Shown here piece after piece: positions 1 to 64,000 of a stretch of 64,000 nt of DNA. Numbering within the stretch: the first letter of the stretch is position 1; every line of letters begins with the position of its first letter. Location: assembly GCA_026018925.1 (NCBI GenBank), contig JAKSZU010000012.1, positions 25,843,814 to 25,907,813 on the forward strand, given 5' to 3'. The stretch is from Tupaia tana (Eukaryota; Chordata; Mammalia; Scandentia; Tupaiidae). The notes below the pieces were generated by a model. That model searched no databases, was not told the DNA's origin, and saw only the letters and a program-made list of their open reading frames with translations. Both the position numbers and the translations under genes were made by a program.

Positions 1-455
1 GAGGACATAAAAGTAGTGAAAATACTTAAGGAGAATAAGACAGTGTGCAATAGGGGGGTGAAGAGAAGAGGACAGAGAAAGATAGCAAGAGAACAAATAA
101 AGAAGCATGACGTTAGTGGGACATAGATACGGCTTTTTACCTGTTGATGATGACATGTATAGTATTCTCAACTGGATTGGTCTGAGAAGTATTTCATGAT
201 GGGTAAAGTCTTTTTACAAGAAAAATGAGAAATAGTGATTGGTTAAAAAAAATAATTGGAATAATATTAATAATGAACGGGAAAAACAAAAGATACTGAA
301 TGATGAAGTGGGGATTTTAATGTCTCGGTATTGACTGACATGCGTGGCATTCCCTTTTGAAAAAGCAGTGTAATACACTGTAAAGTTATATGCAATTCAA
401 TGTAACATAAACAATATTATATGATAATAAACAAAACAAAACAAAACAAAAAAAG
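1..455 (+). mobile_element. L1 3' UTR fragment, sense strand
   Basis: The sequence matches the L1 3' UTR seen again at 28870-29320 and 60440-60900 in this window (shared GTTGATGATGACATGTATAG and CAACTGGATTGGTCTGAGAA segments) and ends in an A-rich (AAAAC)n tail near 425-455. The 5' end lies outside the window. It is one of the youngest L1 lineages here, because the three copies are very similar. Confidence 0.85.
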
Positions 456-882
456 ATCCTAAAAAGTAAAGGGAAATTACGTGACTTGGCAATCTATTTT
501 CCCACCAATAGCTTGCTTTAAGAAAACCAATCTCCAGACTGACAGAAGAGGGCGCTTTTAAACTAGGAACTTTTCAGCAAAATTATGGGAAATAGGGAAA
601 ATCAGTTTATCTGTAAAATGCTAAAGAAAGAAGGAAAGAGAATTGAACCATACACACAAATTAACCAAAAATATGTCAAAAACATAAGTCTAAGAGCTAC
701 AAGTATGAAACTCTTAGGAGAAAATATAGAAGTAAAACTTAATGACCTTGGATGAGGAAATGTTTTCTCAGATAACACCCAAAGAACAAGCAACCAAATA
801 AAAAATATCACATAACTTGGACATTATAAAAACAAGAATGAAAACAAAAAACATGGGAATAAACCCCAACTCTACGTCCTAA

Positions 883-888
<6 letters not shown>

Positions 889-918
<30 letters not shown>
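889..918. repeat. (AT)n microsatellite
   Basis: About 30 bp of alternating AT. It grew out of the left target-site duplication of the adjacent SINE. Confidence 0.9.
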
Positions 919-1172
919 TTTTTTTTTTTTTGGAGAGGTTTTTGCTATAGGGCGCATGCGCTCGCCAGACAGAGAGACAGAAAGCAAGAAATCACCCCCC
1001 CAGGGGGAGATGGCCACGCCACAATGCCCTCTCCTCCATTCTCCTCTGGGGATCTTGGGCACGCACGCACACGTGCCCAGCGTGAGTTTTAAGCCACCGG
1101 GTCCGGGACGTGAACCGTGGTCGACTACATGAGAGTCCAGTGACATAGCCATTATGCTAACCGCTGGTCCCT
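919..1172 (-). mobile_element. tRNA-derived SINE with target-site duplication
   Basis: Full-length antisense copy: poly-T, CTATAGGGCGCATGCGCTCG, a GA-rich stretch, a C6/G6-type palindrome, then the tRNA-like head ending CCGCTGGTCCC. A 13 bp direct repeat GTCCTAAGGATAT flanks the insertion (876-888 and 1173-1185). Confidence 0.93.
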
Positions 1173-1206
1173 GTCCTAAGGATATTTTGAAGAAAGTAAA
1201 AACACA

Positions 1207-1499
1207 ACTCAGGTCCATCCATTGCAGTGCAGGCTGTGGTGTGCTGAGTTGTAGCACTGGAAGTCACTGGACTGACAACTGGTTCAGAATTCAGACAACT
1301 TGGAATAGGACAGGCATACTCCCAAGCATCCAGAATCCTGGCGAGCTTGAGGTGCTTAGGGAAAGTGATCATGTCACGGTAAGGTCCTGTCCAGGGTGAC
1401 TGTCTTTCTCTCTCTATCTCTGTCTGTTTTGCATGTGCGCATATGTGTACACACATGTATACTCTATAATTAATAAGATAAGTAAATTAAAAAAAAACA
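1207..1499 (+). mobile_element. Diverged SINE-like segment
   Basis: The segment finishes with a CTCTCTCTATCTCTGTCTG tract, a Z-DNA-like alternating GT/CA stretch and an A-rich tail, the same order as the local SINE. The head does not match the canonical tRNA-like start. It may be an old or chimeric member, or unrelated. Confidence 0.4.
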
Positions 1500-1939
1500 A
1501 GCCACAGATTGGGAAAATATTTGCAATTATACAACCTACTAAGTTCTAGTATCAAAAATATATAAATAACTCATATCTCAATGTTAAAAAAATAAAAAAA
1601 TTGGACATGGATTTTAAAGGAAACTCTTCTTTTCCAACAAAATATAAAAATAGTCAATTGCCCATGAAAAGATGTGAAGCTTTATTACATAATAATACAG
1701 GACATAGACATACGTATTTAGAACAATGCTAGTAGGGTGCTCAAGAAATTGGGAACTCTAGATTTTGCATATCAAGTCTCATCACTAGGTATATTACTAT
1801 ATATATTCAATAGGAAGGAAGTTAATATATCATAGAGATACTTGCACTCTAATGTTTATTGTGGCACTATTTGCAGTAGTCAAGATATGGAAACAACCTA
1901 AGTGTCTATCAACAGACAAATAGATAAAGTGTAGGTGAT

Positions 1940-1959
1940 ACACACACACACACACACAC
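1940..1959. repeat. (CA)n microsatellite
   Basis: Ten CA units at the end of the old L1 fragment. Confidence 0.9.
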
Positions 1960-2016
1960 GTTGGCCATGTGGAATCGAGTCACCTCTACCACCATGCTAC
2001 CAGCTGGCCCTCACAT
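1959..2016 (-). mobile_element. SINE head fragment
   Basis: The reverse complement reads GGCCAGCTGGTAGCATGGTG followed by a cognate of GTTCGAGTCC, which is the tRNA-like head of the older SINE subfamily. The body is missing. Confidence 0.55.
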
Positions 2017-2025
2017 GATTGGTTT

Positions 2026-3750
2026 TATATACATTATGCATACTTAATATTAATCTATTTCAGGAAAATAAAAATTCAGTACTCACTGGCAATCTATCTT
2101 GAACCTTCTATTCTTAAGGTCTTGTTTTTGTTTAATTAATCACATTTTTATTTCTTAAGTATCACATTCTACCCATTTGACTTTGCAGGGTGATTAACTC
2201 AGAGACTCTCCCTAAGCCTTTGGGGGATGATAGTGACTCTGCTTGGGGAATCATAGACAAGAGAGCTGAGAGGAAAGCTTTCTCCCTTAGGAAGAAGAAA
2301 ATGCTGGACCCTTGTATCTCCAGCCTCTTCAGGGCCAACAAGGCTATCTTTCCCTGGGGAAACAGGGGAAACTAAAATCAAACATATACTCTCTTTTCTG
2401 AGAGCCAGGATATAGAAGATTCAGAGAGACAGAGCTGAGGACTTTTCTCCTTAGCAGAGATCAGTATCTCCATACAGTAAGTTTGGCCCGATGAGAATAT
2501 GAAGACAAGAAGACACTTCTGTGATATTAGGCATCTGCTTAAGCAGGGATTGTGGGGCACTAGCCCTGGGCTTGCAGCCAGGAAAGCCGCAGGGTCAAAG
2601 TATGAGGATCAGGCCGTGATGGGAGGTAGGGAAGAGCATTTGGGAAGAGACGTGACACAAGACTCGATGGAGGTGGTTGTACAAAGGCTGAGCCCAGACC
2701 CTGTTCTCTTTGGAGAGCACTTTGGGTCAGACTGAGGTTTAAGAATATGAAGCAGAGGAGGAAGTAGAACATATCTTGATTAGCCTTCACCGAACCTTTT
2801 TGGGAGCGTAAGGGAGAATGGAAAAAAATTTTAGTCACCCTGCCTTGATCATCATTAAATAGACTACTTCACTCCTCTGCCTTTTATTCCAGTTCTCACT
2901 TTCTAGAAGATCTGCTCCTCCTTCTGCTCTTCTAGCTTCCTTTTTCCCCTCTTTTCTCTCAGTAAAATCTCATTACTTTCAGTTTCATCTTTTTCCCATT
3001 TTCACTCTATCATGTAGATGTAATTTTTTTGTCGTCTCACTTTTATTCTCCCCACTCTTTTTCTCAGTCTCTTTCACTGATCAGCCCAAACTCACCCACT
3101 CTTCACAGCTTCCTCCAAGCCTGTTAAATCACAGTGGAAGCAAATTGGTAACACCATTTTCTTTTCAACCATTTTCCCTCTTTACCTCATCATTATTTAC
3201 TGATCTATATCTTTTTTTCTTTGTTTCTTCAAGGCCCTATTGAATGGGTTTGATGTCACACTCAATAATTTTCTAAGACTAAGGCAAATTTCTGACACTT
3301 TTGTTATAATTCCAATTTGACACCCAGAAAGATGACAGAGAAAAGTCTTTGCACAGGTAAAGCTCATCCTGACACCAAAATCCACCATCTTCTAATCACT
3401 GGAAAGGGTCCCTCATACAGTAGCCCATTCGAGACTCAAATATTACTTCTAGAAAACTGTCTGCAGGCCACTTGGAATTCTAAGGTGAGCACAGAAATCT
3501 TATTAACTTGGGCATAGAAATCCAACAACTGGAAAAAAGATAGAGTGATACAAACACAGAGGCTACGAGAAGAAGCATGTGAGTACTTTGAGAGTAAAGT
3601 TACCCTTTAATTGAGAGGCCAGGAATCCTGAGGCTAATGTATAACTCTTACCCTGGGATTCTGATACCACTGGCCATGCACTGCTGATTCTCTTAAACAT
3701 AGATGGCATACTGATAGGTAGGTGTACACTTAGAATCACGTAGAAATGTC
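2026..3750. other. Non-genic stretch, no recognised element
   Basis: No credible coding frame. It includes a palindromic TCCCTGGGGA at 2351-2360, which fits the EBF/Olf-1 consensus TCCCNNGGGA but lies 7.7 kb from the nearest receptor. A long pyrimidine-rich tract spans about 2860-3190. Short frames here have no family resemblance. Confidence 0.5.
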
Positions 3751-3755
3751 TGGAT

Positions 3756-4045
3756 GGGCGCCAGCAGATGGCATAGTGGTTATGTTGCCGGACATGGCCA
3801 ACCGCGGTTTGAGTCCCGCACTTGGTGGCTTCAAAATCACCCCAGACATATGTGCATGGTATGCCTGCCCAAGATCCTGAGAGGAGAATGGAGGAGGAGA
3901 AGGGGAAATCGCCCCATAGGGCGATTTCTCACTTTCCCTCTCATTGTCTCTGTCTCTGTTTCTCTCTCTCCTATAAGTGCATGTGTCCTAAGACAAAAAC
4001 CTCACAAACAAACAAATAAAAAAACAAAAAACAAACAAAAAAAAA
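3756..4045 (+). mobile_element. tRNA-derived SINE
   Basis: Starts GGGCGCCAGCAGATGGCATA, has a recognisable B box (GTTTGAGTCCC), the GAGAGGAGAATGGAGGAG core, a CT-rich tract and an (AAAC)n/A-rich tail. It is moderately diverged and I see no clear target-site duplication. Confidence 0.9.
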
Positions 4046-4109
4046 CCTGAATGTATTTTTTCCTTTTGCTTACCTCATATGATAGTTATTAAAATTCTTG
4101 TGAATCTTG

Positions 4110-4352
4110 TTGGGATCAGCAGATGGCATAATAGTTACTTTGCTGGACTCCCATATAATTGACCATGGTTCAAGTCCCAGACCCAGCAGCTTAAACTCAT
4201 GCTGGGCACATGTACATGCCCAAAATCCCAAGAGGAGGAGGAGAAGGGATTGTGATGTGGCTATTCCCCTGGAGACTGATTTCTCATGTTCTGTCTGTCT
4301 GTCTCTGTTTCTCCAGTAAGTGCATGTGCCCTATAGCAAAAATCTCTCAAAA
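4110..4352 (+). mobile_element. tRNA-derived SINE with target-site duplication
   Basis: Sense copy from TGGGATCAGCAGATGGCATA to CTATAGCAAAAATCTCTCAA. The direct repeats AAATTCTTGTGAATCTTG and AAATTCTTGAATCTTG flank it. Confidence 0.9.
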
Positions 4353-4962
4353 AAATTCTTGAATCTTGATTGTATTTCATTTTTTCTCAAAAATTCAAAA
4401 GCCTCTGTCACATTCTCTCTCCCCTTCATTCTGGAACACTGATAAGATGTATGTTAGATATTCTCGCTATCTATTTCTCTTACACTCAATATTTTCCATT
4501 TATTTATATTTTCTATTCATCTTCCTCCTTAATAGAGTCTTCTGACCTCCATCTTGATGATTTACAGACTCTTTAGCTGCCTCTAGTCACTGTTAAATTC
4601 ATCCATTCAATTATTACTCATATTGTATTTTTCAGTTATGCCTAGTTATTATTCAAATCTATTCTGTTACTTTTGTAGCTTCCAGTGTCCTGAGCAAAAG
4701 CATTAAAGTGCAGACTTAACCTTCTGGATCAAGGAAAACAAAATAGAGTCACTAAATCAAATCAGAATTCCAGGTCCTAGTACATGCTTTTGCATTTTCT
4801 GTGTATTCATTAGAGATTCATTCTAAAAGTTTCTCCAATGTTATATACTGTCTTACTAATTAGTTCTTCAATTGCGGCTAATTACTATTAAACTTATCTC
4901 CTAAAATCTTAATTTTATTCTATTTTTTTAATATCTGGAAGATAAGATGTTAAAAAAAATAG

Positions 4963-5190
4963 TGATAGAGTGTGTGAGCACGTGGTATAGAGGAAGAAGA
5001 GAGAGAGACACACACAAAGAGAATCACCATCTATAAGGCTCAGTAATGCTTTTATCCCCTTCCTTCAATTCTCTGGCCTACCAGGATCCCAGGCATGTAT
5101 GTGTACATTCAGTATTTTCAGGGTAACTGGGTTGGGGACTCAAACCCTGGTGGGCATGTGTCATCCAGCTACACGGTCTGGTGTGGTCCA
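4963..5190 (-). mobile_element. Old diverged SINE
   Basis: Antisense order is preserved: GA-rich tract, a degraded palindrome, CCAGGATCCCAGGCATGTAT, then GGGACTCAAACCCTGGTGGG as a decayed B-box region. It is clearly older than the flanking copies. Confidence 0.65.
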
Positions 5191-5301
5191 GATTTTTGTC
5201 ATAGAAGCTGAGCTGACTTATTTCCTTTAAGTGTGCTCATCCTTTGCTATATTTTCAAGTGTATCATTCCTTTCTTAAAATTTAGTAAGTTTAATATTCT
5301 T

Positions 5302-5570
5302 GGGACTAGCAAATGGTATAGTGGTTATATCACTGGACTGCCATGTAGTCAACTGCATTTTGAGTCCCAGGCCTAGTAAATTAAAATTCACACTGGGTAC
5401 ATGTGCGTGCATGCTCAAAATCCCAAGAGGAGAATGGAGAGGAAGGGACTGTGGGGTGCCACCTCCCTGGGGGAGTGATTTCTCATTTTCTGTCTATTCA
5501 TCTCTCTGTGTCTTTCTAGAGAGTGCACTAGCCCTATTGTCAAAAATCTCTCAAAAAAAAAAAAAAAAAA
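5302..5570 (+). mobile_element. tRNA-derived SINE with long target-site duplication
   Basis: Sense copy beginning GGGACTAGCAAATGGTATAG and ending in an 18 bp A tail. The flanking direct repeat TTAGTAAGTTTAATATTCTT occurs at 5282-5301 and 5572-5591, a near-perfect 20 bp duplication. Confidence 0.95.
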
Positions 5571-5759
5571 CTTAGTAAGTTTAATATTCTTTGTCAAATA
5601 ACTCCAATGTGTCTAGTTTTTAGAAATTCAATCTTACTATCATTTTTTGTGGACTTTTATTCATGATTTTATTTTCAATTGATTTTTTTTTTTCTGAAAA
5701 CAGATTGATTTTTTTCAAGTTCTATGTTGAAATTCTTTGAGACCTGATATAGAAGTTTG

Positions 5760-6273
5760 TACCTCACAAAAGAGTTGGAATATGTTCTCTTATTTCCTGG
5801 TACTGCTGCCAATCCTGGAGAACTTTAAATTCCTTTTCGAGCCAAACAATTTGTATGAACGCAGGCTTCAAAGTCACTTGAAATCCACTCTATGGTTCAA
5901 TATTGACAAAGAATGTTTTTCTCCTATAACAACCTATGATGTAGTTGGTTTTCTTTCTTTCTTTTTTATTTTATGATCATCAGTAGTGTGTTAGATAATT
6001 ATGTTGTCTTTGAAGTTCCAGGTAAGAGTGAGGATGCAAGGAGAAAAGTATGTTTATTTCTAGTGTGAATCTTCACTCTGCATGATGTATTCCATAAATT
6101 TCTAAGTTGGGGGCCACCTATGCTTATGCCTGGGTCTTATTTTATTAGTTTTTCTAAAGTTGTATGTGTTTATCATGTTTAAAATCATGTTTTGAAGTAT
6201 ATCTACATTGCAGGATGACTGGATCTAGCCAATTAACATATGCATCCAAAATACAAAGTAGAATAGTTGTTTC
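5760..6273. other. AT-rich intergenic DNA
   Basis: No gene seen. A 79-codon frame at 5737-5976 has no recognisable motif and no family resemblance. The piece near 6190-6245 may be the end of an old L1. Confidence 0.5.
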
Positions 6274-6545
6274 GATGTGGTTTTTTTTATTTTTTTAAGA
6301 GGTTTTTGCTATAGGGCGCGTGCGCTCGCCAGAAAGACAGAGAGAGACAGAGAGATAGAAAGTGAGAAATCACCCCCCGGGAGGATGGCCACACTGCAAT
6401 CCCTTCTCCTCCATTCTCCTTTCGAGATCTTGGGCACACACGCACATGTGCCTGGCATGAGTCTAAGCCACTGGGTTCAGAACTTGAACCACGGTTGCCT
6501 ACATGGGAGTTCAGCGACATAGCCATTGTGCTAACTGCTGGTCCC
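6274..6545 (-). mobile_element. tRNA-derived SINE with target-site duplication
   Basis: Antisense, near consensus. The 15 bp repeat TAGAATAGTTGTTTC occurs at 6259-6273 and 6546-6560. Confidence 0.95.
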
Positions 6546-6850
6546 TAGAATAGTTGTTTCTAGGAATGGGTATATTTGGGCATGTGGGGTGTTGGGGAAA
6601 TGTTATATTATTATTATTACTTGTACATTCAATCGCTATACATCATTTAGACTGTAAAGAGACTACCCATCATGATATACCTCTCAGTCCAGCCCAGTTG
6701 AGAATACTATACACATCATCATCAACAGGTAATAAACCATATCTGTTTCCCACAAATGTCTTACCTCTCTTTTTTCCCCCCAAATTTCCTTTCCTATACT
6801 CTTCCCTTTTCCCACTCTCCTTCCACTTTGTTACTAGTATCCATAACAAT

Positions 6851-7116
6851 TTTTTTTTTTTTGAGAGAGATTTTCGCTATAGGGCGCGTGTGCTCGTCAG
6901 ACAGACAGAGAGAGACATAGAGACAGAAAGCGAGAAATCACCCCCCAGAGGGGATGGTCATGCCGCAATCCCTTCTCCTCCATTCTCCTCTCGGGATCTT
7001 GGGCATGCACGCACACGTGCCCAGCATGAGTTTTAAGCCACCGGATCTGGGACACGAACTGCGGTTGACTACATGGGAGTCCAGCGACATAGCCATTACG
7101 CTAACTGCTGGTTCCC
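6851..7116 (-). mobile_element. SINE nested in L1
   Basis: Near-consensus antisense copy. The direct repeat TCCATAACAATTTT lies at its two ends (starts 6840 and 7117). Removing it restores continuity of the surrounding L1 3' UTR. Confidence 0.95.
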
Positions 7117-7340
7117 TCCATAACAATTTTCAATGCTTTTATATCCTCCAGTCTTTCAGTCTCTATCATAGTGTGGACAGTCATTATATGATAAGTGGAG
7201 ACAATGGAATGTTTCTGTTTCATAGCCTGACTTGCATCACTCAGCAATAAACCTTCCATATTTGTCCACTTTCTATCAAATGCCAGGGACTTTTTTAATG
7301 GCTGAATAGTATTCACAGAGTATATGTGCCACAAATTTTT

Positions 7341-7613
7341 TTTTATTTTTTTATTATTTTTTTTTTTTTTTTTGCTATAGGGCGCGTGCGCTCGCCAGAC
7401 AGACAGAGAGAGACAGAGAGACAGAAAGCAGGAAATCACCCCCCAGGGGGGATGGCCACGCCGCAATCCCTTCTCCTCCATTCTCCTCTCGGGATCTTGG
7501 GCACGCACGCACACGCGCCCGGCGTGAGTTTAAGCCGCCGGGTCCGGGACTCGAACCGCGGTCGACTACGTGGGAGTCCAGCGACATAGCCATTACGCTA
7601 ACTGCTGGTTCCC
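7341..7613 (-). mobile_element. SINE nested in L1, very close to consensus
   Basis: Antisense copy with intact CTATAGGGCGCGTGCGCTCG, a perfect C/G palindrome and the B-box complement GGGACTCGAACC. The target-site duplication is based on ATGCCACAATTTTT on either side. It is one of the least diverged copies and serves as a local reference for the family. Confidence 0.95.
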
Positions 7614-9079
7614 TATGCCACAATTTTTCAGTCCATTCATCTGCTTGTGGATATTTGAGTTGGTTCCACATCTTAGCAATCATGAATAATGCCACGATAA
7701 TTAAAGATATGCAAACACTTTTCTGACTGAGCATTCTCCTGTCCTTTGGGTACATACTCAGGAGTGGACTTGCTGGATCATATGGTGGTTCTATTTGAAG
7801 GTCTTTGAGGAACCTCCATATTGTTCTCCACAGTGGTTGGACCAATTTACATTCCCAACAATGTATGAGAGTTCCCCTTTCACCAAATCCCTGCCAGCAC
7901 TTATCATTTTTATTTTTTTTAATCTTAGCCATTCTACTTGGGGTTAGTGGTACCTCACTGTAGTTTTGATCTGTCTGCATCTCCCTTATGATGAGGGATG
8001 TTGAACATTTTTTCATATGTTTTTTGGTTGTTCATATATTTTCCTTAGAGACTTGTTTATTCAGCTCATTTTCCCATCTTTTAATTGGGTTAATCATTTT
8101 CTTCTGGGTAAGCCACTTGAGTTCCCTGTGTATTCTGGTTACCAGGGGCATAGTTTACAAAAGTTTTCTCCCATTCTGATGGTTGTTGATTCATACTAAT
8201 TAATGTGCCCTTTGCTGTGCAGAAGCTTCTTAATCTGATGTAATCCCATTTGTCTATTTTGGAGATTATTGCCTGTGCTTTGGTGGTCTTATTTAAGAAA
8301 TCTTGGCCTACTCCAATGTCTCCCAGAGTTTCCACAGTATTTTCCACCAGTAATTTTATATTTTGAGGTCTTAGGTTTAGATCTTTGATCCACTTTGAGT
8401 TGATTTTGGTTAATGGTGACAGATAGAGGTTCAGATTCATCTTTCTGCAGGTGGATACCCAGCTTTTCCAACACCAGCTGCTAAAGATTTTTCCCTTTCC
8501 CACTGGATTGACTGGTATGGCTTGTCAAAGATGAGTTGGCTATATGTTTTGGGGTTTATTTCTGGGGTTTCTCCTCTATTCCATTGGTCCTCATGTCTGT
8601 TATTGTGCCAATACCATGCTGTTTTGACTATCATGACTTTGTAATACATGTTTGGGTCAAGAAGTGAGATGCCACCCATTCTACTCTTTTGGTGTAGGAT
8701 TGCTTTGGTCTTTTGGGGTTCTTTATGATTCCAGACAAATTATATGATTATCTTTTATATATTGTGAAGAATGTCTCTTGCTATTTTATAGGGATTGCAG
8801 GAAATATATAGATTAATTTAGGTACGATTGCCATTTTGATTATATTGATACTGCCAATCAAGAACATGGGATGCCCTTCTACTTTTTTTGTGTCATTTTC
8901 TATTTCTTTTTAAAGATTTTCATAGTTTTTCCTTATAGAGTTCTTTGAGTTCCTTGGTTAGTTTTATTCTTAGATATCTTATACTTTCTGTGGCTATGAT
9001 AAAAGGAATTAGTTTCTTTAGTTCTGCCTCTGCTTGTTTTTTGTATATAGAAATGCCATAGATTTTTGTAAGCTAAATG

Positions 9080-9210
9080 TTGATCAAAAGATATACAATT
9101 TAACTTAGATGGGAAGAACAAGTTCTAGATATCTATTGCACAATAAGGCCACTATTGTTAATTTTGTACTTTAAAAATTGTTAAAAGAGTGAATGTAAAC
9201 TTTTCTAACT
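9080..9210 (+). mobile_element. Ancient L1 3' UTR fragment
   Basis: Segments such as GATGGGAAGAACAAGTTCTA and the following TTGTTAATTTTGTACTTTAA resemble the 3' UTR of old mammalian L1 (L1M-type). It lies end to end with the younger antisense L1. Confidence 0.5.
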
Positions 9211-9983
9211 GCAAATAGTAGTAACTATGGGAGCCTGGGTATTGTCTTCTGTCCCTGGGGTCCATTAAGTAATAAAAACTGGTGTTTAAGTTCATGGAAT
9301 ACCACAAATGCCCTTGGGTTGGAAGCCAATATTAATGCTTTATTTTAATGTATGGATTACACTTAATTTCAGGCCCAAGATTTTTTTTTCCATTTTTTCT
9401 GATGATGAATGTATTTAAGGTGCTCTAGCATGAGTATAAATATAGGTACAGGAATAGGTATTATTATGTGAATAGATATTAGTTAGCATCTGGGTTTGGG
9501 TATGGGTGTGGAACAAGAGAGAGAAACAGGAACATAGACATATGTAATATTTTTATTTATTTTCATCAGGAGATTTGCTCTTTGTATCCCATACATTATC
9601 CTTCTGGATACTGTCAGCTTTCACTCTCTAAAAACATGATAGTGGATGTCATATAATCTTCAGAATGTATTTCTCTACATTAAACTGGATTATTGTCCAA
9701 GATTTAATTTCTTTGATATCTAAATGCTTTATTTAAATAACATTTGATACATACATAATTTATAATTTATGAAATATTAATCAAGAAAACAAATTGAAAA
9801 AAAGTTTTGAAGTTGACATGAGAAATATGTTAGATCAAACAGCAAACACAGGGAAATATTTCATATATTTTATAACCATCTCTTAGGTGTCAAAAATGTG
9901 AGATGAATTACGTGAGTTATATCATTACCCTTACAGATCTTATAGTCTAAGTTCAAAATCATTGCTGATTATGGTAGAACAAA
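9211..9983. promoter_or_regulatory. Proximal upstream region of receptor 1, candidate Olf/EBF site
   Basis: No repeat is recognised in this 770 bp just upstream of receptor 1. TCCCTGGGG at 9252-9260 fits the O/E (Olf-1/EBF) half-site pattern of OR promoters. TTAAGTAAT and TTAATTT nearby are homeodomain-like AT cores, and TATAAATA occurs near 9435. These are short motifs that occur by chance, so this is only a candidate. Confidence 0.25.
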
Positions 9984-10002
9984 CTCCTTCTCTCTTCTTC
10001 AG
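9984..10002 (+). other. Candidate splice acceptor of receptor 1 coding exon
   Basis: A strong polypyrimidine run CTCCTTCTCTCTTCTTC is followed by AG at 10001-10002, leaving 37 nt of 5' UTR before the ATG. OR genes normally splice a non-coding exon to a single coding exon, and the other three receptors here have an AG 36-37 nt before their ATG. Confidence 0.6.
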
Positions 10003-10039
10003 CTACACAAAGACATCCACCCTACTGGAGTCATAGCCA

Positions 10040-10987
10040 ATGCTACCTCATAACAACAGCTCCCTCCCTGCTGAAGTCTCCGAATTCCTCCTGAACTGCT
10101 TTGTCAGGTCCCCCAGTTGGCAGCACTGGCTGGCTGTCCCTCTTGGCCTCCTCTTTCTCCTGGCCATGGGGGCCAACACCACCCTGCTGATCACCATCTG
10201 GCTGGAGGCCTCTCTGCATGAGCCCATGTACTACCTGCTCAGCCTTCTCTCCCTGCTGGACATTGTGCTCTGCCTCACCGTCATCCCCAAGGTCCTGGCC
10301 ATCTTCTGGTTTGACCTCAGGCCTATCAGTTTCTCTGCCTGCTTTATTCAGATGTTCATCATGAATAACTTCTTGCCCATGGAATCGTGCACCTTCCTGG
10401 TTATGGCCTATGACCGTTACGTGGCCATCTGTAAGCCTCTGCATTACTCATCTGTCATCACTGGCCAGTTTGTAGCAAAGGCTGCTGTCTTCATCCTGAC
10501 CCGGAATACATTTCTCACTGCACCTATACCCATCCTCTCTGCCCGCCTCCACTACTGTGGAAAAAACATAATTGAGAACTGTATCTGTGCCAACCTCTCT
10601 GTATCCAAGCTCTCCTGTGACAATGTTACCCTGAACCGAATCTACCAATTAATTGTGGCCTGGACTCTTCTGGGCTCAGACCTCATCCTCATTTTCCTCT
10701 CCTACACATTCATCCTCCGAGCTGTTCTTAGACTCAAGGCAAAAGGGGCAGCAGCCAAAGCTCTGAGCACTTGTGGCTCTCACTTCATCCTCATCCTCTT
10801 CTTCAGCACCATCCTGCTAGTTTTTGTTTTTACCCATATGGCAAAGAAAAAGGTTTATCCTGATGTCCCTGTCTTACTTAATGTCCTACACCATGTAATT
10901 CCAGCAGCTCTAAATCCCATTGTTTATGGGGTACGAACCAAAGAAATTAAGCAAGGGATTTGGAAACTACTAAGGAGGGGTGGATGA
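10040..10987 (+). CDS. OR56A: Class I olfactory receptor, OR56A family (receptor 1)
   Basis: Odorant-binding G-protein-coupled receptor expected in the cilia membrane of olfactory sensory neurons, where ORs signal through G-alpha-olf and adenylyl cyclase. The frame is intact, 315 residues, the usual OR length. Seen: two overlapping N-glycosylation sequons at N5/N6; TM1 with the GAN motif (N46); LHEPMYYLLSLLSLLD at 59-74, the class I form of the IC1/TM2 motif; conserved C101; MAYDRYVAIC at 122-131 at the end of TM3; extracellular loop 2 cysteines C173, C181, C183, C193; KALSTCGSH at 240-248 in TM6; NPIVYG at 292-297 in TM7. The start is the first ATG after the acceptor and gives the short glycosylated N terminus of the family. 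It differs from the other three receptors (KPLHY after the DRY motif, RNTFLTAPIPILSARL in TM4/loop 2, WKLLRRGG tail). As I recall the human proteins it lies between OR56A1 and OR56A3; exact orthology needs a tree. Confidence 0.97.
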   Translation: MLPHNNSSLPAEVSEFLLNCFVRSPSWQHWLAVPLGLLFLLAMGANTTLLITIWLEASLHEPMYYLLSLLSLLDIVLCLTVIPKVLAIFWFDLRPISFSACFIQMFIMNNFLPMESCTFLVMAYDRYVAICKPLHYSSVITGQFVAKAAVFILTRNTFLTAPIPILSARLHYCGKNIIENCICANLSVSKLSCDNVTLNRIYQLIVAWTLLGSDLILIFLSYTFILRAVLRLKAKGAAAKALSTCGSHFILILFFSTILLVFVFTHMAKKKVYPDVPVLLNVLHHVIPAALNPIVYGVRTKEIKQGIWKLLRRGG

Positions 10988-11314
10988 CATCCCAAAGTAA
11001 TTGTGTTCTGGGTCGAAAATACTCAAAAACCAATGGGAAGGCAGAGATTGAGGTATAGAAATGCAATCTTTATCTTCTCTATGAAGGTGCCTGATGATAT
11101 AAACTTTTCTCTCCCTCTTCCCCAGAGACACGTCCTACTTCTTACCACTCCCTGGCCCTAGAGAAGACTAAGATGTATAAACTCTCTTTACATTACCCTG
11201 AAAAGAGTCTAGGATCATTGATAAATCAAGGATAAAAGTTCATTGTTTGCTCCTGTTTAAATCTCAAGTGCACCAGTGAGATGGAAAATTAATGCTTACT
11301 TGAAGATATGTGTC
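10988..11314. other. 3' flank of receptor 1
   Basis: No repeat or gene recognised. It presumably contains the 3' UTR; I see no strong AATAAA close to the stop codon. Confidence 0.4.
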
Positions 11315-11545
11315 TGGAGGACCAGTCCCTTAGCACAGCAGTTCAATGCTTAACATAAGGAGCATGATACCACATGGCTGTCTCTGGCTCAAGTCACAGC
11401 TTGAAAAATACTTTTCACCTATATGCCTCTCTGCCTCCAATCCTGACAGGAAAAGAAAAGAGATTGTGGTATGAACACACTTCATTGGGAATGCTTTCTC
11501 TCTGTCTCTGTCTCTCCTCTCAGATGACAATTAAAAAAAGAGAAG
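11315..11545 (+). mobile_element. Old diverged SINE
   Basis: Head GGACCAGTCCCTTAGCACAG with a decayed B box (GCTCAAGTCAC), followed by an eroded core, TTTCTCTCTGTCTCTGTCTC and an A-rich end. The order of parts matches the local SINE, but divergence is high. Confidence 0.65.
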
Positions 11546-12299
11546 AAGACATATGGTGAATTGTTATTGTGCATAGGCTTTGGGAGATGATGTATAGCGT
11601 TGGAAGGAAATATGTAACATTAAAAACTGTTAAAATCTTTAACTACTACACTTTAACATTTTCTTTCAGGCACTCAAAAATATTAATTTTTGAAAAGAAA
11701 GCTATTTTCTGTGCAGTACAATACTAGAAAATAAGACTCCAACAGAAGTAAACCTTGGTCCTCTTATTCAGGGAGTCTGCTGAATAAAGCAGAACTGTGT
11801 TAAATCAGCTAAATTACAGTGTAATAGAATTAGAATAAAACATATTAATAGTCAGCTATATTGTGATGTAATAGAATTAGAATAAGACATATGAACAAGA
11901 TACTTTGGAAGCCCAGAAGAAAGAGGAATTTATTTCTCTTGGAGGGTCCAGAAGACAATAGAGAGACAGATGGGAAGAATAAGAAGAGAACAACATACCA
12001 AGATGCTAGATTATTATGCAACAAAGCATAAAGGTAGTTGTTCATTTGTGGAATAGACTATAACTCAGAGTCTTGTTCAGCCTTTAATACTAATTCCATA
12101 CTTACAGTTTTTAAGCTTTTAAACCTAAAACAGAAGGTATCTTTGCCTCCTGTTTTGCTTCACGACCAGTGTTTAACCTATCAGCATACCCAGTCAGCCT
12201 TGGAATCCCTCCACTGTTCTGCATCTGCTCTACAACTGCTCAAGTCACCCCATGTTCATTCTTGTTTATTGAAATAGCGTGGGGTAGGAAGAGTAGTCT
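11546..12299. other. Non-genic stretch
   Basis: AT-rich DNA with an imperfect internal repeat at 11818-11890 (AATAGAATTAGAATAA occurs twice). Short frames on both strands show no motif. Confidence 0.4.
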
Positions 12300-12910
12300 C
12301 TTTGCTTCTATTTTTGTTTCCCTCTAGTTAAGCCCAAATACAGGAGCCAGAGGGACCATTTTAAAGTTATACTTCAGGTCAGTCATTTCACTTTAATATA
12401 CAAAAGGTTTGCATAGATTCACAACTCACGAAGACTAGAAGGAAATTCTTTTCAATGGCTTACAAGGCCCTAAATAAATTTACTCTCATATACCTCCCTA
12501 ACTTTCTCCTTTAGTCTTCCGCAGCCAATCTGTTTACCTGGTGGCTTCTCAAAAATACAAAGCGCATACTTACTCCTGAGGGTTTTTGCTTGTTGTTTCC
12601 TTTGCATATGTAGCTCTTTTCCGCAGGCCCATCTGGTTTTCCTGACTAAGTATCTAAAATTGTGTCCAACAATATCTATCCCAGACACAAATGATTTCCT
12701 AATGCATTTCCCATTTCATTTTTATACAATAAAAATCTAAAGACCATCAATTTCACTTTCTTTTATTTAGTCAGCATCTTTTTGCTGAAACTTAAGTGGC
12801 CTGTGGGCAGAAATTGTTGTCTATTATGTGCACTGCTGTATACCCAGTCCCTGAAAGAGTCCTGGGCATGTGGTAGAGACCAATAAACTTTTGTTAAATA
12901 GTGGTTGAAT
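12300..12910 (+). mobile_element. LINE-2 (L2) relic
   Basis: Ancient L2 3' portion in sense: GGCTTACAAGGCCCTAAATA, CTGAGGGTTTTTGCTTGTTG, then GGGCAGAAATTGTTGTCTAT and TATACCCAGTCCCTGAAAGA, ending near ATTAATGTTCAATAAATG. These segments follow the L2 3' order (CTGTATCCCCAGTGCCT-like block before the terminal AATAAATG). Confidence 0.8.
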
Positions 12911-13701
12911 TAATGTTCAATAAATGATCAATCATATACCAGTGACTAGCAGTATAAGTCAGAAATGGCCTTTGTCCTCTGGGTTTTACATTAGATGTCA
13001 AGAGTAAGAAGAGAGAGTATATTTAAGTCATAATCCCATAGTCTGGAGAATCATGATAGAAGCTTGGGGGGTAGGAATGGAAAGAAGATCAAGAGAACAC
13101 TGTAAGACACTTCGAATTTGAATACCCACAAGTCATCCACTGGAAAGTTCATAGTAAGTACTTCAACCTCAACTAGCTATAGCTGTAAAATAAGATACAT
13201 ACTTAGAAGTTGATTATAGAATGTAACTGAAACAATCAGAGAAGATGCAATGATCTTGGAAAAGAATATGGTGTGAAAAGAGAAAAACGCATGAAAATAC
13301 TAGAGAATCCCCACATCCTCCTTAATTTCTACTGCAGGAAGATTTACTTGGGAAGAAAACTAAGTAGTGTAAAGTGAAGCAGAAACAAAGATAAGAAAGT
13401 AATAGAAGGAAGCACCTCAAAAGGGACTATTGTCAATTCAGAGGGCATGGTCAAGAACATTCAAAGCCCACTGTAGAGAGTGTCAGTGTCTATGACACTG
13501 ATTATAAAATAGATGTGAAAAATAAAATGTAGGAAAAGTGGAAAACTTTGGAGAGAATTCAAATAGGAACATATAATAGTATACATTATAAAACAATAGT
13601 AATAAAAATAGGGCACATCTTTATCAGTAAAATAAGTAGAACAGTGATGGGAAAGAAACAGAGTTTATACTTATGAGAACTTCAGTGGAGAAAGGATCAA
13701 T
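12911..13701. other. Non-genic AT-rich stretch
   Basis: Nothing recognisable: no open frame of note, no SINE or L1 landmarks. Confidence 0.4.
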
Positions 13702-13703
13702 TA

Positions 13704-13781
13704 CTGGGTCGTCAGAAAAGTTGTGACACATTTTTGCATAGAAAAACAGAAAAACATGTCATGACTCTTCTGATGACCTAC
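13704..13781. mobile_element. Mariner-type MITE, copy 1
   Basis: A 78 bp element that is almost a single inverted repeat. One end reads CTGGGTCGTCAGAAAAGTTG and the complement of the other GTAGGTCATCAGAAGAGTCA. It is bounded by TA on both sides (13702-13703 and 13782-13783), the Tc1/mariner target. It has no coding capacity. A second copy is at 51949-52028. Confidence 0.85.
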
Positions 13782-13806
13782 TATTTCTCTTTACATGGAG
13801 AAAAAT

Positions 13807-14262
13807 AGGGCCAGCTAGTGGTGTGGTGATTAAGATGGTTGGATCCCACATGGCCTATAGTGCAATTCAAGTCCTAGACCTGGCAGTTCCTTTTTTTCTT
13901 TTTCTTTTTTCATTATTATTTTTTATTTTAATTTTTTATATACATTCAATCATATTATTTAGCTTACAAAGTGAACATTTCAATATGTGAACATTTCTCC
14001 TCAGTCTAGTTGATCAAAGTATCTTCCACCGATAACACCACACCTCCCCATCCCATCAATGCTCTGTCTCCGTATCCCTCCTGGCAGTTTGAAAAACTTG
14101 CTAGGCATCTGTGCATGCAGCCCACAAATCCCAAAAAGAGTGAGAAATGCAGGATAAAGAATTGCAATATGACTGTCCCCGTGAGTGCTTTCTCAGTTCC
14201 CTTCTCCCTTTCTCTCCAGGGAGCACATGCTTCCTCTGGCAAATTAAAAAATAAACACATAA
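13807..14262 (+). mobile_element. SINE split by an L1 insertion
   Basis: The head is at 13807-13887 (GGGCCAGCTAGTGGTGTGGT, B box ATTCAAGTCCT, up to CCTGGCAG). The element resumes at 14080 with CTGGCAGTTTGAAAAACTTG through the CT-rich end. The intervening DNA is an antisense L1 3' end. The duplicated CCTGGCAGTT marks the L1 target site inside the SINE. Confidence 0.85.
13888..14079 (-). mobile_element. Short L1 3'-end insertion inside a SINE
   Basis: Antisense L1 3' UTR (TACATTCAATCATATTATTT, AACATTTCTCCTCAGTCTAG) with a T-rich start, about 190 bp. It is flanked by CCTGGCAGTT direct repeats belonging to the host SINE. Confidence 0.85.
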
Positions 14263-14608
14263 AGTTAGATCCATACTTAGCACAAAAGGCAGGAGTGATA
14301 TTCAAAATTATTCAATAATTAATATGGCAGGTCCACCGGTTAACATGAAGGTGCTCAGGCCGTAGTACTGGAAATGGCCTTCATGAGTTCTGTTCAGCCA
14401 GGCATTAACTCATTACATGCTGAGTCATGGGGAGATCTAGAAGATACTAAGAGAGTGGGGAGGGTAGTGACAAGGGTTCTCTCAGCTCAGATGAGAGGAT
14501 ATTTACAAAAATAGTATAGCAGTATTTCCACAGAAAAATAGGGTCTGACTTAATCAAATTGAGAAATTCTCATTATTTTAATGGATAGCATAAATTGAAA
14601 TCGATAGA
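14263..14608. other. Non-genic stretch
   Basis: No convincing feature. The segment GCAGGTCCACCGGTTAACAT near 14327 has a tRNA-head look and might be a very old SINE. Confidence 0.3.
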
Positions 14609-14610
14609 TT

Positions 14611-14876
14611 TTTTTTTTCCTTTTTTGGAGAAGTTTTTGCTAAAGGGTGCATACACTTGCCAGAAAGACAGAGAGAGACAGAGAGACAGAAAGAGAGAAA
14701 TCACCCCTTAGGGGTAATGGCCACACCACAATCCCTTCTCCTCCATTCTCCTCTTGGGATCTTGGGCACTCACACACACGTGCCCAGCATGTTTAAGCCA
14801 CCAGGTCTGGGCCTCAAACTGCGGTCGACTACATTGGAGTCCAGTGACATAGCTATTACACCAACTTCTGGTCCCT
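14611..14876 (-). mobile_element. tRNA-derived SINE
   Basis: Antisense copy with the family core. The target-site duplication is GAAATTGATAAAT after and GAAATCGATAGAT before, with point differences. Confidence 0.9.
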
Positions 14877-15104
14877 GAAATTGATAAATCTATGACAAGT
14901 TAGAGGAGACATTACCAATATCCAGTTTAAAAAAAAAAAGATTAAAAAGCACAAGGCATTTTGTAGAACTGAAAGAAAAATAATAACAACAAATGGAAAA
15001 AAGGCGAAGGACATGAATGTGTAATTTGCAGTGAGTAAACCACAAGGGTTAATAAAGAATGCTCAGTTCTAAGAAGAAAATCACATTAAAATAATGAAAT
15101 ACTT

Positions 15105-15364
15105 GGGGACCAGCAGATGACATAATGTTTATGTTGCTGGACTCCCATGTAGTTGAATATGGTTCCAGTCTTGGACCTGGTAACTTAACACTCACGCCGA
15201 GTATGTGTGCGTGCATGCCCAAAATCCCAAGAGGAGAATGGAGGAGAAGGGTTTGCAGCATGGCCATCCCTCATGGGGGGTGGTTTCTCACTTTCTGTCT
15301 CTCAGTGTCTCTTTGTCTCTCTGGAGAGTACATGCACCCTATAGCAAAATTTTCATTAAAAAAA
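15105..15364 (+). mobile_element. tRNA-derived SINE
   Basis: Sense copy from GGGGACCAGCAGATGACATA to an A tail. Flanks AATGAAATACT and AATGGAATACT are a probable target-site duplication. Confidence 0.92.
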
Positions 15365-15591
15365 GAGAATGGAATACTATTTTACAACTATAAGTTTTCA
15401 TAAACAAAGAGATCACATCAAGAGAGGTGAAGATCATGAAAAATAAAGGAACATTAGGAAATCCTAGTAAAATTTTGTAAAAATTTTGGAGAGAAATTTA
15501 GTAGTTCTTATTGAAGTTAAAAATGTTTACATGTATGACAAAGAAACCATTCCTGCACATAACCTTTCCTAAGTCTATGAAGAGGGAGTAT

Positions 15592-15879
15592 GGGGCCAGC
15601 TGGTGACATAGTCATTAAGGCTCTAGACTCTCACATGGTTGACTGTGGTTTGAGTCCTGGACCCTGTAGGTTGAAAATCACACTGGGCATGCATGCATTT
15701 GTATCCAAAATCCCGAGAGGAGAATGGAGGAGAAGGGATTGAAGTGTGGCCATGTCCTCTGGGAGTGATCTGTCACTTGGGCTGTCTTCATCTCTGTCTC
15801 TCTTTGGTGAGCACATACATCTTATGGCAAAAGCAAACTAACTAACTAACTAACTAAATAAATAAATAAATAAATAAAT
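15592..15879 (+). mobile_element. SINE, older subfamily, with tetranucleotide tail
   Basis: Head GGGGCCAGCTGGTGACATAG; the tail has become (AACT)n then (AAAT)n. Flanks GAAGAGGGAGTA and TGAGGGAAGTA look like the target-site duplication. The head GGGGCCAGCTGGTG versus GGGACCAGCAGATG separates two subfamilies in this window. Confidence 0.9.
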
Positions 15880-16164
15880 GAGGGAAGTACACATATGCTA
15901 TAGGTAACATTATTTTTGGTAATAATAAATTATAGGGCAGGTGGGTGTTGACTACTTAAATAATAAGGTATAATGCACATAATGGAAAGAATAAAATTGA
16001 CTTTATATAACAACATGATATTTATATAAATTCAATATTCAAGCAATTCTCTTATAAATGCCTAAATACTTAAAATTTAAGGGACAAATTTAAGAATACC
16101 AGAGTTTTCATTTTTCAGAAGTGAAGTGAAATGGAAGAATGCTGACATTGGCAGAAAGGGATAT

Positions 16165-16262
16165 AAAAATAAAGGAAAAGAAGGACCATTTATAATTGTA
16201 TAGCTTCAGCAAGCAGGAACTTTTCCATTCCTCTCTCCTTGTAACCTTGAGAAATTTGAGAA
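16165..16262 (-). promoter_or_regulatory. Relic copy of the OR promoter, inverted
   Basis: Read on the minus strand this matches the promoter of receptor 4: ACAAGGAGAGAGGAATGGAA, AAGTTCCTGC, CTGAAGCTATACAATTATAA, then ATGG. The TATAAA equivalent is at 16094+ (16189-16194). The exon/donor region downstream is degraded: no GTAAGT is found about 71 bp from the TATA. No receptor lies downstream on the minus strand. This is an inference from alignment by eye. Confidence 0.6.
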
Positions 16263-16561
16263 TGATTGTTTCCATAACTTGAGGAATGTGAATAAATCAC
16301 TTGAAATTCCAAACAAAAATAAAAATAAAAATAAAGGAAAATTTTAGGTTTTATATCTAGTTATATTAAAGTCATGCTACAGCAAAAATTATTATAGGAG
16401 TTTTTCCCCTATAAAATGCACTGGGTTTTCTCAGTAAGATTTTGTTCATTTTTTTCTTGGATCTTCATGTGATAAAAGTCATGATTAGTTACCCTAGATC
16501 CACTGAACAGCATGGTTTGAGCAGTATCTCACTAATAAGCCTGTGCAGGAAACCCTCAAGA

Positions 16562-16835
16562 TTTTTTTCTTTTTAAGAGAGAGATTTTTGCTATAGGGTG
16601 TTTGTACTCACCAGAGAGACAGAGAAAGACAGAGAGAGAAAGTGAGAAATCACCCCCCAGGGTGTTGGCCATGCCTCAATCTCTTTTCCTTTATTTTCAA
16701 CTCTCAGGATTTTGGGCATGCACGCACACACACACACACACCGTGCATGAGTTTGATCCACTGTGTCTGAGACTTGAACTGTGGTCCACTATACGGGAGT
16801 CTAGGCACATAACCATTACTCCATCTACTGGTCCC
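16562..16835 (-). mobile_element. tRNA-derived SINE with (CA)n
   Basis: Antisense SINE carrying a (CA) expansion at about 16726-16741. The duplicated flank ACCCTCAAGA is found at both ends. Confidence 0.92.
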
Positions 16836-17059
16836 ACCCTCAAGAATGTCTGAGTGAGCTTCTTGGATCCATAAAAAGTCTTGCATGTGCTAATGAGTAT
16901 GAACATATATAGATGTGTATGTAAGAGAACTGTATCCAGGAGACTGACTTATGCCTGCAGGACACACAGTCAATGGAGAACTGGATTGCTAAGGGTGTTT
17001 CCCTTCAGAAAGAAAATCCTTTTCTTTTTCCATCTGCCTGCCTGTCTTTCTCTGGGGAG

Positions 17060-17110
17060 ATGGAGAAGTTCCCAGAGGGTATGCTTTCTGAAGCTCTCCA
17101 GTTATAAATG
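17060..17110 (+). promoter_or_regulatory. Candidate promoter of receptor 2
   Basis: TATAAA at 17103-17108, preceded by GTTCCCAGAGGG at 17068-17079 (O/E-like but not a perfect EBF site). Both are conserved at matching spacing upstream of receptor 4 (54974-54979 and 55002-55013, minus strand). Conservation in an inverted paralogue is the main support. Binding and use are inferred. Confidence 0.6.
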
Positions 17111-17132
17111 GCCCAGATTCTTTTGGAACTAA

Positions 17133-17179
17133 TCATTATCCAGTGTACTCAGACCCCATGCTTCACATCCTTGGTAAGT
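17133..17179 (+). other. Candidate non-coding 5' exon end and splice donor, receptor 2
   Basis: The exon would begin about 25-30 nt after the TATA and end at 17173. The donor GTAAGTGAG starts at 17174, 71 bp after the TATA start. The paralogue upstream of receptor 4 keeps CCAGACTTCATGCTTCAC and the donor GTAAGTAAG at the same spacing. The intron would run 17174-19536 (about 2.4 kb) to the acceptor before the coding exon. Confidence 0.55.
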
Positions 17180-19220
17180 GAGCATGGGTAGACGGTGCTG
17201 AGGGTTGGCTATAAGAAGATCAGCCAGAGACTGAAGAGATCTTTCCCTCCAGGGCTTTCTGTTCTTTCTATTCCTGGGTCAGTACTGCTGAAGTAGTTCC
17301 AAACAGGCATCATGTGGATGGTACCCCATCTCGGTCAGGAGGCACATATGAGAGCTTGTGCTCTGGGTCATCAATCTTTTCCTTCCTTGGTGCTTGGTGT
17401 GTCATAATGGCAGAGAAGCCGAGGTTTGTGCATAGGAGCTTGTTGGGTAACTGGGGAGCTAGAACATGCACCATCTGGAAACCAGTTAAGAAAATCTCAA
17501 GTTTTCAGCTATGAGTATAGAAATGTAACATCTTTAGAACAAAGGATTTGCCTATACATGCTTGATTCATGGGGCAGGAATTAAATTTAGTCTGTAAAAT
17601 TTTAGAGGTTGGAGACAAAAGTCCACACTTATGGGGCCAGTTGGAGTCAGGAAATAGCTCAGAAGATTTTAGGTTGATCTAAAGAACTGATAAGTTATTT
17701 CTGCCAAAACCAGACAATTATGTCCAGAAAAGCAATGCACTACCTGTTCACAAGATGACTCACAGTACATATGGGAGACATGTCACCATCTCTCTGAGTT
17801 TTCTGAAGTTAGGTGATTTTTAATAACCCTTCCACTTTTTAACACAGGGCTTCTTTGGTACTGTGCTGTGGGCCTATTCTGCAGGTTGGGGAACAGATTG
17901 CACTGCACGTCTCTTGTTTTTGTTTTTGACCTTCAATTCTCCTGACTTCCTCATCCTGGAACCAGAAGCCATCGGCTCCAGGTCCTCAGTCTATTGGCCA
18001 TCACTGACTGCAGACCAGGAGTGAAAGAGAAAAGGAGAAAAGAAACTGAGATGGGAGGGTGGCAGGTTTACAGTTATGATATAATAATAATTAAAAAATC
18101 AGAGGATATGGCTATGGAATTAAGTTTGCAATCACTATCGAACACTTAGAGGGGTTCTTTGACAACTCAGGGGAAGAAGACTTTTAAAACCTTCATCTTT
18201 AATGTAAATGAGGAAACTACTTATTTGCAATTATTTTTCTCCAGCCTAACCCTCACTGCACAGTTAGATCTCCTCATAGTCTCGTAATAATTTGCACATG
18301 GCCCTCTCATTGCTCAGATTACTTGTTCTTATTACACATCATCCCCATAGTGGTTATAACTGTACTTCCTTGAGAGTGAGAACAGTTTCTTATTCAATTT
18401 TGTAACCCTAGTATGGAGCAAAATGCCAGAGGAAACAATTAAAAGAGAAGAGAATGATAGTAATATTCAACTACTCTAGAGATTGTCAAATGGGTACCTG
18501 GATCATCATATTTAAGATGAAAAAGGGAAATGGGAAAAGGATGGAAGGACTTGAAAGGTGAAATTCATTACCTACCTCTACACTAATACAAGAAAAAATA
18601 ATATTTCATTTTGTTTAGTGATAAGCATTGCTCTCTCACAGAGGAAGTGCCTTTTAAATTGGTTTCTTCCAGAGGTTAGGAATCCTACAAATATGAAGGT
18701 CATTCTAAGAGATAGAGAGAGCCAGTACCTTTCAAGTGAAAATGAATCTTTACTTAAAATTAGCAACCTTTCTTTTCAGTGTATAATAAATAGTATTCCC
18801 ATTTAAAATAAAATAAACACAGACAAAGGCCAAAACAGGGGTGGCATGGAGACTAGGGACATTTATTTGAGTCTCTTATTTATGCCAGGCTCTACTAGTT
18901 ATTTGGGTGTATTAAAAAAAAGAACACAAGTAGAAAAATGTACTGGTACACAGCTAGCGTCTCACTTGTCATGTGAAAAAAGTTTTCAATGAGACTTCTT
19001 TCTTTTTAGTTTCCATAAAAACATAACAATGTCATTGAAAATAAACATTGAAGAAATCAAACGTGTAGATATAACATGCCACCCCAGACCTTCATAATGT
19101 TTACAGTGATAAACATAGCTCAGTAGCATGACAATGAGGATAAAGAGAGAAATTCATTTATCTCCAGATAACCTATCAATATCCACAACTCATATAGAGA
19201 TAAAGCAAATTGTTCTGTTT
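17180..19220. other. Putative intron of receptor 2, duplicated elsewhere
   Basis: Segments match the region upstream of receptor 4 in inverted orientation: 17180-17720 with about 54890-54400; 17990-18030 (GCAGACCAGGAGTGAAAGAG) with about 53630; 18590-18760 (GATAAGCATTGCTC) with about 51400-51560. No coding frame of note. Confidence 0.6.
18230..18430 (+). mobile_element. Probable L2/MIR-type relic
   Basis: CTTCCTTGAGAGTGAGAACA followed by a stretch resembling the L2/MIR 3' block (TTTGTAACCCTAGTATGGAG). Weak, boundaries uncertain. Confidence 0.35.
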
Positions 19221-19476
19221 TTTCTTTTTTTACAGAGGTTTTTACTATAGGATGTGTGCACTTGCCAGAGAGACAGAAAGACAGAAAGCAAATAAAAAAC
19301 ACTCTCCCTGATGGGGGGGAATGGTCATGCCACAGTCCCTTCTACATTCTCTTCTTGGGATTTTGGGCATGCAAACACATATGCCTGGTGTGAGTTTTAA
19401 ATCACCAGGTCTGGGACTTGAACCATGGTTGAGTATGTGGGAGTTCAGTAATGTTCTATTATTCCATCTGCTGTTC
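19221..19476 (-). mobile_element. SINE in the intron of receptor 2
   Basis: Antisense copy, moderately diverged, flanked by AAATTGTTCTGTTTT and AAATTGTTCAGTTTT. It lies about 100 bp before the coding exon and is absent from the same place upstream of receptor 4, so it is younger than that duplication. Confidence 0.9.
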
Positions 19477-19519
19477 CAAATTGTTCAGTTTTATGTATCT
19501 AGAGTTAGTAACTAATTTT

Positions 19520-19536
19520 AAACTCTAAATTCACAG
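19520..19536 (+). other. Candidate splice acceptor of receptor 2
   Basis: TCTAAATTCACAG ends at 19536, with 36 nt to the ATG. The polypyrimidine tract is poor, but the exon side aligns with that of receptor 4 (AGCACTAAAAAAAGTTCTA versus ATCATTCAAAGAAATTTCTA). Confidence 0.45.
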
Positions 19537-19572
19537 AGCACTAAAAAAAGTTCTAAAAATTCATGGCAAACT

Positions 19573-20520
19573 ATGACAGCACACCAAAATGGCACCATTT
19601 CCATTGAGGTTTCAGACTTCCTTCTGAACTGCTTTGTCAGATCCCCCAGGTGGCAGCTCTGGCTGTCCCTACCCCTCAGCCTCCTCTTCCTCCTGGCCAT
19701 GGGAGCCAATGCTATTCTCCTGACCACCATTCACCTGGAAGTTTCTCTGCATCAGCCCATGTACTACCTGCTCAGCCTCCTCTCTCTGTTGGACATGGTG
19801 CTCTGCCTCACGGTCATCCCCAAGGTCTTGGTCATCTTCTGGTTTGACCTCAGGCCCATCAGCTTTTCTGCCTGCTTCCTCCAGATGTACATCATGAATT
19901 GCTTCCTTGCAATGGAGTCCTGCACATTTATGGTCATGGCTTATGATCGCTATGTGGCCATCTGCCATCCACTCAGATACCCGTCCATTATCACTGACCA
20001 ATTTGTAGTCAAGGCCGCCATCTTTATTTTGGCCAGGAATGTTCTTTTAACTGTACCTATCCCCATTCTCTCAGCACAACTCTATTATTGTGGCAGAAAT
20101 GTCATTGAGAACTGCATCTGTGCAAATATGTCAGTCTCCAGGCTCTCCTGTGATGATGTCACCATTAATCGCATTTACCAATTTGCTGGAGGCTGGACCC
20201 TGCTAGGATCTGATCTCATCCTCATCTTCCTCTCCTACACCCTCATACTTAGAGCTGTGCTGAGACTCAAGGCAGAGGGTGCTGTGGCCAAGGCCCTAAG
20301 CACATGTGGTTCTCACTTCATCCTTATCCTCTTCTTCAGCACTATCCTTCTGGTCTTTGTCCTTACACACGTGACTAAGAAGAAGGTCTCCCCCGATGTG
20401 CCAATCTTGCTCAATGTCCTCCACCATGTTATCCCTGCAGCTCTTAACCCCATTGTTTATGGGGTAAGAACCCAAGAAATCAAGCAAGGGATCCAGAGAT
20501 TACTGAAGAAAGGGTGGTAA
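19573..20520 (+). CDS. OR56A3: Class I olfactory receptor, OR56A3-like (receptor 2)
   Basis: Intact 315-residue odorant receptor, presumably a G-alpha-olf-coupled receptor of olfactory cilia. Seen: N-glycosylation sequon N6-G-T; TM1 GAN motif; LHQPMYYLLSLLSLLD at 59-74; MAYDRYVAICHPLRYPS from 122; loop 2 cysteine pattern (YYCGRN...CICANMSVSRLSC); KALSTCGSH in TM6; NPIVYG in TM7; C terminus QRLLKKGW. The N terminus (FLLNCFVRSPRWQLW) and the ICANMSVSRLSCDDVTIN loop resemble human OR56A3 as I recall it. Receptors 3 and 4 are near-identical through TM2-TM4 and TM6-TM7. They differ mainly in TM4/loop 2 (here VLLTVPIPILSAQLYY), where ligand-specificity differences would be expected. The start is the first ATG after the acceptor; an ATG 10 bp upstream (19563) is out of frame. 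Among OR56A3 copies the one-to-one orthologue cannot be chosen from this window. Confidence 0.97.
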   Translation: MTAHQNGTISIEVSDFLLNCFVRSPRWQLWLSLPLSLLFLLAMGANAILLTTIHLEVSLHQPMYYLLSLLSLLDMVLCLTVIPKVLVIFWFDLRPISFSACFLQMYIMNCFLAMESCTFMVMAYDRYVAICHPLRYPSIITDQFVVKAAIFILARNVLLTVPIPILSAQLYYCGRNVIENCICANMSVSRLSCDDVTINRIYQFAGGWTLLGSDLILIFLSYTLILRAVLRLKAEGAVAKALSTCGSHFILILFFSTILLVFVLTHVTKKKVSPDVPILLNVLHHVIPAALNPIVYGVRTQEIKQGIQRLLKKGW

Positions 20521-22046
20521 TAAAGGCAACTAGATCTCTGAATTTCTAAAATAGGATAAAGCTTTGAATAACTTTTGGGTGAGTGAGTGAAACTCATATG
20601 TATAACTTGTATTCTCAAACTGTATGAACTAGAAGTTGTACATTTCCTAAAACTTAAGTTTTATTTTAATTTTTTCTTTCTTTCAGTCCTCCATCAGGAA
20701 AATCCTTGATCCTTTCTTCTTTTTTCCCCATGCTTATGTCTAAAATATGGAGATCCCTTAACAAACTCTCTAGTGAGAAATTTATGTTTCTGAATAAACT
20801 ATTAGTTTATTATAAATTTTGTAGTCTCAAAATATAATTGTGGGTATTTTATGGGTTGTGTTGTCTGTATGCTTCTTGTCTTATTTACACAGAAGAGCGT
20901 ACGTTGGAGAAAAAGACCCTGGCATTGAAATATCAGTTCTGAATGATGGAAGGTTGCTACTGGTCTGCTGTTAGGTCTTTTTATTTCATCCTTCTACTTT
21001 ATTATTGTTTCTCCCTATCTCTGCCATTCTTTTTTTCTCTTTTTCTAGATCAGACAACTGTACTTTTGTACTGTGAATTATAAGAGGGGGATTTTTTTTC
21101 CTTTATTGTTTTTGTGTGTAATAAGTATCAATAAATTTTATTAGATATGAGAGATACCTAGGTCTTCCTCCCCAAGATTTCTGTACTTAGAAACAATTTT
21201 TTTGGATCCAGGATCTCACAGTTCATTGTGTACAAACCTAGCTCTGTGATGAAGTTAAGGGTTGTTAGGATTGTAATATATGATCCCAGTAATAATAATG
21301 AAATAATAAATAGACTAACTGAATTTTATTTTCTTATTAATTGGACAGTTTTTAAATATACATTATGTCAGTTATTAAGAAGCAAAGTAAATAGAATAAT
21401 GTTATTGCTTTGGTGAGTTTGGCATTTGATTAGGAAAAATCCAAATATATACTTCTCAACTGGAGAGCAATGAGCAATGGAATAGGCACCTTTAAGCACA
21501 GCAAGATTCTAGGTGACTGAAGAAAGCACTAGAACGTCTGGGTAGGAAGCATGGCACAACTCCAAAAAAAATAATAGAAGGTTGTGTTTCTGGAAATAAA
21601 TCAGGTGGTTTCCCTGTGTTCCCTCTTACTCATATATTATCTGAGAAGATCCAATATTTCTTTTTTTTTTGAAGATCCATTCTAGATAAAATACATTTTC
21701 CTCAATAACAACTTTTAAGTATGTTTACTTTGTTTTGATCATGCAAAGTAAATCTCTCAATAGACAAATAATACTGTCTCCAAAGTCTGGGTCTTTTCAT
21801 CCTGTACTGAAATCACTTGGGGTTATACCCTGGCCTATTTAAGCTTAGATTCTGTAAACTCTTTTTCTTCTTCATCTTGCAGTAAAAAACAATAAATTAA
21901 ATCTCATTTCTCTACCTCTGGATATACCATAAGTAACATCTGGAATCATAAGCATCCATTTACATAATAAAAAGCAGCAATTAAAACATTTAACCAGCAT
22001 TTTAATTGTAAATTTCTCAATAGTGAAAAATAATGTGCTAAAATCC

Positions 22047-22103
<57 letters not shown>

Positions 22104-22679
22104 ACAAAAAGAAGATGAATTCTCCTAATCTAATCATCTCAACATCAAAAGTGGCTTGGCTTAACGTATATGTAACTGGATATTAGTGAGAAAGTTTTAA
22201 ATATATAAAGATACAATATTTTCCTAAGGTAAATTTATACTACCATGTTTTAGACTATATTATTAAACTGGAAGTTTTAACATTACTCTGTGTTGCTATC
22301 TATTCATCAAGGGACCAAAAACTTCAGGGATTAGTCTTTTCCAGGATCATACTATTTGTATAACAAAGTAGATTTTCTTAAATAAATAGTCAGAAGAGAA
22401 ATTTGGATGACAGACCTTCAAAGGCCAGATTAGGGAATTTGGTGTGGGTACCATCCAAGTACTGAGCAAATTTACATAAGCTTTCTCTTCCAAAATAGAG
22501 TGGTGAAATCCTCATAATAAAAAATAAGTTGAAAGCCATGCATTTTTTTGTTTATGTGTAACTTTTAGACAGGTATAGTCCATATCAAAGCAATAGTGAC
22601 TTATATTTGAAAAATAAGGTAAAGAATGACTCCTTTATTTCCCCAAAATTGTTGATTTTAATGAGAATTTCCTCAAAAA
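20521..22679. other. 3' flank of receptor 2 and AT-rich intergenic DNA
   Basis: The 3' UTR start GGCAACTAGATCT matches GGCAACTGGATCT after receptor 3 and a similar stretch after receptor 4, so the duplication extended past the stop codon. AATAAA motifs occur at 20519-20524 (overlapping the stop codon) and 20793-20798; the second is a plausible polyadenylation signal. Beyond that nothing but AT-rich DNA is recognised. Confidence 0.45.
22053..22100. repeat. (AT)n microsatellite
   Basis: About 48 bp of uninterrupted AT dinucleotides, probably length-variable. Confidence 0.95.
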
Positions 22680-23020
22680 CAGTGCTGTTCAATGTAAGTC
22701 ACATATTTCATCTTAAGCTTTTCAGTAGATACATCTAAAAAGTAGAAAGAAAAAGGTAAAATTTATTTTAATATTTAGTTAATCCAGTATATCCTAAGTG
22801 TCATCATTTTTGCATATAAAATATAGTGAATAAATATATAAGAATTATTGGGACATTGTACATTATTTTTTGTGTCAAGTTTAAAAAATGCATTATGTGG
22901 TTTATAGCTAAAGTATATTTCAATTTGGACTATCCACATTCCATGTGCTTAATAGTGTTATGTGCTTAGTGGCTGTTGTAGTAATCTGAGCAGCTCTAGA
23001 TACTCAGTTTTAAAAGGCAG
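22680..23020 (+). mobile_element. Ancient mammalian DNA-transposon relic (hAT-like, non-autonomous)
   Basis: Starts GTGCTGTTCAATGTAAGTCA and ends CTTAGTGGCTGTTGTAGTAA, with AAAAAGTAGAAAGAAAAAGG and TCAATTTGGACTATCCACAT inside. This is the layout of a common old repeat with GCCAC(...)TGGACA-like ends. I cannot name the family with certainty. Antisense cousins lie at 46425-46660 and 62505-62750. Confidence 0.6.
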
Positions 23021-23063
23021 CTAAAGTAGAAGATAAAGTTAATTGGGGAAAAATATTCTTCTT

Positions 23064-26000
23064 TTTTTTAAATTTTTTATTATCATCATGTTCTTCTATT
23101 ATATTACATTGAATTACATATAACTTTACAGTGTATTACATTGCTTTTTCAAAAGGGAATGCCATGCATGTCAGTCAGTACAGAGACATTAATCTCCCCA
23201 CTTTAACATTCAATATCTTTTCTATGTTTTCCCTAATCATTATTACTATTATTCTAATTATTTTTTAAAACAGTCAATTGCTATTTTTCATTTTGCTTGT
23301 ACAAATACTTTGCCCATCATGAAATACTTCTCAGACAAATCCAGTTGAGAATACTATACTATACATGTCAACATCAACAGTTAATAAGCCATATCTCTTT
23401 CTCACTAATGTCCTGCCTCTCTATTGTTCAGTTGTTATCTTTCTCTATTCTCTTCTCTTCACTTCCCCCATTCCACACTGTCCTATTCTCGTTAAGTACC
23501 TTCACTGCTTTTATGTCCTCCAATTTTTTGCTCTCTATTATAGAGTGCTGATAGTCGGTATATATTGAGTGGATACATACAATATCTTTCTTTCATAGCC
23601 TGGCTTACTTCACTCAGCAATATATCCTCCGTATCTGACCACTTTCTATCAAATTCCAGGGTCTTGTTATTTTTTATGGCTGAGTAGTATTCCATAGAGT
23701 ATATATACCACACTTTTCCAATCCATTCATCAGTTTGTGGACATTTAGGTTGGTTCCATGTCTTGGCAATTGTGAATAATGCTGCAATAAACATTGATGT
23801 GCAAGCACTTTTCTGACTGAGCGTTCTCCTGTCTTTTGGGTAAATACCCAGAAGTGGGATTGCTGGATCAAATGGTAGTTCTATTTGTAGATCTTTGAGG
23901 AACCTCCATATTGTTCTCCACAGTGGTTGAACTAGTTTACATTCCCACCAACAGTGTAGGAGGGTTCCCTTTTCACCACATCCCCGCCAACACTTATCAC
24001 TTTTTATATTCTTAATCTTTGCCATTCTGACAGGGGTTAGGTGGTATCTCATTGTAGTTTTTATCTGCATCTCCCTTATGATGAGGGATGTTGAGCATTT
24101 TCTCATATGCTTTTTGGCTGTTCGAATGTCTTCCTTAGAGAGACTTCTGTTCAGCTCATTTTCCCATCTTTTAATTGGGTTCATCATTTTTTTTCGCATA
24201 AGGCACTTGAGTTCCCTATGTATTCTGGTTATCAGTCCCTTGTCTGAGGCATATTTAACAAAAATATTTTCCCATTCTGAGGGTTGTCGGTTCACACTTG
24301 TTACTGTGTCCTTTGCTGTGCAGAAACTTCTTAGTCTAATATAGTCCCACTTGTCTATTTTAGGGATTATTGCCTGTGCTTTGGGAGTCTTATTTAAGAA
24401 GTCTTTGCCTACTCCAATGTCCCCCAGAGTTTCCCCAGCATTTTCCACCAGTAGTTTTATTGTTTGAGGTCTTAGGTTCAGATCTCTGATCCATTTTGAG
24501 TTGACTGTTGTTAATGGTGAAAGATGGGGGTTCAGTTTCATCTTTCTGCAGGTGGATACCCAGTTTTTCCAGCATCATTTACTAAAGATGTTTTCCTTTT
24601 CCCAATGGATTGACTGATATCCTTTGTCAAAGATCAGTTGGCTGTAAGCTTTGGGGGTTATTTCTGGGGTCTCTATTCTCTTCCATTGGTCCACTTGTCT
24701 GTTTTTATGCCAATACCATGCTGTTTTGATGACCACAGCTTTATAGTATATCTTGGGATCAGGGAGTGATATGCCTCCTACTCCATTCTTCTTGCGCAGG
24801 ATTGCTTTTGCAATACAAGGTCTTTTATGGTTCCAGACAAATTCTATGATTGCCTTTTCTAGATCTCTGAAGAATATCTCTGGTATTTTGATTGGAATTG
24901 CATTAAACATGTAGATTAATTTGGGTAGAATTGCCATTTTGATTATGTTAATTCTTCCAATCCAGGAGCATGGGATGTCCTTCCACATTTTTATGTCACT
25001 TTCAATGTCTCTTTTAAGATTTTCGTAGTTTTATTTATAAAGGTCTTTGACTTTCTTAGTTAGGTTTATCCCTAGGTATCTTATACACCTTGTGGCTACG
25101 GTGAAAGGGATTCCTTTCTTCAGCTCTGCTTCATTCAACTTGTTATTCATAAATAGAAATGCTATAGATTTTTGGATATTGATTTTGTATCCTGCCACCT
25201 TACTGTATTCACTTATTACTTCAAGCAGTTTTTTCATGGATACCTTTGGGTCTTCTAAGGACACCATCATGTCATCTGCAAATAAAGATATTTTCAATTC
25301 TTCTTTTCCTATTCGAATGCCTTTAATATTATTCTCTTCTCTGATTGCAATAGCTAAGACTTCCAACACTATATTAAGGAGCAGTGGAGAAAGTGGGCAG
25401 CCTTGCCTAGTACCTGTTTTCAGAGGAAAAGCTTTCAGCTTTTCCCCATTCAGTATAATGTTAGCTGTAGGTTTTTCATAGATTGCTTTTATTGTGTTCA
25501 GAAATGACCCTTCTATACCAATCTTACTGAGAGTCTTAATCATAAAAGGATGTTGTATTTTATCAAATGCTTTCTCCGCATCAATTGAGATGATCATATG
25601 GTTTTTATCTTTCTTTCTGTTAATGTGGTGTATTACATTTATGGTCTTGCGTATATTAAACCACCCTTGCATCCCTGGTATAAAGCCTGCCTGATCGTGA
25701 TGAATGATCTTTGTTATATGTTGTTGGATCCGATTTGCGAGTATCTTGTTGAGAATTTTCGCGTCTATATTCATCAATGCTATTGGTCTGTAGTTTTCCT
25801 TTTTTGTCATATCTTTATCTGTTTTGGGGATGAGGATGATGGAGGCTTCATAAAATGAATTTGGAAGGTTTCCTTCCTTTTAAATCTTTAGAAATAATTT
25901 TAGTAGGATAGGGGTTAACTCTTCCTTAAAAGTTTTGTAGAATTCACAAGTGAAGCCATCTGGGCCTGGGCTTTTCTTTGTTGGGAGGTTATTTATTACT

Positions 26001-27346
26001 GATTCAATCTCCTGGCTTGTTATGGGTCTATTCAGGTTCTCTATGTCTTCCTGATCCAACCTTGGTAGATTATGTGCATCCAGGAATTTATCCATCTCCT
26101 CCAGGTTATCTTGTTTGTTGGCGTAAAGTCGCTCATAGTATCCTCTAATGATATTTTGTATTTCTGCTATGTCTGTGGTAATATTGCCTGTTTCATCACA
26201 TATTTGATTAATCTGGTTTCTTTCTTTCTTCTTCTTAATCAGTCTAGCCAATGGTGTATCGATCTTGTTAATCTTTTCAAAGAACCAGCTTTTGCTTTCA
26301 TTTATTTTCTGTATGGTTCGTTTATTTTCTATTTCATTTATTTCTGCTCGAACCTTTATTATTTCTTTTTGCCTGGCATTTTAAGGGTTTGTTTGTTGTT
26401 GTTTTTCCAATTCTCTGAGGCATGATGATAAGTTATCTACTTGCCATCTTTCTATCCTTTTCTTATGCGCAATAATTGCTATGAATTTTCCTCTTAAGAC
26501 TGCTTTTGCTGTGTCCCATAGATTCTGGACACTTGTGCACTCATTATCATTAGTTTCCATAAATTTTTTTATTTCAGCCTTAATTTCTTCAGTAGTGAAG
26601 AAGTCATTCAGAAGTAGGTTGTTCAGTCTCCATGTGTTCGTTTATCTTCGGGGTTGTGTCTTGAAGTTAATCTTGAGTTTAATTCCATCATGGTCAGAGA
26701 AGATGCTGGGTACATTGAATGTCAATGGATTAAATTCTCCAGTAAAGAGACATACACTGGCTGAATGGATAAGAAAACAGAAACCCTCTATCTGTTGCCT
26801 ACAAGAAACTCACCTTATGGATAAAGACATACATAGACTAACAGTCAAGGGCTGGAAAAAGATACTCCATGCAAATGGAAATCAAAAAAAGGCTGGAGTA
26901 GCGATATTGATCTCAGACAAAATAGATTTCAAGACAAAGACTTAAGAGACAAAGAAGGGCATTATATAATAGTAAATGGGGTAATCCAGCAAGAAGACAT
27001 AACCCTTATAAATATCTATGCACCCAACTCAGGTGCACCTAAATATGTGAAGGAAAGACTGCTAGAGCTAAAAGGAGAGATAGGGAGAAATACTATAATT
27101 GTTGGAGATCTCAACACCCCATTATCTCCTATAGACAGATCTTCTAGACAGAAAATAAATAGAGAGATACAGGACTTAAATGATACTATAAATGGAATGG
27201 GCTTGACAGATATCTATAGAACTTTCCACCCCACATCCACAACATATACATTTTTCTCACCCCGACATAGAACCTTTTCAAAGATAGATCATATATTAGG
27301 ACACAAATCAAGCCTTTATAGATTCAAAGGCATAGAAACTGTACCC
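23064..27346 (-). mobile_element. Young L1, 4.3 kb, with twin-priming 5' inversion
   Basis: Antisense body 23064-26705: 3' UTR, cysteine-rich C-terminal domain (around 23960-24010), and the reverse transcriptase with the FADD catalytic motif near 25270-25285. The 5' segment at 26706-27346 is inverted (sense) and encodes the start of the endonuclease domain (LNVNGLNSP, CCLQETHL, IVGDLNTP, IDHILGHK). The two parts abut in L1 coordinates. A 14 bp target-site duplication AAAATATTCTTCTT lies at 23050-23063 and 27347-27360. Long residual frames (349, 259, 137 and 123 codons) show it is young but already frameshifted. It is truncated before ORF1 and cannot be active. Confidence 0.95.
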
Positions 27347-27540
27347 AAAATATTCTTCTTAGAAAATAACTTTATTTATATTCTTTCTTTTGAGCTATAA
27401 TTTTTCTCTTTTTTTCATATTTTGCCACATAGAGAAAAGGAAGTCAGGGTTTCAGAAGATAAATGACGTTTTGTCCTAAAACGTTCCATGACATCAGTGC
27501 TACATCTTTTCTTTCTAAGAATTATTTATTTAATTTGTTA

Positions 27541-27702
27541 TTATTATTAGTTTTTAATTTGCTATAGGACATGTGCATGAGAGAGAAAGAGAGAGAAAGA
27601 GAGAAAATGAATAAGCAAGCTTCCAGGTCTAGGACTCAAACTGTAGTTGGCCATTTGAGAGTCCAGGGCCTCAGCCACCACACCACCTGCTGAAGTTGTT
27701 AA
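27541..27702 (-). mobile_element. Old SINE, internally deleted
   Basis: TTGCTATAGGACATGTGCAT, GA-rich tract, then CCAGGTCTAGGACTCAAACT and a head end CACCACCTGCTG. The central palindrome and core are missing. Confidence 0.7.
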
Positions 27703-28737
27703 TGTGAAAGGTTTATCAGAAGGACAATAATAATCATAATTTGTAAATTTCTTATTTTTTTCTTTACATGATTTACATTTTTGTATGTATGTACAATGTA
27801 TGTGTAAAACTAGTTATTTTGTGTTACATTATTTTAATAAAATATATTTTTTTATCAAAATAGTGATATTGTTATTTGGGGATGAGGGTATTGGAGGCTT
27901 CATAGAATGAATTTGAGAGGGTTCCTTCCTTCTGAATCTTTAGAAATAATTTCAGTAGAATGGAGGTTAACTCTTTAAAAGTTTTGTAGAATTCAGAAGT
28001 GAAGGCATCAGGGCCTGAGTTTTTCTTTGTTGGGAGATTATTTATTACTGATTCAATCTCATAGCTTGTTATGGGTCTATTCAGGCTTTCTATGTCTTCC
28101 TGTCCTGATCATGGTAGGATATATGTGTCCAGGAATATCATAGAATTTGTATGGAATCATAAAATGCCCCATATTGCCAAAGAAATCATGTGTAAGAAGA
28201 GTGAGTAGGAGGCATCTCACTCCCTGACCCCAAAATGTATTACAAAGCTGTGATAATCTAAACAGAACAATATACAATATAGACAAAAAAATAGACAGGT
28301 GGACCAATGGAACAGAATAGAGACCTCAGAAATAAATGCCAAATCATATAGCCAAATGATTTTTGACAAAGGGTACCAGTCAATCCAGTGGGAAAAGGAA
28401 GGCCTTTTCAATGAATGGTGCAGGAAAAACTGGGTATCCACCTGCAGAAAGATGAACCTGGATCCCTATCTCTACCCCTATTTCTCATCACTGACACAAA
28501 TCAACTCAAAGTGGATCAAAGATCTAAACCTAAGACTTCAAACTACAAAACTACTGGTGGAAAACATGGGAAACTGGGAGACATTGGGGTAGGCAAAGAC
28601 TTCTTAAATAAGACCACGAAAGCACAGGCAATAATCCCAAAAGTAAGCAAATGGGATTACAAAAGATTAAGAAGTTTCAGCACAGCAAAATACACAGTAA
28701 TTAGTGTGAATTGACAACCCTCAGAATGGGAGAATAT

Positions 28738-29323
28738 ACCCTGGCATTTGACAGAAAGTGGTCAGATATGGAGGATCTATTGCTGAGTGTAGTAAGCCAG
28801 GCTATGATAGAAAGATATTGTATGTATCCACTTAGTATATACTGACTATCCACACTCTATGGTAGAGAGCGAAATATTGAAAGACATAAAAGCAGTGAAA
28901 GTACTTAACGAGAATAAGACAGTGTGGAATGGGGGTGTGAAGAGAAGGGGACAGAGAAAGATAGCAAGAGAACAAATAGAGAGGCAGGACGTTAGTGGGA
29001 AACAGATATGGCTTATTACCTGTTGATGATGACATGTATAGTATTCTCAACTGGATTGGTCTGAGAAGTATTTCATGATGGGTAAAGTCTTTTTACAAGG
29101 AAAATGAGAAATAGTGATTGACTGTTTAAAAAAATAATTGGAATAATAATAATAATAATGATTGGGAAAAACAATGAGAAGATATTGAATGATGAAGTGG
29201 GGAGATTAATGTCTCTGTATTGACTGACATGCATGGCATTCCCTTTTGAAAAAGCAATGTAATACACTGTAATGTTATATGCAATCCAATGTAATATAAA
29301 CAAGATTATGATGATAAAAAAAA
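28738..29323 (+). mobile_element. Younger L1 3' fragment nested in an L1
   Basis: 5'-truncated insertion containing the end of ORF2 (ACCCTGGCATTTGACAGAAA) and the full 3' UTR. The 10 bp repeat GGGAGAATAT at 28728-28737 and 29324-29333 is its target site. Its 3' UTR closely matches 1-455 and 60300-60905. Confidence 0.92.
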
Positions 29324-29919
29324 GGGAGAATATTTTTGTAAACCATGCTTCAAATAAGGAATTGATAACCAGTATACACAGGGAACTCAAACATCTTACA
29401 CCCTCCAACACTCCCCAAAAAAGATCAGCCCAATTAAAAGGGAAAAAAGAACTGAACGAACAATTCTCTAAAGAAGACATATGAACAGCCAAAAAGCTTA
29501 TGAAAAATGCTCAACAACCCTCATCATAAGGGAGATGCAAATCAAAACCAATGAGATGCCACCTAACCTAACCTCCATCAGAATGGCTAAGATAAAAAAA
29601 AAAATGGTAAGTGCTAGTGAAGCTGTGGTGAAAAGGGAACTCTCCTATACTTTTGGTAGAAATGGAAATTAGTTAAGCTACTGTGGAGAATAATATGAGG
29701 TTCCTCAAAGATCTACAAATAGAACTACCATATGAACCACTCCTGAATATCTACCCAAAGGATAGGAAAATGCTTATTCAGAAAATTGCTTGCATATCTA
29801 TGTTTATTGCAACATTCTTCATAATTGCTAAGACATGGCACCAACTCAAATATCCATGTACATATGAATGAATTGAAAAAGTATGGCACATATACTCTAT
29901 AGAATACTACTCAGCCATA

Positions 29920-29978
29920 AAACAAAACAAAACAAAACAAAACAAAACAAAACAAAACAAAAAAAACAAAAAACAAAA
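29920..29978. repeat. (AAAAC)n microsatellite
   Basis: About ten AAAAC units followed by an irregular A-rich run, within the L1 ORF2/3' UTR boundary region. Confidence 0.95.
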
Positions 29979-30407
29979 CTAGACCCTGGCATTTGATAGA
30001 AAGTGAATGAATTTGGAAGATTTACTGTTGAGTAAAGCAAGCCAGGCTATGAAAAAGAGACGTTGTATGTCTCTACTTAATATATACCGACTGACTGCAC
30101 TCTATAGCAGAAACTGAAACATAAGGGTACACAGAAGCATGGAAAATTATTATGGATACTGGAGATGGTGTGGGAAGAAGGTGAAAGAAGGGCAAATGTG
30201 AGAGGAAGGGAATCAAGGAGAAAAATAGAGAGGCATGACATTTATGGGACCCAGAAATAGATTATTATCTGTTGATAACATGCATGGTATCTTCAACTGG
30301 ACTGATGTGAAGTGTATACATGTTGAGTAAATTCACTTTATAAGTTGTAGTGGTGTATAGTGATTGAATCCATAAAATAAATTAAAAGAATAAAAATAAG
30401 TTAAAAG

Positions 30408-30409
<2 letters not shown>

Positions 30410-30451
<42 letters not shown>
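30410..30451. repeat. (AT)n microsatellite at an L1 end
   Basis: About 42 bp of alternating AT immediately after the A-rich end of the L1. Confidence 0.95.
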
Positions 30452-30455
<4 letters not shown>

Positions 30456-30689
30456 TCTTTAATTTGGCCTCATTTTTTTGTTGTTCCCTCTAATAATAAT
30501 AGGTCATTGTTTTCATATTCTTCCTATACAAACAACTATTGTTGACTTCATCATCATTCAAATTGATGTTTTTAAACTTTTAGCATCAATTCTACACCAT
30601 TTTTATTACAACTGTTTTTTTGTTAACTAGTAATATTTGTTAGAGTAAATTTGAGCTTTAATCTGTTTTATGAAATTGTTTTAGTTTAG

Positions 30690-31290
30690 TTCATTGTTTT
30701 GTTTCAGTTAATTATTATGCTGATTATTTTTGAATATTGAACCAATCTTACACTTCTCGGATAAGCTTTACCTAGTCGTATTATCTTATTCTTTAAATAC
30801 ATTGCTTGATTTCCTAATATTTTGTGTGTATATTTATGAACAAGATTGCTCGAAGTGTTCTAATAATATATTTTCCCTCCTTTTCAGGTAAGGACACAAC
30901 TGGCCCCATAAAGTAATTTCTGAATTGTTCTTCTATTTCTCTGAATTTTCAAATTACTGGTACCATTTCTTCCTTAAATGCTTATTGCATTCACCACAAA
31001 ATCCATGCATGATTAGAGCTTTAATTGTAGAAATGTTCCAAAATAAATTTCTTTAACAAACATAAATCTATTTGGATTTTTAATCCAGTAATGGTTTTTG
31101 TAAATTGTGCCATTCAAGAATTTACCCATTTTGTTCAGTTGTCAAATTAAATGGCATGAAGTTCATAACATACTTTTTTTAATCATTTCAAAGTCTGTAT
31201 TGTCTGTAAAGATGTTCATCTTTCATTCTTCATACTGGGATTATGCATTTTCTCTATTTTTTTTAAAATCAACCTATATTGGGCTTAGGT
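30690..31290 (-). mobile_element. Ancient L1 ORF2 reverse-transcriptase fragment
   Basis: Landmarks of antisense L1 RT survive with heavy divergence: GAACCAATCTTACACTTCTC, TATTATCTTATTCTTTAAAT, TTCTTCCTTAAATGCTTATT, AAGAATTTACCCATTTTGTT. It is far older than the other L1 copies here. Confidence 0.7.
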
Positions 31291-31299
31291 TAATTTGTG

Positions 31300-33374
31300 A
31301 GTGAACTTATTTCATGCTTAGTGAACCAACTATATGACTGCTCCTATGTGTGAGAATATATGAATGTACTTGTAAGACCTGGATATTCAAATAAATGATA
31401 TATTGCCCACAGCTCACATAGGCAATATAGCATGCATAAGTTGAGACCTCCAATAGCTGTTTTTCTCAAATTAAAGCACATTCTCTTCCCTAATACATGC
31501 CTCTATGTTCTGGGAAGTTCTAGCAGTAATACTATTCCTTAATTGTACCTCCTACCAAAGGGAATAGAAATGATCACATTCCCATAGGGCAAGTGCTTGA
31601 GGCCACTGAGGTATTATGGACTTCAATATAGTAGACAGACACCAACGGGTCACAACTCCAAGACGGGTAGAGCCAGACCCATCCACTGCCTTCCCTGAAA
31701 GTGAGTCTAGAGAGGGAACCTGGGAAGGGGATGAAGGAGAAAATTCTCAGATCAGCCAGGTGAAGAGGGAAACCCTACCTTCAGTCCAGGAACTGAGGCA
31801 AGACAGCCTTACAGTCTCAGGTTTTTTCATGCCAAATTCTGGCTCTTACTATAGAGGAATATTGAAAGAGAAAGAGAAATTTGCATATCAAAGTGTTTAT
31901 ACCCTAGAGTTGACTAGATATCCAATACATACTGAATAAATTATTGAGTAAGAGAAAGGAGACAAAATGGAGTGGGGAAATCAAGAACAACAACATAAAA
32001 AAATAAACACTGAAAATACGATGGAGAATTTTTCTTGGTGTGCTCCAGAAATTCTATCCATTTTTTGGAAATAAACTTTTGAAGGTCATCCAATAAATAA
32101 AATGAAGTAAATAAATTTTCCTCTTCTTTTAGGTTTCCTTATGGATCCTCTTTCTTGCAACAAAGGTACATCCAGGTGGCTGGACCCGTCAGAAATCAGT
32201 CAAGGATTCTTAAGCCAACTTGGCTATGGTGAGCTTTGGTGCTGTTCATTTTAAGAATGAAGTGATGTAATGTTACATAAAGGATGAACAGAGGAAGAGC
32301 TGATAAAGTCCAAATGACAAAATGTGATGTAGGGAAGTAGTGTCAGAATCTGACAACCTGAAATTCACATTTGCTGTGGGTGGGTCCGACCAATGGTAAC
32401 AGGGACAGTTATAGTAGAGAATCAGTAAGTTTCTAGCAATGCCTGACCAAACTTTTGAATGTGTATGTGGTAAATGGAAAAATCAAGAGAGACAGGGCCA
32501 TCCAAATGTTACATGCAGTACTAAGTACATTGAGAAGTTGTTTTGGTCACCACATCAGACCTGGAAGCTATGATCAAGGATTACTACAGTAAGACATCCA
32601 CCACATCAGCACTCCCAACTACTAAAACCTATTCCTCCAAATTAAGCACCAGATTTATCAAGCAAAAGATATTGAGACTGTGTGGATGGGTGATGGTAGT
32701 AGAGGCATCAAGGAAAAAAGTTTTGTCAGCAGAAATATAGATATACACATATCTTTATCTTTTGCTTCCAGAGAGAAAGAGGCAGTGCCTGAGAGATACT
32801 AATAAATTAGAATCCACTTGATTTTAAAACAGAATGAAGAAAGAATTGAGGAAGGGAGGAGGGTAATTTCCATTATCTCACACTTACACAGTCATTCCAT
32901 GGGCTACTTAATAAAGTTGAGGTCTAAGAAAAAATAAAGTCAGGAGTGGAAGTCTGGGGGGGGGGGGGTCAGGTCACACAGAGAAGAAAATGAATGTGCC
33001 ATTTAATAGGTATATCAAATTAAAATCTTCTTGAAAGATATTTTCAGTTCTGGGTTTGTATTTGAATTAAAAATTATTTCCTATCTTTTAGCCATCCTTC
33101 CAAAAATACCACTTTATAACTGCATTTAACTTCCAAAATTTTTCATTACTCGAAGGGAATAGGTTTATTCTTTTAAAAAAGATGAGGCATTAAATACAGT
33201 ATCAAAATATGACAGTGACTGGAGTACTCCAGAGACTATCAAATCAGTGCTCTTTTGGCAAATAGACATAGTATAGCATAAGTAACTAAGAATTGGATTT
33301 GAAATCAAATTGAACTGTTTAGATTGAAGGTTATCATATGTGGTATTGGAATTTCCTTATTTACCTTATTGCCC
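31300..33374. other. Non-genic stretch upstream of receptor 3
   Basis: No repeat recognised in most of it. It contains a 13 bp G run near 32956-32968 and a 107-codon open frame described separately. Confidence 0.4.
31616..31939 (+). other. 107-codon open frame of unknown status
   Basis: Hydrophilic predicted product rich in E, S, R and T, with no signal peptide, membrane segment or motif I recognise. It is not inside a SINE or L1. The local base composition is less AT-rich than its neighbours. It could be a chance frame or an old exon fragment, and I would not annotate it as a gene. Confidence 0.12.
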
Positions 33375-33645
33375 TAATTGATAAAGTCATGAGATATTGG
33401 TGGGACACAGATATGGTTTATTATCTGTTGATGAGGATGTGTATAGTAATCTCAACTGGCTGCAGTGTGTATCATGCTGGGTAAAGTCTCTTTACAATCT
33501 AAATAATGTATAGCGATTGAATGCATAAATAGTAATAGTAATAATAATAAAAAGAAAAAAGAAAAATGTCATGAAATGAAAATCTAAATGATGTATAACA
33601 ATTGAATGTTTAAATAATAATAACAATAAAAGAAAAAAGTCATGA
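33375..33645 (+). mobile_element. L1 3' UTR fragment with duplicated tail
   Basis: GGTTTATTATCTGTTGATGA through GTATAGCGATTGAATGCATA, followed by an A-rich tail. Then the segment ATCTAAATGATGTATAACAATTGAATG repeats the end of the 3' UTR and is followed by a second A-rich tail. AAAGTCATGA occurs before the element and after the second tail. Confidence 0.8.
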
Positions 33646-34128
33646 AACTAAGATGTTTCTACAGGGTTGTTTTAATAATTGAGATAATACTTTTAACATA
33701 TTTTAGCACAGTGCATGGTAAATACTGAAAGTTCATTAAGTACATGGAAACTGTGTTTTATATTTTACTGGTTTGCTAAAGGTCCAAACTGTGAGATTTA
33801 AAAATATAGAGTAATTTACACTTATTAATGATACCTCAGCAGATCATCTGTAAAAGGTAGCCAGATCTAAGGACCGTATACAGCCTGATTTAAAAACTCC
33901 AGGAAGGCTGTCCTCAAACATTTCACAGGTATCTCTCATTGCAAAAGGCAGTTCATTTTTAGGATATTCTTTGGATTTGCTTTTAGAATTCAGCAGGAAA
34001 GAAGTCGTGGGTTCACCGAGTGAAGGTATCCTCAGTTTCTCTCAAAATATTTTCTACAAGACTCTGTCATTGCTTGTATCATTTTGTCTAATAATTATCC
34101 ATTGCTGGTAGAAAGAATTGCCCCTTTT
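33646..34128. other. Non-genic stretch
   Basis: No recognised gene or repeat; AT-rich. Confidence 0.4.
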
Positions 34129-34336
34129 GGGGCCTGCAGATGCTATAATGGTTACATCACTGGACTCCCACGTAGTCAATTGTGGTTGGAGTCCCGAACC
34201 CCATGTCTTAAAACTCACACCAGGCCCATGATCCTTCTTGGGTGGTGATTTCTTGCTTTCTGTCTCTCTGTCTCTCTCTATCTCTCTGGCAAGCACACAC
34301 ACATTATAGCAAAAAATCTCCTCTTAAAAAAAAAAA
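34129..34336 (+). mobile_element. SINE with internal deletion
   Basis: Head GGGGCCTGCAGATGCTATAA and normal 3' half, but the GAGAGGAGAATGGAGGAG core is missing (about 55 bp). It lies about 500 bp upstream of receptor 3, in its putative intron or promoter region. Confidence 0.9.
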
Positions 34337-34780
34337 TTGTTCCTTCCTTGACAGCAAGAACAGTATTTAATATTTGCATTCCTAAAATACAAAGAGTGAG
34401 TAAAAGGCAAATAAGGAGAAAAGAGTGACAATACAGAATACTATCTATTGTGAGAACTGGGGTCATTATCTGTAACTGGGCAAAGAGATTCATTAAAGAT
34501 CAATCCTGTTGAAATCAGAGGGCCTATTTTTATCACATTCTTCAATGGCAAGAGCACTTCCTCATAGCTAATTAAAACTGCACATTTTACTTTATATAAT
34601 TATTCTATCAGAAATTATACATACCACAGGCATGAAGAGAGACAGAAGTTTAGAGATTAAAATGGATTGATTTTGTCAATGTAGCAAGTAAAATCTCTAG
34701 TTATAACAAAGCAACCTGCTGTGAAAAAAGAAGTTTCTTACAATGGAAACTTTGTATATACTAAGTCAAAAGCTAATTTG
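34337..34780. other. Upstream flank of receptor 3
   Basis: AT-rich with no repeat recognised. I could not find the TATA/GTTCCCAGAGGG promoter block shared by receptors 2 and 4 here or further upstream. Confidence 0.35.
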
Positions 34781-34796
34781 TATCTTAACTTTTTAG
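34781..34796 (+). other. Candidate splice acceptor of receptor 3
   Basis: TATCTTAACTTTTTAG ends at 34796, giving 37 nt of 5' UTR before the ATG. The exon start ATCACCAAAGG aligns with ATCATTCAAAG of receptor 4. Confidence 0.55.
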
Positions 34797-34833
34797 ATCA
34801 CCAAAGGAAAGGTGTAGATACAAAATTGCCAAG

Positions 34834-35775
34834 ATGGCATCTTACATGAATGGCTCTACTGAGGTTACAGACTTCCTCCTGAATTGTTTTGTTCGGTCTC
34901 CCAGTTGGCAACTCTGGCTGTCCCTACCCCTCAGCGTCCTCTTCCTCCTGGCCATGGGGGCCAATGCTATTCTCCTGATGACCATCTTCATGGAAGCCTC
35001 TCTGCACCAGCCCATGTACTACCTGCTCAGCCTCCTCTCCCTGCTGGACATAGTGCTCTGTCTCACTGTCATCCCTAAGGTCTTGGCCATCTTCTGGTTT
35101 GACCTGAGGTCTATCAACTTCTATGCCTGCTTCCTACAGATGTACATTATGAATTGCTTCCTTGCAATGGAGTCCTGCACATTCATGGTTATGGCCTATG
35201 ATCGTTATGTGGCCATATGCCATCCACTCAGATACCCATCCATTATCACTGACCAATTTGTAGTCAAGGCAGCCATCTTTATTTTGACCAGAAATGCACT
35301 TCCTACTCTATTTGTTCCCCTCCTCTCTGCTAGACTCCATTATTGTGGTAGAAATGTCATTGAGAACTGTATCTGTGCCAATATGTCTGTGTCCAAGCTC
35401 TCCTGTGACGATGTTACCATCAATCGCCTCCTCCAATTTGCTGGAGGCTGGACCCTGCTAGGATCTGACCTCATCCTCATCTTCCTCTCTTACACCCTCA
35501 TACTTCGAGCTGTGCTGAGACTCAAGGCAGAGGGTGCTGTGACCAAGGCCCTAAGCACGTGTGGTTCCCACTTCATCCTTATCCTCTTCTTCAGCACCAT
35601 CCTTCTGGTCTTTGTCATCACACATGTGGCTAAGAAGAAGGTCTCCCCTGATGTGCCAGTTTTGCTCAATGTCCTCCACCATGTTATTCCTGCAGCTCTT
35701 AATCCTATTGTATATGGGGTAAGAACCCAAGAGATCAAGCAAGGAATCCAGAGATTACTGAAGAAAGGGTGGTAA
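34834..35775 (+). CDS. OR56A3: Class I olfactory receptor, OR56A3-like (receptor 3)
   Basis: Intact 313-residue receptor, two residues shorter at the N terminus than its neighbours (sequon N6-G-S). All OR landmarks are present: GAN in TM1, LHQPMYYLLSLLSLLD, MAYDRYVAICHPLRYPS, the loop 2 cysteines, KALSTCGSH, NPIVYG, and the tail QRLLKKGW identical to receptor 2. It shares AMESCTFMVMAYDRYVAIC and PSIITDQFVVKAAIFIL exactly with receptor 2. TM4/loop 2 diverges (ALPTLFVPLLSARLHY), as does RSINFYACF at the start of TM3 (RPISFSACF in receptor 2). Identity concentrated in blocks suggests recent duplication with or without gene conversion. Function, odorant detection in olfactory neurons, is inferred from the family. 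Same strand as receptors 1 and 2. Confidence 0.97.
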   Translation: MASYMNGSTEVTDFLLNCFVRSPSWQLWLSLPLSVLFLLAMGANAILLMTIFMEASLHQPMYYLLSLLSLLDIVLCLTVIPKVLAIFWFDLRSINFYACFLQMYIMNCFLAMESCTFMVMAYDRYVAICHPLRYPSIITDQFVVKAAIFILTRNALPTLFVPLLSARLHYCGRNVIENCICANMSVSKLSCDDVTINRLLQFAGGWTLLGSDLILIFLSYTLILRAVLRLKAEGAVTKALSTCGSHFILILFFSTILLVFVITHVAKKKVSPDVPVLLNVLHHVIPAALNPIVYGVRTQEIKQGIQRLLKKGW

Positions 35776-35802
35776 AATGGGCAACTGGATCTTTGTATTT
35801 AT

Positions 35803-36225
35803 CATATATGATGACATTAATCCATGACACATTTGCACTGTGGAATACCACTCAGCCATAAAAACGAGACCATGGCATTTGATTGAAAGTGGACAAATAC
35901 TGAACATTGAATGCTGAGCAAAGCAAACCAGACTATGAAAGATTAGCAGAGAGAATAAGAAGAAAAGCAGAGAGAACAACTGAGGATACTAGAAACAGTA
36001 TGGGAGGATGGTGGACAACAGGGTGTGTGTGAGAGGGAATCAAGGTGAAAAGGTACAAAACATTTAACAGACACAAAAACAGAAAATTATCTGCTGATGA
36101 TAATGTATATGGCAATATCTTTGACTGGACTAATATACGCCATATTCATGCTAAGAAAATCTATTTTGGATGTTGTAAAGATATATAGCAATTGAATGTA
36201 AAAAAATAATAAAAGACAGAAGAAA
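35803..36225 (+). mobile_element. L1 3' end immediately downstream of receptor 3
   Basis: End of ORF2 (GGAATACCACTCAGCCATAA, CATGGCATTTGATTGAAAGT) and 3' UTR (AATTATCTGCTGATGATAAT, TTTGACTGGACTAATATACG) with an A-rich end. It starts less than 30 bp after the receptor stop codon, so it probably supplies or replaces 3' UTR sequence. Confidence 0.85.
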
Positions 36226-37088
36226 AGAAACTAGTTAATGGGAAATTGGGTTGACACTCATACCTCAGAGATAAAGTAGTAAAGTAAGTTTTATAAAATT
36301 ATATTTTGACATTACTTCTCTTCTAATCCCAACAGCTCATCCCTCCCCAAAACTAAGAAATTTATGTGTATTTTGAAAATTTAAAACTCCTCTATCATTA
36401 TATTTATCTAAAGTACAAGAATTCAGGACAAAGTTTATAGTGGAGTAATCAATCTCAGCTAACATGATACTTCTATATATGCACATTTAATTTTTTAAAC
36501 ATAATTGTATTAATTACCTTGACTGTAATTTATTAATATTACTGTTACTAACTCAATCACTTCATTACATAGAGAGTTTTCTACATGTCAGAAGCTAAAG
36601 TGCTGGCCATAAAAATGATGTGGAATATCTTCAAAATCAGGCAGGATATTGTGGGAAGAGAAATAAACTGGGAACCATAATTTATACATTTGAATTCAGG
36701 CTCTAACCTTCTCTGGAAGTTTAACCTGAGCATTTTACTTAGGGTTCTTTGAGCCTCAGGGTCTCTGTTGATGAAATGCTAAAAGCAATATTAGTTTGGT
36801 ACTGTGAACTCAAAAACATACTTTTGAAAATCTTTGCCACTTGTAAAACAGTAAAAGATTTGGAAATAAAGTGAGTTCCTAATAAGTGTAGTACTAGTGT
36901 GGTCGTTGTGTCTGGTGTATGTAGTTTAGCTTACTAAATCCAGTTCTAATGTGCAGTGCCTGGTTTGAAGTGAGGTGTCCATCCCCAGAGGACCCCAATG
37001 GTGATCTTTGTACACATCTCTGCCCTTATCATGGTCAGAAGACTTTCAGTCAGAAAACAATAAAGCCTGGAGAGCTAAAAGGTTTGAC
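36226..37088. other. Non-genic stretch
   Basis: No gene or clear repeat seen. Confidence 0.4.
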
Positions 37089-37356
37089 TGGGACCAGCAG
37101 ATGGTGTAATGGTTATGTTGCAGGACTGCCACATGGCTGGCCATGGTTCTAGTCCTGGACCTGAAGGTTTGAAACCCACACTGGGCATGGGCATGCCCAA
37201 AATACTGAGAGGATAATAGAAGAGAAGAGATTGCAGCATGAACATCCCCTCGGGGTGAGGGGGGCGGTTATTTCTCATTTTCTGTCTCTTTGTCTTTCCC
37301 TGTGGTGAGCTTATACACCTGATAGCAAAACAAAAACAAGAAAATAAATAAAAACG
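37089..37356 (+). mobile_element. tRNA-derived SINE
   Basis: Sense copy from GGGACCAGCAGATGGTGTAA with CT-rich end and A-rich tail (CAAAACAAAAACAAG). Confidence 0.9.
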
Positions 37357-37871
37357 AAATGCTTAATCTGGGATTGAGGACTCAGGGAAACTCAATCACC
37401 CACAGTCCTACTTGGAGTGAACTTTAGGGTGAACTATTATAGAGTATGTGCTGGAAGTGTATGAAGTCATTGTCACTGAAGTATGGAAGCTAAGAAAGAC
37501 TATCGGTTTCTTTGTGTCATCTAGAAATGCAAAAACAAAGTTTTTTTTCTTTTCATGTTTCTCATGCTATATTAACTGTTCTACAATACTACAAAATTTG
37601 TTAAACTTTCAAACTTAGTTTAGAAAATGATTATTATGATGATGGAAAAATGAGAAAATATAGAAAGAAAGATAAATTCTGAAAAAAAGGATTAGTCCAC
37701 TCCTTACACAAATATAAATACATAAAGAAATTTGACAAATGTACTTCTTTGTATATTTAAAAAGAAAATAATAGATACTATAGGAAGACTACTTCTTGAG
37801 TTGTGAGAACACAGAATAATAATGGTTCAATATTACAAAAAGTATAATCTACTATGTCAATAATTAACATA
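37357..37871. other. Non-genic stretch
   Basis: AT-rich, nothing recognised. Confidence 0.4.
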
Positions 37872-38122
37872 TGCAGTCAGCAGATGCCATAATGGTTACA
37901 TTACTGGACTTCCACGTAGTCCACTGTGGTTTGAGTCTAAGACCCAGTGACTTAAAACTCATGCTGGCTGCATGTGTGTGTGTGTGTGTGTCCAAGATCC
38001 TGAGAGGAGAATGGAGAAGGGATTTCATCATGGCCAATCTCCCCCTGTGGGGTGATTTCTCACTTTCTGTCTCTCTGTCTCATTAGCAAGTGCATGTTCC
38101 CTATAGAAAAATCTATAAAAAA
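37872..38122 (+). mobile_element. tRNA-derived SINE with (GT)n
   Basis: Sense copy with a GT run at about 37975-37991 and normal core, CT-rich and A-rich ends. Confidence 0.9.
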
Positions 38123-38204
38123 GTAAATTAGTGCATGAATGTTAGATGATAAACTATATAAAATCTGATAAGTTTTAAATGTTCAAAATATTAAATTATT
38201 ACTA

Positions 38205-38275
38205 TTTTTTAAGTTTTTGCAAGAGGGCATGTGTGCTTGTTGGACAGAAACAGAACATTTTTCTTGCTTTCTTTT
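38205..38275 (-). mobile_element. 3'-end fragment of a SINE
   Basis: TTTTTTAAGTTTTTGCAAGAGGGC followed by GTGTGCTTGTTGGACAG is the antisense 3' end of the SINE, cut off after about 50 bp. Confidence 0.6.
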
Positions 38276-38285
38276 CTTTCCTTTT

Positions 38286-38550
38286 TTTTTTTTTTGGAGA
38301 GGTTTTTTGCTATAGGGCGCGTGCGCTCGTCAGACAGACGGAGAGAGACAGAGAGACAGAAAGCGAGAAATCACCCCCCAGGGGGGATGGTCACGCCGCA
38401 ATCTCTTCTCCTCCATTCTCCTCTCGGGATCTTGGGCACGCATGCACATGCACCCGGTGTGAGTTTTAAGCCACCGGGTCCAGGATGCAAACCGCGGTCG
38501 GCTACGTGGGAGTCCAGCAACATAGCCATTACGCTAACTGCTGGTTCCCT
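38286..38550 (-). mobile_element. tRNA-derived SINE, near consensus
   Basis: Antisense copy with intact GCGCGTGCGCTCG and palindrome. CTTTCCTTTT occurs at 38276-38285 and 38551-38560. Confidence 0.93.
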
Positions 38551-38589
38551 CTTTCCTTTTTTTTTTAGAGTTTGTTTTTGGAAACAAGT

Positions 38590-38893
38590 CCTCTGAATTA
38601 TTTATTTATTTACTTGTTTATTTTTATTTATTTATTTATTTTATTTTATTATGTTTTTATTTCTTTCCTTTCATTTCTTCCATACATTCAATCACATTAT
38701 AATTTGTCTTACAAAATGGATATTTCAACAGGTGAACATTTCTCCCTAGTACTTTTGATAAAACTACAAAATATCTTCAACAGATAATACCACACCTCTT
38801 TGTGCCATTAATGCTTTGCCTCCCTATCCCTCCCCCAAATGTCCTTCCTCAGACCCTCCTCTTTCACACACACTATATCTGGTATTTACATCT
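38590..38893 (-). mobile_element. L1 3' UTR fragment placed in tandem with the next L1
   Basis: After a (TTTA)n stretch, CATACATTCAATCACATTAT to CACACACTATATCTGGTATT matches the L1 3' end at 53690-53950. It stops abruptly at about 38893, where a second L1 3' end begins. Confidence 0.8.
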
Positions 38894-41800
38894 ATATTCA
38901 ATCACATTGTTTACCTTACAAAGTGAACATTTCAATATGTGAACATTTCTCCCAAGGTCTGTTGATCAAAATATTTTCAATAGATAACACCAAACCTCCC
39001 CATCCTGTCAATGCTCTGCCTCTGTATCCCTCCTCCAAATGTCCTTCCCTAGGTCCCACTCCTCCACACACACCAAAACTGGTATTCACATCCATCTCTT
39101 GTGTTTGTATATCTTTTAGTCAATCAGTTTCAGTCATGGAGTGCAGACACTTGGTATATATTAAGTGGGGACATACAATGTCTCTCCTTCACAGCCTGGC
39201 TTGCTTCACTCAGAAGTAAATCTTCCATATTCTTCCACTTTCTGTCAAAAGCCAGGTTTTTTTTTTTTTTATGGCTGAATAGTATTTCATAGAACATATG
39301 TGCCACATGTTTTCAATCCATTCTGCCGTACGGGGGCGTTTGGGTTGATTCCATTTCTTAGCAATCGTGAAAAGTGCTGCAATAAACATCGATGTGCAAG
39401 CACTTTTCAAATGAAGAAGAATGCTGTCCTTTGGGTAGATGCCAAGAAATGGGATTGCTGGATCATATGGTAGTTGTATTTGTCCATTTTTGAGGAATCT
39501 CCAAATTGTTCTCCACAGTGGTTTGACTAATTTACATTCCCACCAGCAGTGTGAGAGAGTTCCCCTTTCACCACACCCCCTCCAACACTTATCATTTTTT
39601 TTTTTTTTTAAAATCTTAGACATTCGGACTGGGGTTAAGTGGTATATCGTTGTTTTGATCTGCATTTCTCTTATGATGAGGGATGTTGAGCATTTTTTCA
39701 AATGCCTTTTGGCTATTCGTATGTTATCTTTAGAGAGTGTTTTTTTCAAATCCTTCTCCCATCTTTTAATAGGGTTGATCATCTTTTTTACAATCAGCTT
39801 CTTTAGTTTCTTGTGTATTCTGGTTATCCGTCCCTTATCTCATGCATAATTTACAAAAATATTTTCCCATTCATAGGGCTGTCAATTCACACTAACTACT
39901 GTGTCTTTTGCCATGCAGAAACTTCTTAGTCTGATGTAATCCCAGTTGTCTATTTTGGGGATTATCGATTGTTCTTTGGGGGTCTTATGTAAGAAGTCTT
40001 TCCCTACCCCAATGTCTCCCAGAGTTTCCCCAGTGTTTTCTAGAAGCAGTTTAATAGTTGAGGGTCTTAGATTTAGATCCTTGATCCACCTTGACTTGAT
40101 TTTTGTCAAAGGTGTGAGGTAGGGGTTCAGATTCATCTTTCTACAGGTGGAAATCCAGTTTTTCCAGCACCATTTGCTGAAGAGTTTTTCTTTTCCCACT
40201 GGATTGACTGGTACCCCTTGTCATAAATCAGTTGACTGAATGGTAATTTATTCCTGTGGGCTCAATTCTGTTCCATCGGTCCACATGTCTGTTCCTGTGC
40301 CAGTACCATGCTGTTTTGATTACCACAGCTTTGTAGTATATTTTTGGGTCAGGGAGTGAGATGCTGCCCACTCCACACTTCTTGTGTAGAATTGCTTTGG
40401 CAATACGGGGTCTTTTATTAATCCAGACGAATTTTATGATTGTCTTTTCTAGATCTGTGAAGAATGCGTCTGGTACTTTGATTGGCATTGCATTAAATAG
40501 GTACACTAATTTGGGTAGAATTGCCATTTTGGTTATATTAATTCTTCCAATCTAGGAGCATGGGATGTCCTTCCACTTTTTTGTGTCATTTTCAATTTCT
40601 TTTTTTAGCTTCTCATAGTTTTCCTTGTGGAGGTCTTTAACTTCTTTGGTTAGATTTATCCCTAAGTATCTTATACTTTTTGTGGCTATGGTAAATGGAA
40701 TAACTTTTTTTCAGTTCTATCTCCATCTGCCTGTTGTTTGTATATAGAAATGCTATAGACTTCTGTATATTAATTTTGTATCCTGCAACTTTACTGTATT
40801 CGTGCATTACTTCCAGAAAATTTTTCATGGAAATTATTGGGTCTTCTATGTACACAATCATGTCATCTGCGAATAGAGAGAGTTTCACCTCTTCTTTTCC
40901 TATTTGGATGCCTTTAATTTTTTTCTCTTTTCTGATTGCATTGGTGAGGACTTCCAGTACTATATTGAAAAGGAGTGGAGAAAGTGGGCAGCCTTGTCTT
41001 GTATCTGTTTTTAGTGGGAAAGCTTTCAGCTTTTCTCCATTCAGGATGATGTTTGCGATGGGTTTTTCATAGATAGCTTTTATTTTGTTGAGAAATGACC
41101 CTTATATGACGATTTTGCTGAGTCTTGATCATAAAGGAATATTGTATCTTATCAAATGCTTTTTCTGCATCAATCGATATGACCATATGGTTTTTGCCTT
41201 TTTTTCCTGTTAATATGGTGTATTACGTTTATGATTTTGCATATGTTGAACCAACCTTGCATTCCTGGAATAAAGCCTACCTGATCATGATGTATAATCT
41301 TTTTTATAAGTTGTTGGATATGGTTTGCTAGTATCTTGTTGAGAATCTTTGTGTCTATATTCATCAGAGATATTGGTCTATAGTTTTTCTTCCTTGTCCT
41401 GTCCTTATCTGTTTTGAGGATAGGGGTGATAGAGGCTCATAGAATGAATTAGGGAGAGATTCACCCTTTTGGATCTTTAGAAATAACTTGAGCAGAATGG
41501 GAGTTAACTCTTCTTTGAAAGTTTTATAGAACTCAGAGCTGAAACCATCAGGGCCAGGGTCTTTCTCTGTTGGAAGGTTATTTATTACTGATTCAATCTC
41601 CTGGCGTGTTATGGGCCTATTTAGACTTTCTATATCCTCCTGGCTCAATCTTGGTAGACTATATGTGTCCAGGAATTTGTCCATCTCATCCAGATTGTTT
41701 TGTTTCTTGGCATATAGTTATTCATAGTATCCTCTAATGATGTTCTGCATTTCTACTTTGTCTGTTGTTATATTGCCTGCTTCATTGCAGATTTGATTCA

Positions 41801-43290
41801 CCTGGTTCCTTTCTCACTTCTTCTTAATAAGTCTCACTAGTGGTGTATCGATTTTGTTTATCTTTTCAAAGAACCAGCTTTTAATTTCATTTATTTTCTG
41901 TATAGTTCACTTATTTTCTATTTCATTTATTTCTGCTTGGATCTTTATTATTTCCTTTCTCCTGGAGTTTTTTGGATTATTCTGCCGTTGCTTCTCCAAT
42001 TCTCTGAGGCATGATGTTAGGTGACCCATTTGCCTTCTTTCCGTCTTCCTCTTATGAGCACTAATTGCTATAAACTTCCCTCTTATGACTGCTTTTGTGG
42101 TGTCCCAAAGATTATGGAAACTTGTATCCTCATTGTCATTAGCTTCCATGAATCTTTTGATTTCGGACTTTATTTCATCAGTAGTTGTGGAGTCATTCAG
42201 TAGTAGGTTATTTAGTTTCCATGTGAGTATTTTTGAGGATTTCTCTTGAAATTAAACTCAAGTTTAATTCCATTATGGTCAGAGAAGATGCTGGAAATAG
42301 TTTCTATCCCTTTGAATCTGTAGAGGCTTGCTTTGTGCCCTATGATGTGGTCAATCTTCGAAAAGTTTCCATGTGGGGGTGAGAAAAAAGTGTATCTCGT
42401 GGTTTTTGGATGGAAAATTCTATAGATGTCTGTTAAGTCCATTTCATTTACGGTATCATTCAGATCCTTTATCTCTTTTTTGTCTAGATGATCTGTCCCG
42501 AGGGGATAGTGCATTGTTAATGTCTCCAACAATCAATGTATTGCAGTCTATCTCCCCTTTTAGATCTAACTGTCTTTCCTTCACATATTTCGGTGCTCTT
42601 GTGTTAGGCGCATAGATATTTATAAGAGTTAATATCTTCTTAATCTATTGATTCTTTTACTACAATATAGTGCCCTTCTTTGTCTCTTCGAACAGTTTTT
42701 GTTTTAAAGCCTATTTTGTCAGAAATTAGTATTGTAACTCCAGCTCTTTTATGGTTCCCATTTGCATGGAAAACCTTTCTCCATCCCTTCGCTTTCAGTC
42801 TATGTATGTCTTTATCGATGAGGTGGGTTTCCTGTAGGCAACAGATGGAGTGTCTCTGTTTTTTTATCCATTCGATCAGTCTGCGTCTCTTGATTGGAGA
42901 ATTTAATCCATTCACATTCAATGTTACTATCAATGTAACTGGATCTGTCCCAATGTTTAAGTTGGCCATTGTCACAGCAGCCTTTCATTCCTTTGTTTCT
43001 GTCTGTTAGCTCTTTAGTTTTCCTGGAACAGTACTTTCTTCAGGGTTTCTTGAAGAGCTGGTCTGGTGCTGGCAAATTCTTTCAGGTCTTGTTTGTCTGA
43101 GAAGATTTTAATCTTTTTTTCTCATATGAAGGATAATCTTGCAGGATACAATAATCTTGGTTGAAATTGTTTTTCTCTTAGCACTTTCAATACATCTTCC
43201 CATTCTTTCCTTGCTTGCATTGTTTCCATTGAGAGGTCCAGTGTTAGCCTGATGGGATGACCTTTGTGCGTCACTTCTCATTTCTCTCTT
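38894..43290 (-). mobile_element. Large L1, ORF1 3' end to 3' UTR
   Basis: Antisense L1 of about 4.4 kb: 3' UTR (38894-39230), ORF2 C-terminal cysteine-rich domain (around 39550-39590), reverse transcriptase (FADDM near 40860-40875), endonuclease (IDHIIGHK near 42340, LNVNGLNSP near 42905), ORF2 start near 42975 and the C-terminal part of ORF1 (about 43010-43290). Many frameshifts and stops. It is the most complete L1 here, but it is 5'-truncated and non-functional. Confidence 0.92.
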
Positions 43291-43452
43291 GCCAGAAGAA
43301 ATAAAACTGTTATTAGTAAGAAGTATCAATTGAAAATGAAAAAGGATTAACCATGAGTAAAAATCCACAGCAAAGAGAGATAAGAGGATTAAATCTCCTA
43401 AAACTAAAGGTATTGTAGTTACTTATAAAATAATATAGGATAAAATTTTCTT

Positions 43453-43704
43453 CTTTTTTTTTTTTAGGTTTTTACCATGGGGCACATAAGCTTGCCAGAA
43501 AGAGACAGACAGAGACACAAAGAGGGAAAGTGATTAATCAATCACCAGGGGGGATGGCCATGTCAAATTCCTTCTCCTTCATTCTTCTCTCAGTATTTTG
43601 GACATGCACACACAGGTGATTTACAAGCCACTGTGTCTGGGACTTAAATCATGGTTGGCCATGTGGGAGTCCTTTGCTTTAACCATGAAACTGCATCCTG
43701 GCCC
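43453..43704 (-). mobile_element. tRNA-derived SINE
   Basis: Antisense, diverged copy; flanks AGGATAAAATTTTCTT and AGGATAAATTTTCTT are its target-site duplication. Confidence 0.9.
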
Positions 43705-43867
43705 TAGGATAAATTTTCTTACTGGGGTTTAAGAAGTGACTAAGTTTGAAAATACAAGTAAAAGATAAAAATAGTTTAAAAAAGAATGTCTATGGTAAAA
43801 ACGGAAACATTGAAAGGATTAACATCAGAAAGGTCAACCGAAAAAATTAGAAACAGTGTAGAATAGA

Positions 43868-44046
43868 GTGTTTAACAGTGGGAAGGAGGGCAGTGATGAG
43901 GGGAAAACAAGAAAAATGTAACACAAACAAAAATGAAAAATTTTCTTTTGAAGGTAATATATGTGGTAATATATTTGATTTGATAATATGCACTGCATTC
44001 ATGCTCAGAGAAACTATTTTGTATGTTGTAAAGATATACAGTGATT
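43868..44046 (+). mobile_element. L1 3' UTR fragment
   Basis: TGAAGGTAATATATGTGGTA, ATTCATGCTCAGAGAAACTA and TTTTGTATGTTGTAAAGATATACA match the L1 3' UTR at 35930-36200 and 56430-56600. Confidence 0.75.
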
Positions 44047-44197
44047 TGGGACCAGCAGATGGAGTAATGGCTATGTCGCTGGACTTCCATGTAGTTGACT
44101 GCGGTTTGAGTCCTAGACCCAGTGACTTAAACTCATGCTGGGCATGTGTGCGTGTGTGCCTGGGAGTCCAGCATTCTTAACAACCATGCCGCCTGCT
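44047..44197 (+). mobile_element. Fold-back SINE: two heads in opposite orientation
   Basis: Sense head GGGACCAGCAGATGGAGTAA to GTGCGTGTGTGCC (44047-44150), then without the body an inverted head: GGGAGTCCAGCATTCTTAAC to GCCGCCTGCTGTCC, whose complement is the first 40 bp of the older subfamily. Body, CT tract and tail are missing. Confidence 0.75.
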
Positions 44198-44876
44198 GTC
44201 CTCAATAATTTCTTTTATCAAAAAAATAATTTCAAAGGCTCCTCTAGATATAATAAATAATTCTGTAACATGTACTTGCCCCATAGATCATATAAAAATA
44301 GAAACTTCATCCATGAGACAGCAAATAGTTTTAAATGAGAATCTGTTAGAGTAGGCATAGTTTTGGGATGTGAACAGGATAACAAGGAAGAAAGTTGTAA
44401 TAAAACCCAGAATTGTATGATATTTCAAATTGATAGAAACAAGCTTTTGCAGAGTTTTGAAGAGTATATGGTTGTTTGCAGTCATGTCTTTCCTTTTCCA
44501 ACTGCAGGTGCAGTCCTGCTTAGCTGATTACTCTCATTACCCCAAATCAGAAAGACTCTGTTAGGATTTGACTGCTCTCAGTGAAGAGAGAACAGGAATT
44601 CCTCCTCCAGGGCTCTTTTCTCTACACCTTCTGATACTCTGCTCCGTAAGTGAGTCTTCCCAGTAGGGCCTGGTATGGAGAAGAGATTGAGATAATTTCT
44701 CAGTTCTCTTTCCCTTGGTAATGAAGTGTGTTAGTAAGATTTTTGGAAAATTCAATATGAGCTTTAAACATACTGTTCCATTTGTGATTCACAGTATCTG
44801 AAGTAGGAAGAGTTCTCTATTTTAACAATTTATCTTTTGCGTGGGCAAATTAAAATTTGTTAAGATTGCATGTACT

Positions 44877-45296
44877 GGGGCCAGAAGATGCCATGGTGGT
44901 TAAGGTGCTGGACTCCCACATGGCTGACCATGGTTTGAGTCCCAGACATAGCAGCTTGGTTTCTCACTTCCTTTCTCAATGGTGAGTCCATTGAGCTACT
45001 CTATAGCTATAGGGCGCATGCGCTCGCCAGACGGACAGAGAGACAGAGAGATAGAAAGAGAGAAATCACCCCACAGAAGGGATGGCCATGCCACAATCCT
45101 TTCTCCTCCATTCTTCTCTCGGCATCTTGGGCACGCATGCACACGCGCCCAGCGTGAATTTAAGCCACCGGGTCCGGGACTTGAACTGCGGTTGACTACG
45201 TGGGAGTCCAGCAACATAGCCATTACACTAACTGCTGTTCCCCCCACATACTCTATAGCAAAGTAAAAAATATAATAAAAATAAAATTTAAAAAAA
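44877..45296 (+). mobile_element. SINE interrupted by a second SINE
   Basis: Sense head GGGGCCAGAAGATGCCATGG (44877) to CTACTCTATAG at 45006. An antisense SINE intervenes, and the end resumes at 45249 with TACTCTATAGCAAAG and an A-rich tail. The core of the host SINE is partly deleted. Confidence 0.85.
45008..45248 (-). mobile_element. SINE nested in a SINE, lacking its A tail
   Basis: Antisense near-consensus copy beginning directly at CTATAGGGCGCATGCGCTCG with no poly-T. The 11 bp repeat TACTCTATAGC lies at 44997-45007 and 45249-45259. Because the host SINE end and the guest 3' end share CTATAG, the tail may have been lost or priming may have been internal. Confidence 0.85.
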
Positions 45297-46424
45297 TGAT
45301 TGTTAAACAATAAAAGTTTGCATATATTTCCCATAGTTTAACTGGTGCATTCCAAATGGGGAAGAAGTGAATGTCTAAATAATTTCTTCAGTTCCATGAC
45401 CAGAGAAAATATGAGTATACCTGTGCCCTGTGTCACCACAGACTAGAAGTATATATATAATTTGTCTTTTGTTCTAGATGTTTTTAGATATCTTTTCTTC
45501 AATGTTCTCCATCCCCCAAGGACACACAATTCCAATGACAATTTTATGAAAATCTGGTATTTTTTTTTCTTTTCCAGAGATAACAAAGTATTCTAGAATG
45601 TATTAAGGATCTTTTGCTGGGAAGGAGAGAGAACCTTGAAATGAGGTTTGGAAGGCTGAGCCAAATGATAGATGTGGTAGTTCACATTTAAGTATCATAG
45701 GGAATCATAGAGCAAAAGAACCCTAAAATGCTTTGAGATATTTTTATTTAGCCACAGGATGAGAATTCTAAGGATTACACAAGAGGATTGTTTTATCTTC
45801 TTCCTTTAGTTGCTGATGCTCTTTCTGTTCTTTTCTCTGGAATCTCCTTGTGAATTCTTTTATCATAATTTATTCATCAAATATTGAACAATCTGCCCAG
45901 TTCTAGATGCAAGGCTCCTGAGAACACAGTTGTTCTCTTTCATTCTTGATTTGCAGCCAGAACTTGCCAATGGCAGCCCCAGGGCTGAGGCCCTGGAGGT
46001 AACGGTTCTGGCTCTAGCCAGAAATGAGAGTCAGAAAAGTTGAAGGTAAAAGACAAAGCAGAGACCTCAGCTCAATCCTTTTCCCAGGCTGCATGATTGA
46101 CCTGCAGCAAAGTACCCTAAAAGCTCTGTTACTGCAGGATTTCAGGACTCTATGTTGTAAAAGGCAATGAATAAAACTTCTTTTTAAAAATTTTCTCACA
46201 TTGGTATTAAAGATTTATTAGTGATGTCATGCAACATTTAGAATAAAACGTTATTATTCTTCCTCTAAAACTCTGACTTTTTTGATCCATTTGGCAAAAT
46301 ATAGAAAAGAGAGAAACATTACAGCCCAGAAAAAAAGAAAAATATAACTCTTTTTCTAGAAGTATGTGTTTACTTCAATTAACTTTATTTTCTGTCTTGA
46401 TTTGTGTTTAAAAGCAAATATCTA

Positions 46425-46660
46425 GAGCTTCACTGATCAGTAGAGTAGCCACCAGCCATGTGAAGCTCTTGAGGTTTTGGAATGTAGATAGGCTGCATCG
46501 AAATACACTTTTGGTATAAAATACACTGTGTATTTTAAAGACTTAGAATTAAAAAGTGTGTGAAGTGCCTCATTAATTGTCTTATATTTGTTATGTGTTT
46601 AAAATGCTAACAGAGTATATTAGATTAAATAAAATATACTATTCAAATTAATTTTAGCTG
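46425..46660 (-). mobile_element. Ancient DNA-transposon relic (hAT-like)
   Basis: GTAGCCACCAGCCATGTGAA followed by ACACTGTGTATTTTAAAGAC; the antisense of the repeat type seen at 22680-23020. The paralogous position at 62505-62750 carries the same element, so it predates the duplication. Confidence 0.55.
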
Positions 46661-47032
46661 TTCCTATTTTTGGAATATGTCTACTATAAACTTCAATGAT
46701 TAAATAGGTGGCATATGGGGCTTATGTTGGATAGATTGTTTGAAGGAAATCCTCATTCATGTCAATTATTTTCATGGAGCAAAACCATTGTTTGCATCAT
46801 TTCTCACATAAATATAACACAATATTGCTATGATAAAAGACAAACATGTCTAAAAGTTACCTATTAAAAAAATGCATACTTTTCAAGCATGTTCTTAATA
46901 TCTAGATCTCATCACCCTGTTTTGTAGACTAAAGCAAAACAATTTCCAATGTCATAAGATTTCTCAGACCTTGAATGGTATGTGTTCTAAATCCTCCATT
47001 CTAGCCTTTTTTAGGCATCCAGGGTTCTTTTT

Positions 47033-47302
47033 TTTTTTTTTTTTTTTTTGAGAGAGATTTTCGCTATAGGGCGCGTGCGCTCGCCAGACAGAGAGAGAGA
47101 GAGATAGAGACAGAAAGCAGGAAATCACCCCCCAGGGGGGATGGTCACGCCGCAATCCCTTCTCCTCCATTCTCCTCTCGGGATCTTGGGCACGCACGCA
47201 CACGCGCCCGGCGTGAGTTTTAAGCCACCGGGTCCGGGACTCGAACCATGGTCGACTAAGTGGGAGTCCAGCAACATAGCCATTACGCTAACTGCTGGTT
47301 CC
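47033..47302 (-). mobile_element. tRNA-derived SINE, near consensus
   Basis: Antisense copy with intact palindrome; the target site CCAGGGTTCTTTTT is duplicated (47019 and 47303). Missing from the paralogous place near 63580, so inserted after the duplication. Confidence 0.95.
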
Positions 47303-47887
47303 CCAGGGTTCTTTTTTGATAGCATTGGAGTGATATGCTTTCCTATACAAGCAATACGATATTGGAAGTTAATAGTTCCCAAGATTCTGGCCTCTTTATG
47401 ATTGGATATTAACACAGAATATTTAAAAATTTGCAGACTTCTAATATTTCCTAAGAGATGGAAATTCCCTTTAATTTTAGGGAATTTTCTTCTTTGAGTC
47501 ATAATGAAAAGGTGTTTTTGGTTGGATCTTAACAGGTTGTTTTTGTCCCTTTGAGAGATTCTCAATCAATATCTGGTTTATATGCTTTTAATCTTTGCTT
47601 TCATTATGTCGATGTATGCTTATTTTTCAAGTTGTAACTCAAAGGATATCCAGGAGTAAAGATGTAAATTATTAATTTTTTTTCACTGCAAAATGGAGAA
47701 GAAATGCTTTGCAGAATCTAAGCTTAAGAAGGCCAGGGTTTAAACCTTAGGTGTTTTCAGGAAATGCTGCAAACACTTGAGCTTTGGAGACAGTGTTAGT
47801 ATTTGACTACTAAGTACCACTTACTTGCAAGGTGTTATTGAGGCAGAAGTTTTTGTATCCAGAAAAGACATTTAAAAACAAACGTTT

Positions 47888-48141
47888 GGGTAGCAGATGG
47901 CATGGTGGTTAAGGTGCAGGACGCCCGCATGGCTGACTGTGGTCCAAGTTCCGGTTCTGGTAGCTTTAAACTGAAGCTGGTTGTGTGTGTGTGTGTATGC
48001 CCCAAGTGTAAAGATGAGAGTGGGGAAGAAATGCAACATGGTCATCCCTTCTGGGAGTAATTTTTCACTTTCTTTCTCTCTGTGTCTCCTCCGCAACGGC
48101 TTGCAGAAGATTTGAAAAACCTAAAGAAAAAAAAAAATGCA
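47888..48141 (+). mobile_element. SINE, older subfamily
   Basis: Sense copy from GGGTAGCAGATGGCATGGTG with a (GT)n at about 47979-47995 and an A-rich end. A second SINE follows directly. Confidence 0.85.
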
Positions 48142-48142
48142 G

Positions 48143-48391
48143 TTTGGGAACCCGACTGTGGGGTGGCAGTTAAGGCACGTGTTCAGCTCCACAGTTCAAG
48201 TCCTGAGCTTGGTGGCTTGAAAATCACACTGGGCATGAGTGTGTGCCTATGCAAAATCCTGAGAGGAGAATGGAGGGGAAGGGGTTGTGGTGTGATGACC
48301 ATTCACCCTATGGCAGGTGGTATGATGGGGTAATTTCTCATTCCTTTTCTCTGTCTCCCTCTCACATTGCATGCAGCCTATGGCAAAAATC

Positions 48392-48422
<31 letters not shown>

Positions 48423-48434
48423 AAATAAAAAAAG
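48143..48434 (+). mobile_element. SINE, older subfamily, with (AAAT)n tail
   Basis: Sense copy: eroded head GGGGTGGCAGTTAAGGCACG, B box AGTTCAAGTCC, core GAGAGGAGAATGGAGGGG and (AAAT)n at about 48391-48425. Confidence 0.85.
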
Positions 48435-49404
48435 CAAACAAAAACAGATGGTTTGTTCTTCTCAGGTAATATATGAGTAATTTGAAACACAATGAAATCA
48501 TTTGATTTAGTCCCATTTAGAAACCAAGCTTTTCTTAAAAAAAAAAAAGTTTTAATGGTTTGAATGCCTTCATCTAGACTTTCTAACTCTGTCCAGTGCT
48601 TCCTTATATCATCTGATTTCTTATAGCCTATACGTGTACCTATTCCATTGCTCACAGATTTCCAATTGAGAAGAATATGTTCCTGGAATTGATATTCATT
48701 CTTTGTAAGCAAACTTGGGCGGGGGGGACTCAAAGCTAAAGCAATGCTCTATTTACTTTTGTGTCTTTATTGCTAACAGAAGTCACAGAACATAGTATGT
48801 GTTTAGAAACTGTCCAGTTAATAAGAAATTAATGTGCAGTTATCTTATATTTCATCATAATTTCATGGATAATATATTATTTTGTCACATTAGAAGAGCA
48901 ATGTTTGCACATCATAAACTATGACACATGGATTCAAAAGATAAGTTTCCAAAGTAACTTAGAGAGGTGGAACTAGATGTCTTCTATCTAATAAAAATCG
49001 TTGATAATTGTGAACATGAATGATCAAGGCAAAGCTATGCCCTCTTGTAATATTATAAAAGTTCACCATGTCTAATAGTAGAAAAAAAATAGAGACAGAG
49101 AGAGAAAAAACATGACACAGTTTTTGAAAGAGAGAAAAAGACCTACCAACATACAACTATAAACTTTCTATCATCAGGATGAAAATTTGAATTTCTGAGT
49201 CTTTTTCCTCTAAAATTTTTTCTTTTATAGAAATAAGAATAATAACACACCATATACAATACAACCCACAGCATATCAATCCTATGTTAAAAATTAAAAA
49301 TTCGTGATATAAGAATATCTGTTAATTTAGGAACATAAATTTCTCATTTTAGAACATGCCCAAAGAAATATCAGTTCCTGAAACAAAATAGAATTGTAAA
49401 CATG

Positions 49405-49406
<2 letters not shown>
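48435..49406. other. Non-genic stretch 3' of receptor 4
   Basis: AT-rich; no gene recognised. Contains a short G run near 48719-48727. Confidence 0.4.

Positions 49407-49444
<38 letters not shown>
49407..49444. repeat. Poly(A) tract
   Basis: About 37 consecutive A residues followed by GTTTG; probably a retroposon tail or slippage-expanded run. Confidence 0.9.
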
Positions 49445-49448
<4 letters not shown>

Positions 49449-49460
49449 GAGGATATTTCT

Positions 49461-49565
49461 GATCAAGTCCTAGACCTGGCGGCTTGCTTTCTCAATTTCT
49501 CTCTCTGCCTCTGTCTGGTCAAATTAAAAAATAAATTAATTTAAATAAAATAATTCCTTTTAAAA
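49461..49565 (+). mobile_element. 5'-truncated short SINE
   Basis: ATCAAGTCCTAGACCTGGCG, CTTGCTTTCTCAATTTCTCT and GTCTGGTCAAATTAAAAAAT match the short SINE type at 56623-56790. The 3' end is about 25 bp from the stop codon of receptor 4. Confidence 0.75.
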
Positions 49566-49589
49566 AAGTCAGAGATAGACTTGCCCTTC

Positions 49590-50537
49590 TTACCATATTT
49601 TGCTCAGTAATCTCTGGATTCCTTGCTTGATCTCTTGGGTTCGCACCCCATAAACAACCGGGTTAAGAGCTGCAGGAATGACATGGTGGAGGACATTGAG
49701 CAAGATTGGCACATCAGGGGAGACCTTCTTTTTGGCCACATGTGTAAGAACAAAGACCAGAAGAATGGTGCTAAAGAATAGAATAAGGATGAAGTGGGAA
49801 CCACATGTGCTTAGGGCCTTGGCCACAGCACCCTCTGCCTTGAGTCTCAGCACAGCTCGAAGTATGAGGGTGTAGGAGAGGAAGATAAGGATGAGGTCAG
49901 ATCCTAACAGAGTCCAACCTACACCAAACTGATAAAAACGATTAATGGTGACATCGTCACAGGAGAGCCTAGAGACTGACATATTTGCACAGATACAGTT
50001 CTCAATGACATTTCTGCCACAATAATACAGTTTTGCTGAAAGAATGGGGATAGGCATAGTTAAAAGAGCATTCCTGGCCAAAATAAAGATGGCGGCCTTG
50101 ACTACAAATTGGTCAGTGATGATGGACGGGTATCTGAGTGGATGGCAAATGGCTATATAGCGGTCATAAGCCATGGCCATGAATGTGCAGGACTCCATGC
50201 CTAGGAAGCAATTCATGATGTACATCTGGAGGAAGCAGGCAGAAAAGCTGATGGGCCTGAGGTCAAACCAGAAGATGACCAAGACCTTGGGGATGACAGT
50301 GAGGCAGAGCACCAAGTCCAACAGTGAGAGGAGGCTGAGCAGGTAGTACATGGGCTGATGTAGAGAGGCTTCCAGGTGGATGGTGATCAGGAGAATAGTA
50401 TTAGCTCCCATGGCTAGGAGGAAGAGGAGGCTGAGGGGCAGGGACAGCCAGTGCTGCCAACTGGGAGACCTGACAAAACAATTCAGGTGGAAGTCTGAGA
50501 TCTCAGTGAAGATGGTGACGTTTTGATGTGCTTTCAT
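49590..50537 (-). CDS. OR56A3: Class I olfactory receptor, OR56A3-like (receptor 4)
   Basis: Intact 315-residue receptor on the opposite strand to the other three. N-glycosylation sequon N6-V-T; GAN in TM1; LHQPMYYLLSLLSLLD; MAYDRYIAICHPLRYPS (I for V in the DRY region); loop 2 cysteines in YYCGRN...CICANMSVSRLSC; KALSTCGSH; NPVVYG in TM7 (V for I). Private changes are FHLNC for FLLNC near residue 17, LGMESCTFMAMAY before the DRY motif, and the tail QRLLSKIW, which lacks the KKGW end of receptors 2 and 3. TM4/loop 2 (ALLTMPIPILSAKLYY) is closest to receptor 2, as are the upstream promoter and intron. So receptors 2 and 4 are an inverted duplicate pair. No disabling change is seen. The role as an odorant receptor is inferred from the family. 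Confidence 0.97.
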   Translation of the reverse strand: MKAHQNVTIFTEISDFHLNCFVRSPSWQHWLSLPLSLLFLLAMGANTILLITIHLEASLHQPMYYLLSLLSLLDLVLCLTVIPKVLVIFWFDLRPISFSACFLQMYIMNCFLGMESCTFMAMAYDRYIAICHPLRYPSIITDQFVVKAAIFILARNALLTMPIPILSAKLYYCGRNVIENCICANMSVSRLSCDDVTINRFYQFGVGWTLLGSDLILIFLSYTLILRAVLRLKAEGAVAKALSTCGSHFILILFFSTILLVFVLTHVAKKKVSPDVPILLNVLHHVIPAALNPVVYGVRTQEIKQGIQRLLSKIW

Positions 50538-50574
50538 AATTTGACATTTATTCCTAGAAATTTCTTTGAATGAT

Positions 50575-50590
50575 CTGTAAAATTAGGATT
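50575..50590 (-). other. Candidate splice acceptor of receptor 4
   Basis: On the minus strand AATCCTAATTTTACAG ends at 50575, 37 nt before the ATG. The exon side ATCATTCAAAGAAATTTCTA aligns with receptors 2 and 3. Confidence 0.55.
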
Positions 50591-50961
50591 TAAAATTAGC
50601 TACTGAATCGAGGTATGTTAAAGCAGAGTGATTTGCTTTATCTAAGTGCAACTTGTGAATTCTAGTAGTTTATTTCAAGCCAAGGGAAATGATCTTTTTG
50701 CTCTCGATATCATGCTCTAAGAAATTTGTATTATCACTGTAAAGAGTATAGAAAACTGAAGTGATATATTGTATTTACACATATTTGATTGGCTCAATAT
50801 TTATTTTAAATTCAATTCCCATGTCTTTACAGAAACTAGAAACGAGGAAACTACATAGAAAAATACTACTTTTGTGTAACAGAATAGATTCTAAATGTGT
50901 AATTGTAAGATTTTTGCCTTTTCTATGTTGTAATCTGCTTTTAAAGTGTTTTTTGTTTTTG

Positions 50962-51220
50962 TTTATGAACAGGAGCAGGTGAATTCACAAAAGAGAGACA
51001 GAAATTGCACACAAGAGGAAAGCAAGATGGACCATTGACAAGGTCTCCTTTTCCTCAATCTCTATTCTCCAGACCTTTAGCTTATCAGAATCTCTCGTAC
51101 TCACACAGGTGCCTGGCATGGTTTTAAGTTGACCTGGGGATCCAAGTCTGTAGTTGTTCTTTTGTCTTACATTGGGGTTGATTTGTTTCCTACCAAACTA
51201 AACCATCATGCTGGGCTATT
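50962..51220 (-). mobile_element. Old diverged SINE
   Basis: GA-rich tract (AAAAGAGAGACAGAAATTGC), CTCCTTTTCCTCAATCTCTA core remnant, GTGCCTGGCATGGTTTTAAG and a decayed head ending CATCATGCTGGGC. Confidence 0.65.
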
Positions 51221-51948
51221 GATTTCTTTTAATAAACACATATAATACCACCTCTGTAATTGTATCTTTAAGGATAACTAGTACAAATAAGGTATTTAGA
51301 ATAATGTCCCTAGTTCAAATGCTGTCTGCATTCTGGCCTTGCTGTATCTATTTTGCTTAATTGGGGATTTTTACTTATTATACATTGAAAATAAAGGTAG
51401 TTAGTTTCTATATTGTCTAAAAATTCATTTTTACCTGGTAGATACTCAACCTCTCTATTTCTTAGATGGATCTTCACTTATGTTTTTGAAGATAATAATG
51501 TTAAAGAAACATTTTATAGTTGTAAGGAGCAATGCTTATCATCAAATAAGATAATATTACCTGTTATTTTTGTACTTCTTCCTATTTCCTGGGAACAGTG
51601 CTCAGATAATTTATGCCTTTATTCTCTTCATCATTCAACATTGTGTGAAATATGTTTTATAATCACCACTTATGAACAAGAGAACTGATACCTCAAAATC
51701 CAGGTTTTTAACCAGTACAGTGTATTAATCCTATTACTATCTGTCTTAATAAAGAAGGTTGGATGAAATAATTTTCTAAAGCTCCTCTAGAGCTAATAAA
51801 TAATTTCATAATATGTACTCACCCCATAGATCCCATAAAAATTAAAACAAATTTTACCTATTGTAGAGAAAATGAGAAGAAAGAACTTTGCAAATCATCT
51901 GTGATAAAAGGAATGGTTTTAAAGCTAGAAATTGTTAAAGGAGAGATA

Positions 51949-52028
51949 TTGAGTCATCAAAAAAGTCATGACATATTTTTCTATATTCCTTCATGCAAAA
52001 ATGCATCATGACTTTTCTGATGACCCAC
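51949..52028. mobile_element. Mariner-type MITE, copy 2
   Basis: An 80 bp element with inverted ends: GAGTCATCAAAAAAGTCATG on one side, complement of the other GTGGGTCATCAGAAAAGTCA. TA at 51947-51948 and 52029-52030. The paralogous DNA near 44360 has a single TA at this point, so this is a datable insertion with an empty site in the same window. Confidence 0.9.
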
Positions 52029-53680
52029 TAGTTTCAGAGAAGGGTCTGGAAGGAAGACATTGTAGTAAAATCCAGAACTACATGATATTATCAAATAGAT
52101 AGAAACATTTTTTTTTGAAGAGGTTCCAGTAGTATTTTGTTTCCAGTCATGTGTTCCTTTTCCCCAACTACAAGGCACAGTCTTTCTTAGCTCACTTCTC
52201 TCACACTGTCCATATCAAAAAGACCCTGTTGGCTGCTCTCAGTGGAGAGAGAAAAGGACTCCCCTCCCAGAGTTCCTCCCTTCATTCTTCCTGATGCTCA
52301 GTTCCCCTAAGCAAGTATGTCAGAAATGGCCTTCCACAACTGATATTAAAGAGAGATTCAGATAATGTGCCCGTTATTTGGTAATGATAGAACATATTAG
52401 TAATGCTTTTGTTAAGATCAAAATGGGCTTTAAACATACTGTTTCATCTGTGACTCACAATTCTCTGAAGTAGGAAGGATAGGCTGAATATTTTAACGAT
52501 TTGCCCTTTCTCATATGCAAATTTAAATAAATTGGGGTTACATGCCTTTCATATGGTTTAACCAATGGGGATCAAGTGAGGAAGATGTTCTAAATCAGGT
52601 CTAAGGTCAGTGAAAGTATGAGTTCACCTGTGTCCAATGTCACTACTCCTAAGGAATCCCTAAATAACCTGTAGAACATTCCTTCCAGTCCTGAGAGGTG
52701 ATTAAGAACCTCCTCTGTGCCTTGACTACTATATTCTTAATCTCTCCCTCTTTTCTTTCTTTATCTTTAAATATATTTTCTAAATTTAGGACTTAAACTA
52801 TTAGATATTCTAAACCCAAAACTTGACATAGATTATTCAAAACCTATCTGACTTATTTGGATCCATAAAGGATACAGCTTCAGGCTGCCAAATTCTAAAT
52901 ATCCTCTCTAAATGCTACCTTCCTTGAATTAAGATCATTTTTTCTTTGTTGGTCTCATCCTTTTATTTTACTTTCTGCAAAATTTTTACATTTAACTCTC
53001 ACTTATCACATCCCCAAATCTCACTGCTGTGAAGACACTTTTCTTTTGCAGAGATCACAAATTTTTCCTAGAAGAAAGTAAGTATTCTCTGCTTGGAAGC
53101 AGGGAGAATCATGAAAAGAATATTAGAGGGTAGAGTGAAATGGAAGAGCTGCCAATTCAGGTATGAGTACTGTGGAGAATCTTAGGAGAAAAAGTCCATT
53201 TTTTTTCCTTGGCCTCCTAAAAGAATCCTCTGAACTTGAGCTTGCAGAGTTTATCTTTCCTCTCCCCCTACAATAGACACAATAAAGAGAAACTCTTCCT
53301 GCCATGAGGCGTGAACCTGATTACATCTTCCCAGGGTAGTCTCCCCCACCCCCAGCTCTAATAAACTTAACTCTAAGAGAAAAAAAAAAGAAGAAGAAAT
53401 AAACAAAAAAGAGCATTGAAATAATTATTTATAGCCGTAGGATGAAATTTGAAATTTCTGGGGTTTGCCTCAGGTGGTTTATAATGCCGCTGTTTCTCCC
53501 CTTTTCTCTGGAATGCCCTTGCATGTTTTTCAATAATAGTTTACTCAGCAAGCATTGGACAACTTACTCAGTCCTAGACGTGAAGCACCTGAGAATACAT
53601 TTGTCCTCTTTCATTCCTGGTTTGCAATCAGAGCTTGTCAATGCAGGCCCAGGGTGGGAACTTCGTGTTGATGCTTTCTG

Positions 53681-54136
53681 TTTTTTTGTTTTTATTTATT
53701 TATTTATTTATTTATTTATTTTTCATTTCATTTTCTTCCATACATTCAATCACACTATTATTTGTCTTACAAAATGGATATTTCAACAGGTGAACATTTC
53801 TCCCTTGTACTGTTGATAAAACTACGAAATATCTTCAACAGGTAATACCACACCTCTTTGTACCATTAATAGTTTGCCTCCCTGTCCCTCCCCCAAATGT
53901 CCTTCCTCAGACCCTCCTCTTTCACACACACTATATCTGGTATTTACATCTATATACTGCATTTCTATATCCTTTAGACAATTAGTTTCAGTCATAGAGT
54001 GCAGCCACTCAGTATATATTAAGTGGGGAAACTGGGAGACATTGGGGTAGGGAAAGACTTCTTACATAAGACTCCCAATGCACAGTCAATAATCCCCAAA
54101 ATAGACAAGTGGAATTACATCAGACTAAGAAGTTTC
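53681..54136 (-). mobile_element. Short L1 with twin-priming inversion
   Basis: Antisense 3' UTR from the (TTTA)n start to about 54027, then a sense ORF2 piece (CTGGGAGACATTGGGGTAGG to GACTAAGAAGTTTC). TGCTTTCTG is duplicated at 53672-53680 and 54137-54145. Missing from the 44 kb duplicate. Confidence 0.9.
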
Positions 54137-54897
54137 TGCTTTCTGGTTTTAACCAAGGACAGGAAACAGTCAGAAAAGCTGAAGGACAAAGACTAAAGCA
54201 GAGATCTGCAGCCTAATCTGTTTCCAAGGCTACAGAACAGGCCTGCAGCAAAATATGAAAAAGCTCCATATTAAGAAGTGGAAGAGCCATTAGGAATCAC
54301 CAAACATGGAACTCAGAGAGACCTAAGGGACAACTCCCTCAAGTGTACTTTGAGCTAGTTCATTGCTTTCTGAGGCAGAATTTTCTTATTTTGGCAGAAG
54401 TGACTTTCAGCAATTGTTTAGGTTGACCTAAAATCTTCTGACCCACAGTGGTTCCTAACTGTGATCTTTGTTCCCAGTATCTGAAATTATACAGACTAAA
54501 TTTAATTCCTTCTTCATGATTTAAGTACTTACAGGCAGATTCTTTGTTACAGATTCTAAATTTCAATATTTATATATGAAAACTCTGTATTTCCTTACTT
54601 AGGCTCCAGATGATGCACTTTTAGCCCCCCTGCCATCTATCAGTCTTCTATGGACAAATTTCAGCTTCTCTGCATTTATGGCGGCACTGAGCACCCAGAG
54701 AAGGAAAAAGATAAAAGGCTCTCCCATGTTTTTTTTGACCTGAGATAGCTTGTAGTCCCCAATATACTTGTTTGAGGCTACTTTAGCAGTACTGACGCAG
54801 GAAGGGAAAGGAACACAGATTGGAACTGAAGAGATAAGTCTCTGCAGTCTCTGGCTGACTTTGTTATAGCCACCCTTTGTTATCTCTGGCTAGTCTT

Positions 54898-54948
54898 ACT
54901 TACTGAGTGAGTGAAGCATGAAGTCTGGTGTCCTGGTGCTGGATATTG
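54898..54948 (-). other. Candidate 5' exon end and splice donor, receptor 4
   Basis: Donor GTAAGTAAG begins at 54903 on the minus strand, 71 bp after the start of the TATA-like box. The preceding ACTTCATGCTTCACTCACTCA matches the exon end of receptor 2. The intron to the acceptor at 50575 would be about 4.3 kb, lengthened by L1, MITE and SINE insertions. Confidence 0.55.
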
Positions 54949-54973
54949 GTTAGTTCCAGAGGAGGTGGGTCAG

Positions 54974-55013
54974 TTATAATTGTAGAGCTTCAGGGAGTTT
55001 TCCCTCTGGGAAC
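54974..55013 (-). promoter_or_regulatory. Candidate promoter of receptor 4
   Basis: TTATAA at 54979-54974 (TATAAA in receptor 2) and GTTCCCAGAGGG at 55013-55002, the same order and spacing as at receptor 2. The near-palindrome TCCCTCTGGGA is Olf/EBF-like, with one extra central base. Confidence 0.55.
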
Positions 55014-55250
55014 TTTTCCATCCTTCTTTCCTTGTCACCACAATGCCCTCCTGGGACAGACAGGCAGGCAGATGGGAGAAGAAGATTCATTTCTTTCTTT
55101 CTTTTATGGATTGCCAGAAACTTAGCCCTCCATTGATTAGGTATCCTAGCAGAGAGCCAGTATTCTGGATACAGTCATCTTACATACACATGCATGTATG
55201 TTCATACTCATTTGCATTTCCAGAACTTTCTATGGATCCATAAGCTGACT

Positions 55251-55782
55251 CAAAAATTTTTGTGGGCTTTCTACATATACTAAGTGTAAGTCCGAAGCAT
55301 GTTATTCAGTGGATTAATTTTAACTTATACTCACTTTTATTATGACATTAATTATAATTTAAAGAATGTTAGAGAAAATACTGTGTGTTTTCCAGAAGAA
55401 AAACTTTTACAATAACTTTTGCTGCAGTGAGATTTTAGTATAACTGAATAATATGACACCTAACTCCTTTTTATTTTTAATTTTGTTCAACCTCATGTGA
55501 ATTATTTGCATTCCTCAAGTTAGAGGAACAAGCATTCTCAATTTCTTCAAGACCTTTTTTTTGCTTTTATTTTATTCCTCCTTGTGCATATTTCAACTTT
55601 CCTCCTATTTCTCTTCATAAAAATGAAGACTGTAGTATACTTAAGACATATCTTTCTAATAAATTTTTAGTATGTAGGCATATTCATTTATGAGAGAATT
55701 ATTATGTATTAAATATTTATAAACATCATCAGGTATTAAATCTGATGTTATTCTGTATTTTTAGCCAAAACTATATCTTTTC
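55251..55782. other. Non-genic AT-rich stretch
   Basis: No gene or repeat recognised. Confidence 0.4.
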
Positions 55783-56030
55783 ATTTGTTTGTTTGTTTTT
55801 ACTACAAGGCTTGTGAGCCCACCAGAGAGAGATGGGGGTTGGAAAGTGAGAAATCACCCACAAGGGGGATGGCCACACACCAATTCCTTTTCCTTTACTC
55901 TCTTGTCAGGACTTTGGGTATGTATGCACATGCCCCTAGTGTGATTCTCAGGCTGCTGGGTCCAGGCATGGAACAGCCAAGCTGACCATGTGGGATACAG
56001 CACCCTAACCACCTGCTGCTATTCCTGCAA
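55783..56030 (-). mobile_element. Diverged SINE
   Basis: GAAAGTGAGAAATCACCCAC palindrome remnant, CTCTCTTGTCAGGACTTTGG core and head end CACCTGCTGCT. The GA tract is shortened. Confidence 0.8.
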
Positions 56031-56044
56031 CACTGTATCCTAAA

Positions 56045-56622
56045 GATCTATGCACAATGTCTGTCTTTTATAGTCTGGCTTGCTTTGCTCAATATGAAAT
56101 TTTCCATATTCATCAACTTTCTATCAAACACCAAGGGAGTCATTGGTTTTTATGACTAAGTAGTATTCTGTAGTGTATGTGCCCCTTTTTAAAATCTATT
56201 CACCTATTCCTGGACATTTGGTTTGGTTTCATGTCTTATTATTTGTGAACAATGCTGTAATGAACATGCTGGTGTTTTTCTGACTGAGTGTATCCCCACT
56301 CAATATATACCAAATGTTGGCATTCTTTGGCTGAAACTGTAAGATCTGAAGGTATAAAAGCTTGGACAGCTACCATGGATACCAGAGACAGTTTAGAAAG
56401 AAGTAGGAAATTGGGGTGAGGAGTGGAGGAGGGGAATCAAGTGGGGAAAAAAAGAGAAAAATATTCAACAGACCAAAAAAAAAAAAAAAGAGAAAAATTA
56501 GCTGTTGATAAAAATGTCTATGGTAATATCTTTGACTGGAATAACAGGTGTGGTATTCATACTGGAAAATTCATTTTCAATGTTGTAAAGATTTACAGTG
56601 ATTGAAAAAAATAAAAATAATA
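56045..56622 (+). mobile_element. L1 3' end with 5' inversion
   Basis: An antisense piece at 56045-56292 (CTTTTATAGTCTGGCTTGCT; TTTTTATGACTAAGTAGTAT) is followed by the sense 3' UTR from 56293 (CCCCACTCAATATATACCAA) to the A-rich end at about 56620. The two parts are contiguous in L1 order, as in twin priming. Confidence 0.82.
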
Positions 56623-56790
56623 AGGACCAGTAGGTGGCATGGTGGCTAAGGCACTGGACAGTCACACAAGGCTGACCATGGTTCAAGTCCTGGACCTGGT
56701 GGCTTGCTTTCTCACTTTCCCTCTCTTGTCTGTGTCTCTCTCTGGTCTAATTAAAATAAATGAATGAATAAATAAATAAATAATTATTTA
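56623..56790 (+). mobile_element. Short SINE type
   Basis: Head GGACCAGTAGGTGGCATGGT, B box GGTTCAAGTCC, then directly GGCTTGCTTTCTCACTTTCC and TCTCTCTGGTCTAATTAAAA with an (AAAT)n tail. The GAGAGGAGAATGG core and palindrome are missing. The same short form is at 49461-49565 and in the host at 44877, so it may be a distinct subfamily. Confidence 0.85.
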
Positions 56791-57125
56791 AAAAATAAAT
56801 AAAGTAAGAAAAAAATCTATACATATTGCTATTTATAAGTAGTTTTTATTATTTTTGACTGTTGTTCAATTTGAATTATGGCATTTACATTTTATTTAAG
56901 AAGCCAAGTGTTCTAAAATTTGTTACCAAGGAAATACTACTACTATTACTATGTGTGCACTTTCCTTTTTATAGACTTAGGAAAATTTATGTGCAGAAAT
57001 TCTGAGCTATGTCACATATAAACACATTTAATTTCATTGAGAATTACCATATTTATATTCTAAGTATTACCAAAATCTAACTAGAAAAAAGTTCCTGTAT
57101 TTTTCACATCCTTCACACTTTATTT
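56791..57125. other. Non-genic AT-rich stretch
   Basis: Nothing recognised. Confidence 0.35.
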
Positions 57126-57379
57126 TCGAGAGAGATTTTTGCTATAGGGCACGTGTTCTTGGCAGAGAGACAGAGAGAGATAGAGAGACAGAAAGTGAGA
57201 AATCGCCCCCCAGGGGGATGGCCATGCTGCAGTCCCTTGTTCTCCATTCTCCTCTTGGAATTTTGGGCACGTTTACACATGCACCTGGCCTGAATTTTAA
57301 GCTGCCATGTCTGGAACTCAAACCACAGTCAACTACATGGGAGTCCAGTGATGTAACTGCTATGCCATCTGCTGATAAC
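57126..57379 (-). mobile_element. tRNA-derived SINE
   Basis: Antisense copy; flanks CATCCTTCACACTTT and CATCTTCACACCTTT are the likely target-site duplication. Confidence 0.9.
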
Positions 57380-57457
57380 CATCTTCACACCTTTTGATGT
57401 GGTCTTTTTTTTTTTTTTTGAAAATGTAATGGATGCGAAATTATATTTCACTATTTT

Positions 57458-60400
57458 TTAAAATTTATTCTTATTTTTTATTTCATGTTCTTTTATACAT
57501 TCAATCATGTTAATTAGCTTACAAAGTGAATATTCCAACATGTGTACATTTCTCCTAAGTCCAGTTGATAATCCTATAACGTTATCTTTAACAGATAATA
57601 CCACATTTCTTTGTCCCATTAATGCTTTGCCTATTTTTCTTCTAAATGTCCTTCCTCAAACTCTACTCTTTCACCCACACTATATCTGGCATTCACAACC
57701 ATTTACTGTGTTTCTATATCCTTTAGTCAATCAGTTTCAGTCACAAACTGTGGACACTTGGTATATATTAAGTGGGGACATACAATATCTCTCCTTCATA
57801 GCTTGGCTTGCTTCACTCAGCAGTAAGTCTCCCATATTCCTCCACTTTCTGTCAAAAGCCAGAGTCTTGTTGGTTTTTATGGCAGAATAGCATTCCATAG
57901 AGTATATGTGACACAGTTTTTCACTCCATTCATCTGTTTGTGGGCATTTGGGTGGGTTCTATGACTTAGCAATTGTGAATAATGGTGCAATAAACATTGA
58001 TGTGCAAGCACTTTTCCGATTATGAATTCTTCTGTTCTTTGGGTAGATACCAAAGAGTGGGATTGCTGGATCACATGGTAGTTCTATTTGTAGATTTTTG
58101 AAGAATCTCCAAATTACTCTCCACAGTGGCTGGACCAATTTACATTCCCACCAGCAGTGTAAGAGAGTTCCCCTTTCACCACACTCCTGCCACCACTTAC
58201 CATTTTTTAAAAATCTTAGTCAATCTGACTGTGGCATCTCATAGTTGTTTTGTTCTTAATTTCCCTTACAATGAGGGATGTTGAGCATTTTTTTCATATG
58301 CCTTTTGGCTATTCATATGTCTTCCTCAGAGAGTGATTTTTCCAACTCATTCTCCCATCTTTTAATAGATTTGATCATCTTTTTTTCAGAACAGCTGTTT
58401 GAGTTCCTTGTGTACTCTGGTTATAAGTCCTTTATCTGATGCATAGTTTACAAAAATATTTTCCCATTCTGAGGGTTGTTGATTCACACTAATTACTGTG
58501 TTTTTTGCCATACAAAAATTTCTTAGTCTGATGTAATCCTACTTGTCTATTTTGGGGATTACTGACTGTTTTTTGAGGTCTTATTTAAGAAGTCTTTGCC
58601 TACCCCAATGTCTCCCAGAGTTTCCCCAGTGTTTTCCAGGATCAGTTTTATAGTTTGTGGTCTTAGGTTAGGATCTTTGATCCACCTTGAGTTGATTTTT
58701 TTCAATGGTGAGAGGTAGGTGTTCAGATTCATTTTTCTATGGGTGGATATCCAGTTTTACCAGCACCATTTTCTGAACAGGTTTTCCTTTTCCCTCTGGA
58801 TTGACTGGTATCATTTATCAAAAATCAATTGACTGTATGCTTGGGAGTTTATTTCTGGGCACTCTATTCTATTCCATTGGTCTACCTGTGTGTTTCTGTA
58901 CCAGTACCATGCTGTTTTGAATATAATAACTTTGTAGTATATTTTTGGGTCTGGTAGTGAGATGCCATCCATTCCAATCTTCTTGTAGAGAATTGCTCAA
59001 CCCACCCCATCTCTCAAAAAAGGAGAGGAAGTTACTAAAATGTCAGTGAACAAGTATAGAACATTCATGATGACCAAGTTCTCTGAGTTGGAACAGAAAA
59101 GTGACAACAAACTACAGGACATTAGGAAGTCCTTCCGCAATATGAAAGAAGAAATGGACACTCTTAAGAAAGAATCAGATGGACCTATTAGAGATGAAGT
59201 CTGTAATACAGGAAATCAAAAACTCTCTTGAAATTATTAAACGTTGATTAGACCATGCTCAAGGGTTGAAACTCTGATGTAAAAGATAAAACTTCTGACC
59301 TAGGGGAAAAAAAAAAACCACATCAAAAAGATAGAGAAAATAACAAAAAATCACGAGGATACTATATGAGAAATACTAGATTCCATTAGACCCCTTAACA
59401 TTCGAATAATTAGTATCCCAGAAGGTGAAGAAACCAATAACAGCATGGAAAATATATTCCATAAAATTCTGGCAGAAAATTTCCCAAGTCTAGAGAGGCA
59501 CTCAAATATCCAGACCAAAAAAATACAAAGGACCCCCACATAGAATCAACTGCAGAAGATCTTTCCCCAAGGAACATCTTAGCCAGACTGGCAAAGACCA
59601 CAGATAAAGACAAAATACTAAAACTGGCAAGAGAGAAATGACAAGTGACTTACAAAGGTCATCCCATCAGGCTAACACCAGACCTCTCAGTGGAAACAAT
59701 GCAAGAAAGGAAAGAATGGGAAGACATATTGAAAGTGTTAAGAGAGAACCAATTTCAACCAAAATTATTATATCCTGCTAGATTATCCTGCATATGGGAA
59801 AAAAAGATTAAAATCTCAGACAAACAAAACCTTCTCTAAGGAAGACATGCGAACAGCCAAAAAGCATATGAGGAAACGCTCAACATCCCTCATCATAAGG
59901 GAGATGCAGATAAAAACCACAATGAGATACCACCTAACCCCTGTCAGAATGGCAAAGATAAAGAACATAAAAAGTGCTAAGTGTTGGCGGGGATGTGGTG
60001 AAAAGGGAACCCTCCTACACTGTTGGTGGGAATGTAAACTAGTTCAACCACTGTGGAGAACAATATGGAGGTTCCTCAAAGATCTACAAATGGAACTACC
60101 ATTTGACCCAGCAATCCCACTTCTGGGTATTTACCCGAAAGACAGAGAATGCTCAGTTAGAAAAGTGCTTGCACATCAATGTTTATTGCATGATTATTCA
60201 CAATTGCCAAGACATGGAACCAACCAAACTGATGAATGAATTGGAACAGTGTGGTATATATACTCTATGAAATACTACTCAGCCATAAAAAATAACATGA
60301 CCCTGGCATTTGATAGAAAGTGGTCAGATATGGAGGATCTATTGCTGAGTGAAGTAAGCTAGGCTATGAAAGAAAGATATTGTATGTATCCACTCAATAT

Positions 60401-61155
60401 ATACCGACTATCCACACTCTATGGTAGAGAGTGAAAAATTGGAGGACATAAAAGCAGTGAGGGTACTTAATGAGAATAGGACAGTGTGGAATGGGGGGGG
60501 GTGAGGAGAAGAGGATAGAGAAAGATAGCAAGAGAACAATAGAGAGGCAAGACGTTAGTGAGAAACAGATATAGCTTATTGCCTGTTGATGATGACATGT
60601 ATAGTATTCTCAACTGGATTGGTCTGAGAAGTATTTCATGATGGGTAAAGTCCTTTTACAAGCAAAATGAGAAATAGTGATTGACTATTTTAAAAAATAA
60701 TTGGAATAATAATAATAGTGATTGGGAAAAACACAGAAAAGATATTGAATGATGAAGTGGGGAGATTAATGTCTATGTATTGACATGCATGGCATTCTCT
60801 TTTGAAAAAGCAATGTAATACAGTGTAAAATTATATGTAATCCAATGTAATATAAAGAAGATTATGATGATAATAAAAATAAAAATAAAATAAAATAAAA
60901 TAAAAAAGTGAAAAAAATTATACTCTGCTGCCTTTCACACAGAGGTACATTTATTTTTTAATAAAAAATTATTTATTTTTAAAATTAAAAAAAAAGTGGA
61001 AGGACATCTCATGTTCCTGGATTGGAAGAATTAATATAGTCAAAATGGCAATTCTATCCAAATTAATCTACATATTTAATCCAATCCCAATCAAAGTACC
61101 AGACACATTCTTCACAGATCTAGAAAAGACAATCATAAAATTTGTCTGGAATCAT
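57458..61155 (-). mobile_element. L1 with twin-priming inversion, split by another L1
   Basis: Antisense 3' UTR and ORF2 C-terminal half at 57458-58997. The inverted 5' segment is at 60994-61155 (sense, GTGGAAGGACATCTCATGTT to AATTTGTCTGGAATC), which directly precedes the 58997 end in ORF2 order. The 15 bp target-site duplication ATATTTCACTATTTT is at 57443-57457 and 61156-61170. The DNA between, 58998-60993, is a second L1 in sense plus about 85 bp of AT-rich sequence. Confidence 0.88.
58998..60905 (+). mobile_element. Internally deleted L1: ORF1 joined to ORF2 C terminus
   Basis: ORF1 begins with the frame at 59040 (MSVNKYRTFMMTKFSELEQK, followed by a coiled-coil-like stretch) and continues, broken, to its C terminus near 59833 (ATCTCAGACAAACAAAACC). 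At 59834 the sequence switches to the ORF2 C-terminal domain (TCTCTAAGGAAGACATGCGA) and runs on to the 3' UTR and an (AAAAT)n tail. Endonuclease and reverse transcriptase are missing. The C-terminal domain is very similar to that of the L1 at 23064. Confidence 0.85.
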
Positions 61156-61170
61156 ATATTTCACTATTTT

Positions 61171-61798
61171 AATGACTATTTCTTTTGAGAATTGAGCATG
61201 CTTCACATGCTAGTTAGCATTTGTTGTTGTCATGCTGTGAATCACATCTTTCTCTTTCTTTCTATATTTTTTTCATTTTCTTTGAGACCCCTAAATGTTT
61301 AATGTCATGTCTCCTCTCTGACTGTTCAGAGTTCAGATATATTCAGACCTTCTGTAGACTCAGAATCATTCGATCTTCCTATTATTATCCTATTATTATT
61401 TCTCTTTTTTTTAGTTATTGTTCTTTGCTCCTGTGTATTTGAAGTTATTATGCAGATTCAAAGATTCAATGGTACTTATTTGTACATTTTTGGAACTCTC
61501 TTAGTGTAGGTCTCTCTTCCTATTACTATTTTACAAATTTAAACTTCCTCAGTGTTCCCAAAATTGGCTGTCTCTCAGTTTAGTGTCAGGTGTGAATAAA
61601 ATGCAAGGTCTTACCAACCTTATCTGCATTTATTCATTTTTATGAACAATGACTATATTTGGTCTGAAAGATAGATTTCCTACTCATGTATTTTATTGCA
61701 TAATCAGTTATGACAATATTGCCATTTAATTTTAATACAAAGTATATTTTATTAAAATAATTAAAACAGAAGAACTATTTTAAAATACTCAGTATATC
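61171..61798. other. AT-rich DNA, possibly old L1 antisense
   Basis: 61240-61560 is pyrimidine-rich and resembles the antisense 5' region of old L1 elements, but no landmark is firm. No gene seen. Confidence 0.3.
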
Positions 61799-62053
61799 GA
61801 GACCAGCAGTTTGCGTAATGGCTATGTCACTGGACTCCCACATAGTCAACCGCAGTTCGAGTCCCGGACCCGGTGGCTTAAAACATGCCAGGCGCGTGTG
61901 CGTGCGTGCCCAAGATCCTGAGAGGAGAATGGAGGATAAGGGATTGCGGTGTGGCCATCCCCCCTGGGGGGTGATTTCTTGCTTTCTGTCTCTCTGTCTC
62001 TCTCTGTCTGTCTAGCGAGCACAAGCGCCCTATAGCAAAAACCTCTCAAAAAA
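61799..62053 (+). mobile_element. tRNA-derived SINE, young copy
   Basis: Sense copy with intact GTTCGAGTCCCGG and CCCCCCTGGGGGG palindrome. A perfect 17 bp target-site duplication AAAATACTCAGTATATC is at 61782-61798 and 62054-62070. Confidence 0.96.
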
Positions 62054-62504
62054 AAAATACTCAGTATATCATACTTACATATAAATGTGTAATTATATGA
62101 ATAAAAAATTAAAGAATGACAAATTATGATTATAATCTACCTTTTCATAAACCTTTAATAATTAACATCTATTTCTTATTTTATGCTGATGCTCTTGCTT
62201 GCCATGAGTAAAAGTTTTATGTTTCTCCTTGGGCTTTTAGGTTGATGTATGTTTCTTTTTCAACTGTTTCACTGCAAGATTTCAGGACTATATATTGTAA
62301 AAAGTCAATTAATGAAGCTTAAAAAAATCTTGTCACAGTCTCTAAGAATTAGTGCTCATGTCAATAAACATTGTAAGACAACAGTTTTCTAAAACTCTGA
62401 CTTTCCTCTACCAGGCAAAACATGGGAAAGAGAGAGAAATTATTGCCTAAAAGTAACATACTCGTAACCTTATCTGCTGTTCATACTGCATCTAATAACC
62501 AAAT

Positions 62505-62750
62505 AACTAGAGGTGCTAATCATTACAGAAACTATTAGCCACATGAAGATTTGAGCATATGGAATGCTTTAGTTCAACTTGAAATATGTTTTAGGACTAA
62601 AATATACTCTTTACTTCAAAAGCTTAGAAAAAAATAAAAGAATATAAAATATATTTAAGATTCTCCTAAACTGTTAGGTAGTGAAATGATAATATTTGGA
62701 ATATGTTGGATTAAATAAAATAGATTAGTAAAAAGAAACTTCATCTTTTT
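62505..62750 (-). mobile_element. Ancient DNA-transposon relic (hAT-like)
   Basis: Paralogous to 46425-46660 (TTAGCCACATGAAGATTTGA, then AAAATATACTCTTTACTTCA). Confidence 0.5.
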
Positions 62751-63009
62751 AAAAACTTTTCAGTGTGTCTACTAAAAAGTTTAAGATTATATGACATCGA
62801 ATAGTATGTTCTAGAGGAAATTATCATAATGTCAACTATTTTAGTGAGAAATAAACCCGTTCACCTCATTTTTCAAAGAAATATAACTCAATATTGCTTT
62901 TGAAGGGGCCAAGACTGTCTAAAAGTATAAACAAAGCAATATTTTCTTTCAACTATATGTATTTCTGAATATATAGATCTTACCAGTCTATGTTAGAAGA
63001 TAAAGTTCA

Positions 63010-63276
63010 TGGAGACAGAAGGTGCTGTGGTGGTTAAGGCACTGGATTTCCATATGGCCGACTCAGTTTGAGTCCTGGACCCAGCAGCTTGAAAATCATG
63101 CTGGGCCTACGTACATGTGTGCCCAAGAGGGAAATGGAAGAGAAGGAATTGTGGTGAGGTCATCCCCTCAGGGAGTGATTTCTCACTTTCCCTCTCTCTT
63201 TTTCCCTCCAATGAGTATATGTACCCTATGGCAAAACAAACAAAAAAACTCAAATAAAAATAAATTTAAAAAAAAG
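63010..63276 (+). mobile_element. SINE, older subfamily
   Basis: Sense copy: GGAGACAGAAGGTGCTGTGG head, B box AGTTTGAGTCC, shortened core, CT tract and an A-rich end. Confidence 0.85.
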
Positions 63277-63324
63277 ATAAAATTTATAGAATTTCCTCAC
63301 AACTTGGATGATTGGTATTCTTTT

Positions 63325-63480
63325 TTCATTATTATTATTATTATTATTATTTATACATTCAATCACTTTACATCATTCAGATTGTAAAGAGATTTTACCC
63401 AACATGATACATATCTCAGTCCAGTTGAGAATACTATACAACATCTTCATCAACAGATAACAAAGCATATCTGTGTCCTA
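63325..63480 (-). mobile_element. L1 3' end fragment
   Basis: (ATT)n then TTATACATTCAATCACTTTA and CAGTTGAGAATACTATACAA, matching the 3' end of the L1 at 6602. 5'-truncated to about 150 bp; inserted within the duplicated block. Confidence 0.85.
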
Positions 63481-63841
63481 ACCTTTTGGGTGGCATTCAA
63501 AGTTCTTTTATAATAGCTTATTGAAGAGATCGCCTTTGTTACCCAAACTATATGATCTTGAAAAAAAAACAAACAAAAAACTAGTCTGCAACTTTTCAGT
63601 TTCTCTTTGAGTAGATATTAATACAAACTATGGTTAAAATTTGCAGGCTTCTAAAATTTCCTTAGAGACAGTAACTTAAATTTTAGGGAGTTTGTCTTCA
63701 TTGAGTCATAAGGAAAAAGTATGCAAGACTGGATCTTAAAAAGTTATTTTTTACTTTTGAGAAATTTCCAGTTAGATGTTGATTGTATTCTTTTAATTAT
63801 TGCTTTGTATGTTGTGAGCGTCTGCTTATTTTTCTTTCTTT

Positions 63842-64000
63842 TTTTTTTTTTTGGAGAGGATTTTTTTTTTTGCTATAGGGCGCGTGTGCTTGCCAGACAG
63901 ACAGAGAGAAACAGAGAGACAGAAAGCGAGAAATCACCCCCCCAGGGGGGATGGCCACACCACAATCCCTTCTCCTCCATTCTCCTCTTGGGATCTTGGG
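63842..64000 (-). mobile_element. tRNA-derived SINE, cut by the window end
   Basis: Antisense 3' half, near consensus, with CTATAGGGCGCGTGTGCTTG and the intact palindrome. The head lies beyond 64000. Confidence 0.95.

Follow-up and report, generated by a model that had tools for sequence, protein, structure and literature searches.

A probable core promoter and short non-coding first exon of an OR56A3-like olfactory receptor gene, copied within an inverted duplication

We propose that the segment lying upstream of an OR56A3-like class I olfactory receptor (OR) coding exon is probably the core promoter and short untranslated exon 1 of that gene, and that it was copied together with the gene by an inverted duplication. 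This reading is favored by a perfect O/E site, by the rare combination of O/E, TATAAA and a splice donor, and by homology upstream of a third receptor, in which a donor occupies the aligned place. The window analysed, i.e. the whole stretch of 64 kb, contains four intact OR open reading frames (ORFs), which we call R1 to R4:

10040-10987, plus strand: R1, ORF from the ORF list
19573-20520, plus strand: R2, coding exon of a class I OR, OR56A3-like, 315 aa (ORF; Pfam 7tm_4, E 8.8e-74)
34834-35775, plus strand: R3, ORF from the ORF list
50537-49590, minus strand: R4, coding exon, 315 aa, the inverted paralogue of R2 (ORF, Pfam, inverted repeat with R2)

All four ORFs match the Pfam family 7tm_4 and are intact single-exon frames of seven-transmembrane ORs. 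The protein of R2 has 5079 relatives at E <=0.001 among the 7990 candidates scored, and many of the best 120 are mammalian proteins named "olfactory receptor 56A3" or "56A3-like", with identity of up to 91%. The neighborhood of the four genes is rich in repeats that we label SINE-like and L1-like (our own naming). Between R2 and R4, dN is 0.040 versus a dS of 0.311; by codons, dS is 0.17-0.18 in 64-189, 0.30 in 190-252, and 0.44 and 0.50 at the two ends. R2 and R3 exhibit a dS of 0.37, though their introns scarcely align, and the coding exons 19573-20520, 34834-35775 and 49590-50537 are more alike than their surroundings, a pattern suggestive of gene conversion in the coding exon.

The elements upstream of R2 are the following:

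17048-17058, minus strand: O/E (EBF) site TCCCCAGAGAA, perfect against the consensus core TCCCYNGRGAR (motif scan)
17068-17079, plus strand: GTTCCCAGAGGG, weak O/E-like element (strict core, two mismatches; loose pattern YYYCARRRR, fits)
17103-17108, plus strand: TATA box TATAAA (word match), with a predicted start near 17133
17133-17173, plus strand: predicted non-coding exon 1, about 41 nt (from the TATA spacing and the donor; 5' end inferred)
17174-17179, plus strand: donor GTAAGT (TTG/GTAAGT), score 8.2

The start of R2 near 17133 is placed by the usual spacing between a TATA box and the start site. This prediction is weakened by a review of OR promoters, according to which the positions of TATA boxes match OR starts poorly (PMC5318403). 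The strict O/E core was derived from the consensus given in PMC3247239, and the loose pattern was taken from PMC5638857. The perfect site, which stands 45 bp before TATAAA and within 200 bp upstream of the predicted start near 17133, as is typical of mammalian OR promoters, had not been named in the preliminary description of this locus. That description had regarded GTTCCCAGAGGG as the O/E-like site; it does fit YYYCARRRR, a pattern with 159 occurrences in the window, but its two mismatches to the strict core led us to demote it from main O/E site in favor of 17048-17058. The donor at 17174 is the top scorer of the interval 16600-19536, in which two donors reach 7; all splice scores are rough, as the matrices are built from approximate human frequencies. 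Homeodomain words occur in R2 (TAATGA at 16891 on the plus and 17133 on the minus strand) and in R4 (TAATTG at 54977 on the plus strand); the word TAATKR has 186 occurrences in 64 kb. Around the site, to a distance of about 250 bp, the G+C content of 50-bp windows ranges from 0.34 to 0.54. The best kept upstream stretch in the comparison of R2 with R4 is 16857-16940 (83.1%), which is partly retained in R3, including the shared TGTAAGA, and is a possible upstream regulatory element.

The inverted counterpart in R4 comprises these elements:

55046-55056, minus strand: counterpart of the R2 O/E site, TCCCAGGAGGG, two mismatches
55002-55013, minus strand: GTTCCCAGAGGG (word match)
54973-54978, minus strand: TATA-like box TATAAC (word match)
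54898-54903, minus strand: donor GTAAGT (TCA/GTAAGT), score 4.9

The mirror-image block reported upstream of R2 and R4 is indeed there: GTTCCCAGAGGG occurs in the 64-kb window only at 17068 (plus) and 55013 (minus), the spacer is 23 bp in both copies, and GTAAGT follows at 17174 and 54903. Other parts of the description do not hold. A TATA box had been assigned to both genes, and R2 has TATAAA at 17103, but R4 reads TATAAC at 54978; the donor, said to begin exactly 71 bp after the TATA box in both, does so in R2 and lies 75 bp after it in R4, with indels between. An alternative R4 donor, GTAAGA at 54899, overlaps GTAAGT and also scores 4.9. Within 54895-55270 nothing better than two mismatches to the strict O/E core was found; matches of that quality occur several times in each 330-380 bp scanned, and loose YYYCARRRR sites are present.

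The conservation of the block between R2 and R4 had been offered as the evidence for a promoter, and this argument fails. The interval 16837-17967 aligns end to end with 55266-54141 at 71.2% identity (768 of the 1078 ungapped columns), and other stretches of homology occur from 15958/55786 to 20551/49559; they include 15958-16567, 18590-18888 and 18911-19221 on the R2 side, and the inverted repeat 19543-20551 reaches 90% over 1009 nt. The block thus forms part of an inverted duplication of several kilobases, and its likeness in R2 and R4 is explained mostly by shared ancestry. The identity of the block 16990-17180 is 69.5%, and 70.5% of the 191-column alignment windows equal or better it; for the 46-bp core 17066-17111, which reaches 80.4%, windows that do as well make up 12.5%. 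The identical run of 14 bases that holds GTTCCCAGAGGG is one of three 14-mers, and longer runs of 21, 18, 16 and 16 bases occur elsewhere. Because the identity of the block does not exceed the 71% of the duplicate itself, the likeness of R2 and R4 alone predicts no promoter, and we dropped it as functional evidence. The promoter with its non-coding exon nonetheless stands as the most likely reading, with its support coming from other features. An exact-pattern search for the core in prokaryotic contigs returned no matches, as expected.

The perfect O/E core has four matches in 64 kb, two of which form one palindrome, where 10 random sequences average 1.5; the palindrome, TTCCCTGGGGAA, lies at 2350-2361, some 7.7 kb before R1. 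The pair of TATAAA and a subsequent donor of at least 8 is found nine times, with 7.7 expected. For the combination of a perfect O/E site, TATAAA and a donor of at least 8, spaced at set distances, the window has a single instance, in R2, whereas the mean over 80 random sequences is 0.025. This figure is to be read as that of a post hoc test, designed once the site had been seen; at the initial donor threshold of at least 9 the window contains no such combination, the donor of R2 scoring 8.2, and the thresholds used thereafter were 8.0 and 4.8.

Further support comes from the more diverged receptor R3:

31292-31787, plus strand: region homologous to the promoter and first exon of R2 and R4 (nhmmer E 5.4e-8)
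31701-31706, plus strand: donor AAA/GTGAGT (score 8.4), located where the alignment puts the donor, with a shift of 4 nt relative to GTAAGT of R2

The homology extends over about 500 bp, 3.0-3.5 kb before the ATG and in the correct orientation. Its E-value compares with a best of 0.92 in the reversed-window control, and its score of 24.2 with a maximum of 0.4 in shuffles, none of 400 reaching it; likewise none of 400 other pieces of the window reach it (maximum 1.0), and only 23 of them obtain any score at all. A donor of at least 8 would arise by chance within 11 positions, as at the aligned place in R3, with a probability of about 0.006. The aligned place lacks TATAAA, and no O/E match within one mismatch of the strict core was found in R3. 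Profiles of the R2 and R4 introns gave no match in R3 above the inclusion threshold; a profile of the acceptor piece matches 34763-34820 at E 0.027, and pairwise comparison detects weak collinear pieces of the R3 intron that match R2 and R4 (E 0.002-0.22), so that retention in R3 is not surely confined to the promoter. The region upstream of R1 had no match to the three-copy promoter profile up to E 20 or to the long profile up to E 5, and matched the first profile only at E of at least 26.

On the 3' side of the putative intron, all four receptors have an AG at nearly the same distance from the ATG (38 nt in R1, 37 in R2, 38 in R3 and 38 in R4), with acceptor scores of 10.3, -3.2, -0.2 and -1.0, respectively. 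The predicted acceptors of the duplicated pair are:

19535-19536, plus strand: R2, AG 37 nt before the ATG, weak (-3.2)
50575-50576, minus strand: R4, AG 38 nt before the ATG, weak (-1.0)

The recurring position of this AG, strong in R1, where its score is equalled by only 6 of 8494 AGs, also counts in favor of the promoter reading. Scores as good as those of R2 and R4 are attained by 25% and 14% of AGs, respectively. Stronger acceptor-like sites lie upstream, at 19235 in R2 (10.3, close to where a SINE-like repeat begins) and at 50737 in R4 (4.8; the R2 counterpart at 19106 scores 0.7). The two-exon gene models of the preliminary description, with acceptors at 19536 and 50575, are therefore possible, but the exact junctions of R2 and R4 are uncertain. 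Taken as features of an intron in the 5' untranslated region, the donor is good in R2 and R3 and weak in R4, and the AG 37-38 nt before the ATG is weak in all three. Upstream ORFs are present in the predicted leaders. One has its ATG at 17158 of R2, and R4 offers a counterpart to it. Another ATG, 10 nt before that of the receptor, opens an overlapping ORF of 14 codons in R2 (19563-19607, MANYDSTPKWHHFH) and in R4 (50547-50503, MSNYESTSKRHHLH).

In the scenario that we favor, EBF would bind the site 17048-17058 of R2, and perhaps also the weaker adjoining element 17068-17079, while the TATA box at 17103 would set initiation near 17133. The primary transcript would then measure at least 3.4 kb, and its splicing from 17174 to an acceptor ahead of the coding exon, with 19536 the likeliest, would join the non-coding exon of about 41 nt to the leader of the coding exon. 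R4 and the more diverged R3 would have inherited the module by descent, with turnover of its elements: R4 possesses a weaker TATA box, O/E site and donor, and R3 retains the region and a donor, with neither TATAAA at the aligned place nor an O/E match within one mismatch. Factor binding, initiation, splicing and expression at R2, R4 and R3 are here inferred from the DNA sequence.

Against this reading speak the background-level identity, the weak elements of R4, the poor acceptors, and R3 without TATAAA or a strict O/E site. One rival view is that the likeness is only a residue of the duplication, with the true start and exon 1 of R2 and R4 located elsewhere and the O/E site, TATA box and GTAAGT together by coincidence. 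The block identity indistinguishable from background agrees with such a residue, as does the ordinary frequency of TATAAA followed by a donor, and TGTAAGA, farther upstream (16920-16926 in R2), is likewise common to R2, R4 and R3. Yet a perfect O/E site at the right place is rare, and R3 keeps both homology and a donor at this very place; we regard coincidence as rather unlikely. A somewhat better, though still minor, chance must be given to the promoter being correctly placed and the transcript using other acceptors or extra 5' exons instead of two simple exons. The upstream acceptors 19235 and 50737 outscore those adopted here, and mouse OR transcripts average 2.33 exons with frequent alternative splicing (PMC7055050); the AG shared by the four receptors, strong in R1, argues for the simple structure. 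It is similarly possible, if doubtful, that only the promoter of R2 works and that of R4 is decaying, leaving R4 weakly expressed or started elsewhere. TATAAC, the degenerate O/E site and the donor of 4.9 would fit decay, whereas the coding exon of R4 is intact, dN between R2 and R4 is far below dS, and R4 retains GTTCCCAGAGGG as well as the six intronic donor bases GTAAGT.

A promoter acting in both directions comes to mind in view of an additional, opposite-facing copy of the block:

16182-16246, minus strand: relic of the promoter block, inverted and 65 bp long, containing TATAAATGG and facing away from R2 (nhmmer E 9.3e-10)

Its match is significant, but the relic lacks 9 bases of the GTTCCCAGAGGG stretch, is followed by no donor of at least 4 down to 15900, and has no counterpart at the aligned place of R4; moreover, tblastn over the window outside the four ORs gives no OR match better than E 0.31 and none to the left of the relic on its strand. 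We consider a divergent promoter highly improbable. The layout of the relic is nearer to the R4 block, as it has the ACAAGGA stretch that is missing from the promoter of R2. Elsewhere, 44224-46129 on the minus strand is a remnant of the duplicon intron, represented by six pieces that align with the R4 intron (62.8-81.9%), and no significant OR coding match was found there; judged by its sequence, it is a fifth, gutted copy of the duplicon. At the place expected for such an intron-only copy, 47421-47363 (minus strand) is a candidate promoter relic, with BLAST E-values of 0.006-0.017 in the window; the profile search gave it no score.

The promoter that we propose for R2 is probably of the ordinary class I OR type, here OR56A3-like; a common promoter organisation of class I ORs is noted in a review (PMC1995454). 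O/E sites, TATA boxes and introns in the 5' UTR are all published features of OR genes, and R2 and R4 add another instance. In mouse (Young et al. 2011, PMC3247239), 246 of 314 OR promoters carry an O/E site in the 200 bp that precede the start, a TATA box is predicted at -60 to -10 in 39% of the 314, and recent gene duplications can take the promoter along. The proposed R2 promoter resembles these in its O/E site, its TATA box, a predicted start in an untranslated upstream exon and its inclusion in a duplication; it differs in that its start is predicted instead of mapped, and the R4 copy is without a strict O/E match. The local G+C content compares with a mouse mean of 36.4%, which refers to a different span, 4 kb (PMC3247239). 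The TATA box, which the preliminary description thought remarkable, is less so given the mouse figure, even if the review cited above describes OR promoters as mostly TATA-less and TATA positions as matching starts only loosely (PMC5318403). Barnes et al. (2020, PMC7055050) already describe short 5' exons that are non-coding and become joined to the coding exon by splicing, like the one proposed here. They also report upstream ORFs, which are present in 54.6% of protein-coding ORs in human and 86.1% in mouse; the exon average quoted earlier likewise refers to mouse protein-coding ORs. The R2 and R4 models differ in being predicted from the sequence. The construct of the class I Olfr544 promoter used with J-element transgenes (Iwata et al. 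2017, PMC5638857) includes about 40 bp of non-coding exon; this work supplies the definitions of the O/E-like and homeodomain motifs, although Olfr544 is a mouse gene and the J enhancer is the element to which those motif descriptions apply. Among the titles and beginnings of abstracts listed for OR56A (20 of 28 papers) and OR56A3 (10 of 10), the sole promoter work on a gene of that spelling concerns Drosophila Or56a, an unrelated insect receptor.

A further parallel is that of the V1R blocks (PMC1955453), in which promoter, untranslated exons and coding exon were duplicated together; most of these blocks are too young to reveal the constrained part, a limit that applies equally to R2 and R4, and in a single older case an island of about 500 bp remains some 3 kb upstream, though this mouse vomeronasal family differs from the ORs considered here. 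It is tempting, if speculative, to imagine in R2, R3 and R4 a similar promoter island of about 500 bp that is constrained while its parts turn over, with the donor slipping by 4 nt within GTAAGTGAG and the coding exons homogenised. If so, the strict O/E site would persist only in R2, the TATA box would have weakened in R4 and been lost in R3, and splicing would survive through the neighboring donor of the tandem site (AAA/GTGAGT in R3). The analysis also carries a caution, namely that conservation between paralogues in a duplicated block is not functional evidence unless it rises above the background of the duplicate itself. Three OR56A receptors, R2, R3 and R4, gain promoter and first-exon coordinates that can be checked, and comparison of R2 and R4 with the older R3 separates the promoter parts that last after a duplication from those that are replaced, which is a question of modest weight in OR regulation.
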